Shown: piece by piece, positions 1 through 64,000 of the stretch
Numbering within the stretch: position 1 is the stretch's first letter
How the letters are laid out: each line of letters starts with the position of its first letter
DNA from: Tieghemostelium lacteum
Taxonomy: Eukaryota > Evosea > Eumycetozoa > Dictyosteliales > Raperosteliaceae
Assembly (NCBI GenBank): GCA_001606155.1
Contig: LODT01000048.1
Coordinates: 124,001-188,000 of the forward strand
Length of the DNA stretch: 64,000 nt
Direction: 5' to 3'
Made by a program: the position numbers and the translations under genes
The notes under the pieces: generated by a model
Seen by the model: the letters and a program-made list of their open reading frames with translations, nothing else
Databases searched by the model: none
Told to the model about the DNA's origin: nothing

Positions 1-65
1 TTAAAAAAGAGATTACTAATACTTTTATAAAACAAACTATAATAGTGGTGATTTATATATATTAG

Positions 66-3000
66 CAAAATTAATGCTAGTTAAAGAAGATAAAAGAGTA
101 TACAGAATCAAAGATAAAGCAATGATAAAACTAATGGCAGAAGTATACCAAACTGATTATGATATAATGTTATTGGATTGTGTTGATGGTGGTGATTTTT
201 CAGAGACTGTTAAAAAGTTTTATGAGGAATCAGATACAATGAATATACCAACTAGATCAACACTAACATTGAAACAGGTTGATGACTTTTTAGATAAACT
301 CACAACCATCTCAAAATTCAATGATCAGTTAAAAGCCATAAAAAAAATTATTAGATATTGTACACCATTTGATTGGAAACTCATTTGTAGAATCATTGAT
401 GGTGATCTAAAGATTAACACTGGTGCAAAGTTTTTCTTTGATGGTTTACATCCACTGGCATACCAAATCTTTAAGAATATAAATGATCTTAAAATTGTCA
501 TTGAAAGAATTAAATCTGGTAAAATGGATGGTGATGACAGTGATGATGACAATAACAATAATAATAAGAGTAAAAAATCAACAAAAAAGAAATCAAAAGA
601 TAGTGATGACGATGATGATGATAGTGATAAAGATAAAAAGAAAAAGTCTAGTGGTACAAGTAAGAAATCAAAGGATACAACATTGAAGATTATGACACCT
701 ATAAAACCAATGTTGGCAAAAGCTGTAAAATCAGTTGATGGTGTTATAAAGGCTTGTGGTGACCAGTTTTTTGCAGAGATTAAATATGATGGTGAACGTA
801 TTCAGATTCATAAGGATGGAAAGACTTACAGTTGTTTTAGTAGATCTTTAAAACAGGTTATGCCTTATAAGGTTGATCCTGTGAAACCTTATATCTCAAA
901 ATCAACTCAAGCTGATTCTATTATATTAGATGGTGAAATTCTGTTAGTTGATCATAAGACTAATTTACCTCTACCTTTTGGATCATTGTCAATGCATAAA
1001 AAGAACCAGTTTGCAGATGCTGATGTTTGTGTATTTCTATTTGATATACTCTATCTCAATGGTAAATCTCTTATACATCTGCCATTTAGTGAGAGAAGAG
1101 CTCTTCTAGAAAAGAATGTAAATGTCATAAAGAATCGTATTGAACTATCAGAAATGACTGAGATTAACGGAGAGAAAGAAAAATCAAAACTCAATAATCT
1201 ACTTTCCAGAGCTTTTAAAGAGAAATTGGAAGGCTTGGTAGTTAAAGATGGCAAAGGTTCTTATGAAGCAGGTTCAAGACACTGGATTAAAATCAAAAAG
1301 GATTATCTAGAAGGTATGTCTGATAGTGCTGATTTGGTCTGTGTAGGTGCTTATTATGGTACTGGTTCATTTGGTGGACTTTTGACATCATTTTTAATGT
1401 GTGTCTATGACAAAAAAGATAAAGTCTATAAAACAGTGTGTAAAGTTAGTAGTGGTTTCGATGATAATCAAGTAAAGAAACTTCAAAAGAAACTCTTAGA
1501 TACCATGGTGAAAATCAGTAAGGATCAGAGTAAAGTACCTGGTTGGGTTAGTATCAACAAGACTCAAACTCCTGATTTTATTCTAAAGGATTACAAAGAT
1601 GCTATCATTTTGGAAGTTGAATCTGCAGAATTTACTTTAACCAAACATCACTCTAGTGGTTTCTCAATGAGATTCCCTAGAATTTTAAAACTACGTGATG
1701 ATAAAGATTATAAGACTGCAACTACCTACGAAGAATTAGTAGAATTGGGTAAAGATATTAAGATTGTAACTTTGGATTCTGATGATGAAGATGAAATTAA
1801 ATCTAATATCTATAAAAAGAAAATACTTCCAACTGATACTACAACTACTACTACCACTACAACTACCACTGCTACTAGTGTAATGTCAACTAAAAAATCA
1901 GTTTTGGATAATACTGATTCTGAAGATGAAGATAAATCATTAAAGAAGAAAGTACCAAATGGTACAGCAAATGATGATATCTTTGATAAGATTACCTATG
2001 TATTTGGTGATTTGTTAGATCCATTTGAAGTGGATAGAGAATCAGATATATCTTTGATTTTGAATTTCACTGATAATACAGGAGAGTGGAACGATAGAGG
2101 TGTAAGTGGTGCCATTGGTAAACGTTGGAAGAATGTAATTGAGGAATTTGTAAACTCAAAAATGGATCTTGGTGAATATGTTTGTACAAAAGTTGAAAAT
2201 CCATCCATTTTTGATACTGACAGTGACAAGAAACTGTATGTTTTAAATATATGCTGTATTAGACCTACAAAATCTAAAAAGGTGACATTTAGCTCAAGTG
2301 ATTTCCAAGGTTGTATATCATCAATCATCTCACATTTGAAATCAAAGAAAGCTCAAGCAATATATACATTCAAACCACAGATTCCAGGTGCTGATTGGTC
2401 AGATATCAAACAAGTAATCAATGATAAATTGATAAACAAAGGTTATAAAGTATTTTGTTATTCAAATAAGCCTATAACTACCATTACTAGCAAGGTTGAT
2501 AGTCCAGTTACTACCGATATCCTTCCGATAAAAATGCAAACTGACGATGGTGCAGATCAAAAAGCTACCATAACTAAATCCTCTGATAAAATGGATATCG
2601 ACAATGGTGATAAACCAAAAGATGAAAAGAAGAAAGAAAGTGAAAAAAAGATTAGTTCATCACCAAACGCCAGTAAAAAAAGACAATTAGATGCACTAGA
2701 AGATGAGATATTCTCAGGTGAGAATGAACCAGTACTCAAGGGTGTTAATGCTGTTGTGTGTGATTTAGGTGATGCCAAAAGAAAGAAAACCATTTCAGAG
2801 TTGATAAGAGCTATGGGTGGTGTAGTTTCTGAAGAAATTAAAGTTCTAGGTCTTAAAACTACACATTTGATTTGTGAATCTAAGTGTGATGAATATATCC
2901 ATTTTGATAGAATTGGTGGTCTGATTGTACGACCTGAATGGGTTGAAGATTGTTTTAAACAAGATAGACGTGTATTAGAAGCACCTTTTATCTATACTGT

Positions 3001-3334
3001 CGTTGCAAGTCCAACTAAATCACAAGATAAAAAAGTACGTTTACTTAATATCTTTATGGGATTGACTATATACCTTCAAGAAAACGTAAATGAATTGGAG
3101 ACTCTAAAGAGATATATCGTAGCTTATGGTGGTCAAATTGTAACTGATCAATATCCAAATGATAAAACTACTCACTATATTGTCCCATCTCTAAATCCAT
3201 CTGTAAACATTAATTTGAAACCTCTAAAACTATCCCCAAAACTAACAATCTTAAATTCTCTGTGGATTTGGGATTCTATTAATTTATCTGAACTCTCTCC
3301 AGAACAAGATTATAAAAAAGTTCAAATAAAATAA
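66..3334 (+). CDS. lig3: DNA ligase III with macro domain and two BRCT domains (5' partial)
   Basis: ATP-dependent DNA ligase that seals nicks in single-strand break repair. The exon starts after a splice acceptor (AG at 64-65). The reading frame is open just before the first ATG (74), and the alignable ligase III sequence begins before it, so the true start lies upstream of the window. Counting from that ATG: DNA-binding helical domain about 10-145, an acidic/Lys low-complexity linker 150-200, then the adenylation domain with the KYDGER nucleotidyl-lysine motif (Lys about 237), EGLVVKD (motif IV), HWIKIKKDYL (motif V) and the OB fold to about 570. An ALC1/CHD1L-like macro domain (about 637-797, GDLLDP start and DNTGEW loop) follows. 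Two BRCT domains end the protein (about 884-972 and 988-1080); the ligase III BRCT normally binds XRCC1. Whether a PARP-type zinc finger precedes it cannot be seen. Confidence 0.93.
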
Positions 3335-3548
3335 AATTACTATAAATTCTAAATTATTTGAAATTAGTACTAAAACCCAATCTATTATTACTTTACATGT
3401 TTAGAAATATATATATATATATACATAAAAACTTAATTAATTGTTTATTATTTGAAAAAGTAACTTTCCTGATTTAGGGTAATTCCAATAGACTTTAATC
3501 CTACAGTGTTGATTATTTAATATATTGTTGGTTTGTTTGTGTGTTTTT

Positions 3549-4492
3549 TTAATCATCATCTTCATCAACACCTTCATCATCTTCTTCATCATCATCATCA
3601 TAGTAATCTTCATTATCTTCATCATCATCATCATTATTGTAATCATCATAGTCATCATCAAAAAAGTCCATTGGTTTGTTTAGTAGATGCATTTTCTCAA
3701 CTTGTTTAGCTCTCTCTTGTGGATCGGAATCTGGATGAGGTATTTTAATATGTGATGGTACTTTCTGATTGGCTTTAGTTATCAGAGTTTTGATACGTTT
3801 TTTGTATGCTTCTCTGTCATTTCTCCACTCTACTGATGCATCCACATTGGCAGGTGAAGAGGTATTAGGTGCACTCAATAAACTAATGACACTCAGTATA
3901 ATAGTACTGACTGTCTGTGTTGGTAGCCATCTTTCCTCTGGCAACTCTCCAGAGGTCTCATCCTCACCTGGTGGATGTAAAATACTGATACAAACTTTAC
4001 CATCCATATAAACATTTGGGTGCCAAAATTCTGATAAAAATGTTAAAGTTGGTGGTGACATTGGGTAATCATTTGGAAATTTCATTTGAATTTGAAATAC
4101 TCCTCCTTCACTATTTATCATGATTATAAAATATCAATATTAATATAATTATTTCTAATATAGTTATCATCTCCTATGTTTTTTTTTGTAAACTAGATTT
4201 TTTTTGCTATTTTTAGAATATGTATATCCATCCTACTTTGTACTCCTATATCCAATGTTGTAGTATATTTAAATGATGCTTACTAATCTGTTTCTGGTGG
4301 TCCTTCTACATATGCTCTCCATTCAAATAGGTTTTCATCTACAATCTCAAATGCTACACCCTCTATAGGTTCGCTCTGTATTTCTAAAAAATGATTAAAT
4401 TGTATTAGTATATTCAAAACATGTATATCAAGTTTAAATTTAAACGATGTGTTACTTTTAAATTGATTATTTAGTAGTTTAGAAGCAATCAT
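3549..4492 (-). CDS. Cdc34/Ube2R-type ubiquitin-conjugating enzyme E2
   Basis: E2 enzyme of the Cdc34/UBE2R class, which partners SCF/cullin-RING ligases. Three exons read on the minus strand: 4492-4456, 4383-4284 and 4110-3549. The introns are GTAACA...TTTTAG (72 bp) and GTAAGC...AAATAG (173 bp). The joins restore LLNNQFKKIQSEPIEG and EGPPETDYEGGVF, as expected for the UBC fold, giving 232 aa. The catalytic Cys lies in GKVCISILHPP, followed by the acidic insertion GEDETSGELPEERW that marks Cdc34/Ube2G E2s, and by NTSSPANVDASV. The C-terminus is a roughly 40-residue Asp/Glu-rich tail, as in Cdc34. The gene converges on the ligase gene (214 bp between stops). The N-terminal helix is slightly shorter than in human CDC34. 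Ube2G is the alternative, but the long acidic tail favours Cdc34. Confidence 0.93.
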
Positions 4493-5034
4493 TTTTAATT
4501 ATAACAATATATAAAAGTGACTTCACAAAATTTAATTTAAAAAAAAAAAAGTAAAGGTTGGATAACTTTGAGAGTTTGCAAAAAAAAGAATAAACAATAA
4601 AACTAAACTAAAAATAACAAAATTATTTCTTTTTTGTTTTTTTTTTAATTGTCAAATTTGTATTTTTAGGTTGAGATTGACAATCAAACACACACGCTAA
4701 AAAAACATATAAAAAAAATAAAAAGTAAATTAAAAACTAAATAGGTTGTGATTATAAATAATGAAATTATATATAGTTATTAACAAATATTAAATTTCTT
4801 TGTTTTATTTTTACATCAGTACAGATACTAAAAAAATAAAAATAGTAATTATGATAATTATTATTATTCTTCTTAAAGTATTATTTTTTTTCCATATTGT
4901 TAAATTTTGAGCTAAACGTACAAAAAGTGAGGATTATTATAAACAGCTTTCAAAACTATTATAAATTATAAATATTTTGGTTATTTGAATTCTTGTTATT
5001 ATTGTTAAAATTGTTTTTCCATTGGTGGGGGAAT
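4493..5034. other. Intergenic, A+T-rich
   Basis: About 540 bp with oligo(A) and oligo(T) runs between two minus-strand genes. It holds the upstream region of the E2 gene and the 3' flank of the small three-exon gene. I see no coding or RNA signal. Confidence 0.6.
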
Positions 5035-5433
5035 CTATAAATTATCGATATCTTCAAAAATATCTAATTCATCTTCATTTCCTTTCCATTGCATTGAGTT
5101 GGGATCAAATACCATTTTATTATTATCTGGTGGACTATTATTTACACTGTTGCTATTACTAAACTGTTCTAGCTTATCGTTTTGAAACTTTTTTAAAAAT
5201 ATATATTAATAAACAATTTTCATTTCAAATAATAATATCCACTCTTTCTTTCTTTCTCTCTATAATTACCTGTAATTCTAAATCATTAATATCCATAATA
5301 TCAACTTTTTTTGTACTTTGAGGTAAATGCATTATTAATGTATTATCTAAAATTATTGGAAGTGAATTAGAACTTCATCTTTAATTTCTCTAGATTTTGG
5401 ATATATATAAAACATACCTGTAGGTGTTGACAT
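5035..5433 (-). CDS. Small three-exon gene, 81-aa acidic protein with a conserved-looking C-terminus
   Basis: I do not recognise this gene with certainty; it was found by splicing. Exons on the minus strand: 5433-5418 (16 nt, MSTPT plus one base), 5346-5270 and 5187-5035, with stop TAG. Introns are GTATGT...TTTTAG (71 bp) and GTAATT...AAAAAG (82 bp). All joins stay in frame: 93 nt, then 51 codons including stop. The protein has a neutral first half (TLIMHLPQSTKKVDIMDIND), an Asn/Ser-rich linker and the C-terminal stretch MVFDPNSMQWKGNEDELDIF. The last block, with invariant-looking Phe-Asp-Pro, Trp, Gly-Asn and an acidic end, recalls from memory the C-terminal motif of fungal Byr4/Bfa1 (Spg1/Tem1 GAP scaffolds). 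That resemblance is tentative. Splice signals and codon use like the neighbouring genes support a real gene. Confidence 0.72.
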
Positions 5434-7583
5434 ATTGATATCAATCAATTATATAATTTATAAGGAAAAAAGGAAAATAAGATTAATTTGATTAAAAATT
5501 AAAAAAATGGGGAAATAATATATATAAATATTATTAAATTTAATCAATTAAATTAAATAAAAAATAAAGATGGATTTGTCGAATGCAGAGTTTTATCCTA
5601 TAAAAATATAAATATAAATATATTACAATTGTTTGGGAGAAGTTTTTGTGTGAATGTGTAGGTAGGATATGTGTACGATTTTACTAGGTATGTTTAGTTA
5701 TCTATCTATTTATCAATATTCTATTGTATTTGTAGTTATTGGGTTTTTAAAAAAAAAATAAAATTAATTGAATATTTATTGTTTATCAATGTTGTAGTGG
5801 GAGCAAGAGAGAGGGATAAGAAGACAGAAATAGAAACGATGATGTTGTGGGGTTTATAAAATTTTAAAATAATTTGATACTCTATCAAATAATTATTATT
5901 TGTGTATATATTAATTTAATTTGTGGGTGTTGAAACTTTAAAGTTGTAAGATTTTTTTTTTTTTTTTTTTTTGTGTTTTAATTTTATAATAATACATTTG
6001 ATCATTCATCACAAAACCACAAAATTTATCAATGATGAACCAATGAATTTATTAAATTGAACATTAAATTAATATATTTTTTTTTTTTTTATAAAAAACT
6101 AATAGTTTTTCTTAAACTAGAAATTCCAGATCACATGACTTAATTCATTTTCAAACGAATAACATAATTATGGAATTATGCGAAAGGAAACTTTGCTTCA
6201 TTTAGTATTAATTTTATACTTTTCCAACTAACACTTTTAATCATAGGGAGAAAGACATTTAATTAAATATTTGAAAATTTAAATTTACAGATGCGTTGAC
6301 ATTCTTTGTAATACAGTTATAAAAAATATCAGCGATTGAATTTCAATTTTTAAAAAACAAAAATCAAATCTTTTTTTTTTTTTTTTTTGATCAAAATCGA
6401 ATTTTATTTTTTTTTTTCATTCATATACCTCCTTAAAGTTAAACCTATTATTCTAGTAAAAGGAATTTTAACAAATTCACATTCCTCTTTTCTTTTAGTA
6501 AAAGTCTACACCTTTTGTACATTTCAATCTTTTAATTTTTATTATATTTTTATTTTACAACCAATTTATCAAATATACTTGGATTATGTAAGTGTTTTTT
6601 GATTAATCACATTTTAGGTACCTCAAAATCAACATTCAATGAATTATACACAATCTTAGTAATGTGAAAAAAATTAAAAAACAAAACTTAAAAGTGGTGA
6701 ATTTAAGAGCACCACTCTTTTCACCAAATCCCACAAATACAAAAGAATATCACATATTGGACATCAGCATTCTCGTGTTTACCAAATCGATTTGGATCCA
6801 AAAAAAAAAAAACATAACCACATCTCATGTTCAGTTGATTGATTTGATTTGGGGGTTGTTCTCTTTTTTTTTCAAAAGACACATTTCACAAACCTTTATT
6901 ATTATTTAATTTCAATATTAAAACAAACTCTTATTATTTACATTTATGCTTTGAAAAAAAAGAACCATTCACATAAACTCTTAAAAGAACTTACTTTACA
7001 CGCATTCTTTTTTTGCAGTTTTATAATAAGCATAATTTATCTGATTTGTATAAACATAATATACAAATACGATTCTTTTTCCACATAATATATCAATAAG
7101 AAGAAAAGAGAAAGAAAGGTACATTTTATTAGTTTAAACTAAACCTTCATTTTTTGAACTCTCCAATTGTCATCACCTAAAAAATTTTTTTTTTTTTTTT
7201 TATAATACATTTTTTATCTTTTTTTAAAAATAACAACATACACTCACTCTCCCTTTCTCTTTGTACATACATACCACACACAATCAATATACATTTTTTG
7301 TTATAAATCTTTTTTTTTTTTTTAATTTTGTTTTTGTTTACCTTTATTTCTATTTTTAATTTCATTACCAACAAACAAATTAATTCTTATTTTTAATATT
7401 TATTAATACTCATATTTTAGATAGAAAAAAAGAACATAGACAGGTAAATCAAAAATAGGTTTTACATTTTTCAAAAAACTAAACTGAACAGAAAAACAGA
7501 AAAAAAAAAAACTTTACAATAATAATAATAACAAGTATTCTACAATAAGAATAAATTAAGGAGGAAAAAGAGAAAAAAAAAAA
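5434..7583. other. Long intergenic region with T-tracts
   Basis: About 2.1 kb, the longest spacer in the window. It has several pure T runs (about 5950-5972, 6079-6090, 6370-6388, 7187-7201, 7311-7322). Short open frames at 6387-7088 and 7177-7374 are poly-Phe/Ile/Lys readings of biased DNA, not genes. It presumably contains the divergent promoters of the small minus-strand gene and the PP2A B55 gene. The last 200 bp before 7584 is A-rich, as is usual before dictyostelid start codons. Confidence 0.6.
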
Positions 7584-9314
7584 ATGTCTGATCTAGATTG
7601 GAAATTTAGTCAAATTTTTGGAAATAAAGGACCTGTAGATGACATATCAGATGGTACGTTATATCACAAGCCAATACCAAAAAGCAGGCATTGATTCATC
7701 CCACCTAACCAATAGAGTAAACCAGTAAACAAAAAATACTAATACCTGAAATTATATAACAGCCGATGTAGTTTCAGCAATTGAATTTGATCATACAGGT
7801 GATTTTATAGCTGCAGGTGACAGAGGGGGTAGAGTTGTTTTATTTGAAAGATCACATGTATGTACAAATAGAGTGGATATTTACAGGTACAACAGATTAA
7901 TTAATATCAACATTAACCTATAGGAAAAACAATCTGGAAAATCAAAAAAAGAATCAAAAACACCAGAATATAAATTTTATTCAGAATTTCAAAGTCATGA
8001 ACCAGAATTTGATTATCTAAAGAGTTTGGAAATTGAAGAAAAAATTAATAAGATAAAATGGTGTCCAAGACAGAATAATGCTCACTTTTTATTAACAACA
8101 AATGGTATGTCCTTGATATAGGTAGAAATATTATGAATAATATAAGATTAACACTGTTTTTTTTTTTTACTATTTTTTTTTTCTATTCAGATAAAACAAT
8201 TAAATTATGGAAAGTTTATGAAAAAAAGGTTAAGCAGGTATCAACATCTAGTACAACTCTAACAGGTCCTTTATCAGGATCTAATGGAATTTTAAATAAT
8301 AGTAAATCACAAACCACAAATTTTATTAATGGAAATCAACAACAACAACAATCACAAACACAAAATCATTTTAATAATAATAATAATAATAATAATAATA
8401 GTTTTCAAAATTATAAAATACCACGTCTTTCTATTAGAGAATCTGTAATAACTGCAACACCAAGAAAAATATATCAAAATGCACATGCATATCATATCAA
8501 TTCCATATCATTGAATAGCGATGGTGAAACATATATATCATCTGATGACCTTAGAATTCACTTGTGGAATCTCAATATCAACACAGAATGTTTTAATGTG
8601 GTAGATATTAAGCCAACCAACATGGAAGATCTCACTGAAGTCATTACCTCTGCAGAATTCCATCCGACCTCTTGTAATATATTTATGTACAGTTCCAGCA
8701 AGGGAACCATTAAACTGGGTGACTTGAGATCGTCGGCACTCTGTGACCAACACAGTAAGGTCTTTGAGGAATACGATGACCCCAGTACCAAATCATTCTT
8801 TAGCGAGATTATCTCGTCCATCTCTGACATCAAATTCTCTCGAGACGGAAGATATATCCTCTCTAGAGACTTCCTCACACTGAAACTCTGGGATATCAAT
8901 ATGGAGAATAAACCAGTGAAAACCATTCAGATCCACGACTACCTCCGACCAAAGCTTTGCGATCTATACGAAAACGATTGCATTTTCGATAAGTTTGAAT
9001 GTACCATGAGTCCTGATGGCACTCATATGCTCACTGGTTCCTATCATAACTATTTCCACATTTATGATCGTAACAACACTAAAGACGTTTGTCTGGAAGC
9101 TTCCAAACAAGCCGTCAAACCAAAGACCAAAACACTTACCACCAAAATGAAGTTACGTTCCTCCAAAAAGGAAACTAAAAAACCTGAAGATATTCACCCT
9201 GATTCTATTGATTATACTAAAAAAACTCTTCATGCAGCTTGGCATCCAAAAGAAAATCTCATTGCTGTTGGTGCTAATAATACAATGTATCTATATTCTG
9301 CAGAGTCCAAATAA
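7584..9314 (+). CDS. phr2aB: PP2A regulatory subunit B (B55/PR55), WD40 propeller
   Basis: Substrate-selecting B55 subunit of protein phosphatase 2A. Four exons: 7584-7653, 7763-7857, 7924-8104 and 8191-9314, with GT...AG introns of 109, 66 and 86 bp in phases 1, 0 and 1. They sum to 489 aa. The start gives [13 protein letters not shown] and the joins give [29 protein letters not shown] and [13 protein letters not shown], all B55 signatures. Blade 1 ends with [13 protein letters not shown]. Further signatures are [77 protein letters not shown] and [15 protein letters not shown]. About 50 extra residues rich in Thr, Gln and Asn (about 125-187, with a run of nine Asn) sit between the second and third blades, making the protein about 40 residues longer than animal B55. 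Confidence 0.96.
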
Positions 9315-9789
9315 TTTCATTGAACAATTTAATTAAAACATAACAAATAATAATAATTCACAAACACCAACCTCTCTCCCTCCCTTCCTTCTCTTTAACA
9401 GCAACAACAACCCAAATTAAAATTTTTCCACACTCTAACAACCCCCAAACTTCACAAACCAACAACACTCGCTAACCAAAATTCCAAATAACCAAACCAA
9501 AACAATCATGAAATTTAGAGAAAACAAAAATATCCTATCTATAAAAACAAACCTTAAAAATTAATTATTTAGATTCTATCCATTGTTTTTTTTTTTTATA
9601 TTTTTAATGCAACTTATGCACTTCATATTTTGAGGTGACCTTACACTAAAAGGAAATCGAATCACATTAAAATTTTTTTTTTGTAAAATTTTTTCCCCAT
9701 ATCACTCCGGTGAATTTTTTTTTTTTTCAATTATTTTATCAAGTTATCAAAGATTTTTTAATTTCATTTAATAATACACTCTATTATTA
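9315..9789. other. Intergenic between B55 and BEACH genes
   Basis: About 475 bp. The first 170 bp is strikingly rich in A and C on the + strand (CAACAAC, CTCTCTCCCTCCC), a likely 3' UTR. The remainder is T-rich (runs at 9587-9599 and 9715-9727) and precedes the BEACH gene start. Confidence 0.5.
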
Positions 9790-12700
9790 ATGTTTAAGAA
9801 ATTAAAAGATTTAGTAAAGGATAATCCTTTACAATCTTCTAATACAAATAATAATAACACAACAACTACACCAAATAGAAATAATAATGAACAACAATAT
9901 ATAAACTCTCCTGGTGTTACATCACCAACTTACAACAATAATAATAATAATAGTAGTATACCAGGGTCACCTTATAGAGGTACATCAACACCTACAGCAT
10001 ATCAAAATTCTCAACCTACACTAGTTAATCCAGTTAGTGGAGATAGTACACCTTCGACACTAAATGAACAACAGGATCTTTGGAAGATTATGAATGGAAG
10101 TGAGGTTCCATCTATTAAGGCAAGCAGTCCATCAACACAAAAACTAAAGACATTATGGTCAGGATTCTTGTCATCGAAAGCCGATAAAGAAAAGACATTG
10201 AAATTAAATAATGTGATTTTACATTTCATTGCACTGCATGAGAGTGGAATCATTGATTTACGTCAACCTAATAGCAATGCACAGATGATTGATATGTTTG
10301 GAAACAATCCAAAATCATTTTCATTTGCAATCTCTAGAAGACTAGTTAGAGATCTACAGGAACTTTGGAAACAGGCTTCTAATGTCTTACCAAAAGACCA
10401 ACAAAATACACCAGCAGCACGTGAATACGCTGCTAAAGAGGTTTATAGATTCCTATCCACATGTTCTAATCAGACATTTGGATTTGAATTATTATATAGC
10501 ATAGAAATCCTCTCTGAATCCGTTCAGAGTTGTGAAGCAATGACAGAGGCATCTATACCTTCAAACCTTGTACGATGTGTACAATCACTCTTTCAAGTGC
10601 CTCAACCTACACTTGACCTTCACAAGGGCATAGTCGAAGACAAAATCATCAGAACCCTCTGTTTCCTGTCACGACAGAAATCAGCAATAGAAGAGCTTCA
10701 GAAAACCGATCAATTGAATATCATGTTTAATCTAATGTCCCATGAATGTCAACCAACTCACAAATCACTTCGTGCAAAGATTGTCTTGTTTGGACATAAC
10801 CTTGCAGATTTACTTCCACCTACTATAACCTATATAAACAGTAAGAGAATCATACCCAATCTCATTCAAGACCTAAACAATTACTATGTATATACCCCAG
10901 AGACCTATGTATCACTCTGTCAGATGATTATAAAAATCCTCTCAGAATCATCTAGGAAATCAGCCATTCTTTTAGATGATTTCCAAAAACATGATGGATA
11001 TACATTCCTTCTGGAGTCTCTCTTTCGTATCGAAGTTCAGTCACAGGATAAACCATTCCTTTTTGATAACCTTCTAGATAGTATATGTTCACTTGTCTAT
11101 GTGGGATACGGTAACATTAATATACCAGATCAATCACCAGTACCCTACCAATCCACAATTCACAATATCAAAGAAATCTCCAATCAAACCTCACTAAGTA
11201 AAAATGATCATGCTTTCATTGTTTTTGAAAAATATTTCCTAAAATCAACCTATGAAGGAAACAGATTAAAAATACTCGACAAGATTCTATCCGTCTATTC
11301 ATCCAACCTCTACAATTTCATCCTACTACAACACATTAACACTCTAACTAAATTTATTCAAGATCTTGAATCTTTAAGTGACAATTTAAAAGTATGTATA
11401 TTTTCACTCACAAAATTACCAAATCTAGACATTTGTAAATACTAAAATTTTCTTTGAAAAGCATCATGTAATGAAGATTGTATGTTTTGTAGTTACAGTA
11501 CTCAATTGTGTACCATTTCAAGAATTGAGTACATTTAGTTTACTGGTGAATGAAAATCCATCACTATATACATTAGAGATGATATATTCATTGATTACCA
11601 CTCTGGTTAATTTTGAGTTTCGTTATAAACACATTTTTAGAGAAGCTGGCCTTTTGGATATATTGGTAAAGGTTTTATCTAATATTTCTAGTCAATTTGA
11701 AGAACTCATTACCCCAACCATTCAAGAGATTGAATCATCAATTATTAAAATTGATTCATTCCAAATTCTATTAGATTCATTATATCTTTTGATATCTGAA
11801 CATCCTGATAATCTTTCTTTAATTAGAAAATCGTAAGTTGTAAAATAGCTACACCCTCCAAACACACACTTTTATTTACTAAAATTATTATTATCTTTCC
11901 TATTCAGTGAATTATTTTCAAAATTATTGGTATTTTTACCATATTCTTTTGTAAGAAGTAGATGTTTAAGAATTCTACAACAACTAATTAAATATGATAC
12001 TGATCCATCACAAAGAGATTTTGATGATCTTATTAAGGTTCTCACCAATGCCAACAAATCCAATTATCTAATGAAAACTGATATTTTGAATAGTATCAGA
12101 AAACTATTTTCAATTAGTAAATACAGTAAAGATTCATTTAGAGAGTATGGTGGTTTCATTTCAATAATCTCCATATTTGTACATTTGGAATCTAGTTTTG
12201 GTGCTAAACAATTGATTACTACCAATAAGGAAGAGATTGAAAAAGAGAAACTTGCATTGATTGAAGCCATTTGTAGAACTACCTCATCTGCATTATACGA
12301 GAACCAGCTAAACAAGGAGTCATTTGAGCAACAGATTGGGTATGGAACATTCTCAAGTTGTTTGATAATGACTGGTGTATTGTCTACCAATTACAGTATG
12401 TCTGTTGTAAACTATGTATTTGATATGGTCACTGAAAACCTCTCTCAACTACCAGACCAACTGTTAATAAGCAACACTGATGCATTCCATATTATACTAG
12501 ATATCATTCCAAATATAACCAATGACCAATTCAAATTGGAGATTATTCAACGTATTAATCAAATGGCTGAATATGGTAGACTTAATCAAGAGGCATTGTC
12601 TAATCTCTCTATACCCGATTGGATTCTATCCAAGTTCCCTCAAAGTCTATCGAATATAAACGATCCACTGCAACCTCTACTTTTAGCATTGATACAAACT

Positions 12701-15700
12701 GTAGGTGCCAATTGTCTTACAGGTCCTGAGCTCAGACAATTTGTAAAACTCCTCCAACCTGAAAACTCACCAGAAGTATTACTTAAGATTCTCTCTTCAA
12801 TGGCCAAATCACCACCCATGCCACCCTATTTTGAATTCAATCTAACCAAGTCACCATTTGGCTACATTAGAGTACCTATATATGAACATCAGTGGCCTCC
12901 AACTACAGGTTATACTCTAATGTTTTGGTTGTATATTGAAAGATGTGGAGACCCTCTATCAACTATAGATCTAGTCTCCCTTTATAGTGAAGATAAGAAA
13001 TCATCAATTTCACTATCAATGAAAAATGGGTTAATTTCAGTCAGTATTGTAAATAACAGTAAATTCCTAATTGAAATTCCAACATTTAAATTCCAACAGC
13101 AACGTTGGTATCACATTGGTATTGTGCATGCTAAAAGACTTTTTGGAACTGATTTGAAGTTCTATGTAGACGGTTTTGAAAAGTATAATATAACGAAAGC
13201 ACAGTACCCTTCTCAAGTACCTTCTAGTGTACCTTTGATTTGTGATGTTGGGTCCAGTCAGAAACTTGATTGTACTGATCAGATTTGGCGTATTGGTACA
13301 TTCTATCTATTAGAAGAGGTTCTAGGAAGTAAACATATCAATACTATATACTTTTTAGGTCCAAACTATGCTAGTAACTTCAAAGGTAGATTCTCACCTT
13401 ACCAGACCTATGAAATTGTAAATAGTACCAATTTGAATGCAATTAAGGAGTTACAGTACTCTGACCAATTAGGTCCACTTAATTTATCTAAAGTCTCTAT
13501 GCAAATTGATGAGAATCATATATTAATAGGTCTGTGCGCAAATAATAAGTTTGTAAAAACAAATAATTCTCTAAAGGTTATAAACAATGATATTATAAAT
13601 AATATCTTGAATGACACTCATAGTGGAACGAATCCACGTGATTCAATGTCACCTAAACTCAGTAGTAGCTCTTCTAAAAAAGATCAGAAACAACAGAGAA
13701 TTGAGATTATAAATCAAGGTGATCTCACTACTAAACAACGTGGTGTATTGGTTGGATCTGTTGAGGCATTCAAAAGAAATAAGGTTGCAGATTCTATTAA
13801 AAAGATTGGTGGTATGCCAATTGCTTTACTCTTACTAGAGAAATCAAATTCAACAGAGACACTATACGATGCATTAGGGTTAGTTATTGGACTTATCCAA
13901 TATCATCCCACCAACACACACGAAATGTCAGTTATCAATGGTTATGAGCTCTTGTCTTGGGTACTAAAGAAGAAGACTCAACTCATTAGTAAATCAATTA
14001 TTGAATTGATATTTGATTTCGTTGGTATAAATGGAGTTTTGAGTGGATCTAGATCAGATGGTACCGTTGCCAATTGGAATGCTTGCAAACACATTATGAT
14101 GAATTTTGAAATTTGGAAACAAACTGGAGCTGATATGCAAAAGTATTTATTACAGGGTTACAATGATTTGATTCTAGGTAATTCTCAGAGAAAATTCAAT
14201 ATAGACTCTCTGAGAAAGATTCATATCATTCAAGAGATATTTGATATCTTACAGAATGAACAGGTATCTGAAGATGTATGTCTAGAAGCTATATCAGTAC
14301 TATTTAATCTACTTAATGATAGGTTACTTGAAGATGACATTAGATTGATTTCCAGTTTCTTGATTACAGGTTTACACAGTCAGGTTTCATCATCCCAGAA
14401 TGCAACTTCCAAACGTAAATCAGTAAAGAAACCTCTAATGTCTGCAGAGAATAATAGAACTATAAGAATTGTAAATCAGGTATTTCTGATGTTTCTGAGA
14501 GTTGTAACTAATACTCAAGATCCATCGGTAATCTATAGAAAGGTATCTAATTTCTGGTGTTTCTTTTTCATTGATGATCAGTTACCACCTTTAAGTGTCT
14601 ATTTGGCATTGAAGACTGTTTGTTGCTTCTTTTTGATGAAGTATGACTATTGTCATGGATTTATAAAGAATTCAGGTTTTAAACTATTTGAAAAGATTCT
14701 TCCATCATTAAGTGGATATGTAGAGATATACATTACATTGTTACACTTACTTTTAGGTGGTGATTCAAAGGCACTATTACAATTGGAGCCTAAAGGAAAT
14801 ACCATAGATTTCCACGAGTTATTAGAACTCTTTAAACAATACGAAAAGAATTTCTTTTGTATTGAAGCAGCTCAACTTATACTATCACTCATTAAACGAT
14901 CTTATGAAGACAATTATAAACTACTTCTACACAATAACTCAACTAGCTCAGCAAATGATGGAAACATTAAAGAGAATGATGAATTCCTTGCATCACTATT
15001 ACAGAATATGAATAACAATTATATGAGTAATAGTAGTAATAGTGGTATTAATACAAGTACCAATTCATCACCTCTATCAGGTAGTACTTCTTCAATATCC
15101 AGTTCAGTAAGTACTACTTCAACACAAGGACCTACCACCACAATAACATCAAGTAACAGTAGTAATACAGTTATTTCAACTACTGCCAGTGTTTTATCTA
15201 GAGTTGGTAGCTTCCTAAGTAAAGTTGAAGAAAAGACTTTAGAATTCGCTTCTGTAGTTGTTGATGATGTTAGTGATGGTTCTCTATCAACTAAAAAGAA
15301 ACGTTCATCAGTTTCATTATCTCCAAATCAATTACCACCAAAAGATCAGTCAAATAGTTCTTTGAATCTATCAACTAATAATAGTAACAATAACAATAAT
15401 AACAATAATAATATTAATAATAGTACAAATAGTGGTACTAATTTAACATCATCAACATCATCAGTACAATCTACACCTAATGTAAATGTACAATTGACAC
15501 AATATGCAACTTTAGACGTAGCTAGTAATCTTCAACATACAATGATAACATATCTAATCTATCTATTTCATGAAAATGCACAATTTCAACAAGAATGTTT
15601 CAGTAGTCAGTTTATTGAATATCTCATTAGTATACTATTCCCAAATGGTAAAATTAATTTACCACCAGTTAGTAGTAGCACAACTACATCTGTTGGTGTC

Positions 15701-18700
15701 ATAAATGACCGTGTATTGGATTTGGTATTAAAGTTCCTAACTCAGATTATATTGAGTGCACTTAGAAAGTCATCTAAAGCCATTAACATTATTGAATATG
15801 TACTGGAATCCACTCCCATTCAGATTAGTGATGTTGAATTTATATCCTATCACACTAGAATCTTGGTAGATACCATGTATCTATTGGAATCTAATATCAC
15901 TAAAAGTGAGTTCTTTGAAAATGAAAGAATTCATTCGAATCTAGTTAAACTATGCTCCATGTTAGTTGATAGAGTTTACCTTGACATTTTAGTACAAAGT
16001 CACAAGAATATCATATCCAGACGTGTATTTGTATTCTTGGTTAAGATTTTAGAGAAACTTGAAGCTGATAGACCAGGTCTCAAACACATTCGATCACTCT
16101 ACCAAGTACTCAACAGAATCATCTTGTATCTCATTAATAACAGTCAAGATGCTGATTTGACATTTGTAATCAATCACATGATAAATCATGGTAGAATTAT
16201 ATTCTCTGATAACAATGCTGATTCTGATTTTATAATGTCACTTTGTTATCCACTGTATAGATTACTAGTAGCTTCTGAACATAATGAAACTGTTGATAAT
16301 GCATGTAGACTTTGGAAACTACTTGTCAGCCAGAAATCACCATTCCAAGAGTTAATCAGTTCAGTATTGAGTTTGAAGATTTACAGTACTAATAAGACAT
16401 CAGAGCTTATTGATCTAAGACCTGGTTTTGATTTATTACAAACTCGTGATACTAAAGAATTCAAACAATGGATGTACGATAACCTCAACCAAATTCACCA
16501 GGTATTTGATGAGGCTCCAAAGAAAACTCATGCAGCTTATGTGAATACAGAGAAAAAGAATACTGAATCTACTTTATCTGCTTTGAAATCACGTAGAAAA
16601 GAAAGACTGGTTAAACGTGAGAAACAAGAGAAGAAAGATAAACTAAATGAAGAGGAAAAGATTTCACATGTAAATAAGAGATCACATTTCTTTGTAAAAT
16701 CAGAATTGGAGAGAAAGAAGAAAATGCAACAACTCGAATCGGATAAACAGAAATTCAATGCAATTCAATGGGAGAATTTAAGAGCTCAGTTGACTAGAGA
16801 AAGAGCTGTTTGGGGTCCTTCCGATCCATCACCTCTTGATAAATGGAAATTAGATTCCACTGAAGGTCCATTCCGTATGAGAAAGAAAATGGAAAAGAAT
16901 TATAACTTTTATAAAGATTATCCATATGTAGCTGAGGCTTATGACCAAAATAATACTCTACTCCCAATTCCATGCTCTGCTGATTCTGAAAAGTATCTTC
17001 ATATTGTTGGTACTGATGATGAATATAAACTTGAACCTTCTTATTGGAAATTTGATTTACTTTCAAATCCAATAATTAATCCAAATAGTAATACTACCAA
17101 TAATAATAATAATAATAATAGTAATACAGTTAATACAACTACAACAACATCAAGTACACCTTCAATTGGTGTAGGTAATAGAGTTTCAGAATCACCATTA
17201 AGTAAATCAACAGATATTACACCACCACATTCACCATCAATTTCTGATGAATCTCCAAAATTATTACCATTTGCTATAACTGGTGATGATTTAATATCCA
17301 ATGAAAATGAAAATACTGATATTAGTAATAATAATAATGTTGAGTTTTCAGAATTATTTAAAATGGATGAAAATTCAAATTCTTCAGTAACTAATGTTGT
17401 ACAACAAGAAGAAGAAGAAACTGAAAGTAATGAAAATGAGAATAATCAAGCCACACAACAATCTTCAAATGAAGATGAAATTCATGCATATATTAGAATG
17501 TTGGATGTATACGATCAGACTTATCTTAAAGATGAAATGAAGAGAGATCCTAGATTGACACAGGTAATGCACAACTGTGGTTCGGTAGATGGTATGGATA
17601 AGATTGAAGGTATTTTGATATTTTGTCCACTGAATATGTATATATTTGATGGTTATGCTAAAGATGAATTGACTGGTGAGATTAGTGAAGTTGAAGAGAA
17701 GGTTAATACTGAATGGTTACAAGAAGGTACTGCAATGCCACAAAAGAAAAAGATTATTCATAATTTCTTGAAATGGGGTTATGATGATATTAGAGATGTA
17801 CTAAAGAGACGATATCTATTGAGACCTGTAGCTTTGGAGATATTTTCAATGGATGGTAGAAACCATTTAATTGTATTTAAAGATGAAACTACCAGAGATG
17901 AAGTAAATCATAATCTAATTCAGTATCTGTCTACTTCTGGTAACAATGCTGGTGTAGGTGGTGGTGATGCTTCGTCAATTTCAGGTAGTCAAACTGGTAT
18001 TGAAGACTATCAAGAAGGTGTTAGAGAAAAGATTACAAGTATCTGGAGGAAATCACCTCTAACTCTGAAATGGCAACAAGGTCAGATTTCAAATTTCCAA
18101 TATCTAATGCATTTGAATACTCTTGCTGGACGTTCTTATAATGATCTTACACAGTATCCTGTGTTCCCTTGGGTACTGCAAGATTACAAGTCGGAGGAAC
18201 TTGACCTTTACAACCCTCAATCTTACAGAGACCTTTCTAAACCCATGGGTGCTCTAGAAGAGAAACGTGCTGAGAAGTTCCGTGAAAGATTCGAGAATTG
18301 GGATGACCAAGAACCAAATGAACACGGTCACTTAGTACCAAAGTTCCACTATGGTACTCATTATTCAAGTGCTGCTATTGTGTTATATTACCTCATTAGA
18401 GCTGAACCTTTTACTCAACACTTTTTGAAATTGCAAGGTGGACGTTGGGATCAAGCTGATCGTTTGTTTTCTTCTATTGAAGAGGCTTGGACTAACAGTA
18501 GTTCAACAAGTACTGGTGTGGTTATGGAACTGATTCCAGAGTTTTATTATCTTCCAGAATTTTTATCTAATAAGAATAAGTTTAATTTTGGTTTCAAACA
18601 GGGTGGAAAGAAGATTGATGATGTTGAATTACCTCCATGGGCTAAAGGTTCAACTCAAGAGTTTATCAAGTTGCATAGAAAAGCTTTGGAAAGTGATTAT

Positions 18701-19900
18701 GTCTCGGAACATATACACGAATGGATTGACTTGATTTTTGGTTATAAACAACAGGGTAAATCTGCTGAAGAGGCATTAAATGTATTTTATTACCTGACTT
18801 ATGAAGGTGCTGTAAATATAGATGCCATTTCAGATCCAGTTGAGAAAGCTGCTACTATAGCTCAAATTAATAACTTTGGTCAAACTCCTAAACAACTCTT
18901 TGACAAACCCCATCCAAAGAGAAATACCTCACTTTCAAGTCTACCATTCTATGCCAAACCTTTACAAGGTAATTTCATTAAGGATATTGTTGAACCTGTA
19001 GGTCAGATTCGTATTATAAATGATCGTGCAACATGTTTAGGTTTCAATAAGGTTTTGGTACCTCCTAGTTACTCTAAATTCATTTTATGGGGATTACCAG
19101 ATGGATCTATTAGATATAGTGTAGGTGACAAGATTAAAGTCTTAGAAGATCATCATGATGGTCCTTTAACATGTCTTACTATTACTGATGATGGTAGAAT
19201 ATGTGTTAGTGGTGGTAAAGATTCTCTCATTTGCGTCTATAACCTAAAGAGATTCCAATTAGCTAGAAGATTAAATGGACATACTGGATCAATAACCTGT
19301 GTAGCTGCTTCCAGACCTTACTCTGTAATTGTCAGTGGTTCTGAAGATCATACTTGTATTCTATGGGATCTCAACAGACTTAGTTATGTAAGAACTCTAA
19401 AAGAACATGAAGGCCCTATATCATGTATAGCAATCAACGATACAACAGGTGAAATTGTAACATGTTCAGGAACCTCTATCAATGTATACACAATCAATGG
19501 TGACCTACTCCTAAGTCACAAAACCTCACAAATTATCCATGATCAAATTACATCATGTGTTTGGTCTAAAGGTCTTGAATGGTTAGGTGAAAATGTATTC
19601 CTTACAGGTCATAGAGATGGTAAAATTAAAATCTGGGGAATAGACTCACGTCTAATGCCATCCATTGACAATGATCCAAACTCTGCTCTCACCTATAAAA
19701 ATGTAATTTTACAAAGAGCTACATTCTTTAATACTCAATGCCATAGTGCTGCCATTACAACTATTACTCTAACTGCTGATCAGCAAAAACTCTATACTGG
19801 TGATATTGAAGGTAGAGTCTGTATGTGGTCTGATAATGAAACAACTCAAATCAAACAAAGAGGCTGGTCAAACATTATTTCTCTTAATGATAAAAAATAA
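9790..19900 (+). CDS. lvsA: Large BEACH-domain protein, LvsA/WDFY3 (ALFY) type
   Basis: Giant BEACH-WD40 scaffold. In Dictyostelium LvsA acts in cytokinesis and on the contractile vacuole; WDFY3 acts in selective autophagy. Three exons: 9790-11395, 11493-11832 and 11908-19900, totalling 3312 aa in frame. The first donor is ambiguous: GTATAT at 11396 keeps phase with the strong TTTTGTAG acceptor, while GTATGT at 11392 would need a weaker acceptor at about 11476. An ARM/HEAT-like helical region fills the N-terminal third. A concanavalin-A-like domain lies at about 961-1143 (GYTLMFWLYIE). Asn/Ser/Thr runs lie near 1730-1800 and 2380-2520. The PH-like domain is at about 2530-2660, BEACH at about 2690-2985 (WVLQDY, NVFYYLTYEGAVNIDAI, IAQINNFGQTPKQLF), and WD40 repeats run from 3026 to the end. 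There is no C-terminal FYVE finger, unlike WDFY3. The NVFYYLTYEGAVNI and FGQTPKQLF forms point to the LvsA/WDFY3/SPIRRIG branch rather than LYST or LRBA. Confidence 0.9.
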
Positions 19901-20217
19901 TAAAATTAATCATTTATATTTAAAAATAAAACAATATATTAGAAACTATATTTAATATTATTTTTACACTTTAATTTCTTCAAGTATACATATTATAAAA
20001 ATTAATTAATTTTCACTTTTAAAAATAAAATTTAAGATTTAACATAGTATGACATGTCACCTATGGAATAAAATGTTGATTCTGGTGTAGAAAAAATCTC
20101 TAATATTTCAATATAAACATTTCTTTTAAATAATGTATTCAACTTATTTTATTTCTTTACATTTCATCTTGAATTTGGTATAATTTTAGCTGTTTTAACG
20201 CTTTGGTTTTGAGTCTT
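19901..20217. other. Convergent intergenic spacer
   Basis: A+T-rich 3' flanks of the BEACH gene and the secreted-protein gene. No further feature seen. Confidence 0.5.
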
Positions 20218-20613
20218 TTATACGAGGGAATTATCATCTAGATCCTCTGGTATTATTCTACCTGGGTAGGAGAACTTGAGATCAGCAAAGATTTTACCAT
20301 CTTTCAGGCAGGTCATTACATCTACTCCTGGGTAGAGTGCCATATCACCCATGTCCCAGAGCAAACCCATTAGGCTGTTTTCAAATACCTTCAAGCAGTA
20401 ACGGTACATATCCTCTTTTTTCTGAATTGATTGAATTTGTTCTGGTGTGTACATTTCTTTGATATAGGATCTCTCTGATGGATGTTTGTCACATTCACAC
20501 TCGTGACAGGCTTCATCTTGTTTCATTGCATATCGAGTATCAACATTCATTGCATTGACGACAACCAATATTGATAGGAGAATTACTATAAAATTTATTT
20601 TTAGGACCATCAT
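20218..20613 (-). CDS. Small secreted protein, unknown function
   Basis: Not recognised. The start was set at the MM pair (20613), because from there the first 22 residues form a clean signal peptide (positive start, then FIVILLSILVVVNA). An upstream in-frame ATG at 20655 would put an unusual hydrophobic extension before it. The mature protein is about 110 residues with five Cys, three clustered in ACHECECDKH and two later (YRYC and MTC). It is acidic, with a helical middle (PEQIQSIQKKEDMYRYCLKVFENS) and an aromatic end (FSYPGRIIPED). It reads as a small disulfide-bonded extracellular or lysosomal protein. Its only neighbour in common orientation is the secreted M20 peptidase upstream. Confidence 0.75.
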   Translation of the reverse strand: MMVLKINFIVILLSILVVVNAMNVDTRYAMKQDEACHECECDKHPSERSYIKEMYTPEQIQSIQKKEDMYRYCLKVFENSLMGLLWDMGDMALYPGVDVMTCLKDGKIFADLKFSYPGRIIPEDLDDNSLV

Positions 20614-21133
20614 TATACTATTGAATTTAAAAAATAAAATTAAATTTAAACCCACCTTTTATAAATATATGTGATTGCACCGTCACTAACCCATTTTACT
20701 AAAATTGATTTATCAGTTACACACAGTAAAATTATTTAAATATTTAATATTAAATTAATTGTAACTATTCTTTGATTTATTTTATTAAATCATATCTACA
20801 ATAATGATTAATTTATAAATTAAATTAATAAATTCTGAAATATATTTTAATTTAATCTCTTCAAACCTAATAATTTCTAAACTTTTAAACTCGAATAAAT
20901 AATTATTTTGTTTGGATTGTAATAAATTTAACCGGTGTAGGTCAAATGTATTATTGTTTTTTTTTGTTTTTTTTATTTTTTTTAAATACTTTTTTTTGGT
21001 AATAGTACAGTTGATTGATTAATGTTACAAGTTATTATTTTTTTTGTTTTTTGTTTTTGTTAAAAGTTTCTATAAAATTGGTATTTTGTATTTTTGTGAT
21101 AGAATTACTAATATTAAAATGGTGGTGAGTTGT
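20614..21133. other. Intergenic, A+T-rich
   Basis: Upstream region of the secreted-protein gene and 3' flank of the peptidase. It has T runs at about 20955-21000 and 21038-21060. No gene seen. Confidence 0.5.
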
Positions 21134-22688
21134 TTAGCAATCACAATCAGATTGATCGGAATCATCGAGGTAGGAAGTTGGAGCGGTAGTTTGTTGACCA
21201 CAAGTTTGGAATTTCAAGATTAATTTTTTATAGAATTTGATGGCTTTCATGTAGTCGTCAACAGAAATCTTTTCATTGTAACCATGCATGGTTGAGAATT
21301 CAGCGTAAGAACAGACAACTGGCATGAGACGGTAGATGTTTGGAGTTAGATCCCAATAATGTCTAGTATCAGTATTGGCAAACATTTGACCAGTGACAAC
21401 ACGGATATCACCATAGACTTTCTTTAATGATTTCTTGACTAATTTATAGGCTTGAGCGGATGGTGGTGAGATTGGTGATGGCTCTTTGCTACCGTCAATA
21501 ACCAATTGAACTCTACTGTCATTTACTAATTCTCTAACTCTATTGAGGGTGTAGGTTACATTAGAACCAGCAATGATTCTGTGATTGATCCAAACAGTTG
21601 CAGAGGTTGCAATAACGTTGCTCTTAATACCAGCTTTAAACATGGTAACTGCAGTAGTGGTTTTTAACATGGAACTTAAATATGGAACATTAGCAATATT
21701 AGTTTCGTTGAATAGGTTCAAGAATTCACTGTTGATGACACTTAATGGGTAATTTGGGAATGGGTGAGTTTCAATAGCCAAAGCAGCTTTAGCAATGATA
21801 CCAATTGCAGTTTCGGGTGGTGGCATGGCACTGTGTCCACCTGGAGTTGTAACAGAGAGATTATAGAATAAATAACCTTTTTCATTGATACCAACCAAAG
21901 CAGTGGTCTTATTGATACCTGGTAAGAAGTTTTCTTTCATGATTGGACTACCTTCATCAATCAACATTTCAGCGGTAATGTTTTGGCTCTTGAGATAGTC
22001 GCTAATGTATTTGTGACCATTGTTACCACCCAACTCTTCATCGTGACCAAAGGCCAAGTAGATAGTTCTCTTTGGTACATAGTTAGCAGTGAGCATAGCT
22101 TCGATAGCTTCTAAACTGGACATGACAATCAACTTGTTATCGATAGTACCACGACCGTAGATGAAACCGTCCATGATGGTACCGTTCCATGGGTCAGTTA
22201 ACCAACCAGCAGCAGTAGCTGGTACGACATCAAAGTGACCATTGATGAAGATTGGTTTCAATGAGGTGTTACTTCCTTGCCATTTAAAGAGCAATGAGTA
22301 GGTGTTGATTATAGTTCTAGTACAGGTAGCGTGGACTTTTGGAAATTTAGTTTCCAAATATTGTCTAAATAATATAAATTCGGTACCATTAAAGGAGTTT
22401 TCGGTATCACTTGGATCAAATGAAATAGTTTTAATTTTTAATGACTATCATTATTTGAACAGATATTTTATTTAAAAAAAAAAAAAAAAAAAAAAAAATA
22501 AGACATAAATGATTAATATCTTATTTTAGTTATTTTTAATATCTTTGAAAGTTTAAATGAATACATACACCTGCAAAATCAGAAGCGTAATTTAAAGGAG
22601 TCTTGATAAGAGGGATTGATTCAACGGCAGGTAAAATTGATACTAATAGTACAGTTAATAGTAATGTTAAAGTAATCGATTTAATCAT
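21134..22688 (-). CDS. Secreted M20 zinc peptidase (PM20D1/carboxypeptidase S-like)
   Basis: Two-metal amidohydrolase or carboxypeptidase of family M20A. Two exons on the minus strand: 22688-22569 and 22444-21134, with a GTATGT...GATAG intron carrying a run of about 27 A. The join gives YASDFAG-SLKIKTISFDPSD and 476 aa. Exon 1 is almost entirely a signal peptide (MIKSITLTLLLTVLLVSILPAVES), so the enzyme enters the secretory pathway. Metal and catalytic residues are visible: NGHFDVVPA (His, Asp), YGRGTIDNK (bridging Asp), FGHDEELGG (catalytic and ligand Glu), LIDEGSPI, and TDTRHYWD near the end (ligand His). The dimerisation domain carries GGHSAMPP. The closest known relatives are PM20D1, an N-acyl-amino-acid synthase/hydrolase, and yeast vacuolar Cps1. 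The substrate cannot be told from sequence. Some acceptors near 22444 are weak, but only this join keeps frame. Confidence 0.92.
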
Positions 22689-24486
22689 TTTTTAAGTTAA
22701 TTATGATTAATAAATATATTCAAATAGAATATTTTAAATTAAATTGGAAGTGGTTTATAAAAATTAAAAAAAATTTTAATAAAAACAAGTAATAATACAA
22801 CGGGGGAAGTATAAGATATAAATTATAATCTGATTTTAAGATTATAATATTATATGATTATAGATTTAAAATATATAAAATTGTAGTTAATTAGATATTG
22901 TTTTTTGTGTGTTTGTTTTGAATTGTTGTTTTTTTCAAATGAAGGATCCTAAGTTTAAATAGTTTTTTTTTTCTCCACTCTCCTTATTTTCTGCACACAT
23001 TCATTATTATTTCACACCTGTTCCATTTTTTCAAGTTTGAATTCGTGTTGTTATAAATTATATGAATTCTAGACTGAATCATGATTTTGGATTGTCTCTG
23101 ATCACACACTGTATCTCCACTGAGGTTATGTGTGGAATTTAAATAAAATTTTATTGGATAGGGCAGATAGTGTGGTTTAGAGAGAATGTTAAAAATTTTT
23201 CCCCATATCCCATTGGAACTGCACTTTGAGCTTGAAGGGTACTTTGAAAAAAAAAAAAATAGAAAAATCAAACATGTGATATTAATTGAACAACAAACAG
23301 GAAAAAACATTAGAATTTCCTAATGATTGAATTGGAATGGCATATTATAAGAAACTACGGGGCAGGGTTAAAAAAATCTAAATATAAACTTTCAAGTTTA
23401 AAAGATTCTCTAATCGACTAATTTTAAATTTTCTACAAAATAGATTGACAAATGACATTTTACAAATTTTCTCCACTCTACTTACTGACTATACATCAGA
23501 ATTTTCATAGCTGTTTATTAATTACACACCATTTTAACTAAACGATTATCAGATGTAATTTCTAACTGATAGAGTGAACTAATAATAGCTCAATCTAATC
23601 ACACACAACCCACACTTTTTTTTATAAAATTATTTTCAAAATCAACATTTACCCCCTATGATCACATCCAATTTGCATCAAATTCCGTTTTTGATTTAAT
23701 ACATTTTCAAAAAGAGATCTTAAATTGCAAATTTGTGATGTTAATGTTGATGTTGATATGCAGTTTTTCATTAATTTAAATTCTGATGATGATTATTCTT
23801 TATTATTTTCAAAGTTTATTAAAGAAAGAATTTTCTAGTCTATCATTATTATTGATATCATCTGAACCTTTCTATTGGAACTTTAAGAGTTTCATTATTA
23901 ATTTCTCAATCTCATTATATGTAGGTTCAAAACTCTTCAAAAACTAAAGAAATCCGCAATGTGGAGGAGATATTATTTTCATTGTAAAAGGTTTTCACTG
24001 TAAAAAGTCTTTTGTAAAATGGAAATTTGGGTGTTTTACAATTTTTGTAAATTTGACAAAAAGATTTTAATTAAATTTTTTTATAGAGTGTGAAGATATT
24101 TCACTCGTCTGAGGTGATTAAACTTTGTACAAAAATCTTATCCTTTTCCTATGAAATATTACAATTGTTTTATATGAAATTAATTAAATTAATGATTCCT
24201 TGCTTCACCCTTTACATAAAACTATTTTTGCATCAAATAATTCTTTCTAGAATTCATTGAATTTGAATTACAATTATATTAATTCTAATTTTAAAATTTC
24301 TCTAACATTAGATATTCCATCTTTGAATTCAACCAATTTCGTCATCTGTTGTTGACATTATTCATAAAATTGATGTCATATTATTGGAGGAAAACGGGTT
24401 TTAATGTAATCGTTTTTTAAAATAGAATAGAAGGAGATTATTAGAAAACATTGTAATCTTTATCATAATTTTCAACAAATTTCTGT
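22689..24486. other. Long intergenic region without visible gene
   Basis: About 1.8 kb. One 108-codon open frame on the minus strand (22984-23310) starts in biased Phe/Ser/Asn sequence and has no recognisable motif, so I do not call it. The motif TCTCCACTCT occurs twice (about 22973 and 23469). C/A-rich stretches such as CACACAACCCACAC (about 23601) could be promoter elements of the divergent peptidase side, but this is only suggestive. Confidence 0.5.
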
Positions 24487-25399
24487 TTAACAGTTTAATG
24501 TTACCTTTAAAACTTTTTCTCTTTGTACCAATTCTTCAAATTTCGCTGTTCCACCACCAACACCAAAATAATAAGTTTTTGCTGATACTAGACTATCGTC
24601 ATATAACTATAAGTAATTATTCAAACTCTATATTTATTAACATTAATAGTTACCATATACCATTTACTGCTAAATGATTTACAATAAGATTATGTAGTTT
24701 TAAAAATGAATTGATGTTATATAGTGTATCTGATGTTAAAATTAAATCATATTTCTCTTTTCCTAAAAGTTTATCTACATGTTTCCAATCTCCACTGATA
24801 AATCTACATCTGTCCAATGACTGTCGATGATCATTACAATTGATTTTAAAATTACCAAAAGTGAGATTTAATAATACCTCATCGTTCTATTTTGGATCAT
24901 AGTTAGTAAAGTAAGCTATAACTTTGATGTTAAAGAGTACACTTACATAATCTTGAAATGTAACATTTGAACCTTTCTTTTGACAATAGATACCAGGTAA
25001 ACCATGTCCACAACCAATTTCTAAAACATTTTTACCTGTTAAATTGGTGTTATTGTCAATTAAATAGTTTATAATGTCTATAGAACATTCCCAAAGTTTA
25101 AATCCACCTTCATAGACACCTGGTATCAAATCAGTTTTTTGTATATTTATCATTTGTTCAGTTTCATTGTTGAATTTGTCAATTGGTTTAATTAATTTAA
25201 AAAGAATTTCATTTTGATGAAAATCTACAACTTCCATCATTCTAGGTGATATATTTAATTCCTTTAGTTGATATTCTACTAATTTTGCTTCATCCTCTCG
25301 TATATCATTGTTTTCATTTACTGAAAATTCATCAACTATATTCTGTTTAATTTCTTCAGTATTCTCATCCTCTATCTGAAAATTGAATTTAAATGACAT
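24487..25399 (-). CDS. METTL18/Hpm1-like protein-histidine N-methyltransferase
   Basis: Seven-beta-strand SAM methyltransferase of the METTL18 family, whose yeast and human members methylate a His of ribosomal protein uL3. Three exons on the minus strand: 25399-24947, 24886-24668 and 24606-24487, 263 aa. The GTAAGT...AAATAG intron joins TFQDY to NDEVLLN, a diagnostic METTL18 spot. Key motifs: DLIPGVYEGGFKLWECS, SAM motif I NVLEIGCGHGLPGIYCQKKG, post-I VTFQDYN, CRFISGDW, DLILTSDTLYN and KTYYFGVGGG. The second donor is taken as GTAAAT after codon 224; GTATAT seven bases further is the alternative but breaks phase. The C-terminus ends REKVLKVTLNC and looks short against METTL18. A further coding-like stretch follows past the stop, so a missed 3' intron is possible. 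Confidence 0.87.
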
Positions 25400-25840
25400 T
25401 TTAAAAATATCCTCTAAACTTTCGTTTGTCGTGTTTTAAGTAAAATGATAAAAAAAAAATTTCAATTGATGACATTATAATCTCTATTCTACTCAGTAAA
25501 TTAAAGAATAACATTAATACATTTACAAAATCTCAACATGTCAATTTACCTTTATTGACCATATTAACAATCTATGAATCTAACATCAACCGCAAAGTTA
25601 TCAATTCTATGATTACTAATAATTACAATAAGATAATCTATGAAGTTTGAAGTGTATAAAACCATATTTCAAAATATAAATAATAGTTTTAAAATAAATC
25701 TTTACAGTAGTGCTCTTTATAACTTTGTTGAATTTTCAATAAGCAAAATGAAAATGAAAAAAAAATTTTTAGTTGTTATTTGCGTTTAGTTGCAACCCGT
25801 TTCTAGTTAATCTAGAGATATTATATAGAACATTTTTGAA
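25400..25840. promoter_or_regulatory. Divergent promoter region, METTL18-like / U2AF
   Basis: About 440 bp between two divergently transcribed genes. It is A+T-rich with scattered oligo(A). It must hold both promoters, but I can name no specific element. Confidence 0.5.
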
Positions 25841-27559
25841 ATGGATTTAAGAAAAGATAGAAGATCAGATAGGGAAAGATCAGATAGAAGAGATAAAGAT
25901 TATGAAAGAAGATCAGATAGAGACAGAAGAAGTGACAGAGATAGTAGGGACTATTCTTCAAAGAAAAGAGATAGAAGTCCTAGTAGATCACCACCTAGAG
26001 AAAGAGAAAGAGAAAGAGAAAAAGAAAGAGAAAGAAAAGATCCATTTACAACTACACCACAACAAAAAGAAAGAAAATCAACACTTTGGGATAGACCACC
26101 CGAAGAAAACCAACCACCACAACCACCACATATACCTTCACAACAACATCAACAACAGAATCAACAACAACAGCAGTATCAACAACAGAATCAATATCAA
26201 CAACAAATGCATCAAGGAGGATTTCAACAACACCAAAGTGGAGGTTTTCAACAACATCACCCACAACAAAATCAACAACATGGAAGTTATAGAGGTGGAG
26301 GTGGTGGTGGTGGTGGTGGTAATGTACCGGTTATTAACATGTCATCATCTGTAAATCAACAATTGGCAAATAAACAGTCTAGAAGAATATATGTTGGTAA
26401 CATTCCACCTGGTATTACAGAGGATAAGATTATAGAGTTTTTTAATGTGGCTTTAGATACTGCTGGTATCAGTCAGAAACCTGGTACTTCGTCGGTACTG
26501 AATTGTCAGATTAATCCAAGTAAAAACTATGCATTTTTGGAATTAAGATCACCAGAAGAGGCTACTAATGCAATGTCATTAGATGGTATATCACTAGAGC
26601 ACTGTTCATTGAAAATTCGTAGACCAAAGGATTTTCAGAGTAGTGATGCTCCTACAGTCTCTATATCCTCTATAGTGTCTACCAATGTACCTGATTCAGA
26701 GAATAAAGTTTATATCGGTGGTTTGCCACCTAATCTCTCAGAGGTAACTGTTAAACAGTTACTCACAGGATGTGGTAAACTTAAATCTTTTAATTTGGTA
26801 AAAGATGTGGCAACTGGTATGAGTAAAGGTTTTGCATTTTGTGAATTTGCAAATCCCGAGGATACCGATACTGCATGTACAACTTTAAATGGTATTGTAA
26901 TGGGTGAGAAGACTTTAGTCGTACAAAGAGCTTCTGTTGGCAGTAGAGGTCCAAATGATAATGGACCTAGAAGTAGTGGAATAGGTAAACAACCTGAAGA
27001 TGATGATGATCACGATGCTCTAATGTTAGGTCAGATACTGAACCTTTCAATACCCATTGCACAAGTTCTCACAAATATTCAACAACAAAAAGAAACACAA
27101 GATCCAACTCAATCTCCAACTAATAGTAATCATAATGTCAGTAATGGAAAAGATGGAGCTGCATCACCATCTTTTCAACCTATACTTCCATCACAACCAT
27201 CTAAAGTTATTCAGATATTTAATGCAATTGATAAAGAAGAGATTTATGATGACTCTAACTATGAAAATGTACTTGTGGATATGAAGGAAGAATGTGAGTT
27301 GAGATATGGTAAAATCAAATCCATTTGGGTACCAATTCCCAAACAAGACTCCCCAATTGACATTGTTAGAGTATTTGTAGAATTTGAATTATTAGAATCA
27401 GCTCAGAAAACTTATTCTCAATTGGGTGGTAGAAAATACAATAATAGATCACTATTGATTGACTATTACCCAGAGGATCTCTATCAAAAAATACAACAAA
27501 ACGACGAATTCACTTCAAATGATACAAGTTTTAATTTGTTAAATAATAATTATAATTAA
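25841..27559 (+). CDS. u2af2: U2AF large subunit (U2AF65), splicing factor
   Basis: Recognises the polypyrimidine tract at 3' splice sites. Single exon, 572 aa. Residues 1-70 are an Arg/Ser/Asp/Glu-rich RS-like domain. KSTLWDRPPEE near 80 is the tryptophan ligand motif that docks the small subunit U2AF35. A Gln/His/Asn-rich stretch with a nine-Gly run separates it from RRM1 (about 180-262; RNP2 IYVGNI, RNP1 NYAFLEL). RRM2 is at about 287-367 (VYIGGL, GFAFCEF). The C-terminal non-canonical UHM/RRM3 spans about 453-548 (VIQIFNAI, VRVFVEFELLESAQ, GGRKYNNRSLLIDYY). The UHM binds SF1 and SF3B1 in known homologues. There is also an Asp run (EDDDDHD) before LMLGQ. All parts are present. The gene is longer than the human protein (475 aa) because of the low-complexity linkers. 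Confidence 0.96.
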   Translation: MDLRKDRRSDRERSDRRDKDYERRSDRDRRSDRDSRDYSSKKRDRSPSRSPPREREREREKERERKDPFTTTPQQKERKSTLWDRPPEENQPPQPPHIPSQQHQQQNQQQQQYQQQNQYQQQMHQGGFQQHQSGGFQQHHPQQNQQHGSYRGGGGGGGGGNVPVINMSSSVNQQLANKQSRRIYVGNIPPGITEDKIIEFFNVALDTAGISQKPGTSSVLNCQINPSKNYAFLELRSPEEATNAMSLDGISLEHCSLKIRRPKDFQSSDAPTVSISSIVSTNVPDSENKVYIGGLPPNLSEVTVKQLLTGCGKLKSFNLVKDVATGMSKGFAFCEFANPEDTDTACTTLNGIVMGEKTLVVQRASVGSRGPNDNGPRSSGIGKQPEDDDDHDALMLGQILNLSIPIAQVLTNIQQQKETQDPTQSPTNSNHNVSNGKDGAASPSFQPILPSQPSKVIQIFNAIDKEEIYDDSNYENVLVDMKEECELRYGKIKSIWVPIPKQDSPIDIVRVFVEFELLESAQKTYSQLGGRKYNNRSLLIDYYPEDLYQKIQQNDEFTSNDTSFNLLNNNYN

Positions 27560-27629
27560 TAATAAAAACATTGATATTTATATTAATTAATAATACATTA
27601 ATGTGTGATCTAGAGTGTGTTTTAATATT

Positions 27630-28265
27630 TTAACAGTATCCATTATATCTATTATTATTTGAATTTTGATCTGTTGGTAAAACAATAGAAGGAGGTAATG
27701 TACTTTCAGATATTGATCTTGATTGTAAATCAAAGGCTATTTGATCAAATTGTTCAAAACCAGTACGTAATTTAGAGCTGACTTTGAAGTATTTCATATT
27801 TTTAGATTGAGCAAATGATAATACTTCGTCATCTTTAATATTTGAATCTTGAGGGAGATCAGACTTATTACCAACAAAATAAAATAATGGTTTAAAATTA
27901 CTATCAAATAATGCATCTAATTCACTATACATTTTCTTTGATTCTTTGTAACTACTATAATTTGATAGGTCAAATAGTAATATAACAGCATCACTCATTA
28001 AATAGAATGCTCTAGATGTTATTTGAAATCTTTCAGCAGATTGAAAATCCCAAAATCTTATTGTAATTGATTTACAGTCTTTCAATATACCATTATTATA
28101 TTCTCTTTCACTAAAATCGATTCCAAAATATACTGTTGGTATTGGAAATGATCCTTGAATATAACTGCACTTTAAACTTGTTTTACCTGATTTCCAAGGT
28201 CCTCTTATAATTAACTTATAAATATTATCCTTTTTATTTGAAATTCTATTATTATTATTTTGCAT
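27630..28265 (-). CDS. Rab-like small GTPase, divergent (cluster copy 1)
   Basis: Ras-superfamily GTPase fold, 211 aa. The start at 28265 (MQNNNN) was chosen because the open frame upstream is A-rich and reads into the next gene's 3' end. The paralogue next door also begins with MQN just before the YKL strand. P-loop GPWKSGKTS and guanine-specificity NKSDL are intact, and KVSSK stands in for the SAK motif. Switch II reads FWDFQSAERF instead of WDTAGQERF, so the DxxG glycine and catalytic Gln are gone. The C-terminus ends NGYC, a single terminal Cys rather than CC or CXC. It shares orientation with three adjacent relatives, only about 100 bp apart. Hydrolysis is probably impaired; function unknown. 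Confidence 0.88.
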   Translation of the reverse strand: MQNNNNRISNKKDNIYKLIIRGPWKSGKTSLKCSYIQGSFPIPTVYFGIDFSEREYNNGILKDCKSITIRFWDFQSAERFQITSRAFYLMSDAVILLFDLSNYSSYKESKKMYSELDALFDSNFKPLFYFVGNKSDLPQDSNIKDDEVLSFAQSKNMKYFKVSSKLRTGFEQFDQIAFDLQSRSISESTLPPSIVLPTDQNSNNNRYNGYC

Positions 28266-28371
28266 TTGTGTTAAAATCACATAGTTTATAATATTTGCTT
28301 TGGTTATTAATACTTTGAATGAAAAAAAAAAGAAAGAAAATGGAAGTGTGAATTTAATTTTATTTACTAAA

Positions 28372-28965
28372 TCAACAATAAATTTTGTTAGGATCCCTTT
28401 TTGGTTTTGTAAGTTTAATTGATTTTGATTGGTGTCTTGGTGTAAGATGTGATAAATCATATGGAATTTGATGTAAACGTTCAAATCCATTTCCTGTTTT
28501 ACAGCTAACTTTAATATAATACATTTTATGACCATCAACAAATGATTGAACTTCTTCATCTTTAATTAAAGGATCTTGTTCGAGATCACTTTTATTACCA
28601 ATAAGATATACAATGGGATTATGGTATGCCTCACGATTACATATATCTTGTAGTTCTTCTAACATTGCTTTGATGTCTTTATAACTTGAATATGAAGTCA
28701 AATCAAAAGGAAATATGAAAGCATCACTATTTACAATATAAGATAGAGGCAATGCTCTAAATCTCTCACAGCTTTGTCTATCCCAAAACTCTAATTTTAT
28801 ATTTCTATCATTGATTGTGTATTCTTTTGCCATCGAGTCTACTCCAGTATATCTATTATCTTCACTAAAATTATTTTGAAAGTATCTAAACATTATACTA
28901 GACTTTCCACTTCTCCATGGACCATGAATACATAATTTATATGTTGTAGTGTTTTGCATCCTCAA
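28372..28965 (-). CDS. Rab-like small GTPase, divergent (cluster copy 2)
   Basis: 197 aa, closest in layout to its downstream neighbour. MRMQNTTTYKL precedes the P-loop GPWRSGKSS; the ATG two codons later (MQN) could also be the start. Switch II is FWDRQSCERF, again without the DxxG glycine and catalytic Gln. NKSDLEQD is intact and KVSCK replaces ETSAK. The insert YSSYKDIKAMLEEL aligns with copy 1 (YSSYKESKKMYSEL), supporting tandem duplication. The C-terminus is basic (KSIKLTKPKRDPNK) and ends IYC, so membrane attachment through one Cys plus a basic patch is possible. This is inference. Confidence 0.88.
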   Translation of the reverse strand: MRMQNTTTYKLCIHGPWRSGKSSIMFRYFQNNFSEDNRYTGVDSMAKEYTINDRNIKLEFWDRQSCERFRALPLSYIVNSDAFIFPFDLTSYSSYKDIKAMLEELQDICNREAYHNPIVYLIGNKSDLEQDPLIKDEEVQSFVDGHKMYYIKVSCKTGNGFERLHQIPYDLSHLTPRHQSKSIKLTKPKRDPNKIYC

Positions 28966-29064
28966 AAACCAAAATAAATAAAAGGTATTTAAATTTAAAA
29001 ATATCTCAAATTCAAATAAATCTATCTCGAAATAAAAGGGAAAAAAATGATTTAGTGGAGGTAT

Positions 29065-29679
29065 CTATATACCAAAACAACAGGTATTGTGATTTTGGTT
29101 CTGGTTTAATGTTGTTTGCTTTATGGGGAGTGGTTGTGGATCTCTAGATTTTAGAACCTTTGGAATTTCATCTAATTGATTAAAACCTTCACCAGTTAGA
29201 CAACTGACTTTAAAGTACTTCATATTATTACTTTGTGCAAATGAATGTACTTCTTCATCTTGAATTAATATATCTTGTTCAAGATCCAATTTATTACCAA
29301 ATAGATAATATATAGGATCAAGTTTTAGTTCTTTATAAATAGCTTGTAAATCAATATAAAGTTTCTTTGTTTCATTGTAACTGTTGACATTGGATAGATC
29401 AAATATCAATATTACTGCATCACATCTTCTGAAATAAATCTTTGGTATAAGTCTTTCACAACCAAGTACATAATCCCAAAACTGTACTTTAAAAGTTTTA
29501 CCATCAATAGTATACTCTCTAGGCAACATCTCAGTAGCTAGCGTTCCATTATAAATATGGTTACTTGTGTTAAACTTATCTTTAAAATGTCTAACAAAGA
29601 GACTAGTTTTACCCGATTTGGGTGGTCCATTTATACATAATTTATACACTGGTAGATTATTATCTGTAATAGTTTGCAT
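29065..29679 (-). CDS. Rab-like small GTPase, divergent (cluster copy 3)
   Basis: 204 aa. P-loop GPPKSGKTS; switch II FWDYVLGCERL carries an extra residue and lacks the AGQ core; guanine motif NKLDLEQD; KVSCLTGEGF in the SAK position. The region before switch II has LATEMLPREY with an insertion relative to copies 1 and 2. The C-terminus, HNTCCFGI, ends in CFGI, which fits a CaaX box better than a Rab tail. This copy may therefore be prenylated by a different enzyme from its neighbours (inference from the last four residues). Confidence 0.87.
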   Translation of the reverse strand: MQTITDNNLPVYKLCINGPPKSGKTSLFVRHFKDKFNTSNHIYNGTLATEMLPREYTIDGKTFKVQFWDYVLGCERLIPKIYFRRCDAVILIFDLSNVNSYNETKKLYIDLQAIYKELKLDPIYYLFGNKLDLEQDILIQDEEVHSFAQSNNMKYFKVSCLTGEGFNQLDEIPKVLKSRDPQPLPIKQTTLNQNQNHNTCCFGI

Positions 29680-29770
29680 TATACTATTTAAAATTAAAAA
29701 TTATTATCATTTCTCTCTTTTGATCAAATACAAAAGGAGAAAAAAATTTCAAATAATTTATTTATTTTAA

Positions 29771-30361
29771 TTAACACCAAGAATACAGAGTACTTGAATG
29801 AGTTTCTATAATAGGTGTAGGTGTAGGTGGAAGTGAGTGTTGTTTTTGAAAATGAACACAATCCTCTGGAACTGAATTAAACATTTCCAAACCAATATTT
29901 AATTTACAACTAACTTTACCATATTTTAAAAATTTGTTATTCTCTACATATTCAGAGACTTCTTGGTCATTGATTTTACTATCTTGAACTAGATCACTTT
30001 TATTACCAATTAGATAAATGGAAGGGACTTCATTGGTATTGTATTTAGTTAATAGATCTTTTATATGATATTTAGCTTCTGTGTAAGTTTCTTCTTTTGA
30101 TAGATCAAAAACCACAAATACCAAAACAGCATGTCTATAATATACCATTGGTCTAGTAGCAAATCTTCCATCACCTTGTACATCCCAATACTGTATTCTA
30201 ACTGGTGTACTATCTACAGTGTATTCTCTAAAGACAAAATCATGTGAAATCGTATTATTATAGGTAACCTGAAATTTATTTTGTGTCAATCTTTTCACAA
30301 TACTAGTTTTACCAACTCCTGACGCACCTAATATCAATACCTTATAGCTTGCTATATTCAT
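29771..30361 (-). CDS. Rab-like small GTPase, divergent (cluster copy 4)
   Basis: 196 aa. It is the least degenerate of the four adjacent copies. P-loop GASGVGKTS is canonical, NKSDL is intact, and switch II is YWDVQGDGRF, keeping the DxxG glycine but replacing the catalytic Gln with Asp and the Glu with Gly. A FREYTV strand aligns with the REYTI/KEYTI of copies 2 and 3. The tail is Pro/Thr-rich (PPTPTPIIETHSS) and ends YSWC with one Cys. It may be closest to the ancestral copy from which 1-3 diverged (inference). Confidence 0.88.
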   Translation of the reverse strand: MNIASYKVLILGASGVGKTSIVKRLTQNKFQVTYNNTISHDFVFREYTVDSTPVRIQYWDVQGDGRFATRPMVYYRHAVLVFVVFDLSKEETYTEAKYHIKDLLTKYNTNEVPSIYLIGNKSDLVQDSKINDQEVSEYVENNKFLKYGKVSCKLNIGLEMFNSVPEDCVHFQKQHSLPPTPTPIIETHSSTLYSWC

Positions 30362-30802
30362 TTTTTAAATATTAAAACACTACTAAAACATATTACAGAT
30401 TTATAATTATAAATAGTTTCTCTAGTGAAAAGTTTCTCATTTTCATTAAATTAAAAAAATAAAATCAGAATTAAGTTTTTGGAAGTCCATTAAACAACAT
30501 TTATGAACGATTTTATCCCATTTAAATTATCTAATATATGAACTTTTTCTCCACCTATTTAACATTAGATATTTTACTTTTTTATCAGTATACAATAGAT
30601 TTAATACAGTCATTGAGATACTCTATTGACTTGGACTGGTTAATGTAGTTAATGAGTTTTAACACCATACATCAATGTCATCATATTCAAGAAAAGCATA
30701 TAAATGTTGTTAGGAGATGGTTTCAAATATTCAATTAAAAACAAATGAATATTATATATATTTATTAATTGACTTATAGGTCTTGTTGAGGAATCTATAT
30801 AT
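30362..30802. other. Intergenic, A+T-rich
   Basis: About 440 bp containing the promoter of Rab-like copy 4 and the 3' flank of the oxidoreductase gene. I see no gene. Confidence 0.5.
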
Positions 30803-31564
30803 TTACTTTTGATTTTCAGGTTTAGAGATCCAATTTACATATTTATGAGCACCAACTTTTGAACCATCTTTAGTGCATAGTGTTTGATCATTAAATGGTG
30901 CACCAAAGTAGGTTAAACCTGGTGAACCAATAACTTCTTTTTTAATATTTAAAGCTGAAAAGTAAATTCTTAAAAGATCGTCTAATTTAAATTTATCTGG
31001 ACCACCAACTTCAATAACTGAATTAGTAGCACCCATAACAGTTGCATCAGTCATTGCTTTAGCTACATCATCTGAAGCAATTGGTTGAATTAAAGCTGTT
31101 GGTGATACTACTTTATCATCTTTAGTGTAACCCTGTGCAATTCCACCTACAAACTCAAAGAATTGTGTAGCCTGTACAATAGTATATGGAATACCAGATT
31201 TCTTAATTAAATCCTCTTGAACTTTTTTTGCTCTAAAGTAACCAGAATCCTGTAGACGGTCTGTACCAACAACAGAGAGAGCAACATGATACTTTACACC
31301 ATGTTTCTTTTCAGCTGCCAATAGGTTTTCACTTCCATTCTTAAAAAAGTGCATAACCTTATCATCTTGCCATTCAGATGCTGGTGAATTTGCAACATCT
31401 ACTACAACATCAACATCCTTCAATGCAATATCTAAACCCTCACCAGTAACTGCATTTACACCTGATTTTGGAGAAGCTGCTAAAACATCGTGACCTAATG
31501 CAATGAGATTCTTTACAACTTTAGAACCAATTAAACCAGTACCTCCAATAATTGCAATTTTCAT
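30803..31564 (-). CDS. NmrA-like atypical SDR, NAD(P)-binding oxidoreductase
   Basis: 253 aa, single exon. The Rossmann N-terminus is MKIAIIGGTGLIGSKVVKNL (GxxGxxG). ASPKSG follows strand 2, VDVVVDVANSP strand 4, and YFRAKKVQEDLIKKSGIPYTIVQATQFFEF contains the atypical SDR Lys without the classical YxxxK. The C-terminal half (GGPDKFKLDDLLRIYFSALN) resembles the substrate-sensing lobe of NmrA/YwnB-type proteins. This compact form is commonest in bacteria, where members act as NAD(P)H-dependent reductases or redox sensors. No introns, and codon use appears similar to the neighbours. It lies inside a run of Rab-like genes with no functional link visible. The substrate is unknown. Confidence 0.88.
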   Translation of the reverse strand: MKIAIIGGTGLIGSKVVKNLIALGHDVLAASPKSGVNAVTGEGLDIALKDVDVVVDVANSPASEWQDDKVMHFFKNGSENLLAAEKKHGVKYHVALSVVGTDRLQDSGYFRAKKVQEDLIKKSGIPYTIVQATQFFEFVGGIAQGYTKDDKVVSPTALIQPIASDDVAKAMTDATVMGATNSVIEVGGPDKFKLDDLLRIYFSALNIKKEVIGSPGLTYFGAPFNDQTLCTKDGSKVGAHKYVNWISKPENQK

Positions 31565-31903
31565 TTTTCAAATTTAATCTATTTAATATTTAATGTTTTA
31601 TATATCTTTCTTTTTTATAATAATGAATAAATTAAATTTCATTTACCCACTATTTATATAAATTTAAAATTTAATTCTAAACCATCATGGAAGGGTGGAA
31701 TTTTAAAAAAATGTAGATTAATTAATCGAATGAAATTTAATTTTTTTGACACAATTGTGAATTTCACTAAAAAACGAGATGGACTGGTCCTTATCATTGT
31801 ATTATTTGAATAACTATGAATATTAGTGCCCTTTGTATTAATTCAATAGTAAATTTCTATGAAAATAAAAGATGGAAGATAATTTATTCCAAGGTCTAAA
31901 ACT
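31565..31903. other. Intergenic spacer
   Basis: About 340 bp, A+T-rich, between two minus-strand genes. It is the upstream region of the oxidoreductase. No element recognised. Confidence 0.45.
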
Positions 31904-32527
31904 CTAACAACAGGTACTTAAGTAAGATGCAGTTGAATTAGATTTACTATACATTAGTGATATTGATGATGTAGGTTCCATTTCTGTATGTTTTAAAAGC
32001 ATATCCCTAGTTATAGATTCAAATAAAATTAAACCAGTAGCTTCTTTAGCACTAGTTTCTAGGTATTTAATATTATTACTCTTTGAAAATTGTTCAGCTT
32101 CTTCAATTGTAACTTGTCTGTCAAGTGCCAAATCAGTTTTATTACCAATTAGATAGTATACACATTTTTCAGGTTTAAATCCATTATATTTGTTAACTGA
32201 TCTAGTGGTAGTGTCAAACCAACTTTGACAATATTCAAATGAGTCTCTTTTACATATATCAAATACCATGAATACTCCTTTAGCATTTCTGTAAAAAAGG
32301 TTACCCAAATTCATGTACCTATCACAACCTCCTTGATCCCATATCTGTAATGACACTTTTATATTATCAACCACTACATTTCTAACATGAAATTCAGGAT
32401 GTATAGTTTGATTCCTCATTGAAAACATGTTATCTACATATCTAGAAACTATTGCTGATTTTCCCACTTTACTTAACCCAACAAATACAATTTTAAATAA
32501 TATATCATATGATTTACTATCACTCAT
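31904..32527 (-). CDS. Rab-like small GTPase, divergent (cluster copy 5)
   Basis: 207 aa. P-loop GLSKVGKSAI, switch II IWDQGGCDRY (Gly kept, Gln replaced by Cys, Glu by Asp), guanine motif NKTDLALD, and ETSAKEATG as a normal SAK motif. The tail is Ser-rich and ends STCC, a standard double-Cys Rab geranylgeranylation site. It is therefore closer to ordinary Rabs than copies 1-3 and separated from them by the oxidoreductase gene. Residue replacement at the catalytic Gln predicts slow GTP hydrolysis (known for Ras-family Gln mutants; here inferred). Confidence 0.9.
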   Translation of the reverse strand: MSDSKSYDILFKIVFVGLSKVGKSAIVSRYVDNMFSMRNQTIHPEFHVRNVVVDNIKVSLQIWDQGGCDRYMNLGNLFYRNAKGVFMVFDICKRDSFEYCQSWFDTTTRSVNKYNGFKPEKCVYYLIGNKTDLALDRQVTIEEAEQFSKSNNIKYLETSAKEATGLILFESITRDMLLKHTEMEPTSSISLMYSKSNSTASYLSTCC

Positions 32528-33201
32528 ATTCTGTCACCTAAATCTTAAATAAAATAGAAAAAAAATAGAAAACAAAAATATTTAATGTATAAATTGAAAA
32601 TTCAACTTAATTTAATTAATAGTTGAGGATATAATGTGATTAGTTATGTTATAATTGAATTGAATTGTATGAAAACATCTGAGTTGGACTTTGTAGACAG
32701 GTTCACTCATATGGACCACACCATCAGCAGTAGACTGTTATGTGGTTTTAAACCAAATAATGGAATATCAGGATAATTGAGACCACTAAAGGAAGCGAAT
32801 TAACAAACTCAGATTTGGGATGATTTTCAGTAACAACTGAACCAGCACCTAAAGTGAATTTTATTGATTTGAGGTGATCTTTCTAAATCCAATTTTAATT
32901 GTTATTTTTTAAACATTTAATTGTATTATTTTTTAACATTCTGATGTTATTTTTTTAATAATCATTATTGTTTTAATATTGATGGAGTTTATGTATAATT
33001 GAAAATACTTCTAGAAATTAAGATAATGGTAGTGAAAAATCTTTTTGATATGCTTTTAAAATATGGTAGATGACGAAGTAGAGCCATAATGATTGTTGGG
33101 TCAAACACGTTTAAAATATGTAGTACAACTCTAGTTTTAACAGCCATAGCTATTTTTGTTACAAAAATTAAAAATTGTGATGTAATCAATCATTATAGAA
33201 A
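32528..33201. other. Divergent intergenic region
   Basis: About 670 bp between the Rab-like gene and the STAND gene. A patch at about 32700-32865 is less A+T-rich than its surroundings and reads for some 25 codons on the minus strand as KFTLGAGSVVTENHPKSEFV before stops. It may be a decayed gene piece. Just before the STAND start, an open frame (33089-33286) encodes a hydrophobic stretch, STTLVLTAIAIFV, but joins nothing. Confidence 0.45.
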
Positions 33202-35023
33202 ATGTCAACAATTTTTATTATTAAAGACAGAAAAAAGGAATGTGAAAAACTTAGGGAAGAGATATTGGAGAATAAGATTTTGGTAATGAAGGGTGATATG
33301 GGTAGTGGTAAAAAAACATTGGTAAATCAATACAGACTCCATTATAAAAGTAAATATGAATTAGTGTGGATAATGACGGATTTCAACTTTTTATTGGCTG
33401 GTTGGAAAACACAGTTTCAAATGTGTTTTCCTGATCTTTGGAAAGAGAATTCTGGTGATTTGAAAAAGTTTCTTCTCAATTCTAAATTGAAATATGTGTT
33501 ATTTGTTGGAATTATGCCACAGTTTAAACAAGATGAGTTTTTAGAGATTCTAAAAACATATATTCCAATGAACCCTGATGAGTTGTCTCCTGGTCAACAT
33601 ATAGTCATTCAAAGTAACACTGATATAGAAGGTTACAAATCCTATGAGATTGAGAAGTTTAATATTGAAGATTCTCTGTCTCTGATAAGGTACCATTTTG
33701 GTGATGAAAAGAAACTATCTGATAATGATTTAGTATCCCTTACTGACATTTGTGATGGTAATCCAAAGATGATGGAAATGACTACCACTTATATTAAACA
33801 AGTGTATCCTAAAGAAGAGAATTGTTCAGAGTTTCTAGATGCTCTAAAAGTCAGTGACAATAAGGTGAAGTCATTCTATAAGATACTACACCAAAAAGAA
33901 TGACTTCACCTTTGGTAGATTCACTAAAAATTAAATATTCTGAATTAATAATGTTTATTTGGTTTTCCAGTGCACCATTTGCATCCAAGTGGATTGAAAT
34001 TCTATGTAAACATGAACTCAAATACCAAGCTATTGATATAGAATATTTCATTGATATGATGGTGAATTTTCATATTTTTAGACATGTTGAAAACAGTGGT
34101 TTTCTGTTGTTGGACTATTCAGTTGCTTGTAATATCAGAGAACATATACCACCAGGTAAAGGTAAATCTGATTTAGAAGCCTTAATAATGAATATATTCA
34201 TTCTAAACAAATATATTCCAGAAACTGAAAATATATTTATACACAGACATTTATACTACTTTAAGGAACTCAACCAATTCCAAAGCACTGAATCTAAGAA
34301 TCAAACTTGGGAAAAGTGTGCAGAGGCTACTTTGAAACATTTTGATGACTCGGATTTATCTTTAAAAGTTGCATTGGAAGCTTTGGAACTTATCGAACCG
34401 ACATCTGATGATTTGCTACTAGGAAGAATTCATAAAACCTTAGGATGTGTCTACCGTATTAGAAAAGACACCACCAAAGCAATAGTTCATCTGACATTAT
34501 CAATTAATTATCTAAAAACTACACCACTTTTACTTTCACAAATCATGAACCATCTTGGTGACTGTTATATAGAAATTAAAAACTATAAACAAGCTTTGGA
34601 GGTATTTCAAGAGGCATTAGGTAGTTGTCAACAAAATTCTAGTGATATGTCAACTACACTTGCTTTGATTGCTAAAACTCATTTCCTCAAAAAGATTATG
34701 GTCAAACTATTCATAATCTAAGACAAGCAATAGGAATATCCAAAACCAATTCATATACAAACCTTCTAGAACTATATTACCTAATTATCAAAGTATATAT
34801 AACTTCAGGTCAAACCTCTAAAGCCACTCCCTACCTTGACGAATTAAAAAACCTGGATCCCTCAATTTATAATCCAGACGATATACAATTTTGTCTTTCT
34901 GATTTATCAAAAATGAAACCAGATCAACACCAGTTGATACCATTTTCCAAATATTTAGTTCCTAGTACAATGATTTTATCAGGTGCACTCTTTGCTTTCT
35001 ATTTATATAAAAAATTTAAATAA
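33202..35023 (+). CDS. NB-ARC/TPR (STAND, NLR-like) protein with C-terminal membrane anchor, frame-interrupted
   Basis: STAND-type P-loop ATPase joined to TPRs. The first frame (33202-33903) has Walker A GDMGSGKKTL at about 31-40, a kinase-2-like strand KYVLFVGIM without its acidic pair, HIVIQSNTD (sensor-like), and DGNPKMM matching the GLPL motif. The second frame (to 34721) holds winged-helix-like sequence and TPRs (GRIHKTLGCVYRIRKDTTKAI, NHLGDCYIEIKNYKQALEVF). The third frame continues TPR (DYGQTIHNLRQAIGIS) and ends in a hydrophobic tail (STMILSGALFAFYLYKKFK) at 35023. The first break can be a 65-bp intron (weak donor GTGACA at 33854, acceptor TTGGTAG at 33918). The second, near 34694, is best explained by one missing A in an A run: an assembly error, or a decaying gene. 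No N-terminal effector domain is seen. Confidence 0.75.
33862..33912. repeat. Perfect 16-bp inverted repeat (hairpin) at a frame junction
   Basis: AAGGTGAAGTCATTCT at 33862-33877 is matched exactly by its reverse complement at 33897-33912, with a 19-nt loop. It straddles the stop of the first STAND frame and the ATG of the second, and would lie wholly inside the proposed 65-bp intron. Its base composition is less A+T-rich than other introns here. Confidence 0.9.
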
Positions 35024-35675
35024 ATAATAATTATATTGAATTTATGGTTTAACAAATGAACAATCAATAGCCATATCTTCAATATAGTATAAATACCAAC
35101 AATACCTTAACGATGTCCATTGCGATGTCTATTCAATTCTATAGTTATTTTTTTTTTAAAATCACTAAATCGATTAGTATCACCCTCCACTTCATACTAT
35201 TTTTTGACACATTTAATGCAATTGGTGACCAATTTATAATTTTTTTAATATCTACATGTGTTTCCTCTTTTAGATAATTTACTGTAATTTCTTTAACCTC
35301 AATACTCTTACTGAAACTTGTGCCTTAGTTTGGAATTAAAAGCATTGGGAGGGTGGAGTAGTGATAGATACACGAATCGAATGGCTAGCGTATGTTTCGG
35401 GATTTGATACATGGTAACAATGAGGTGCAGATTGATTCTACCAGATTTTTGGAATTACAGCTGTGCCAAAAGACTTTTTGTAAGAGTGAGCAAAAGATGG
35501 GCTATTATAAACTATAAACCATCATATAGAAAATCCATTTCAGTTCTTAGAATTTTTTTCAGTTATTAGAATTTTTTTACTCGTTCGTTTTTAAATTCTC
35601 GCTAGCGAAATTTTTCAAGTTTCGATATATACCATTTTTTAACACCAAAACACATAATATAATATTTATTTTTTA
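35024..35675. other. Intergenic region upstream of tandem triplet
   Basis: About 650 bp. It includes the 10-bp palindrome TCGCTAGCGA (35599-35608) and a second GCTAGCG at about 35384, unusually G+C-rich words for this DNA. The last 35 bp (from 35641) match the start-proximal leader of the other two triplet copies. No gene seen. Confidence 0.55.
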
Positions 35676-38600
35676 ATGAACTCAAAATTACCACCTCCTA
35701 ATGATATTATTATCTACTCAAGAGCAGTTAATGAATTAATAGAGAAAATTAAAGATACCTTTACACCATATGGTACCATAATAATTACAGATTCAAAAAA
35801 CAATTTAATTATAAGACAAAGAATTGATATGGATAGTTTTGGATCTATTGTTAAAACAGTGAAACATGACTATATGCTTTTTTCTAAACTTTTAAAGTGG
35901 TTTGATGAATATCAACCAAACTGCCACAATGAACAACACGATAAAATAGTTATGCTATTAAATTATTACGATGATATGATAACACTCTACAGAAAATCAA
36001 TTTATAGTAAATTATTAGGATCAAAAGATCCAAAAATCATTAATGCTCTGTTTCGTCAAGGTCAACCTTTATTTGGAAACCTTTATCAACAAAATGAATT
36101 CTCGCTACTATTATCTTTATTTCTAGATGTAAGTCAATTATACATAAAACCCAATCAATATTCATTTATTAATCATATTGATTATATAGGCATCAGAGTA
36201 TGCAAATTTTAAAAACAATTGGTATGAAACGGCATTCACATTCATCAATCAAATATATTTCCCAGATGGATCTAGTGTGAATAGACAAGAAGTAGAAAAG
36301 AATTTTATAAATAGAGATGATTTGATTAGAAAAGAGAAATTCTCTCTTCAGACCATCAGAGAGGTAATTCAGGTATTTTTAAAAGGTGAAAAACATGGTT
36401 TTCGTGATCATTCAAAAATTTCAGATATGTTGGTATTCTATCTATGTATTCTGACATTTCAGAATCTAACAAATGAGGATATTCTTGAACTCAAAGATGA
36501 ATATATTCAATTGATTCCTTTTATCTACCAATATAGTTCATCTTCAAGAATACCTCCCTACTCATGGCAGAAATATTATGATAAAATATGTAGAACCAAA
36601 GAATATATAGTTATTGCCAGAATATTCAACAGTAGAGCACGGTCTCAAAAACCCAAATACCTACACTATTTGATTCAATACTATGGAATTGAAATCATTG
36701 AAAAAGAATCTCTGAATTTCTATTTGGGTTGGAAATCTAAACCTAAAGAACAGAGAAACGATATTACCCTATTCACATTTGCTGAATACATGATAGAAAG
36801 TAGCTTCATCAGAGATCATTTACAAGAGCTATACGATTACTTTTGGGATGCTATAGATAGTATGATAACTAGGGACACTTATTTTACAAATAACTATATT
36901 TATTTTCTGAGTGTTTGGGGACTCTACATTGAACTTTATGGTATCGTTCAACCAAAACACTTTAACAATCTCATTAAATTTATCACTAGTATTTGTAAAA
37001 TTATGCATAAAAACCAAAATACTAAGAACCCCAAACTCTATGAATTCCACACCACTCTTTTAGCATCAAATCCTGAATACACAATTTCCAATTTCAAAGA
37101 TATTGTCACCAAATATACCAAAAAGCATTGTAACTTCATTATTTATCTCAACCAACTACTTTTGAAACCATCCATTATTCACTCCATTAAAACCAACAAA
37201 AACTCAACCAAACTATACGATGATATAAAAAGAGTTGGGTCAAAGTCACCAGAGCATTTCTGTTATTTGTTGGAGTTTTTCATGGCATTTGAAAAGGTTT
37301 CAAAATACACCAATATGATACCTCAAATTATTGGTGCTATAAACAGTAACAAGAAATGGTTGATTAGAGATGAAAATTTCTTTAATTCAATTTTGAGATT
37401 CTATAATATCATCAAACAAAAGAATCCAAAAGAAGCCAAACAACTGTTTGAAATAACCATCCAATCATTCATTAAGACTCTTGAAAGTGATAATAAAAGC
37501 TCAATGGTTAAGTTTGATATTATATACCCATATCTATCTGATATCAAAGAGATTAAATATCTCTTTCAACAAACCAAAGAACTCTTGAATGACTCTGACC
37601 AATTCATTGAGATTTTCAAACATTTCATTGATTTGGATCAGATTGGTGAAAAATTCATTCAAGAGAATTTAGATTCAATGATTGACATGGAATTTAAATC
37701 CACCAATAAGAATCAAAATTTCAGAATTTTGGGTATTCTAGATGGTTTGAGTAGATTCATCAACTTGGAAACAAAAGTAACCAAACTAATGAATAGATAT
37801 TTCCAAATGGTACCAAACTTAATTGTCTATACATATACAAATTACAATATAAACGCCACGGCACGTCAGATGACATTCAAATTATTGACAAATCTACTTG
37901 ATATCTCAAATGGATATGAAAAATTTGTGGAATCTTTATTGTGTGTTAATTATACAACAGATGATACCAATACAATTCCATTTACAAAGAAAAAGCTCAT
38001 TTTTGAGGATAATCTCAAAGTATTTGATTCAGTTCATCAACTGATATTCAACAACAAAAACAATCACATTGATATTCCTCAACAAGATATCATCAGAATT
38101 CACAATCAACTTGTCAGTGGTATAATCAACCAATGGAATTTAGTTGAGCTTTCAATTCACTCCATTTACATGACAATTATGTATTTCAAACCACTTATCT
38201 CACTAGATTCATCACTTCAAGATAACCTCTTGAAACAATTTAAATCATTTGATGTTATCTCTAAAAGGAGTATTTTACGATACATCAAAGAGAATGATAT
38301 TCGGATTTTAGAATATCTCAATGATTTCACTCTGACTGGTTTCACCTTTAATCACAACAAAATTGAACAAAATCTCAACAATCTCATCATTCAAAAATTA
38401 GTTGGATATATCACTCGTGATAAATCAACCAAACCATCTGATATTCTCTCACTTTCATTGGTATCTAAATTGTTCTTTAAAAGTGTTTGTCTCACATTTC
38501 AACACTATAAAATTCAATTAAATCAGAGACTACCAGATAAATACCAACTATCTCGAAGAAAATGGTCATTCATGTCATTGGGATGTTATCATCTCAACTA

Positions 38601-39519
38601 TAAAGATCTTGAAAGATTCCATTATCAAGATGTTGAAGATATATTCTATCAACTATCATCACTGACAATCCATAAACCAATGATTTATTTAGTTAACAGA
38701 GAAATGTCTAATCTCACACATTTAGATATTGAAATCAGAGACGATATATCACTCAATTGTATCTTACAAATGATGAATCATTGTTTTAAACTCGAATCAG
38801 TTAAATTTTCATTCATCTATGAACTCAATTCCAACAGAATATCACAGATTGATGCTATTTTTCAAAAATTGTTTTTAAACAATTCCTCTACTTTGGATAA
38901 ACTCTATTTTGGATATCCAGCTATCCATAATACTGAATTGATTGAATCGATAGAATATATCATATATCATATAAAAAACCACCAAGCATCACACCCCACA
39001 ACATTCAAATATCAAATCGCATTAACACTTAAAGCTAATTTTGATAGTCTTCCAAATCTCGATAGAATAGTTAGTCTCACATCATCATGCACTCATTTGA
39101 TTTTAGTGAATTTTAATATCAATAACAAATTAATTAAGATACAATTGAATAGAGAGGTTGTAGACTTTATAATGTCATCAGAAATTGAATTGGAATCATT
39201 AACTATTTTTGGTGACCATCATACACTTCAATTTCAAGAGATAGAGCTATTAAAGAAACCTAATCTTAAAAAAGTTAATTTTATATTCTCATCACAAGCA
39301 CCAAATCAATACATTGATTCTATCTTATCAGTTATCAACCAAAACCAAAGCATCAAGTCATTCAAAATATTTAAAGTACACAGTGTTGATATTCCCCCAA
39401 TATACAATTACTCCCAAAGTTATTCCTATTTTATTAATTTACCACATAACACCGATGTGCATCAACTGAATTTAGGTGAATTTCATTCCATAAATACAAA
39501 TCATTTTATTAAATATTGA
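35676..39519 (+). CDS. Triplet copy 1: large helical-repeat / F-box-like / LRR-like protein
   Basis: 1260 aa from two exons, 35676-36128 and 36190-39519, with a GTAAGT...TATATAG intron that joins LFLD to ASEYANF. The N-terminal two-thirds is helix-rich with no sequence motif I can name. An F-box-like segment follows at roughly 890 (LIIQKLVGYITRD...DILSLSLVSKLFF), and the last 300 residues alternate short strands and helices like irregular LRRs (LSSLTIHKP, NLTHLDIEI, LESLTIFGD, LKKVNFIF). By analogy with F-box/LRR proteins it may be a substrate receptor for SCF ubiquitin ligases; the fold call is inference. Relative to copies 2 and 3 it has about 20 extra residues near position 30 (PYGTIIITDSKNN...) and lacks the NQTP insertion before the F-box. 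Confidence 0.88.
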
Positions 39520-39912
39520 TCAATAAATAGTTCAAAATTTGACTGGTGAGCTTTCCAATTAGATATCTGGTATCTCCTTTGGTTGAGTTCCTGAAATTTA
39601 ATAAAAATATATAAAGCTCTCTTTTTCTCCAACTTGTGATAATTTTTGTAAATAATACTATTTCAGTATTGCATAAATAGTTCCTGGTAATATTATTTTA
39701 GTTAATATTAATATTCACAATAATTTCAACTAAGAATCTATTTTTAACTATAATTATATAAATTGGGCTCAAATCATTAATGAATAAATATATTTTAATA
39801 ATTTGATCTAAGTCCATTTCCAAGAAATTCTTTTTTTTACAATTTAAAATTTTATTTGAAAATAGAGACTTATTTATAATACCAAAATACATAAAATAAT
39901 ATTTATTTTTTA
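39520..39912. other. Spacer between triplet copies 1 and 2
   Basis: About 390 bp, A+T-rich. The final 52 bp (39861-39912) contain GAGACTTATTTATAA followed by the shared ATTTATTTTTTA leader. The first motif recurs before copy 3, so it is a candidate core promoter. No gene. Confidence 0.55.
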
Positions 39913-42900
39913 ATGAACTCACAATTACCACCTCCTAATGATATTATTATCTACTCAAGAGCAGTTAATGAATATATAGAGAAAATTAAAGTTACCTTTA
40001 CACAGAGTGAAAGGGATAGGCTTTCAACTATAGTTTATGTGGCGATGCATGACTATATGTTTTTATCTAAACTTTTAAAGTGGTTTGATGAATACCAACC
40101 AAACTGCCACAATGAACAACACTATAAAATAGTTATGCTATTAAATTATTACAACGATACTATAACACTCTACAGAAAATCAATTTATCGTAAATTATTA
40201 GAATCAAAAGACCCAACAATCATTAATGCTCTATTTCGTCAAGATCAAACATTATATGGAAACCTTAATGAACAAAGTGAATACTCACTACCATTATCTT
40301 TATTCCTAGATGTATTTTCAATTATAGATAAAACCCCATCAATATTGATGGCATCAATGTATGCAAATGTTAAAAACAATTGGCATTTTATGGCATTCAT
40401 AATCATCAATCAAATATATTTCCCAGATGGATCTAGTGTAAATAGACAAGAAGTAGAAAAGAATTTTATAAATAGAGATGATTTGATTAGAAAAGAGAAA
40501 TTCTCTCTTCAGACCATCAGAGAGGTAATTCAGGTGTTTTTAAAAGGTGAAAAACATGTTATTCTTAATCATTCAAAAAATTCAGATATGTTGGTATTCT
40601 ATCTGTGTATTCTGACATTTCAGAATCTAACAAATGAGGATATTCTTGAACTCAAAGATGAATATATTCAATTGATTCCCTTTATCTACCAATATAGTTC
40701 ATCTTCAAGAATACCTTACCTCACCAATATCCGTGGCGTAGAAAATAATATCTTTGGAACCAAAGTATCTAAAGATCGCGACAGAAGATTCTACAGTAGA
40801 GCACAGTCTCAACAACCCAACTACCTACACTATTTGATTCAATACTATGGAATTGAAATCATTGAAAAAGAATCTCTGAACTTCTATTTGAGTTGGAAAT
40901 CTAAACCTAAAGAACAGAGAAACGATATTACTCTCTTCACATTTGCTGAATACATGATAGATAGTAGCTTCATCAAAGATCATTTACAAGAGCTATACGA
41001 TTACTTTTGGGATGCTATAGATAGTACTAAAAATAACTATGTTTATTTTTTGAGTGTTTGGGGACTCTACATTGAACGTTATGGTATCGTTCAACCAAAA
41101 CACTTTAACAATCTCATTGAATTTCTCTCCAATAAATGTAAAATTATGACCAAAAACCTAAATAATAAGAACCCCAAACTCTATGAATTCCACACCACTC
41201 TTTTAGCATCAAATCCTGAATACACAATTTCCAATTTCAAAGACATTGTCACTAAAAATACAAAAAAGCATTGTAACTTCATTATTTATCTCAACCAACT
41301 ACTTTTGAAACCATCCATTTTTCACTCCATTAAAACCAACAAAAACTCAACCAAACTATACAATGATATAAAAAGAGTTGGGTCAAAGTCACCAGAGCAT
41401 TTCTGTTATTTGTTGGAGTTTTTCATGGCATTTGAAAAGGTTTCAATGTACTCCAAGATGATACCTCAAATTATTGGTGCTATAAACAGTAACAAGAAAT
41501 GGTTGATTAGAGATGAAAATTTCTTTAATTCAATTTTGAGATTCTATAATATCATCAAACAAAAGAATCCAAAAGAAGCCAAACAACTGTTTGAAATAAC
41601 CATTCGATCATTCATTAAGACTCTTGAAAGTGATAATAAAAGAATAGGCTTTTATTATAAAAGTTTAATGGTTAAGTTTGATATTATATACCCATATCTA
41701 TCTGATATCAAAGAGATTAAATATCTCTTCAAACAAACCAAAGAACTCTTGAATGACTCTGACCAATTCATTGAGATTTCCAAACATTTCATTAATTTGG
41801 ATCAGATTGGTGAAAAATTCATTCAAGAGAATTTAGATTCAATGATTGACATGGAATTTAAATCCACCAATAAGAATCAAAATCTTTACAAAGTTTTGGG
41901 TATTCTAGATGGTTTGAGTAGATTCATCAATTTGGAAACACAAATAACCAAACTAATGAATAGATATTTCCAAATGGTACCAAACTTAATTGTCCATACA
42001 AATACAAATTACATTTTAAATTCCAAGGCATGTCAGATGACATTCAAATTATTGAGATATCTACTTGATATCTCAAATGGATATGAAAGATTTGCGGAAT
42101 CTTTATTGTTTGTTGATTATACAACAGATGATACCAATACAATTCCATTTACAAAGAAAAAACTCATTTTTGAGGATAATCTCAAAGTATTTGATTCAGT
42201 TCATCAACTGATATTCAACAACAAAAACAACCACATTGATATTCCTCAACAAGATATCATCAGAATTCACAATCAACTTGTCAGTGGTATAATCAACCAA
42301 TGGAATTTAGTTGAACTTTCAATTCACTCCATTTACATGACAATTATGTATTTCAAACCACTAATCTCACTAGATTCATCACTTCAAGATAACCTCTTGA
42401 AACAATTTAAATCATTTGATGTTATCTCTAAAAGGAGTATTTTACGATACATCAAAGAGAATGATATTCGGATTTTAGAATATCTCAATGATTTCACTCT
42501 GACTGGTTTCACCTTTAATCACAACAAAATTGAACAAAATCTATACAATCAAACCCCATACTTTCAGAATCTCATCATTCAAAAATTTGTTGGATATATC
42601 ATTCGTGATAAATCAACCAAACCATCAGATATTCTCTCACTTTCATTGGTATCTAAATTGTTCTTTAGAAGTGTTTGTCTCACATTTCAACACTGTAAAA
42701 TTCAATTAAATCAGGGATTACCAGATAAATACCAAATATCTCGAAGAAAATGGTCATTCATGTCATTGGGATGTTATCATCTCAACTATAAAGATCTTGA
42801 AAGATTCCATTATCAAGATGTTGAATATATATTCTATCAACTATCATCACTGACAATCCATAAACCAATGATATATTTAGTTAACAGAGAAATGTCTAAT

Positions 42901-43746
42901 CTCACACATTTAGATATTGAAATACATATGAATTTTACAGATATGACACTCAGTTGTATTTTACAAATGATGAATCATTGTTTTAAACTCGAATCAGTTA
43001 AGTTTTCATTCATCTATGAACTCAATTCCAACAGAATATCACAGATTGATGCTATTTTTCAAAAATTGTTTTTAAACAATTCCTCTACTTTGGATAAACT
43101 CTATTTTGGATATCCAGCTATCTATAATACTGAATTGATTGAATCTATAGAATCTATCATTGATCATATCAAAAACCACCAAACATCACACCCCATAACA
43201 TTCAAATATCAAATCGCATTAACACTTAAAGCTAATTTTGATAGTCTTCCAAACCTCGATAGAATAGTTAGTCTCACATCATCATGCACTCATTTGATTT
43301 TAGTGAATTTTGATAGATTCCAAGGTCAACTGAAACCAAATCTATTCTTGAAACTGCAATCCATTTCCCTCCAAGTTAACGCTGTATGTCATTTGATTAG
43401 AGAGTTTATAGACTTTATAATGTCACCAGAAATTGAATTGGAATCATTAACTATTTTTGGTGATTATCAAACCCATCAAAATATAGATGTCATACAGATA
43501 GATCTATTTAAGAAACCTAATCTTAAAAAAGTTAAATATATATTTTCATCACAACCACCAAAACAATATTTTGATTCTATCTTATCAGTTGTCAACCAAA
43601 ACCAAAGCATCAAGTCACTCAAAATATTTAAAGGAGATAAAAATTATAATTATAACTGCATTTATATTGATATTCCCATTGATATGCACCAATTGAATTT
43701 AGGTGAATTTCATTCCATAAATACAAATCATTTTATTAAATATTAA
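39913..43746 (+). CDS. Triplet copy 2: intronless large helical-repeat / F-box-like / LRR-like protein
   Basis: 1277 aa in one exon. It has the same layout as copy 1: helical region, F-box-like block at about 885-925 (LIIQKFVGYIIRD...LSLSLVSKLFF), LRR-like C-terminus. Where copies 1 and 3 have an intron, this copy reads through 39 nt (40312-40350) as 13 codons, VFSIIDKTPSILM. The donor is altered (GTATTT) and the acceptor half of the intron is deleted in frame. It carries a private insertion KRIGFYYKSL before MVKFD and a shorter IRDV region. From the F-box onward it is almost identical to copy 3. Confidence 0.9.
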   Translation: MNSQLPPPNDIIIYSRAVNEYIEKIKVTFTQSERDRLSTIVYVAMHDYMFLSKLLKWFDEYQPNCHNEQHYKIVMLLNYYNDTITLYRKSIYRKLLESKDPTIINALFRQDQTLYGNLNEQSEYSLPLSLFLDVFSIIDKTPSILMASMYANVKNNWHFMAFIIINQIYFPDGSSVNRQEVEKNFINRDDLIRKEKFSLQTIREVIQVFLKGEKHVILNHSKNSDMLVFYLCILTFQNLTNEDILELKDEYIQLIPFIYQYSSSSRIPYLTNIRGVENNIFGTKVSKDRDRRFYSRAQSQQPNYLHYLIQYYGIEIIEKESLNFYLSWKSKPKEQRNDITLFTFAEYMIDSSFIKDHLQELYDYFWDAIDSTKNNYVYFLSVWGLYIERYGIVQPKHFNNLIEFLSNKCKIMTKNLNNKNPKLYEFHTTLLASNPEYTISNFKDIVTKNTKKHCNFIIYLNQLLLKPSIFHSIKTNKNSTKLYNDIKRVGSKSPEHFCYLLEFFMAFEKVSMYSKMIPQIIGAINSNKKWLIRDENFFNSILRFYNIIKQKNPKEAKQLFEITIRSFIKTLESDNKRIGFYYKSLMVKFDIIYPYLSDIKEIKYLFKQTKELLNDSDQFIEISKHFINLDQIGEKFIQENLDSMIDMEFKSTNKNQNLYKVLGILDGLSRFINLETQITKLMNRYFQMVPNLIVHTNTNYILNSKACQMTFKLLRYLLDISNGYERFAESLLFVDYTTDDTNTIPFTKKKLIFEDNLKVFDSVHQLIFNNKNNHIDIPQQDIIRIHNQLVSGIINQWNLVELSIHSIYMTIMYFKPLISLDSSLQDNLLKQFKSFDVISKRSILRYIKENDIRILEYLNDFTLTGFTFNHNKIEQNLYNQTPYFQNLIIQKFVGYIIRDKSTKPSDILSLSLVSKLFFRSVCLTFQHCKIQLNQGLPDKYQISRRKWSFMSLGCYHLNYKDLERFHYQDVEYIFYQLSSLTIHKPMIYLVNREMSNLTHLDIEIHMNFTDMTLSCILQMMNHCFKLESVKFSFIYELNSNRISQIDAIFQKLFLNNSSTLDKLYFGYPAIYNTELIESIESIIDHIKNHQTSHPITFKYQIALTLKANFDSLPNLDRIVSLTSSCTHLILVNFDRFQGQLKPNLFLKLQSISLQVNAVCHLIREFIDFIMSPEIELESLTIFGDYQTHQNIDVIQIDLFKKPNLKKVKYIFSSQPPKQYFDSILSVVNQNQSIKSLKIFKGDKNYNYNCIYIDIPIDMHQLNLGEFHSINTNHFIKY

Positions 43747-44050
43747 TCAATAAATATTTTAATATGGGTATTCTCAACTATAGTTAATTTAGCGAGACCA
43801 ATAATAAATCAATAATATAATAATAAATCTCCTCAAAAACCATATTTAAAAATAAGAGATAAAAAAAATCTAAAAATAGAAATGTAAAATGTCCAACCAA
43901 ATAAATGTTAATCCATTGAAAATTTGACTTAAAATACCAACATAATAAAAAAAAACATTATGTAAAATTCTAAGAGTTTTTCATGTTGAATACTCCTTTA
44001 AATGAAATTAGAGACTTATTTATAAATACATAATATAAATTTATTTTTTA
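43747..44050. other. Spacer between triplet copies 2 and 3
   Basis: About 300 bp, A+T-rich; 44007-44050 repeats the GAGACTTATTTATAA plus ATTTATTTTTTA leader seen before copy 2. No gene. Confidence 0.55.
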
Positions 44051-47000
44051 ATGAACTCACAATTACCACCTCCTGATGATATTATTATCTACTCAGGAGC
44101 AGTTAATGAATTTATAGAGAAAATTAAAGATACCTTTACACAGAGTGAAAGGGATAGTTTTTCAACTATAGTTAATATAGTGAAACATGACTATATGTTT
44201 TTTTCGAAACTTTTAAAGTGGTTTGATGAATATCAACCAAACTGCCACAATGAACAACACTATAAAATAGTTATGCTATTAAATTATTACAACGATACTA
44301 TAACACTCTACAGAAAATCAATTTATCGTAAATTATTAGAATCAAAAGACCCAACAATCATTATGGCTCTATTTCGTCAACGACCTTTAAAAGGAGTCTT
44401 CTATCAACAAAATGAATACTCACTACTATTATCTTTATTTCTAGATGTAAGTTCAATTATACATAAAACCCCATCAATAATCATTTATTAATAATATTGA
44501 TTATATAGGCATCAGAGTATGCAAATGTTACACACAATTGGTATGTAACGGCATTCTCATTCATCAATCAAATATATTTCCCAGATGGATCTAGTGTGAA
44601 TAGACAAGAAGTAGAAAAGAATTTTATAAATAGAGGTGATTTGATTAGAAAAGAGAAATTCTCTCTTAAGACCATCAGAGAGGTAATTCAGGTGTTTTTA
44701 AAAGGTGAAAAACATATTATTCTTAATCATTCAAAAAATTCAGATATGTTGGTATTCTATCTATGTATTCTGACATTTCAGAATCTAACAAAAGAGGATA
44801 TTCTTGAACTCAAAGATGAATATATTCAATTGATTCCCTTTATCTACCAATATAGTGCATCTTCAAGATTACCTTCCTACGCCATGGATAAATTAAACGA
44901 TAGTATACCAATTAATGAAACCAATCTATCTATTGCCAGAAGATTCAACAGTAGACCACGGTCTCAACAACCCAACTACCTACACTATTTGATTCAATAC
45001 TATGGAATTGAAATCATTGAAAAAGAATCTCTGAACTTCTATTTGAGTTGGAAATCTAAACCTAAAGAACAGAGAAACGATATTACTCTATTCACATTTG
45101 CTGAATACATGATAGAAAGTAGCTTCATCAGATATCATTTACAAGAGCTATATGATTACTTTTGGGATGCTATCAATATTAGAAATAACTATGTTTATTT
45201 TTTGAGTGTTTGGGGACTCTACATTGAACGTTATGGTATCGTTCAACCAAAACACTTTAACAATCTCATTGAATTTCTCTCCAATAAATGTAAAATTATG
45301 ACCAAAAACCAAAATTCACAGAACCCCACAATCTATGAATTCCACACCACTCTTTTAGCATCAAATCCTGAATACACAATTTCCAATTTCAGAGATATTG
45401 TCAAAAATTATACCAACAAGCCATTTAACTTCATTATTTATCTCAACCAACTACTTTTGAAACCATCCATTATTCACTCCATTAAAACCAACAAAAACTC
45501 AACCAAACTATACGATGATATAAAAAGAGTTAGGTCAAAGTCACCAGAGCATTTCTGTTATTTGTTGGAGTTTTTCATGGCATATGAAAAGGTTTCAAAA
45601 TACACTAATATGATACCTCAATTTATTGGTGCTATAAACAGTAACAAGAAATGGTTGGTTAGAGATGAAAATTTCTTTAATTCAATTTTGAGATTCTATA
45701 ATATCATCAAACAAAAGAATCCAAAAGAAGCCAAACAACTGTTTGAAATAACCATTCGATCATTCATTAGAACTCTTGAAAGTGATAATAAAAGCTCAAT
45801 GGTTAAGTTTGATATTATATACCCATATCTATCTGATATCAAAGAGATTAAATATCTCTTCAAACAAACCAAAGAACTCTTGTATGACTCAAACCAATTC
45901 ATTGAGATTTTCAAACATTTCATTAATTTGGATCAGATTGGTGAAAAATTCATTCAAGAGAATTTAGATTCAATGATTGACATGGAATTTAAATCCACCA
46001 ATAAGAATCAAAATCTTTACAGAATTTTGGGTATTCTAGATGGTTTAAGTAGATTCATCAACTTGGAAACACAAGTAACCAAACTAATGAATAGATATTT
46101 CCAAATGGTACCAAACTTAATTGCCCATTCAATTTATATAAATTCCAAGGCATGCCAGATGACATTCAAATTATTGACAAATCTACTGGATATCTCAAAT
46201 GGATATGAAAGATTTGTGGAATCTTTATTGTTTGTTGATTATACAACAGATGATACCAATACAATTCCATTTACAAAGATAAAGCTCATTTTTGAGGATA
46301 ATCTCAAAGTATTTGATTCAGTTCATCAACTGATATTCAACAACAAAAACAACCACATTGATATTCCTCAACAAGATATCATCAGAATTCACAATCAACT
46401 TGTCAGTGGTATAATCAACCAATGGAATTTAGTTGAACTTTCAATTCACTCCATTAACATGACACTCATGCATTTCAAACCACTTATCTCACTAGATTCA
46501 TCACTTCAAGATAACCTCTTGAAACAATTTAAATCATTTGATGTTATCTCTAAAAAGAGTATTTTACGATATATCAAAGAGAATGATATTCGGATTTTAG
46601 AATATCTCAATGATTTCACTCTGACTGGTTTCATCTTTAATCACAACAAAATTGAACAAATTCTCAACAATCAAACCCCACACATTCAGAATCTCATCAT
46701 TCAAAAATTTGTTGGATATATCATTCGTGATAAATCAACCAAACCATCAGATATTCTCTCACTTTCATTGGTATCTAAATTGTTCTTTAGAAGTGTTTGT
46801 CTCACATTTCAACACTGTAAAATTCAATTAAATCAGGGATTACCAGATAAATACCAAATATCTCGAAGAAAATGGTCATTCATGTCATTGGGATGTTATC
46901 ATCTCAACTATAAAGATCTTGAAAGATTCCATTATCAAGATGTTGAATATATATTCTATCAACTATCATCACTGACAATCCATAAACCAATGATATATTT

Positions 47001-47874
47001 AGTTAACAGAGAAATGTCTAATCTCACACATTTAGATATTGAAATACATATGAATTTTACAGATATGACACTCAGTTGTATTTTACAAATGATGAATCAT
47101 TGTTTTAAACTCGAATCAGTTAAGTTTTCATTCATCTATGAACTCAATTCCAACAGAATATCACAGATTGATGCTATTTTTCAAAAATTGTTTTTAAACA
47201 ATTCCTCTACTTTGGATAAACTCTATTTTGGATATCCAGCTATCTATAATACTGAATTGATTGAATCTATAGAATCTATCATTGATCATATCAAAAACCA
47301 CCAAACAACACACCCCACAACATTCAAATATCAAATCGCATTAACACTTAAAACTGAATCGAATAGGGATACTTTTCCAAACCTCGATAGATTAGTTAGT
47401 CTCACATCATCCTGCACTCATTTTATTTTAGAAAATTTTTATAATTTCCTAGGTCAACTGAAACCAAATCTATTCTTGAAACTACAATCCATTTTCATCC
47501 AAGTTGTACAATTGAATAGTGATGTTGTAGACTTTATAATGTCACCAGAAATTGAATTGGAATCATTAACTATTTTTGGTGATTATCAAACCCTTCAAAA
47601 GATAGATCTATTTAAGAAACCTAATCTTAAAAAAGTTAAATGTATATTTGCAGCACAACAACCTATACAATACATTGATTATATCTTTTCAGTTGTCAAC
47701 CAAAACCAAAGCATCAAGTCACTAAAAATATTTAAAGGAGATAGACAGAGTATTAATATTCCCCAATCGACCCAATCTAATTATGTTTATAAATCACCAT
47801 ATACCACTGATGTGCACCAACTGAATTTAGGTGAATTTCATTCTATAGATATAAATCATTTTATTAAATATTGA
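44051..47874 (+). CDS. Triplet copy 3: large helical-repeat / F-box-like / LRR-like protein
   Basis: 1253 aa from exons 44051-44446 and 44509-47874, with a GTAAGT...TATATAG intron of 62 bp at the same place as copy 1, joining LFLD to ASEYANV. F-box-like block LIIQKFVGYIIRD...LSLVSKLFF and LRR-like tail as in copy 2, including the shared NQTP and IHMNFTDMTLS segments. The middle region (EFFMAYEKVSKYTNM, SDNKSSMVKFD) instead matches copy 1. The protein has no signal peptide or membrane segment. Function unknown beyond the F-box/LRR suggestion. Confidence 0.9.
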
Positions 47875-48451
47875 TCAATAAATAATTTTATTCACTTTCT
47901 AGAAATTAATAGATTCTAAAATTTAAATCAAACAAAATTAGGACGGTATTATTTGGAGGTAGAGGAACCTCAGTAGATTGACAATTACGTCGATATTAGT
48001 AAGTATAGAGGTAGATGAACTAATGAGGACTGACGATGCCATTTTATTGTAAAAATAACTCAATTTACATTTTTTAATTTATAAGTTACGAAACAGTTTC
48101 TACATACGTATATCTTATTATCAAATAAAAAATGTCGAATGGAAACATCTGCAATAGGGTTAAAAAGCTTCTTTCAGAGATTAATTAGTTTGAATATAAT
48201 ATTTTAAAAAATGATAATATTGAATCAAAAATAGAGGAATCAATTTTGATTCATAAAAGCGATATACACAGCCCAATCAAAAGGTATATGTAGATATAAA
48301 GTGCCAACTAAAAAAATAAGGATCAACTATATTAATAAAAATTGTAGTAAAGTTAGTAAAAAGTTTATTTTAAGAATGCATTATTAGAAATTCAATTAAA
48401 TCATCTATTGAATATGGTTATTTTGAAATTTGATTATTTAATGCTGGGTTT
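47875..48451. other. Convergent intergenic spacer
   Basis: About 580 bp. A patch at about 47940-48045 is less A+T-rich (GGAGGTAGAGGAACCTCAG) than the rest but carries no sustained open frame. No feature supported. Confidence 0.45.
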
Positions 48452-49045
48452 CTAGAAACCATAACATGAACTACATTCAAGAGGACGATTTTTACAAATA
48501 CCTTCTTCACATTGGTAAAAATATGGTTGATATACACCGTTTTGTTCTATACATAGATATTCAATTTGATCATTATCATCATTGAATTTGTTGGAATAAT
48601 AGGTGAGAACATTATGGTTACATCCATAATGGTTAGGGTCGTACACGACCACAGATTCATCTAGTATATTAGGTTGACTATCAATAGTAAAGTAAAAAGA
48701 ATTGGCAAAAGATTGTGGAATATATACACAAGAGTCCTTTTGAATCTTGCCACTTGAAACTAAAGTATCATTACAAGTTTGATATTCATAGGTATCCAAT
48801 ATATATGTACCACTGTCAAAGTATGGTGTGAATAGATAGGACATATCTTCAACTTCGTTATTTAAACATGCTGTACCATCACCTCTAATCATCATGGAAT
48901 ATCCCATAAATTGAGTAGTACTACTATTGAAACATGTTCCACCATTTGGAGATAAATTTATATATTGTGCATTAGGTGGAGGTGTATTACATTTAATTAA
49001 ATAGACATTAACTAATAATATTATAAATATTGTTACTTTGATCAT
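48452..49045 (-). CDS. Secreted Cys-rich protein, unknown function
   Basis: 197 aa. Signal peptide in residues 1-19 (MIKVTIFIILLVNVYLIKC). The mature part has about a dozen Cys, concentrated at the end (YLCIEQNG, FYQCEEGICKNRPLECSSCYGF). A few N-glycosylation sequons are present (NSST, NDT). No zinc, protease or lectin motif is recognised. It looks like one of the small secreted proteins of unknown role common in dictyostelids. Confidence 0.8.
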   Translation of the reverse strand: MIKVTIFIILLVNVYLIKCNTPPPNAQYINLSPNGGTCFNSSTTQFMGYSMMIRGDGTACLNNEVEDMSYLFTPYFDSGTYILDTYEYQTCNDTLVSSGKIQKDSCVYIPQSFANSFYFTIDSQPNILDESVVVYDPNHYGCNHNVLTYYSNKFNDDNDQIEYLCIEQNGVYQPYFYQCEEGICKNRPLECSSCYGF

Positions 49046-49257
49046 CTTATGAATTTTAAAAAAAATTTTTCAACCTTATAAAATTATATAAATATCATTT
49101 AAAATATCTTTGGAATGAGATGATTTGATTGAATAATTTTATTTGATTACAATATTGAAATATCTGAATAAAATTAAAATCTAAATAAATGAAGAAACAA
49201 AAATTATTATAATCATTTTTTGAAGATATTTTGGCAAAAATTTTTTTAAATTTCGAA

Positions 49258-50760
49258 ATGAATCTAAAAAAAATGATGTTAATAAAAAATGGTATTATTA
49301 CAAATGATGATAGACAATTTAAATCTGATGTTTTAATTGAAAATGGTAAAGTTAAAGAAATTGGATTGAATTTACAAGTACCTGTTGATACAGAGATTAT
49401 AGATGCAGAAGGTAGTTTATTGATACCTGGTGGTATTGATCCTCATACACATTTCCAACTGCCATTTATGGGTACAGTTGCAGTTGATGATTTTGATATT
49501 GGTACTAAAGCCTCTATAGCTGGTGGTACCACTTTTATTATTGATTTTGTCATTCCTACTAAAGGTCAATCTTTGATAGCTGCCTATGATCAATGGAGAA
49601 AATGGGCTGATGAAAAAGTGAATTGTGACTATTCATTACATGTCGCAATTACATGGTGGTCTGAACAGGTTAGTAAGGAAATGGAAATTCTGGTAAAAGA
49701 ACGTGGTGTCAATAGTTTCAAGGTTTTTATGGCTTATAAAAACTCATTTATGATTAATGATGAGGAAATGTATCAGGTTTTCAAGAGATGTAAGGAATTG
49801 GGTGCATTGGCTCAAGTGCATGCTGAGAATGGTGATTTGGTACATGAGGGACAAAAGAAGGTTTTAGAGATGGGTATTACAGGTCCTGAAGGTCATGAAC
49901 TATCTAGACCTGAAGAATGTGAAGCTGAGGCTACAAACAGAGCTATTACCATTGCCAATCGTGTAAATACCCCTGTGTATATCGTGCATGTTATGAGTAA
50001 AGGTGCTGCAGAGGTTATTGTAAAACATAAGAAAGAAGGTAAAAAAGTCTATGGTGAACCTATTGCAGCTGGATTAGGTGTAGATGGTACACACATGTGG
50101 AATAAGGATTGGAGACATGCAGCTGCCTATGTAATGGGGCCACCAATTCGTCCAGATCCTCAAACTAAAGAGATTCTAATGGACTATCTAGCAAGTGGTG
50201 ACTTATCCTGTGTAGGTACTGACAATTGCACATTTTGTGCAGATCAGAAAGCAATGGGTAAAGACGATTTTACAAAGATTCCAAATGGTGTAAATGGAGT
50301 TGAGGATAGAATGTCAATTGTTTGGGACAAAGGTGTGAATACAGGTAAATTGACTCCATGTGAATTTGTAAGAGCAACTTCTACAGCAGCCGCCAAGATC
50401 TTCAATGTCTATCCACAAAAAGGTAGAATTGATGTTGGTTCCGATGCTGATATTGTAATTTGGGATCCTAAAAAGACAAAAACAATCTCCAAGGAAACTC
50501 ATCATCATGCATGTGATTTTAATATCTTTGAAGGTATGAATGTTACGGGTATAGCAGTAACAACTATTGTTAAAGGTAAAGTTGTTTGGAGTAACAATAC
50601 ACTTTCAACTGTAAAAGGTTCTGGTAAATTTGTACCAAGATTACCATTTGGTTCTGTATTTGATGGTATAACTCAAAGAGACCAAGTTAGAAATGAATTA
50701 TTAAGAAAAGTTGAAAGAGAACCATACACTGGAAAAGTCTTTCAACCAGAAACCAAATAA
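49258..50760 (+). CDS. pyd2: Dihydropyrimidinase
   Basis: Hydrolyses 5,6-dihydrouracil and dihydrothymine to N-carbamoyl-beta-amino acids, the second step of pyrimidine breakdown. The start was set at the ATG at 49258 ([12 protein letters not shown]), giving 500 aa. The open frame extends upstream only through non-ATG codons. Zinc-site motifs of the amidohydrolase fold: [12 protein letters not shown] (HxH), [13 protein letters not shown] (the Lys that is carboxylated in the family), [19 protein letters not shown] and VGTDNCTF (Asp). The C-terminus keeps [16 protein letters not shown] and the [15 protein letters not shown] block typical of DHPase and CRMP; all metal ligands are present, so it should be an active enzyme rather than CRMP-like. 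Cytosolic by lack of signal. Confidence 0.96.
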
Positions 50761-51073
50761 AATCTAAAGTACTTTTTTAAATTATTATTGTTATTATTAT
50801 TGTTTATCTTATCTTTAACCATTCCTTTAATTAATTAAACAAAATGAATTCAAGTACTAACATTAAGGATGTAAGATAGACTTTCTTTGAAAAAAATGTG
50901 TTTGTGTGAATTGATGAATAAAAAAAAAACTAAAAATGTGAACTACAAAAAAGTAGGTAAATTATAACTTTTATTTTAAAGATTTATATATATATATATT
51001 AAAAAAATCTTTAAAGATTTCACCAATTAATCAAAATATTCTTTTTTTAATTTTTATTTTAAGATTTTCAAGA
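50761..51073. other. Intergenic spacer
   Basis: About 310 bp: 3' flank of dihydropyrimidinase, then an (AT)n run near 50985-51000 and T-rich DNA before the Rab-like start. No gene. Confidence 0.5.
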
Positions 51074-51646
51074 ATGGGTGAATTAAATGTTGTATTTGTT
51101 GGTGATCAATGTGGAAAATCATCATTAGTTAATAGAATTTCAAATGATACATTTAATATAGTTATGTATTCTACACCTGGTTTAGAACTTACAGTGAAAA
51201 CAGTTACAACAGATTTAGGTGATTTAAAAGTACTCTTGTTTGACACATCTAATAATACCTCAAAGTTCTTTGTATCACATAAATTAGTTTATAGGAAAGC
51301 CAATGCAGTTTGTTTGGTTTTTGATTTAGCAAATATTAATACATTTAGAAATTTAAGTTATTGGTTAAGAGAAATTTCAGAATTACCTGCAAAAGTAAAG
51401 TTATATCTTGTTGGTAATAAATGTGATTTATGTACAGTATCAGAAGAATATAATAAAGAGATTGAGTATTTTGCAACAATTAATAGATTTCAATATTTTG
51501 AATGTAGTGCTAAAGATACTATTGGGACTATAGATTTATTTAATCAAATAATTAATGATTATTTAACTGTAAATCCTATTATAATCACTGATACTAATTC
51601 AACAATACTAGTTAAAAATGAAATAAAGTCCAATTGTTGTTATTAA
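51074..51646 (+). CDS. Rab-like GTPase with shortened P-loop and lost switch II
   Basis: 190 aa. The order of strands and helices is Rab-like: ELNVVFVG at the start, VCLVFDLANINTFRNLSYWL, LYLVGNKCDL (guanine specificity) and YFECSAKDTIG. Two defects stand out. The P-loop reads GDQCGKSS, one residue shorter than GDSxVGKSS. Switch II reads LFDTSNNTSKFF, with DTAGQE replaced. The tail NCCY keeps a double Cys near the end. GTP binding and hydrolysis are both doubtful; it may act as a nucleotide-independent pseudo-GTPase (inference). It lies apart from the 27-32 kb Rab-like cluster and on the other strand. Confidence 0.88.
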   Translation: MGELNVVFVGDQCGKSSLVNRISNDTFNIVMYSTPGLELTVKTVTTDLGDLKVLLFDTSNNTSKFFVSHKLVYRKANAVCLVFDLANINTFRNLSYWLREISELPAKVKLYLVGNKCDLCTVSEEYNKEIEYFATINRFQYFECSAKDTIGTIDLFNQIINDYLTVNPIIITDTNSTILVKNEIKSNCCY

Positions 51647-51844
51647 TTAAACATTTTGATTTTTTTGTTATATTATGTACAATTCTATTTTGGGAGTTGG
51701 TGTTTTATTAAAATCAAAAAAGTAGTAGTAAATATGTGTGTGTAGGTGATATCACACAAATAATAAATAAAATATATATATAATCAAAAGGTATTCGTTG
51801 AATTAATTATATATAATATCTAAAAATATAAGATGGTATAGATA

Positions 51845-52685
51845 TTAATCTTCAACAACAATACCTTTGTAGGTATATTTAAATTCACTGATACCACCAT
51901 AGGATGGCATTAACTGTTCTTTTGGTACATATTCAATCAATTGTTTAGTTTTAACAAAAGATACTTTGGAGGCTGTAATTGGGTCCAACCAATGTTTAAT
52001 AATATTCCAAATACCAGTGAATAGCCATGGTGCATTCAATATCAAACACTTGGCCATTGACTCTGGATAGTACTTCTGAAAGAGTTCAACTAGGAATTTA
52101 ACTAATTGATAATCCATATTCTTTGTAGAGAATCCTGTCATATCAAAAATTAGTGTACAAGTTTCAATTGGTGGTTCCAATAGATTCTTTCCTTGTTCCA
52201 TTACATAGACACAATATCTCATTGACTCTTCAATGTCTCTATTGTTACCATCATGTTTTCTAACTCTTATAATACAAACTGGTCTACCACCATTATCTTT
52301 GCCACAAAAGAAACTTTTACCCACTTTTAATTCATTTTCAACCATATCAGATTTGATATTCTCAACTCCAACATCTTGGAAATTGGTTCTAAATACCAAT
52401 GTATCATATAACATATCATAAGATGCATCTAATTTCCATTTTCTAGCTCTTAAAAATCTATATATATTTTCAATTACCACCACCCCACATTTTAATTAAT
52501 ATTTTTAAGATTTTCTTTAAAAGGTAATTTTGATAGTTTATATATATTTACCTTAATATCATAGAATCATCTAAAAGATTAATTTGAGGTCTTAATGATT
52601 CTTCTTCAATTTGATTTATCCTTTCTTTTAATTGATTTAATGTCTCTCTTTGTTTATCGGAAAGATCTCCTACATAGCCACTCAT
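51845..52685 (-). CDS. Sec14-like CRAL-TRIO lipid-transfer protein
   Basis: 248 aa from exons 52685-52552 and 52457-51845; intron GTAAAT...ATATAG (94 bp) in phase 2. The join gives DDSMILRFLRARKWKLDASYDML, the standard CRAL-TRIO N-domain signature. Exon 1 supplies MSGYVGDLSDKQRETLNQLKERI. The lipid-binding domain (about 90-235) shows GRPVCIIRVRKHD, MRYCVYVMEQG, CTLIFDMTGFSTKNMDYQ, YYPESMAKCLILNAPWLFTGIW and LPSYGG-like LMPSYGGISEF. Members shuttle phosphoinositides or other lipids between membranes in the cytosol. The ligand is not predictable here. Length is close to a minimal Sec14-like protein, with no GOLD or other extra domain. Confidence 0.94.
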
Positions 52686-53571
52686 TGTGTTATAATTTGT
52701 GTTTTTGTTTAAGGTTGTGTATTATTAAAGTTGAAGATGTGGGTGAATTGTAAAAGTATATATATATATGTGATTAATATTAAAAAAAAGTACTATTACT
52801 CTATTAAAACACAACTGTTTTGAGTTATATAATCTGTATAGTTAATTTAAAAAAAAATCTATTTAAATTTAAAACAATAATTGTTAATATCTATTTTTTT
52901 GATCGACTTTGCTATGAAATAAAAACAAAACAATTTTTTTTTTTTAAATTGAAATCTTTTTCGTTGAAATTTGGGAAGACCAAAAGTAACAATGAAATTC
53001 CAAATTTTAATATTAATTATTCAAGTTTTGTTCTATTTTTTTCTTAATGATTATATAATTTTCTATAAAAAGATTTAAATTCACTGAATTAATTACCTTT
53101 TGTTTTTTATCAATTATAACTTAAAACTATTAAAAATTCTTTTTAATATATTAATATTAGTGTTACAATAAAAAAGTGAAAAGAAAAGATTCAATTTAAA
53201 ACTTGGACTTTATAAAGAAAAATATTTAATTAAAAAAAATAAAGGTCTAACTTCTTTTTTTTTAAGTATCTAAAAAATAGAGTCTTCGGTGATTTTTTTT
53301 TTACCTTTTTTTAGAAGGTGGGTCTCACCTTGCATTGTAATTTTTTTGTACATTTTTAAGTTTGAATTATAACTGACCTTTATACCGGTTTTGCGAATTC
53401 GATTTGAATGAAGTTTCTATTTATTGGATGGATATATAATAATGTTGGTGTTTTTACAATATTTAAGATATACTTCAGTTTGTGTTTTGTTGTTGTTTTG
53501 GTTAACTTCAAAAATTTCATTTATTATAATTTTTAAAATTTACTATAATATTATATTCTAATATTCTTTTT
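52686..53571. other. Intergenic, A+T-rich
   Basis: About 890 bp between two minus-strand genes. The only open frame (52820-53047) is Phe/Lys-rich low complexity and not called. AAGGTGGGTCTCACCTT at about 53316-53332 is a short 6-bp-stem inverted repeat in an otherwise A+T-only region. Confidence 0.5.
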
Positions 53572-54306
53572 TTATCCACAACATTTCTTTTTCTTGTTTG
53601 TTTTACCATTAACTTCAACACTATTTTTACCGTTATTATTATTTGTTGATGTTGTTGATTCGCTTGGTGGAGGTACTTTATCAGCTATTATTTTGTTATA
53701 ATAAATAAATATATTAATATACAAATATATCTAGACACCAGAAGTATCATAAGTGAAAAACATACCTAAAATTTGAAATATATTATTTACATTGGTATTA
53801 TCTTTTGCAGAGGCTTCAAAGTAATACATTCCTTCACCTTTTATATATTCTTCAATCTCCAAGGCATCAGTAGCTCTTGGTAGATCACATTTGTTTCCAA
53901 TGAGTGCCATAATGGCAGGTTCGGTGGAATGAGATTTAAATTCTTTTGCCCATAATTTTGCCTTTACAAATGAATCCTTTTCTGAGAGATCAAATACAAT
54001 AAGACAAATCTTGGAACCTCTAAAATACATTGGTGCAAGTGAATGAAATTTCTCTTGACCTGCTGTATCCCATATCTCTAATTTTATAGTATATCCATCA
54101 AATTGAAAAAATTTATTCAAAAACATTGCACCCACAGTGGGCAATGATTCCGGTTGAAATGAATCTTTAACTAATCTAACTACTAATGACGTCTTTCCCG
54201 CATTTGCTGCTCCAATCATTACTAATTTAATTGGTATTATAGCTTGATGATGATTATGTGGATATGTAGAGGTTTTTAAACTATTTGATGAAGTTTGTGT
54301 TGCCAT
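53572..54306 (-). CDS. Rab5-family GTPase
   Basis: Early-endosome Rab, 217 aa from two exons on the minus strand: 54306-53766 and 53684-53572. The first frame runs on into intron sequence (MFFTYDTSGV), so the true C-terminus is in exon 2: intron GTATGT...TAATAG, phase 1, joining NNIFQIL to ADKVPPPSES. GTPase motifs are all canonical: GAANAGKTS, TVGAMFLNKF, WDTAGQEKFHSLAPMYFRGS (the HSLAPMY stretch is Rab5/Rab21-type), NKCDL and EASAK. The tail is Asn-rich and polybasic and ends KKKKCCG, providing two Cys for geranylgeranylation. A 25-residue N-terminal extension rich in Ser, Thr and His precedes the fold. Rab21/22 is the alternative. Confidence 0.93.
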
Positions 54307-54604
54307 TTTTAATATAAATATAAATAATCTGTTTTAATTTACAAAATAAATAAATAAGTAAAAAAAGAAGGGTTATATCTCTTCTTTGAATCAATAAAAA
54401 AAACACACAAAAAGAGAAGAGAGTAAACTGATACAGTGAGATATTTATGTAAAAAAAAAAAAAATTTTAAAAAATAATAATTTTATAGATATTTTTTTTT
54501 GGTTTTATGCAAAAGTTATCGATTACCTGATGGTACTCCACTCGGTATTAGATATATTTTGATCATTTATTAATTTGTACATGTATACGTTAGTCCTTTG
54601 TGGG

Positions 54605-55543
54605 TTATTTGAAGATGGAATGGGTTATATATAGTTTTACTTGTTCATAAAACATGAAGGATAAAGCAGATGATAAACCAGCTTTTAAAAGTGATGGTGT
54701 TGCACCTTTAAAAAATGATTTAAAACCTTCAATGTGATAGAGATTACTAAATTGTTGGAAAATGGTTATTGGTTGATGTGATACTTGAAGTCTCTTTTTT
54801 ACAACATCAAATGGTAAAACAAAGAACTTGGATAGAGATCCTGATAGAGCACCACACACAAATTGTAGTGTTGGATGTTCTTTATCAAATCTCTTTTGAC
54901 CGTGTGACAAAAAATGTTTAGAAGATTCATAAAACATAAATTGTAGTGCCATTTGTGGTACAATTTGTAAAAGTGATGAATTCAGTCCTTTAAACATTGA
55001 TCTATATCCATTATTACTCTTTAGTTTTATATCTTGGTATGTCTTTGTAATTGTAGTATGAGTGTGTGTTGATACTATATTCGTACGTATGATATCAAAA
55101 GGATAAGAGACAACAGTTGACATTACACCAGCACAAGCACCTGAAACCAATGATATATAACTACTAGGTTTAGTATTAGTCTCCAGTGAATGTGGGTCTA
55201 ATAACTTTACCAAATAATGATAGGAAGTAAATTGAACACATCCATAACTTATCCAAAGAAACTCTGCAGATAAGTTACCTTTCCACAGTGATCTCAATCC
55301 TTCTTCTTTAACAATATCTCTTATTGATTGTACAATACCACTATACTTTAATTTTATTGGTTGATTTAATGTAGTAGTAGTATTAGAATTGACCTTTGGT
55401 GAATGTTGTAGTTGAAATCTAATCTTAACAACATCCAATGGTGCTATCAAGAATCTTGTCAACGCACCTGACAATGATCCTGAAATAATTTCAACAAATA
55501 CATTATTATTTTTATTTGTTGTACTTGATTTTTGTTGAACCAT
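54605..55543 (-). CDS. Mitochondrial carrier (SLC25), thiamine pyrophosphate carrier-like
   Basis: 312 aa, single exon, inner mitochondrial membrane transporter with six helices in three repeats. The signature PxDxxK/R is seen three times: APLDVVKIRFQ, YPFDIIRTNIV and LPFDVVKKRLQ. Following motifs include YSGIVQSIRDIVKEEGLRSLWKGN and GFKSFFKGATPSLLKAG. LSAEFLWISYGCVQFTSY in helix 2 resembles the SLC25A19/Tpc1 group, which moves thiamine pyrophosphate into mitochondria. Substrate assignment is by this resemblance only. The Thr/Asn insert after the first repeat motif (NSNTTTTLNQ) is lineage-typical. Confidence 0.92.
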   Translation of the reverse strand: MVQQKSSTTNKNNNVFVEIISGSLSGALTRFLIAPLDVVKIRFQLQHSPKVNSNTTTTLNQPIKLKYSGIVQSIRDIVKEEGLRSLWKGNLSAEFLWISYGCVQFTSYHYLVKLLDPHSLETNTKPSSYISLVSGACAGVMSTVVSYPFDIIRTNIVSTHTHTTITKTYQDIKLKSNNGYRSMFKGLNSSLLQIVPQMALQFMFYESSKHFLSHGQKRFDKEHPTLQFVCGALSGSLSKFFVLPFDVVKKRLQVSHQPITIFQQFSNLYHIEGFKSFFKGATPSLLKAGLSSALSFMFYEQVKLYITHSIFK

Positions 55544-55688
55544 TCAATAATAACATGTGTTTGATGTTTTATAAAATTACTTTGAAGTTTGTGTTTCAAA
55601 AAAAAAAAAACAAAATCATTAAAATGGAAAAAATGTGATTTTTTGAAAAATAAAAAACGAACGATTAGTTTTAGATTAGATACATAAA
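55544..55688. promoter_or_regulatory. Compact divergent promoter
   Basis: Only 145 bp separate the start codons of the mitochondrial carrier (minus) and the small basic protein (plus). Both promoters must lie here or overlap. An A run at 55598-55609 is the main visible feature. Confidence 0.6.
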
Positions 55689-56038
55689 ATGGCAAGAAAG
55701 AATAATAAATCTATAAAGAGAAAACAAAGAGCATATGATTTAGAAAAAGAAAGATTAGAAGAACAAAAAATTATAGATAGAAAAGAAAGAAGAGAAAAAA
55801 GAAAAGTAAATAGTTTACTTTGGAATCTAGATTATTCTAAATTGATTGGATATTAATTTATTTATATGATTTTTAGATTGAACAAGAAAAATCAAAAGAT
55901 GATGTTGTGGCTTTAATGCAAGTTGATGAAGTTGAAGTTGAAGGTAAAGAAAGAGGTAAAAAGAAAAATAAGAGATCAACTAGTAGCAGTAATAGTAGTA
56001 GTGAATATGTAGATATGACTACTGTTAAATATGACTAG
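55689..56038 (+). CDS. Small basic coiled-coil-like protein, 92 aa
   Basis: Two exons, 55689-55805 and 55877-56038; intron GTAAAT...TTTTAG (71 bp), phase 0. The N-terminal half is highly charged and helical (MARKNNKSIKRKQRAYDLEK, RKERREKRKIEQEKSKDDVV). An acidic patch (MQVDEVEVEG) and a Lys/Ser-rich end (ERGKKKNKRSTSSSNSSS) follow. The end EYVDMTTVKYD is aromatic-acidic. Composition suggests a nucleolar or ribosome-assembly protein, but I recognise no family. It is divergently paired with the mitochondrial carrier and ends about 160 bp from the convergent Nudix gene stop. Confidence 0.8.
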
Positions 56039-56195
56039 GAAGAAGAAGAAACTTGAAAAAGCTTTTGATAGCACAGTTAATTTCACTAAAATTATTTTTG
56101 TAAATATTATTATAATTATTATAAATGGGTTTCTAATAAAGAAATAAGTCAATTTGGGGTTAAAAAAGTATATAATTGTGTGGGGTGAATGGTAT

Positions 56196-57314
56196 TTATG
56201 GTAACATTGCATTTTCAAGTGATAGTAGGGATAGAGGATGTATAGGTTTACCATTGGATACATAGTTGAACCATAAAACTGGTTCTTTACCTCTAAGATT
56301 AAGTCTTTTAAGTTCATCAACAGTTACATAGCATGCACCTACAGATTCATAGTCGGGTATGGATTTTGGAAGTTGATTTTCATCGACAGGTTCAGCATAG
56401 AATATGACTCTCATTCTAGAGTAATTCATCATTGGAGAGTACTCAACACGAAGTATACCTTTTAGTTCTATGTCAATACCAGTTTCCTCTTTAGTCTCCC
56501 TTTTTGCACAGGTTTGCATTGATTCATTGACATTAAGTCTGCCACCTGGCAACCAGTATCCTCTACCTGCAGCTTCGTTAACTAGTAGAAATGTATTATC
56601 TCTCTTTCTACGAACGACAACTAAACAAAAGGGGTAGATAGTTGATAGACTAAGCTCCTTTTCTGTCTTCTCCCCTTTTGGACCGTGATTCTCGTGAATG
56701 TGAGTACCGATCCTCGACCCTTGACTCATGGGTTTATCACAAAAAGGACACAGGGGAATATCCTCCATAATCTCATCTAGAGACAGAGTGGAATGGAACA
56801 TATAGATATGTTCTCTAAGTTCATCTTGAGAGAGTGTACTTGCAATGCCATATTCTTTACATATTGGACATGAAAAAATACCACTATTTCCCATGGACAT
56901 TGAAATAACCGATAAAGCATTTACTATAGACTCAATGGACATGGTAACCATTGAGGCTTTAGCTTGAAAGAATTGACTTGATATAACAGAGAAATGTTTA
57001 TCTTCTCTCTCTTTTTCATAGTCCATCAACACTATTATAAATGTTGCTTTCATATTTCTCTTTACTCTAATCTCTTCAATGAATTTCCTATAATTTGAAA
57101 CTAATTGTTCATTTTTAATCAATTGTTTAACAGAAAGATGAATAATCACTGAGGATATTGGTGAATCTTCATTATAATCATCCAACTTTTTACTAATCTC
57201 TTTTATCTCTCCATTACATTTGATAATCTGATGAAACTTATTACTATTTTTCAGTAAATGATCATTTAATTTTTCTAATCTATTAAAATCAAATGATTCA
57301 ATTATAATTGACAT
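56196..57314 (-). CDS. Zinc-finger / Nudix hydrolase fusion
   Basis: 372 aa. Residues 1-145 form an alpha/beta region without a known motif. Two C2H2-type fingers follow (CPICKEYGIA...LREHIYMFH and CPFCDKPMSQGSRIGTHIHENH, about 148-215). A Nudix domain ends the protein. The Nudix box GRLNVNESMQTCAKRETKEE fits Gx5Ex7REUxEExGU with Thr in the hydrophobic position, and GYWLPGG precedes it. All metal-binding Glu residues are kept, so hydrolysis of a nucleoside-diphosphate-linked compound is likely. The N-terminal fingers could bring it to nucleic acid or a protein partner (inference). No introns. Confidence 0.92.
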   Translation of the reverse strand: MSIIIESFDFNRLEKLNDHLLKNSNKFHQIIKCNGEIKEISKKLDDYNEDSPISSVIIHLSVKQLIKNEQLVSNYRKFIEEIRVKRNMKATFIIVLMDYEKEREDKHFSVISSQFFQAKASMVTMSIESIVNALSVISMSMGNSGIFSCPICKEYGIASTLSQDELREHIYMFHSTLSLDEIMEDIPLCPFCDKPMSQGSRIGTHIHENHGPKGEKTEKELSLSTIYPFCLVVVRRKRDNTFLLVNEAAGRGYWLPGGRLNVNESMQTCAKRETKEETGIDIELKGILRVEYSPMMNYSRMRVIFYAEPVDENQLPKSIPDYESVGACYVTVDELKRLNLRGKEPVLWFNYVSNGKPIHPLSLLSLENAMLP

Positions 57315-57456
57315 TTATTCAATTTATTTGTTTCTTTTTGAAGATCTCTTCAAAAATAAAAAAAAATAGAAAAAAAATAGAATATTTATAAATATAATTA
57401 ATGATCGATAAATAAATAAATGGAGGGAGTTTTATTATTAATTAATTATATACAAT

Positions 57457-57693
57457 TTAAAAGAAACCTAATGGTCTGTTGAACCAATTTGTTGATTTAA
57501 CCATTGATTGTTGATTGTAATTATTCAAATTAATATTATTTTGAATATTTGAGTTAAATTTGTTGTTAATATTTGAAGATACATTTAATTTAATAAGAGA
57601 TTCTATTAACAATAATAAAATAAAAATTAATATTTAAATTTCAATCATTTAAATGTACTTAAATTTCTTAGTTCAAAACTTACGAAAGATCAT
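57457..57693 (-). CDS. Tiny two-exon gene, WFxRP family member A (51 aa)
   Basis: Exons on the minus strand: 57693-57684 (ATG ATC TTT C, 10 nt) and 57602-57457; intron GTAAGT...TTAATAG (81 bp), phase 1. Protein starts MIFQSLIKLN, has an Asn-rich middle and ends NQQSMVKSTNWFNRPLGFF. Not recognised, but the other tiny gene about 1.2 kb away on the + strand has the same 10-nt first exon, same intron phase, the same MIF start, NQQS and a WFxRP end. Two independent copies with matched splice structure argue strongly that both are real. The plan (minimal first exon, short low-complexity protein) recalls the hssA-type small developmental genes of Dictyostelium, although the sequence differs. Confidence 0.78.
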
Positions 57694-58906
57694 TTTTTAA
57701 TTAATTTATTAAATTTAATTTAATTTGTTTAGTTTAATTTGTTTTTGAATTGAATATCTATTTGAATTTTTTTTTTCTTTATTTATATATTTTTAAAAAA
57801 TTAGTTGTAGGGTGAAATTTCTGACTGTTGGGGTACAGACATATTTTGCAGTTAGTGAGATGTGGGTTGATCCATCTTTCACTCTCTATATATTATTAGT
57901 GTCAATTGAAATTTTCGGAATAATAAATGAGAAAATAGATATTAGATATACTAACTAGTATGATGATGACAATTTTAATGGAATTATTTATTCTATTCCA
58001 TATTATCTGTTATAACAACAACAACATTTAGATAGAATACCACTATTAATTTTATTAATTGTGTTGATATCATCAACTGTATATAACCTAATCATTCAAA
58101 GTATATTCTCAAATACACAACAAAGTAAAGCTAATTAATAGAGTTCATTATGAACTTGTATGTTCTCAAAAAATAATTCAATAAAATTTATTTAATTATA
58201 CACAAAATTGAGCATGAAATACGTAAAAGTAATATAGTTTCAAATTGATTTTAGTCTTTACTTGAAGTTATATATATGTAATTTAAAATTTCCATAAAAA
58301 CTATGAAAATTTATATTATATTCACCAAATTCGAGATGGAAATTGATAATCTAATATTCTAAAAATAGATCTTTAATTAACTAATCTATTATTTTCGAAT
58401 AAGTTATCTAAAGTATTTGAAAATGGAATATTTTTCGAATATCTAATTTTTCCATTGGAATTTTCGAATTTGTAAATCTTCAATTAATATGTTTCCAGAT
58501 TGTAAATTAATTTAAACAATGAAGTCATATGAGGAAATTTAATTTTATAACATTACAAATGATATCAACTTCTTCTGATTGCTATTTTTGTATATTCAAT
58601 AAAAAACATCATCAAATGTAAATAAATTAAACACAATATAGTCTATCGTAGATGATCTCTAATTGAAAACATCATCCTATGACCGTATCTAGATTCGGTA
58701 ATAAAAAAACATCATACATTTATATTGCCGATTGTAAAAATTACCATGATATCATATATAAATATTTACATTTATTTTATTAATTGTACCGAAGATATTT
58801 GTAAATTCGTATTTTGAAATTTAAATATAAATAAACTTTTTAATTTATTTGATATAACAAAATATTCAATTTAATTTAATTAACACATCAATAAATAAAT
58901 ACAAAA
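57694..58906. promoter_or_regulatory. Shared upstream region of the WFxRP gene pair
   Basis: About 1.2 kb between two divergent tiny genes. It contains three TTTCGAAT sites (58393-58400, 58433-58440, 58462-58469) and three AACATCAT sites (58605-58612, 58668-58675, 58708-58715). Repeated short words of this kind suggest clustered regulatory sites. No ORF of note. Confidence 0.55.
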
Positions 58907-59138
58907 ATGATTTTTAGTAAGTAAAAACAAATAAAATAAAAAAGTGGGGTGTATAGATATTAATTAAAATTTAATTTATATAGACGCTTTAACTAAAATT
59001 CAATTTTCCAATAACATTAATTCAAATAATATTAACAAAAATCAAATAATGATTTCAAGTAATGTTTTTGAAAATAACCAACAATCAAATATTAAAGTAG
59101 CTGATTGGTTCACAAGACCAATGTGGTGCCCATTATAA
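58907..59138 (+). CDS. Tiny two-exon gene, WFxRP family member B (54 aa)
   Basis: Exons 58907-58916 (10 nt) and 58984-59138; intron GTAAGT...TATATAG (67 bp), phase 1. Protein MIFNALTKIQ, then Asn/Ile/Ser-rich, then NNQQSNIKVADWFTRPMWCPL. It mirrors the minus-strand gene at 57457-57693 in first-exon length, intron phase, MIF[QN][SA]L[IT]K start, NQQS and [ND]WF[NT]RP. The middle is poorly conserved. No signal peptide or domain. It lies about 150 bp from the stop of the convergent EGF/TIG receptor gene. Confidence 0.78.
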
Positions 59139-59287
59139 ATATGATAAATTTGAATATTTATTTATTTGAAGAGAGTTTATAAGAAAATCTCTTTTAATTT
59201 TTTTTTTTATTTAATAATAATAATAAATATAAAACCATTGTATATAGTGACTCTAAAATCTATTATATTTCTATTTTATTATTTATT

Positions 59288-62200
59288 TTAACGATTTGAG
59301 ATTGTACTAAGTCTTTTGTTAATTTTCATATCACGTTTACGTTTATATATATAGTATGAAATACTAATTACAACAATTAAACCTAGACAAATTGCACCCA
59401 CTATAATACCAGCTAATTGAGCTTTAGTTAGACCACTTTTATCTTCTGATTTTATACCACAAACTGCATTTTCATTGGAATCTACTGGTGATAAGTCTAA
59501 TAAAACTGAGAAATCTGGATCAAGTTGAGCTAAAGTATAATAGAATGGTACAATTATACCAACTGCTGCTTCAGTGCCTGTTGATGTTGTTGTATCCGGA
59601 ATTTCTACAAGTTCATTATCAATAGTTACAATTCTACCATCTAAAACAGCTCTTTTAATAAATCTACCATAGAGGGACTGTGAATTGACTTGTAATTTCA
59701 AATATTGGAATTGGTCTTGAACATTTTGAGTATTACCTTGTGGAGTTGAGAACTCTTGTACTGCACAGGAATCAGTATTGGCATCATTAGATTGCATACT
59801 TGCTGATAGAATATATTCAAGTAAATTAGTTTTTGAACTAAATGGATATTTACTAGACTCTATATTGTATTTCAAAGTTGATGGACTCATTGGTATAATT
59901 TCATTGGCAAAAGTTACATTATAGCTAGTTTGGAACCATTCAATAGTTACATTAATTTGGGTAACTAGAGATTGACCTGGTTTGGTAATATTGGTTTGGT
60001 AGAGGAATCTTGTGGATACTGGTGTGGAGATATTAGTGAATAACCATTGTTGGAACTCATATCTCTCCAATAAAGTTTTTTTGAAATCTAATTCTCTGAC
60101 TTCTAATAATGAGACTAAAGAAGTGAATGAAACTTGAGTTCCATCTGGTAATGTACCATTGTAATCTATTGGAGATGTTGGATGAGTTGTATTGGTGGTG
60201 GGTTGAGTTGCATTAATGACTCTAGATTGACATGCAGTTCCTATCCATGGTTCTTTGCATTGACATACACCATTTACACATTGACCATTTCCATTACAAA
60301 TTTGGTCACCAGAACATTGAGATGGTGAAGGAGTTTCATTTGGAGTTGAAGTAGGATTTGGTGTTGGAACATCAGCAATATCAGGTACAATAGTAATAGG
60401 CTCTGAAGTCTTATTACCAACGACTATATATATATCATAAGGTACTAAAGATTGTCCAATAATCATACCTTTTACAAAAGGTGATACCAAATTAACTGTA
60501 TTTACCAATTGGAAACCTCTAGTATCATGATAGTTTACATATACTTTAGTATCTTCGTATCTACCCATAGAATACCCATACAAATACAATTGACCACCTA
60601 CACTAGTTATTCTAGAATATCTAGTCAGAATTGGAATATGGGAATTCTGAACATCCATATTGAATTCCAAGTTATTATATTCACCTGTTTGTAATTGATT
60701 ATTGGTAACTTGTGAAAGAGAATAGAAACTAAGTCCATCAGGATACCCAAATCCATATGTAACCTCTACTGAACAACTAAAGAATGCTGAAAATTCTGTA
60801 ACATTAGTTAGAGTAGATTGACAGATTACATAACCATTCTTTCCACTATGGAATAGTGACTGAATGATAATGGATGGTGATGGTTGTCCAATATAGATAC
60901 CAGATTCTAAATCCTCAAGTTCAAATGTAAAATTGATAAATCTATTATAGTTACCAACATCAACTGTACTAGTATAATTCCAGTTTTTAACAGTTGGTAT
61001 AGTGGTATCAGATACAGAATTACCACAAGTAACAGTAATAGTTCTATTAGAATAAGGAATAGTGAACATTGAATCTTGGTATGAGAATTTGTTACCGCAT
61101 GTGTCAAATGTCTCTAATGGCTCTATCATAACTTGGAAATTATAACATTGTGGACTGACATCAATATCAATTCTATAGGTATCCAAATAGATATTATTTT
61201 CAGCACTTGGTTCAATAGTCTTGGTATAATTTAAATTACCATTAGATGATGAAATTGCAAATTTTGCAGATTTCAAACCACAAACTGGATCAGAAAGGGT
61301 TAGATCAAAACCAATTTTAATAGGATTAGCACCAACAGTAGCTGTAGGACCAGGTACTTGTTGAACTTGGGTAACTATTGGACCAATCTGATCAGCATAA
61401 TCAGAGATGATTTTAACAGATGCCTTATCACCAAATCTATTTTGTAACAAATTCCAATCAGCTTTGAAATGTGGTGTTACTTTAGCTGGTAGTGCCAAAA
61501 AGGTGAAATTATACAACAATTCACCTGAAAACATTTTTTGTGGAATTGTAAATTCAATTGTAAAACCTTGAATTGACTCAACCCATTCACTTGCAAACAA
61601 TGGTCTTTGACCATCAGTTCTCTCGTAAGCCATATAATAGGTATTTTGCTTATTAGAATTTTTAGTAGTAAAAATCATTGTATTATTCATACTCTTTTCA
61701 CTAACATCCATTTCATTATACTTGAAATATAGATCAGTAATTTCATCAAATGTATCAAAAACATAATCTACACAATTTTAAAACAAAAAATATTAATATA
61801 TATATAACTATTAAATATTTATAATACATACCATAAGGTGCAAAGAATACTGGGAATTGTCTAAGTGGATCTAAGTTATAGAATTGGAATGGGGCAATTA
61901 GAGTTGCTGTCAAGTTTTCATTCATTAAGGTTATACTGAGACCATCAAATTCACCATCAGCATTTACCAATTCAGAAGCATGGTATAATACATCAAAAAC
62001 ACCATAACTGGCATTTCCAGAAGCCAAATTATTTTCTGGATTTAAAGAGAATACAGTAGTAGATGATATATAATCAACCAATTGAACATATTTCATTCCA
62101 AATTCACTATCTGCAGCTGTTATTCTCATTAAATGTATACGTGGTTCTAAAGTTAAAATTTCAAAATTTATCATTTGTAATGTATAAACTTTATCAGCCA

Positions 62201-63366
62201 TCAATTGATTATTAGATTCTTGTAAATCCTCTTCATTCATTCCTCTAGATTTTAATAATTGTAATTGTGGAATTTGTGTATTATCTATATTTATATGAAA
62301 ATTTAAAAGTTAATAAATTTTGAAATTTTAAACTCTAGAATAGTTGATATACAAACCATAATCAATAATCATTTGGTTAACTGAATTGTTAGCTGAAATG
62401 AATCTATAGTTGATTGGACCTTGGTATGTTAGACCTTCGTAGATTCTCACATAGGAAAACATGGTATAGTTATTTGGGTTACCATAAGCAATCATATCTT
62501 GAGTATTGAAATAAATTTCAGTACCAAAGTCCATTGCAGAGTATACATAGTAAAGTGGGTCTACAACTTGAATAGAACTCCAAAGAGTACCAGTTACTGG
62601 GTCAGTTCTAGTGAGAGAATAAGTTGGTGTAGAAGTTGGGTTTTCAGTACTGGTTGGAATTGGTAATTCAACTGAAATAATTCTAGTAGCAATAGAAGGT
62701 AGAGTAACAGTTATAGTAGTATTTCCAACTACAGGTGTATAGCCAGCTTGGAATCTTAAAATGACTCTAAAGACATTTACTCTTTTGATTACATAATCAA
62801 CAAAACAATCAAACCCTGGAGAAGAACATCTAATGAAACTTGCAAGTGACCCGAATGGATGTGAAATCTCTTGTAAATTACTCTCCAATAATACTGCAAA
62901 TGTGTGTACACCATCAGCATAATAATGGAAACTATCCACAGGGTTGAGAGCAATATTAACCAATGAAAGACATGTATATTTTATAGTTTCTGGAAATACT
63001 TGAACTACATCATCATTGTTTGTAACAGTTAAATTTACAAAACCATTACCACTAGGTGTATTATACATAACTAAATAGACTGAAGTATTTCCATCTTTAC
63101 CATAAACCATATTTGTTAGACTAACACTCTTGATACCAACAGGATCACTAATTAATAAAAAACTATTGAATGCACAAGCTCCACTGGGTGCAGAACTATA
63201 TCCCATTCCATATTCATCAAGTAACTCAACAGTTACATTTTCTATCGTATAAATTAATATTTTACTAACTTTATCAAAAAAAAATAATTGTTAAAAAGAA
63301 TTAAAACGTACCAATAGAACCAACTAAAAAATATAATACAATTAAATATTTTAAATAAATATTCAT
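59288..63366 (-). CDS. Large EGF/TIG-type transmembrane surface protein (ComC-like)
   Basis: 1290 aa from four exons on the minus strand: 63366-63312, 63241-62357, 62284-61832 and 61767-59288, all phase-1 introns (GTACGT, GTTTGT, GTATGT donors). The frame closes exactly. Exon 1 is the signal peptide (MNIYLKYLIVLYFLVGS). A long beta-rich, sequon-rich ectodomain follows, including a TIG/IPT-like segment (GGQLYLYGYSMGRYEDTKVYVNY). A Pro/Thr stalk (PTPNPTSTPNETPSPSQ) leads to an EGF-like domain (CSGDQICNGNGQCVNGVCQC, WIGTACQ). A distal domain then precedes the single transmembrane helix (LAGIIVGAICLGLIVVISISYYIY) and a short basic tail. This plan matches dictyostelid cell-surface proteins such as ComC and Tgr relatives in cell-cell signalling and recognition; the exact orthologue is uncertain. 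Confidence 0.88.
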
Positions 63367-63756
63367 ATTTTCTATATATTTAAATTTTAAAAGAATGAAA
63401 AGAAATTTTAAAATTTTATTCACAATTCTAATGAAGTATTGATATTTTAAAAATCGTTGATAATAATTATTTCTAGCATTTTATAAAAAAATTAATGTGA
63501 TGTGTACACTGTAATTCCACAGAAATCGTCCAAACAAAAAATCAATTAAAATATCTTGCGAATGGGCAAAAAAATCATATAAATTTAAGAAAAAAGCTCG
63601 ATTTTGAACCGATAAGCTGACAGAAGTTTTTTAAAATTGGTATTTGGGATTTATAAATATCTACAGAGATTCGTCAATCAATACCAAATTTTATTCAAAT
63701 TTTATATTCCCCAACGTCATTGTTGATGTTAGAATAAAAAAATATTTTTAATGTAG
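63367..63756. other. Intergenic spacer
   Basis: About 390 bp upstream of the receptor gene and downstream of the next minus-strand gene. It is A+T-rich, with no gene seen. Confidence 0.45.
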
Positions 63757-64000
63757 TTATTCAAATGCAAAATATGTGTGTTGATCTACAGTGTTTTGGA
63801 ATGGTAATTGTTTTTCTGACCATTGGTCAGTTGATATGGAATAGATGAATAATTTCTTTGTGGTATTTTGTGAGAGAAGATAGAGGGTGTCTTTACCATC
63901 GTGTATTAGTTTACTTCTAAAGGTACTGTTAATGTGGTTGTATGGGAATTTGAGAAGTAGAGTTTCCTGAGTAGTTGGATTAAAAGACATAAATTTGTTA
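63757..64000 (-). CDS. Kelch-like protein, 3' end (partial)
   Basis: Only the last 80 or so codons are in the window. The frame stays open through 64000 upstream of the first visible ATG (63990), so the true start lies outside. The sequence KDTLYLLSQNTTKKLFIYSISTDQWSEKQLPFQN has the kelch-repeat pattern (strand, short loop, [IV]Y.[IV]ST..W), with a preceding strand NPTTQETLLLKFPYN. Kelch-like and B-box/kelch families are large in dictyostelids, which makes this the likeliest assignment. Partner domain unknown. Confidence 0.65.
   Translation of the reverse strand, partial: NKFMSFNPTTQETLLLKFPYNHINSTFRSKLIHDGKDTLYLLSQNTTKKLFIYSISTDQWSEKQLPFQNTVDQHTYFAFE

Follow-up and report, generated by a model that had tools for sequence, protein, structure and literature searches.

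The DNA ligase III gene and its neighbor

The window analyzed in this study is a stretch of 64,000 nucleotides from Tieghemostelium lacteum (contig LODT01000048.1, positions 124,001 to 188,000), close to the start of which lies the main exon of a gene for DNA ligase III. The exon is covered by a frame of 1,086 codons without a stop (74-3334, +), and the joining of an upstream segment to position 46 onward yields a stop-free protein of 1,143 amino acids (Table 1). The two-exon ligase is a gene model and no transcript was seen, but the choice of splice sites is supported by two matches: the joined N-terminus contains the ligase N-terminal domain PF04675 from profile position 6 (E 1.8e-32), and it aligns to the LIG3 structure 3l2p from residue 12 of the latter, across the new junction.

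The best match in PDB for the catalytic core was LIG3 3l2p (E 6e-136), followed by a fragment of LIG3 (3e-64), an archaeal ligase (9e-55), LIG4 (4e-47) and LIG1 (4e-46), and an identity as LIG1 or LIG4 was set aside on this ranking. Judged by the catalytic core and the LIG3-type BRCT domain, the gene is a DNA ligase III. The motif KYDGER at 782-799 (+) is presumably the adenylation motif. The next gene (3549-4121, -), which we take to be part of a ubiquitin-conjugating enzyme, has a very acidic C-terminal tail.

Table 1. Features of the ligase gene, with positions in the window unless otherwise indicated.
Feature	Position	Strand	Residues	Basis or remark
DNA ligase III exon 1	L002 3810-3952 (upstream, outside the window)			gene model
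Intron between exons 1 and 2	93 bases, ending at 45			gene model
DNA ligase III exon 2	46..3334	+		coding; stop codon 3332-3334
Ligase N-terminal (DNA-binding) domain, part in exon 2	83..451	+	4-126	Pfam PF04675, E 6.7e-24
Nucleotidyltransferase domain	707..1297	+	212-408	Pfam PF01068, E 2.2e-56; best PDB match LIG3
OB-fold domain	1376..1705	+	435-544	Pfam PF04679, E 9.1e-15
Segment linking OB fold and macro domain	1706..1990	+		sequence; later part rich in Asp, Glu, Thr and Lys
ALC1/BT1257-like macro domain	1991..2467	+		profile score, AlphaFold2 model, Foldseek and VIA matches
Asp of GD motif, equivalent of ALC1 D723	2009..2011	+		alignments
Loop GEWNDRG, last Gly equivalent to ALC1 G750	2081..2101	+		alignments
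Ile in place of SCO6735 Gln85 and TARG1 Lys84	2258..2260	+		alignment
Shortened phosphate-binding loop KPQIPGAD	2372..2395	+		secondary structure of the model, alignments
Charged linker	2468..2722	+		sequence
First BRCT domain	2723..2956	+	884-961	Pfam PF00533
Second BRCT domain, LIG3-type	3041..3313	+	~990-1080	Pfam PF16589; LIG3_BRCT PF16759, E 1.1e-15

A diverged macro domain inside the ligase

An earlier, sequence-only reading of this DNA had placed an ALC1-like macro domain at 1985..2465, between the OB fold and the BRCT domains. The four motifs on which it relied are all present there in the translation, and the domain boundaries in our model, at about 1991-2467, are nearly the same. It had also proposed a profile search as a check, and this gave a macro match: a profile of BT1257-like bacterial macro domains scored the ligase domain at 24.8 bits, as compared to 8.1 bits for the best of 5,000 shuffled sequences. 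Out of 592 candidate stretches, 561 proved to be relatives of BT1257 and SCO6735, and the best 80 of them made up the profile, which scored 20.3 bits on the whole ligase and its frame (5,135 sequences scored). In pairwise comparisons, the Smith-Waterman scores of the ligase domain with BT1257 (75) and human ALC1 (63), as well as its score with SCO6735, were reached by none of 500 shuffles each. A phmmer search of PDB (177,635 sequences) listed three distinct sequences, the first two of which were BT1257 (2fg1 and 2afc), with matches over the whole domain at E-values of 0.31 and 0.35. BT1257 itself matches SCO6735 (5e3b, E 7e-53) and human ALC1 (E 3e-12). Viral contigs searched with the macro domain alone and with the whole ligase gave no relative; with alignment A3 as the query, a stretch of an IMG/VR viral contig (L108 3001-3399, +) was 24% identical to the macro domain (E 3e-7 among the candidate stretches).

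Structure prediction, the other check that had been proposed, also returned a macro fold, but only in the model built with bacterial relatives. The AlphaFold2 model made with 31 bacterial rows (pLDDT 86, pTM 0.83) has the three-layer alpha/beta/alpha arrangement of a macro domain and matches the structures of ALC1, SCO6735, TARG1 and BT1257, and macro-domain entries fill the first six of the matches listed by Foldseek and the first 19 of those listed by VIA. The single-sequence model, made without relatives, was poor (pLDDT 49), with no macro domain among the 50 Foldseek matches listed, and the evidence for the fold thus leans on the bacterial homologs.

The failure of the single-sequence model would suit the alternative that there is no macro domain here at all, and that a disordered or unrelated insert resembles one by accident. 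This alternative could also draw on the searches with standard profiles and single sequences. In Pfam, the whole ligase has no family between the OB fold and the BRCT domains and the macro domain alone has only a sub-threshold match to KCTD_C (E 0.092), the lower of the two phmmer E-values is only 0.31, and BT1257 as a single query against the whole genome misses the ligase locus at E <=10 while matching a TARG1-like gene (one candidate scored). However, the silence of Pfam weighs little since BT1257 too, at 18 bits, falls below the 22-bit cut-off of Pfam Macro, and the miss by BT1257 is to be expected for a domain so diverged. A chance resemblance is made unlikely by the profile and pairwise shuffle tests (5,000 and 500 shuffles, respectively), and a macrodomain has been reported independently in the ligase III ortholog of Dictyostelium discoideum (Gunn et al., 2016; PMC5087659). 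We consider an unrelated insert highly improbable, and the sequence comparisons confirm that the domain in the ligase is a real, diverged macro domain.

The presence of a macrodomain in ligase III is not a new discovery, but already known from this sister species. Gunn et al. (2016; PMC5087659) used ADP-ribose-binding macrodomains, such as that of ALC1, as queries and recovered three D. discoideum macrodomain proteins without prior annotation, the ligase among them, while noting that vertebrate DNA ligase III is without one; the protein tested, in the portion of the paper available, was APL rather than the ligase. The macrodomain of the D. discoideum ligase was mentioned again in a review from 2021 (PMC8529158), and its report in the ortholog suggests that the domain has been retained. 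A literature search by title and opening abstract, with subscription journals largely outside its range, found no paper in which the ligase macro domain was put to the test. What we add here is a test of the class, the loss of a catalytic residue, the shortening of the phosphate loop and the apparent lack of a zinc finger.

The class of the macro domain

The assignment to the ALC1-like class made in the sequence-only reading agrees with our results, in that BT1257 and ALC1 are the best sequence matches and the equivalents of ALC1 D723 and G750 are identical. The z scores of the ligase domain were 10.8 with BT1257, 8.5 with ALC1 and 6.9 with SCO6735, as compared to 2.1 and 2.3 with two macro domains from the same genome. 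The first belongs to a stand-alone TARG1-like protein (L005 1384-1884, +, contig C42) with Lys and Asp in the motifs LITK and GCGLD, which we take to be the TARG1 catalytic positions. The second is the C-terminal macro domain (PF01661, E 1e-36) of L003 1-1959 (+, contig C23), which is preceded by repeated segments that, in our judgment, look like WWE domains.

Of 500 shuffles, 23 reached the score with the TARG1-like protein and 13 that with the WWE-macro protein, and an origin from a TARG1-like or a MacroD-like domain was rejected on these grounds. Because no shuffle reached the scores with BT1257 and ALC1, we place the domain near these two. The fold comparison does not separate the branches, since the Z scores of BT1257, ALC1, SCO6735 and TARG1 differ by no more than about two units; BT1257 was absent among the 50 Foldseek matches listed for the AlphaFold2 model. 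By sequence, the ligase domain shares its ancestry with the BT1257/ALC1 branch and is ALC1/BT1257-like rather than TARG1-like.

The pocket and the loss of a catalytic residue

The comparison of the pocket is based on 41 positions that are invariant in the 31 bacterial rows, and on which three modes of MAFFT agree. The ligase has kept 16 of these and changed 25, including N24, D25, G30, K31, Q80, R94, Y95, G122 and G124 (numbering of the BT1257 fragment), whereas ALC1 has kept 23 and changed 18. The pocket is not intact. On the one hand, the Asp and Gly corresponding to D723 and G750 in ALC1 are kept, and ALC1 is a PAR-binding protein in which D723A and G750E are named PAR-binding mutants (PMC7895907). 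On the other hand, the phosphate-binding loop is shorter by about three residues, with 8 residues in the ligase (KPQIPGAD) versus 11 in BT1257 (PRIGCGLAGGK) and ALC1 according to the secondary structure of the model, and its conserved glycines are missing. The glycine motif is IGCG in most bacterial rows and IGHA, with the first of the two glycines only, in ALC1. The ligase thus does not have the full-length glycine loop, a feature that is common to the aligned ALC1-like members although not shown to define the class.

One serious rival interpretation is that the fold has degenerated to a state in which ADP-ribose is no longer bound, and that the domain, placed between the catalytic core and the BRCT domains, has a structural role or binds protein or DNA. 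The shortened loop with its lost glycines and the 25 changed positions are what such a loss would predict, whereas the retention of the Asp on the adenine side and the Gly in loop 1 argues against it, as does the finding that ALC1, which binds PAR, has itself changed 18 of the 41 positions (PAR binding: PMC7895907). We judge this interpretation to be quite credible, at somewhat below even odds.

A second rival is that the domain is an active (ADP-ribosyl)hydrolase, similar to TARG1 or SCO6735, which frees DNA ends or proteins of ADP-ribose prior to ligation. The class is shared with the hydrolases TARG1, DarG and SCO6735, and it evidently tolerates changes, since SCO6735 is active with neither of the TARG1 catalytic residues (PMC9411070). 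A review has moreover suggested that ADP-ribosylated DNA might occur as a reaction intermediate, in analogy to the adenylated DNA of the ligation reaction (PMC7050489). In SCO6735, a hydrolase that uses Gln85 and Asn27, substitution of Gln85 by Ala abolishes the activity and Asn27 is needed for it (PMC9411070). The ligase, by contrast, has Ile at the catalytic position taken by Lys84, Lys80 and Gln85 in TARG1, DarG and SCO6735, respectively, where ALC1 keeps the Gln (Q80 in the BT1257 fragment), so that the pockets of ligase and ALC1 are unlike each other at this site. At the position of Asn27, placed by counting in the fragment, both ligase and ALC1 have Asp. The loop that includes Gly128 of SCO6735 is shortened, Pro or a gap stands in place of the TARG1-like Asp, and the genome encodes a TARG1-like protein elsewhere, which has Lys and Asp at the motif positions. 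We took the position of this TARG1-like Asp to be that of TARG1 Asp125. With Ile at an essential position, Asp instead of Asn27 and a shortened phosphate loop, we have set the hydrolase interpretation aside as improbable. The domain reads as catalytically dead, with binding of ADP-ribose as a possibility.

The apparently missing zinc finger and the PARP-related proteins in the genome

The sequence-only reading contrasted the ligase with animal ligase III, which it described as being brought to PARP sites by its zinc finger and XRCC1; a zinc finger did not turn up in the gene model of the amoeba ligase. This absence is not visible from the window, since exon 1 lies upstream of it. Pfam identified no zf-PARP domain in residues 1-230 of the joined model, in which residue 21 is the first of the ligase N-terminal domain, nor in the protein from frame 74-3334. 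Of the four zf-PARP matches in the genome, none is at the ligase gene, in a search of six frames in which introns were not bridged and an intron-split finger could escape. The primer for the knockout of lig3 in D. discoideum ends, by its description, at nucleotide 49 counted from the start codon, and one frame of it translates to GSFYSMYKLC (PMC5622368), similar to GSLFSMYKLC in the ligase studied here. Because the translated primer matches so near the start codon, both dictyostelid ligase genes seem to start at the same place and without a zinc finger. The usual zinc finger of ligase III looks to be absent in T. lacteum.

In the genome searched (23.33 Mb, 43 contigs), we identified 10 places that match the PARP catalytic domain and three that match Pfam Macro. 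There is one match to XRCC1, in a protein with two BRCT domains, and the usual XRCC1 route to the ligase thus seems to be available. The strongest zf-PARP match is located in a protein of 805 residues (L106 852-3269, -, contig C11), which also contains a uracil-DNA-glycosylase-like region, an FHA-like region and a PBZ finger, with the UDG and FHA regions below the Pfam cut-offs. This protein is possibly a base-excision enzyme that combines the sensing of breaks with the reading of PAR.

A candidate ADP-ribose reader within a repair ligase

We favor the hypothesis that the domain is a non-catalytic ADP-ribose reader, and we assign it a probability of roughly 0.5. Such a role is plausible given the residues retained: the ligase still has the counterparts of ALC1 D723 and G750, and the position of Asn27 is Asp, as in the reader ALC1, and no hydrolysis is expected because the Gln85/Lys84 position is Ile. 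In this scheme, a diverged ALC1-like macro domain between the OB fold and the two BRCT domains of the dictyostelid ligase III would bind ADP-ribose or a PAR chain end but leave it uncut. The binding could then keep the ligase at those breaks that PARP enzymes have marked, and this recruitment may work alongside the route via XRCC1 and the LIG3-type BRCT domain. Several observations weigh against a reader. Fewer invariant positions are kept than in ALC1 (16 versus 23 of the 41), the phosphate loop is shortened and without its glycines, the Gln of ALC1 is Ile, and the AlphaFold2 model depends on distant bacterial rows. Furthermore, the loss of lig3 in D. discoideum did not alter the tolerance to PARP inhibitors in the strains tested (PMC5622368; review PMC8529158).

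A more speculative extension, which we think is rather unlikely, is that the dictyostelid ligase III has swapped the zinc finger that senses DNA ends for an ADP-ribose reader in cis with an altered, more open phosphate site. The product of PARP would then steer the ligase to the breaks, with a ligand that is perhaps not the plain end of a PAR chain, for example ADP-ribosylated DNA, and the zinc finger would now reside on the repair protein with UDG-like, FHA-like and PBZ regions.

If the domain does bind ADP-ribose, dictyostelids would have a repair ligase that detects the PARP signal by itself and need not depend on XRCC1 and a zinc finger. If true, this would represent a natural test of how far the recruitment of a ligase can be coupled to PARP signaling within a single protein.

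Comparison with known systems

The closest known system is the ligase III of D. discoideum, which is likewise from a dictyostelid and likewise contains a macrodomain, and for which the available part of the original report gives neither a subclass nor pocket residues (Gunn et al., 2016; PMC5087659). The macro domain of human ALC1/CHD1L (7epu, 9t4v) is located in a chromatin remodeler, whereas that of the ligase is located in a repair enzyme. The bacterial ALC1-like proteins BT1257 (2fg1/2afc) and SCO6735 (5e3b) are single macro domains, with solved chains of 148-157 residues. Human DNA ligase III (3l2p) has the DNA-binding, nucleotidyltransferase and OB domains and the LIG3-type BRCT domain in common with the amoeba enzyme. 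The latter has a macro domain and an additional BRCT domain and is without a detected zinc finger, whereas the reverse is true of human LIG3, which has an N-terminal zinc finger and, in LIG3 alpha, one BRCT domain fewer than the two encoded at 2723-3313 (+) in the amoeba ligase.
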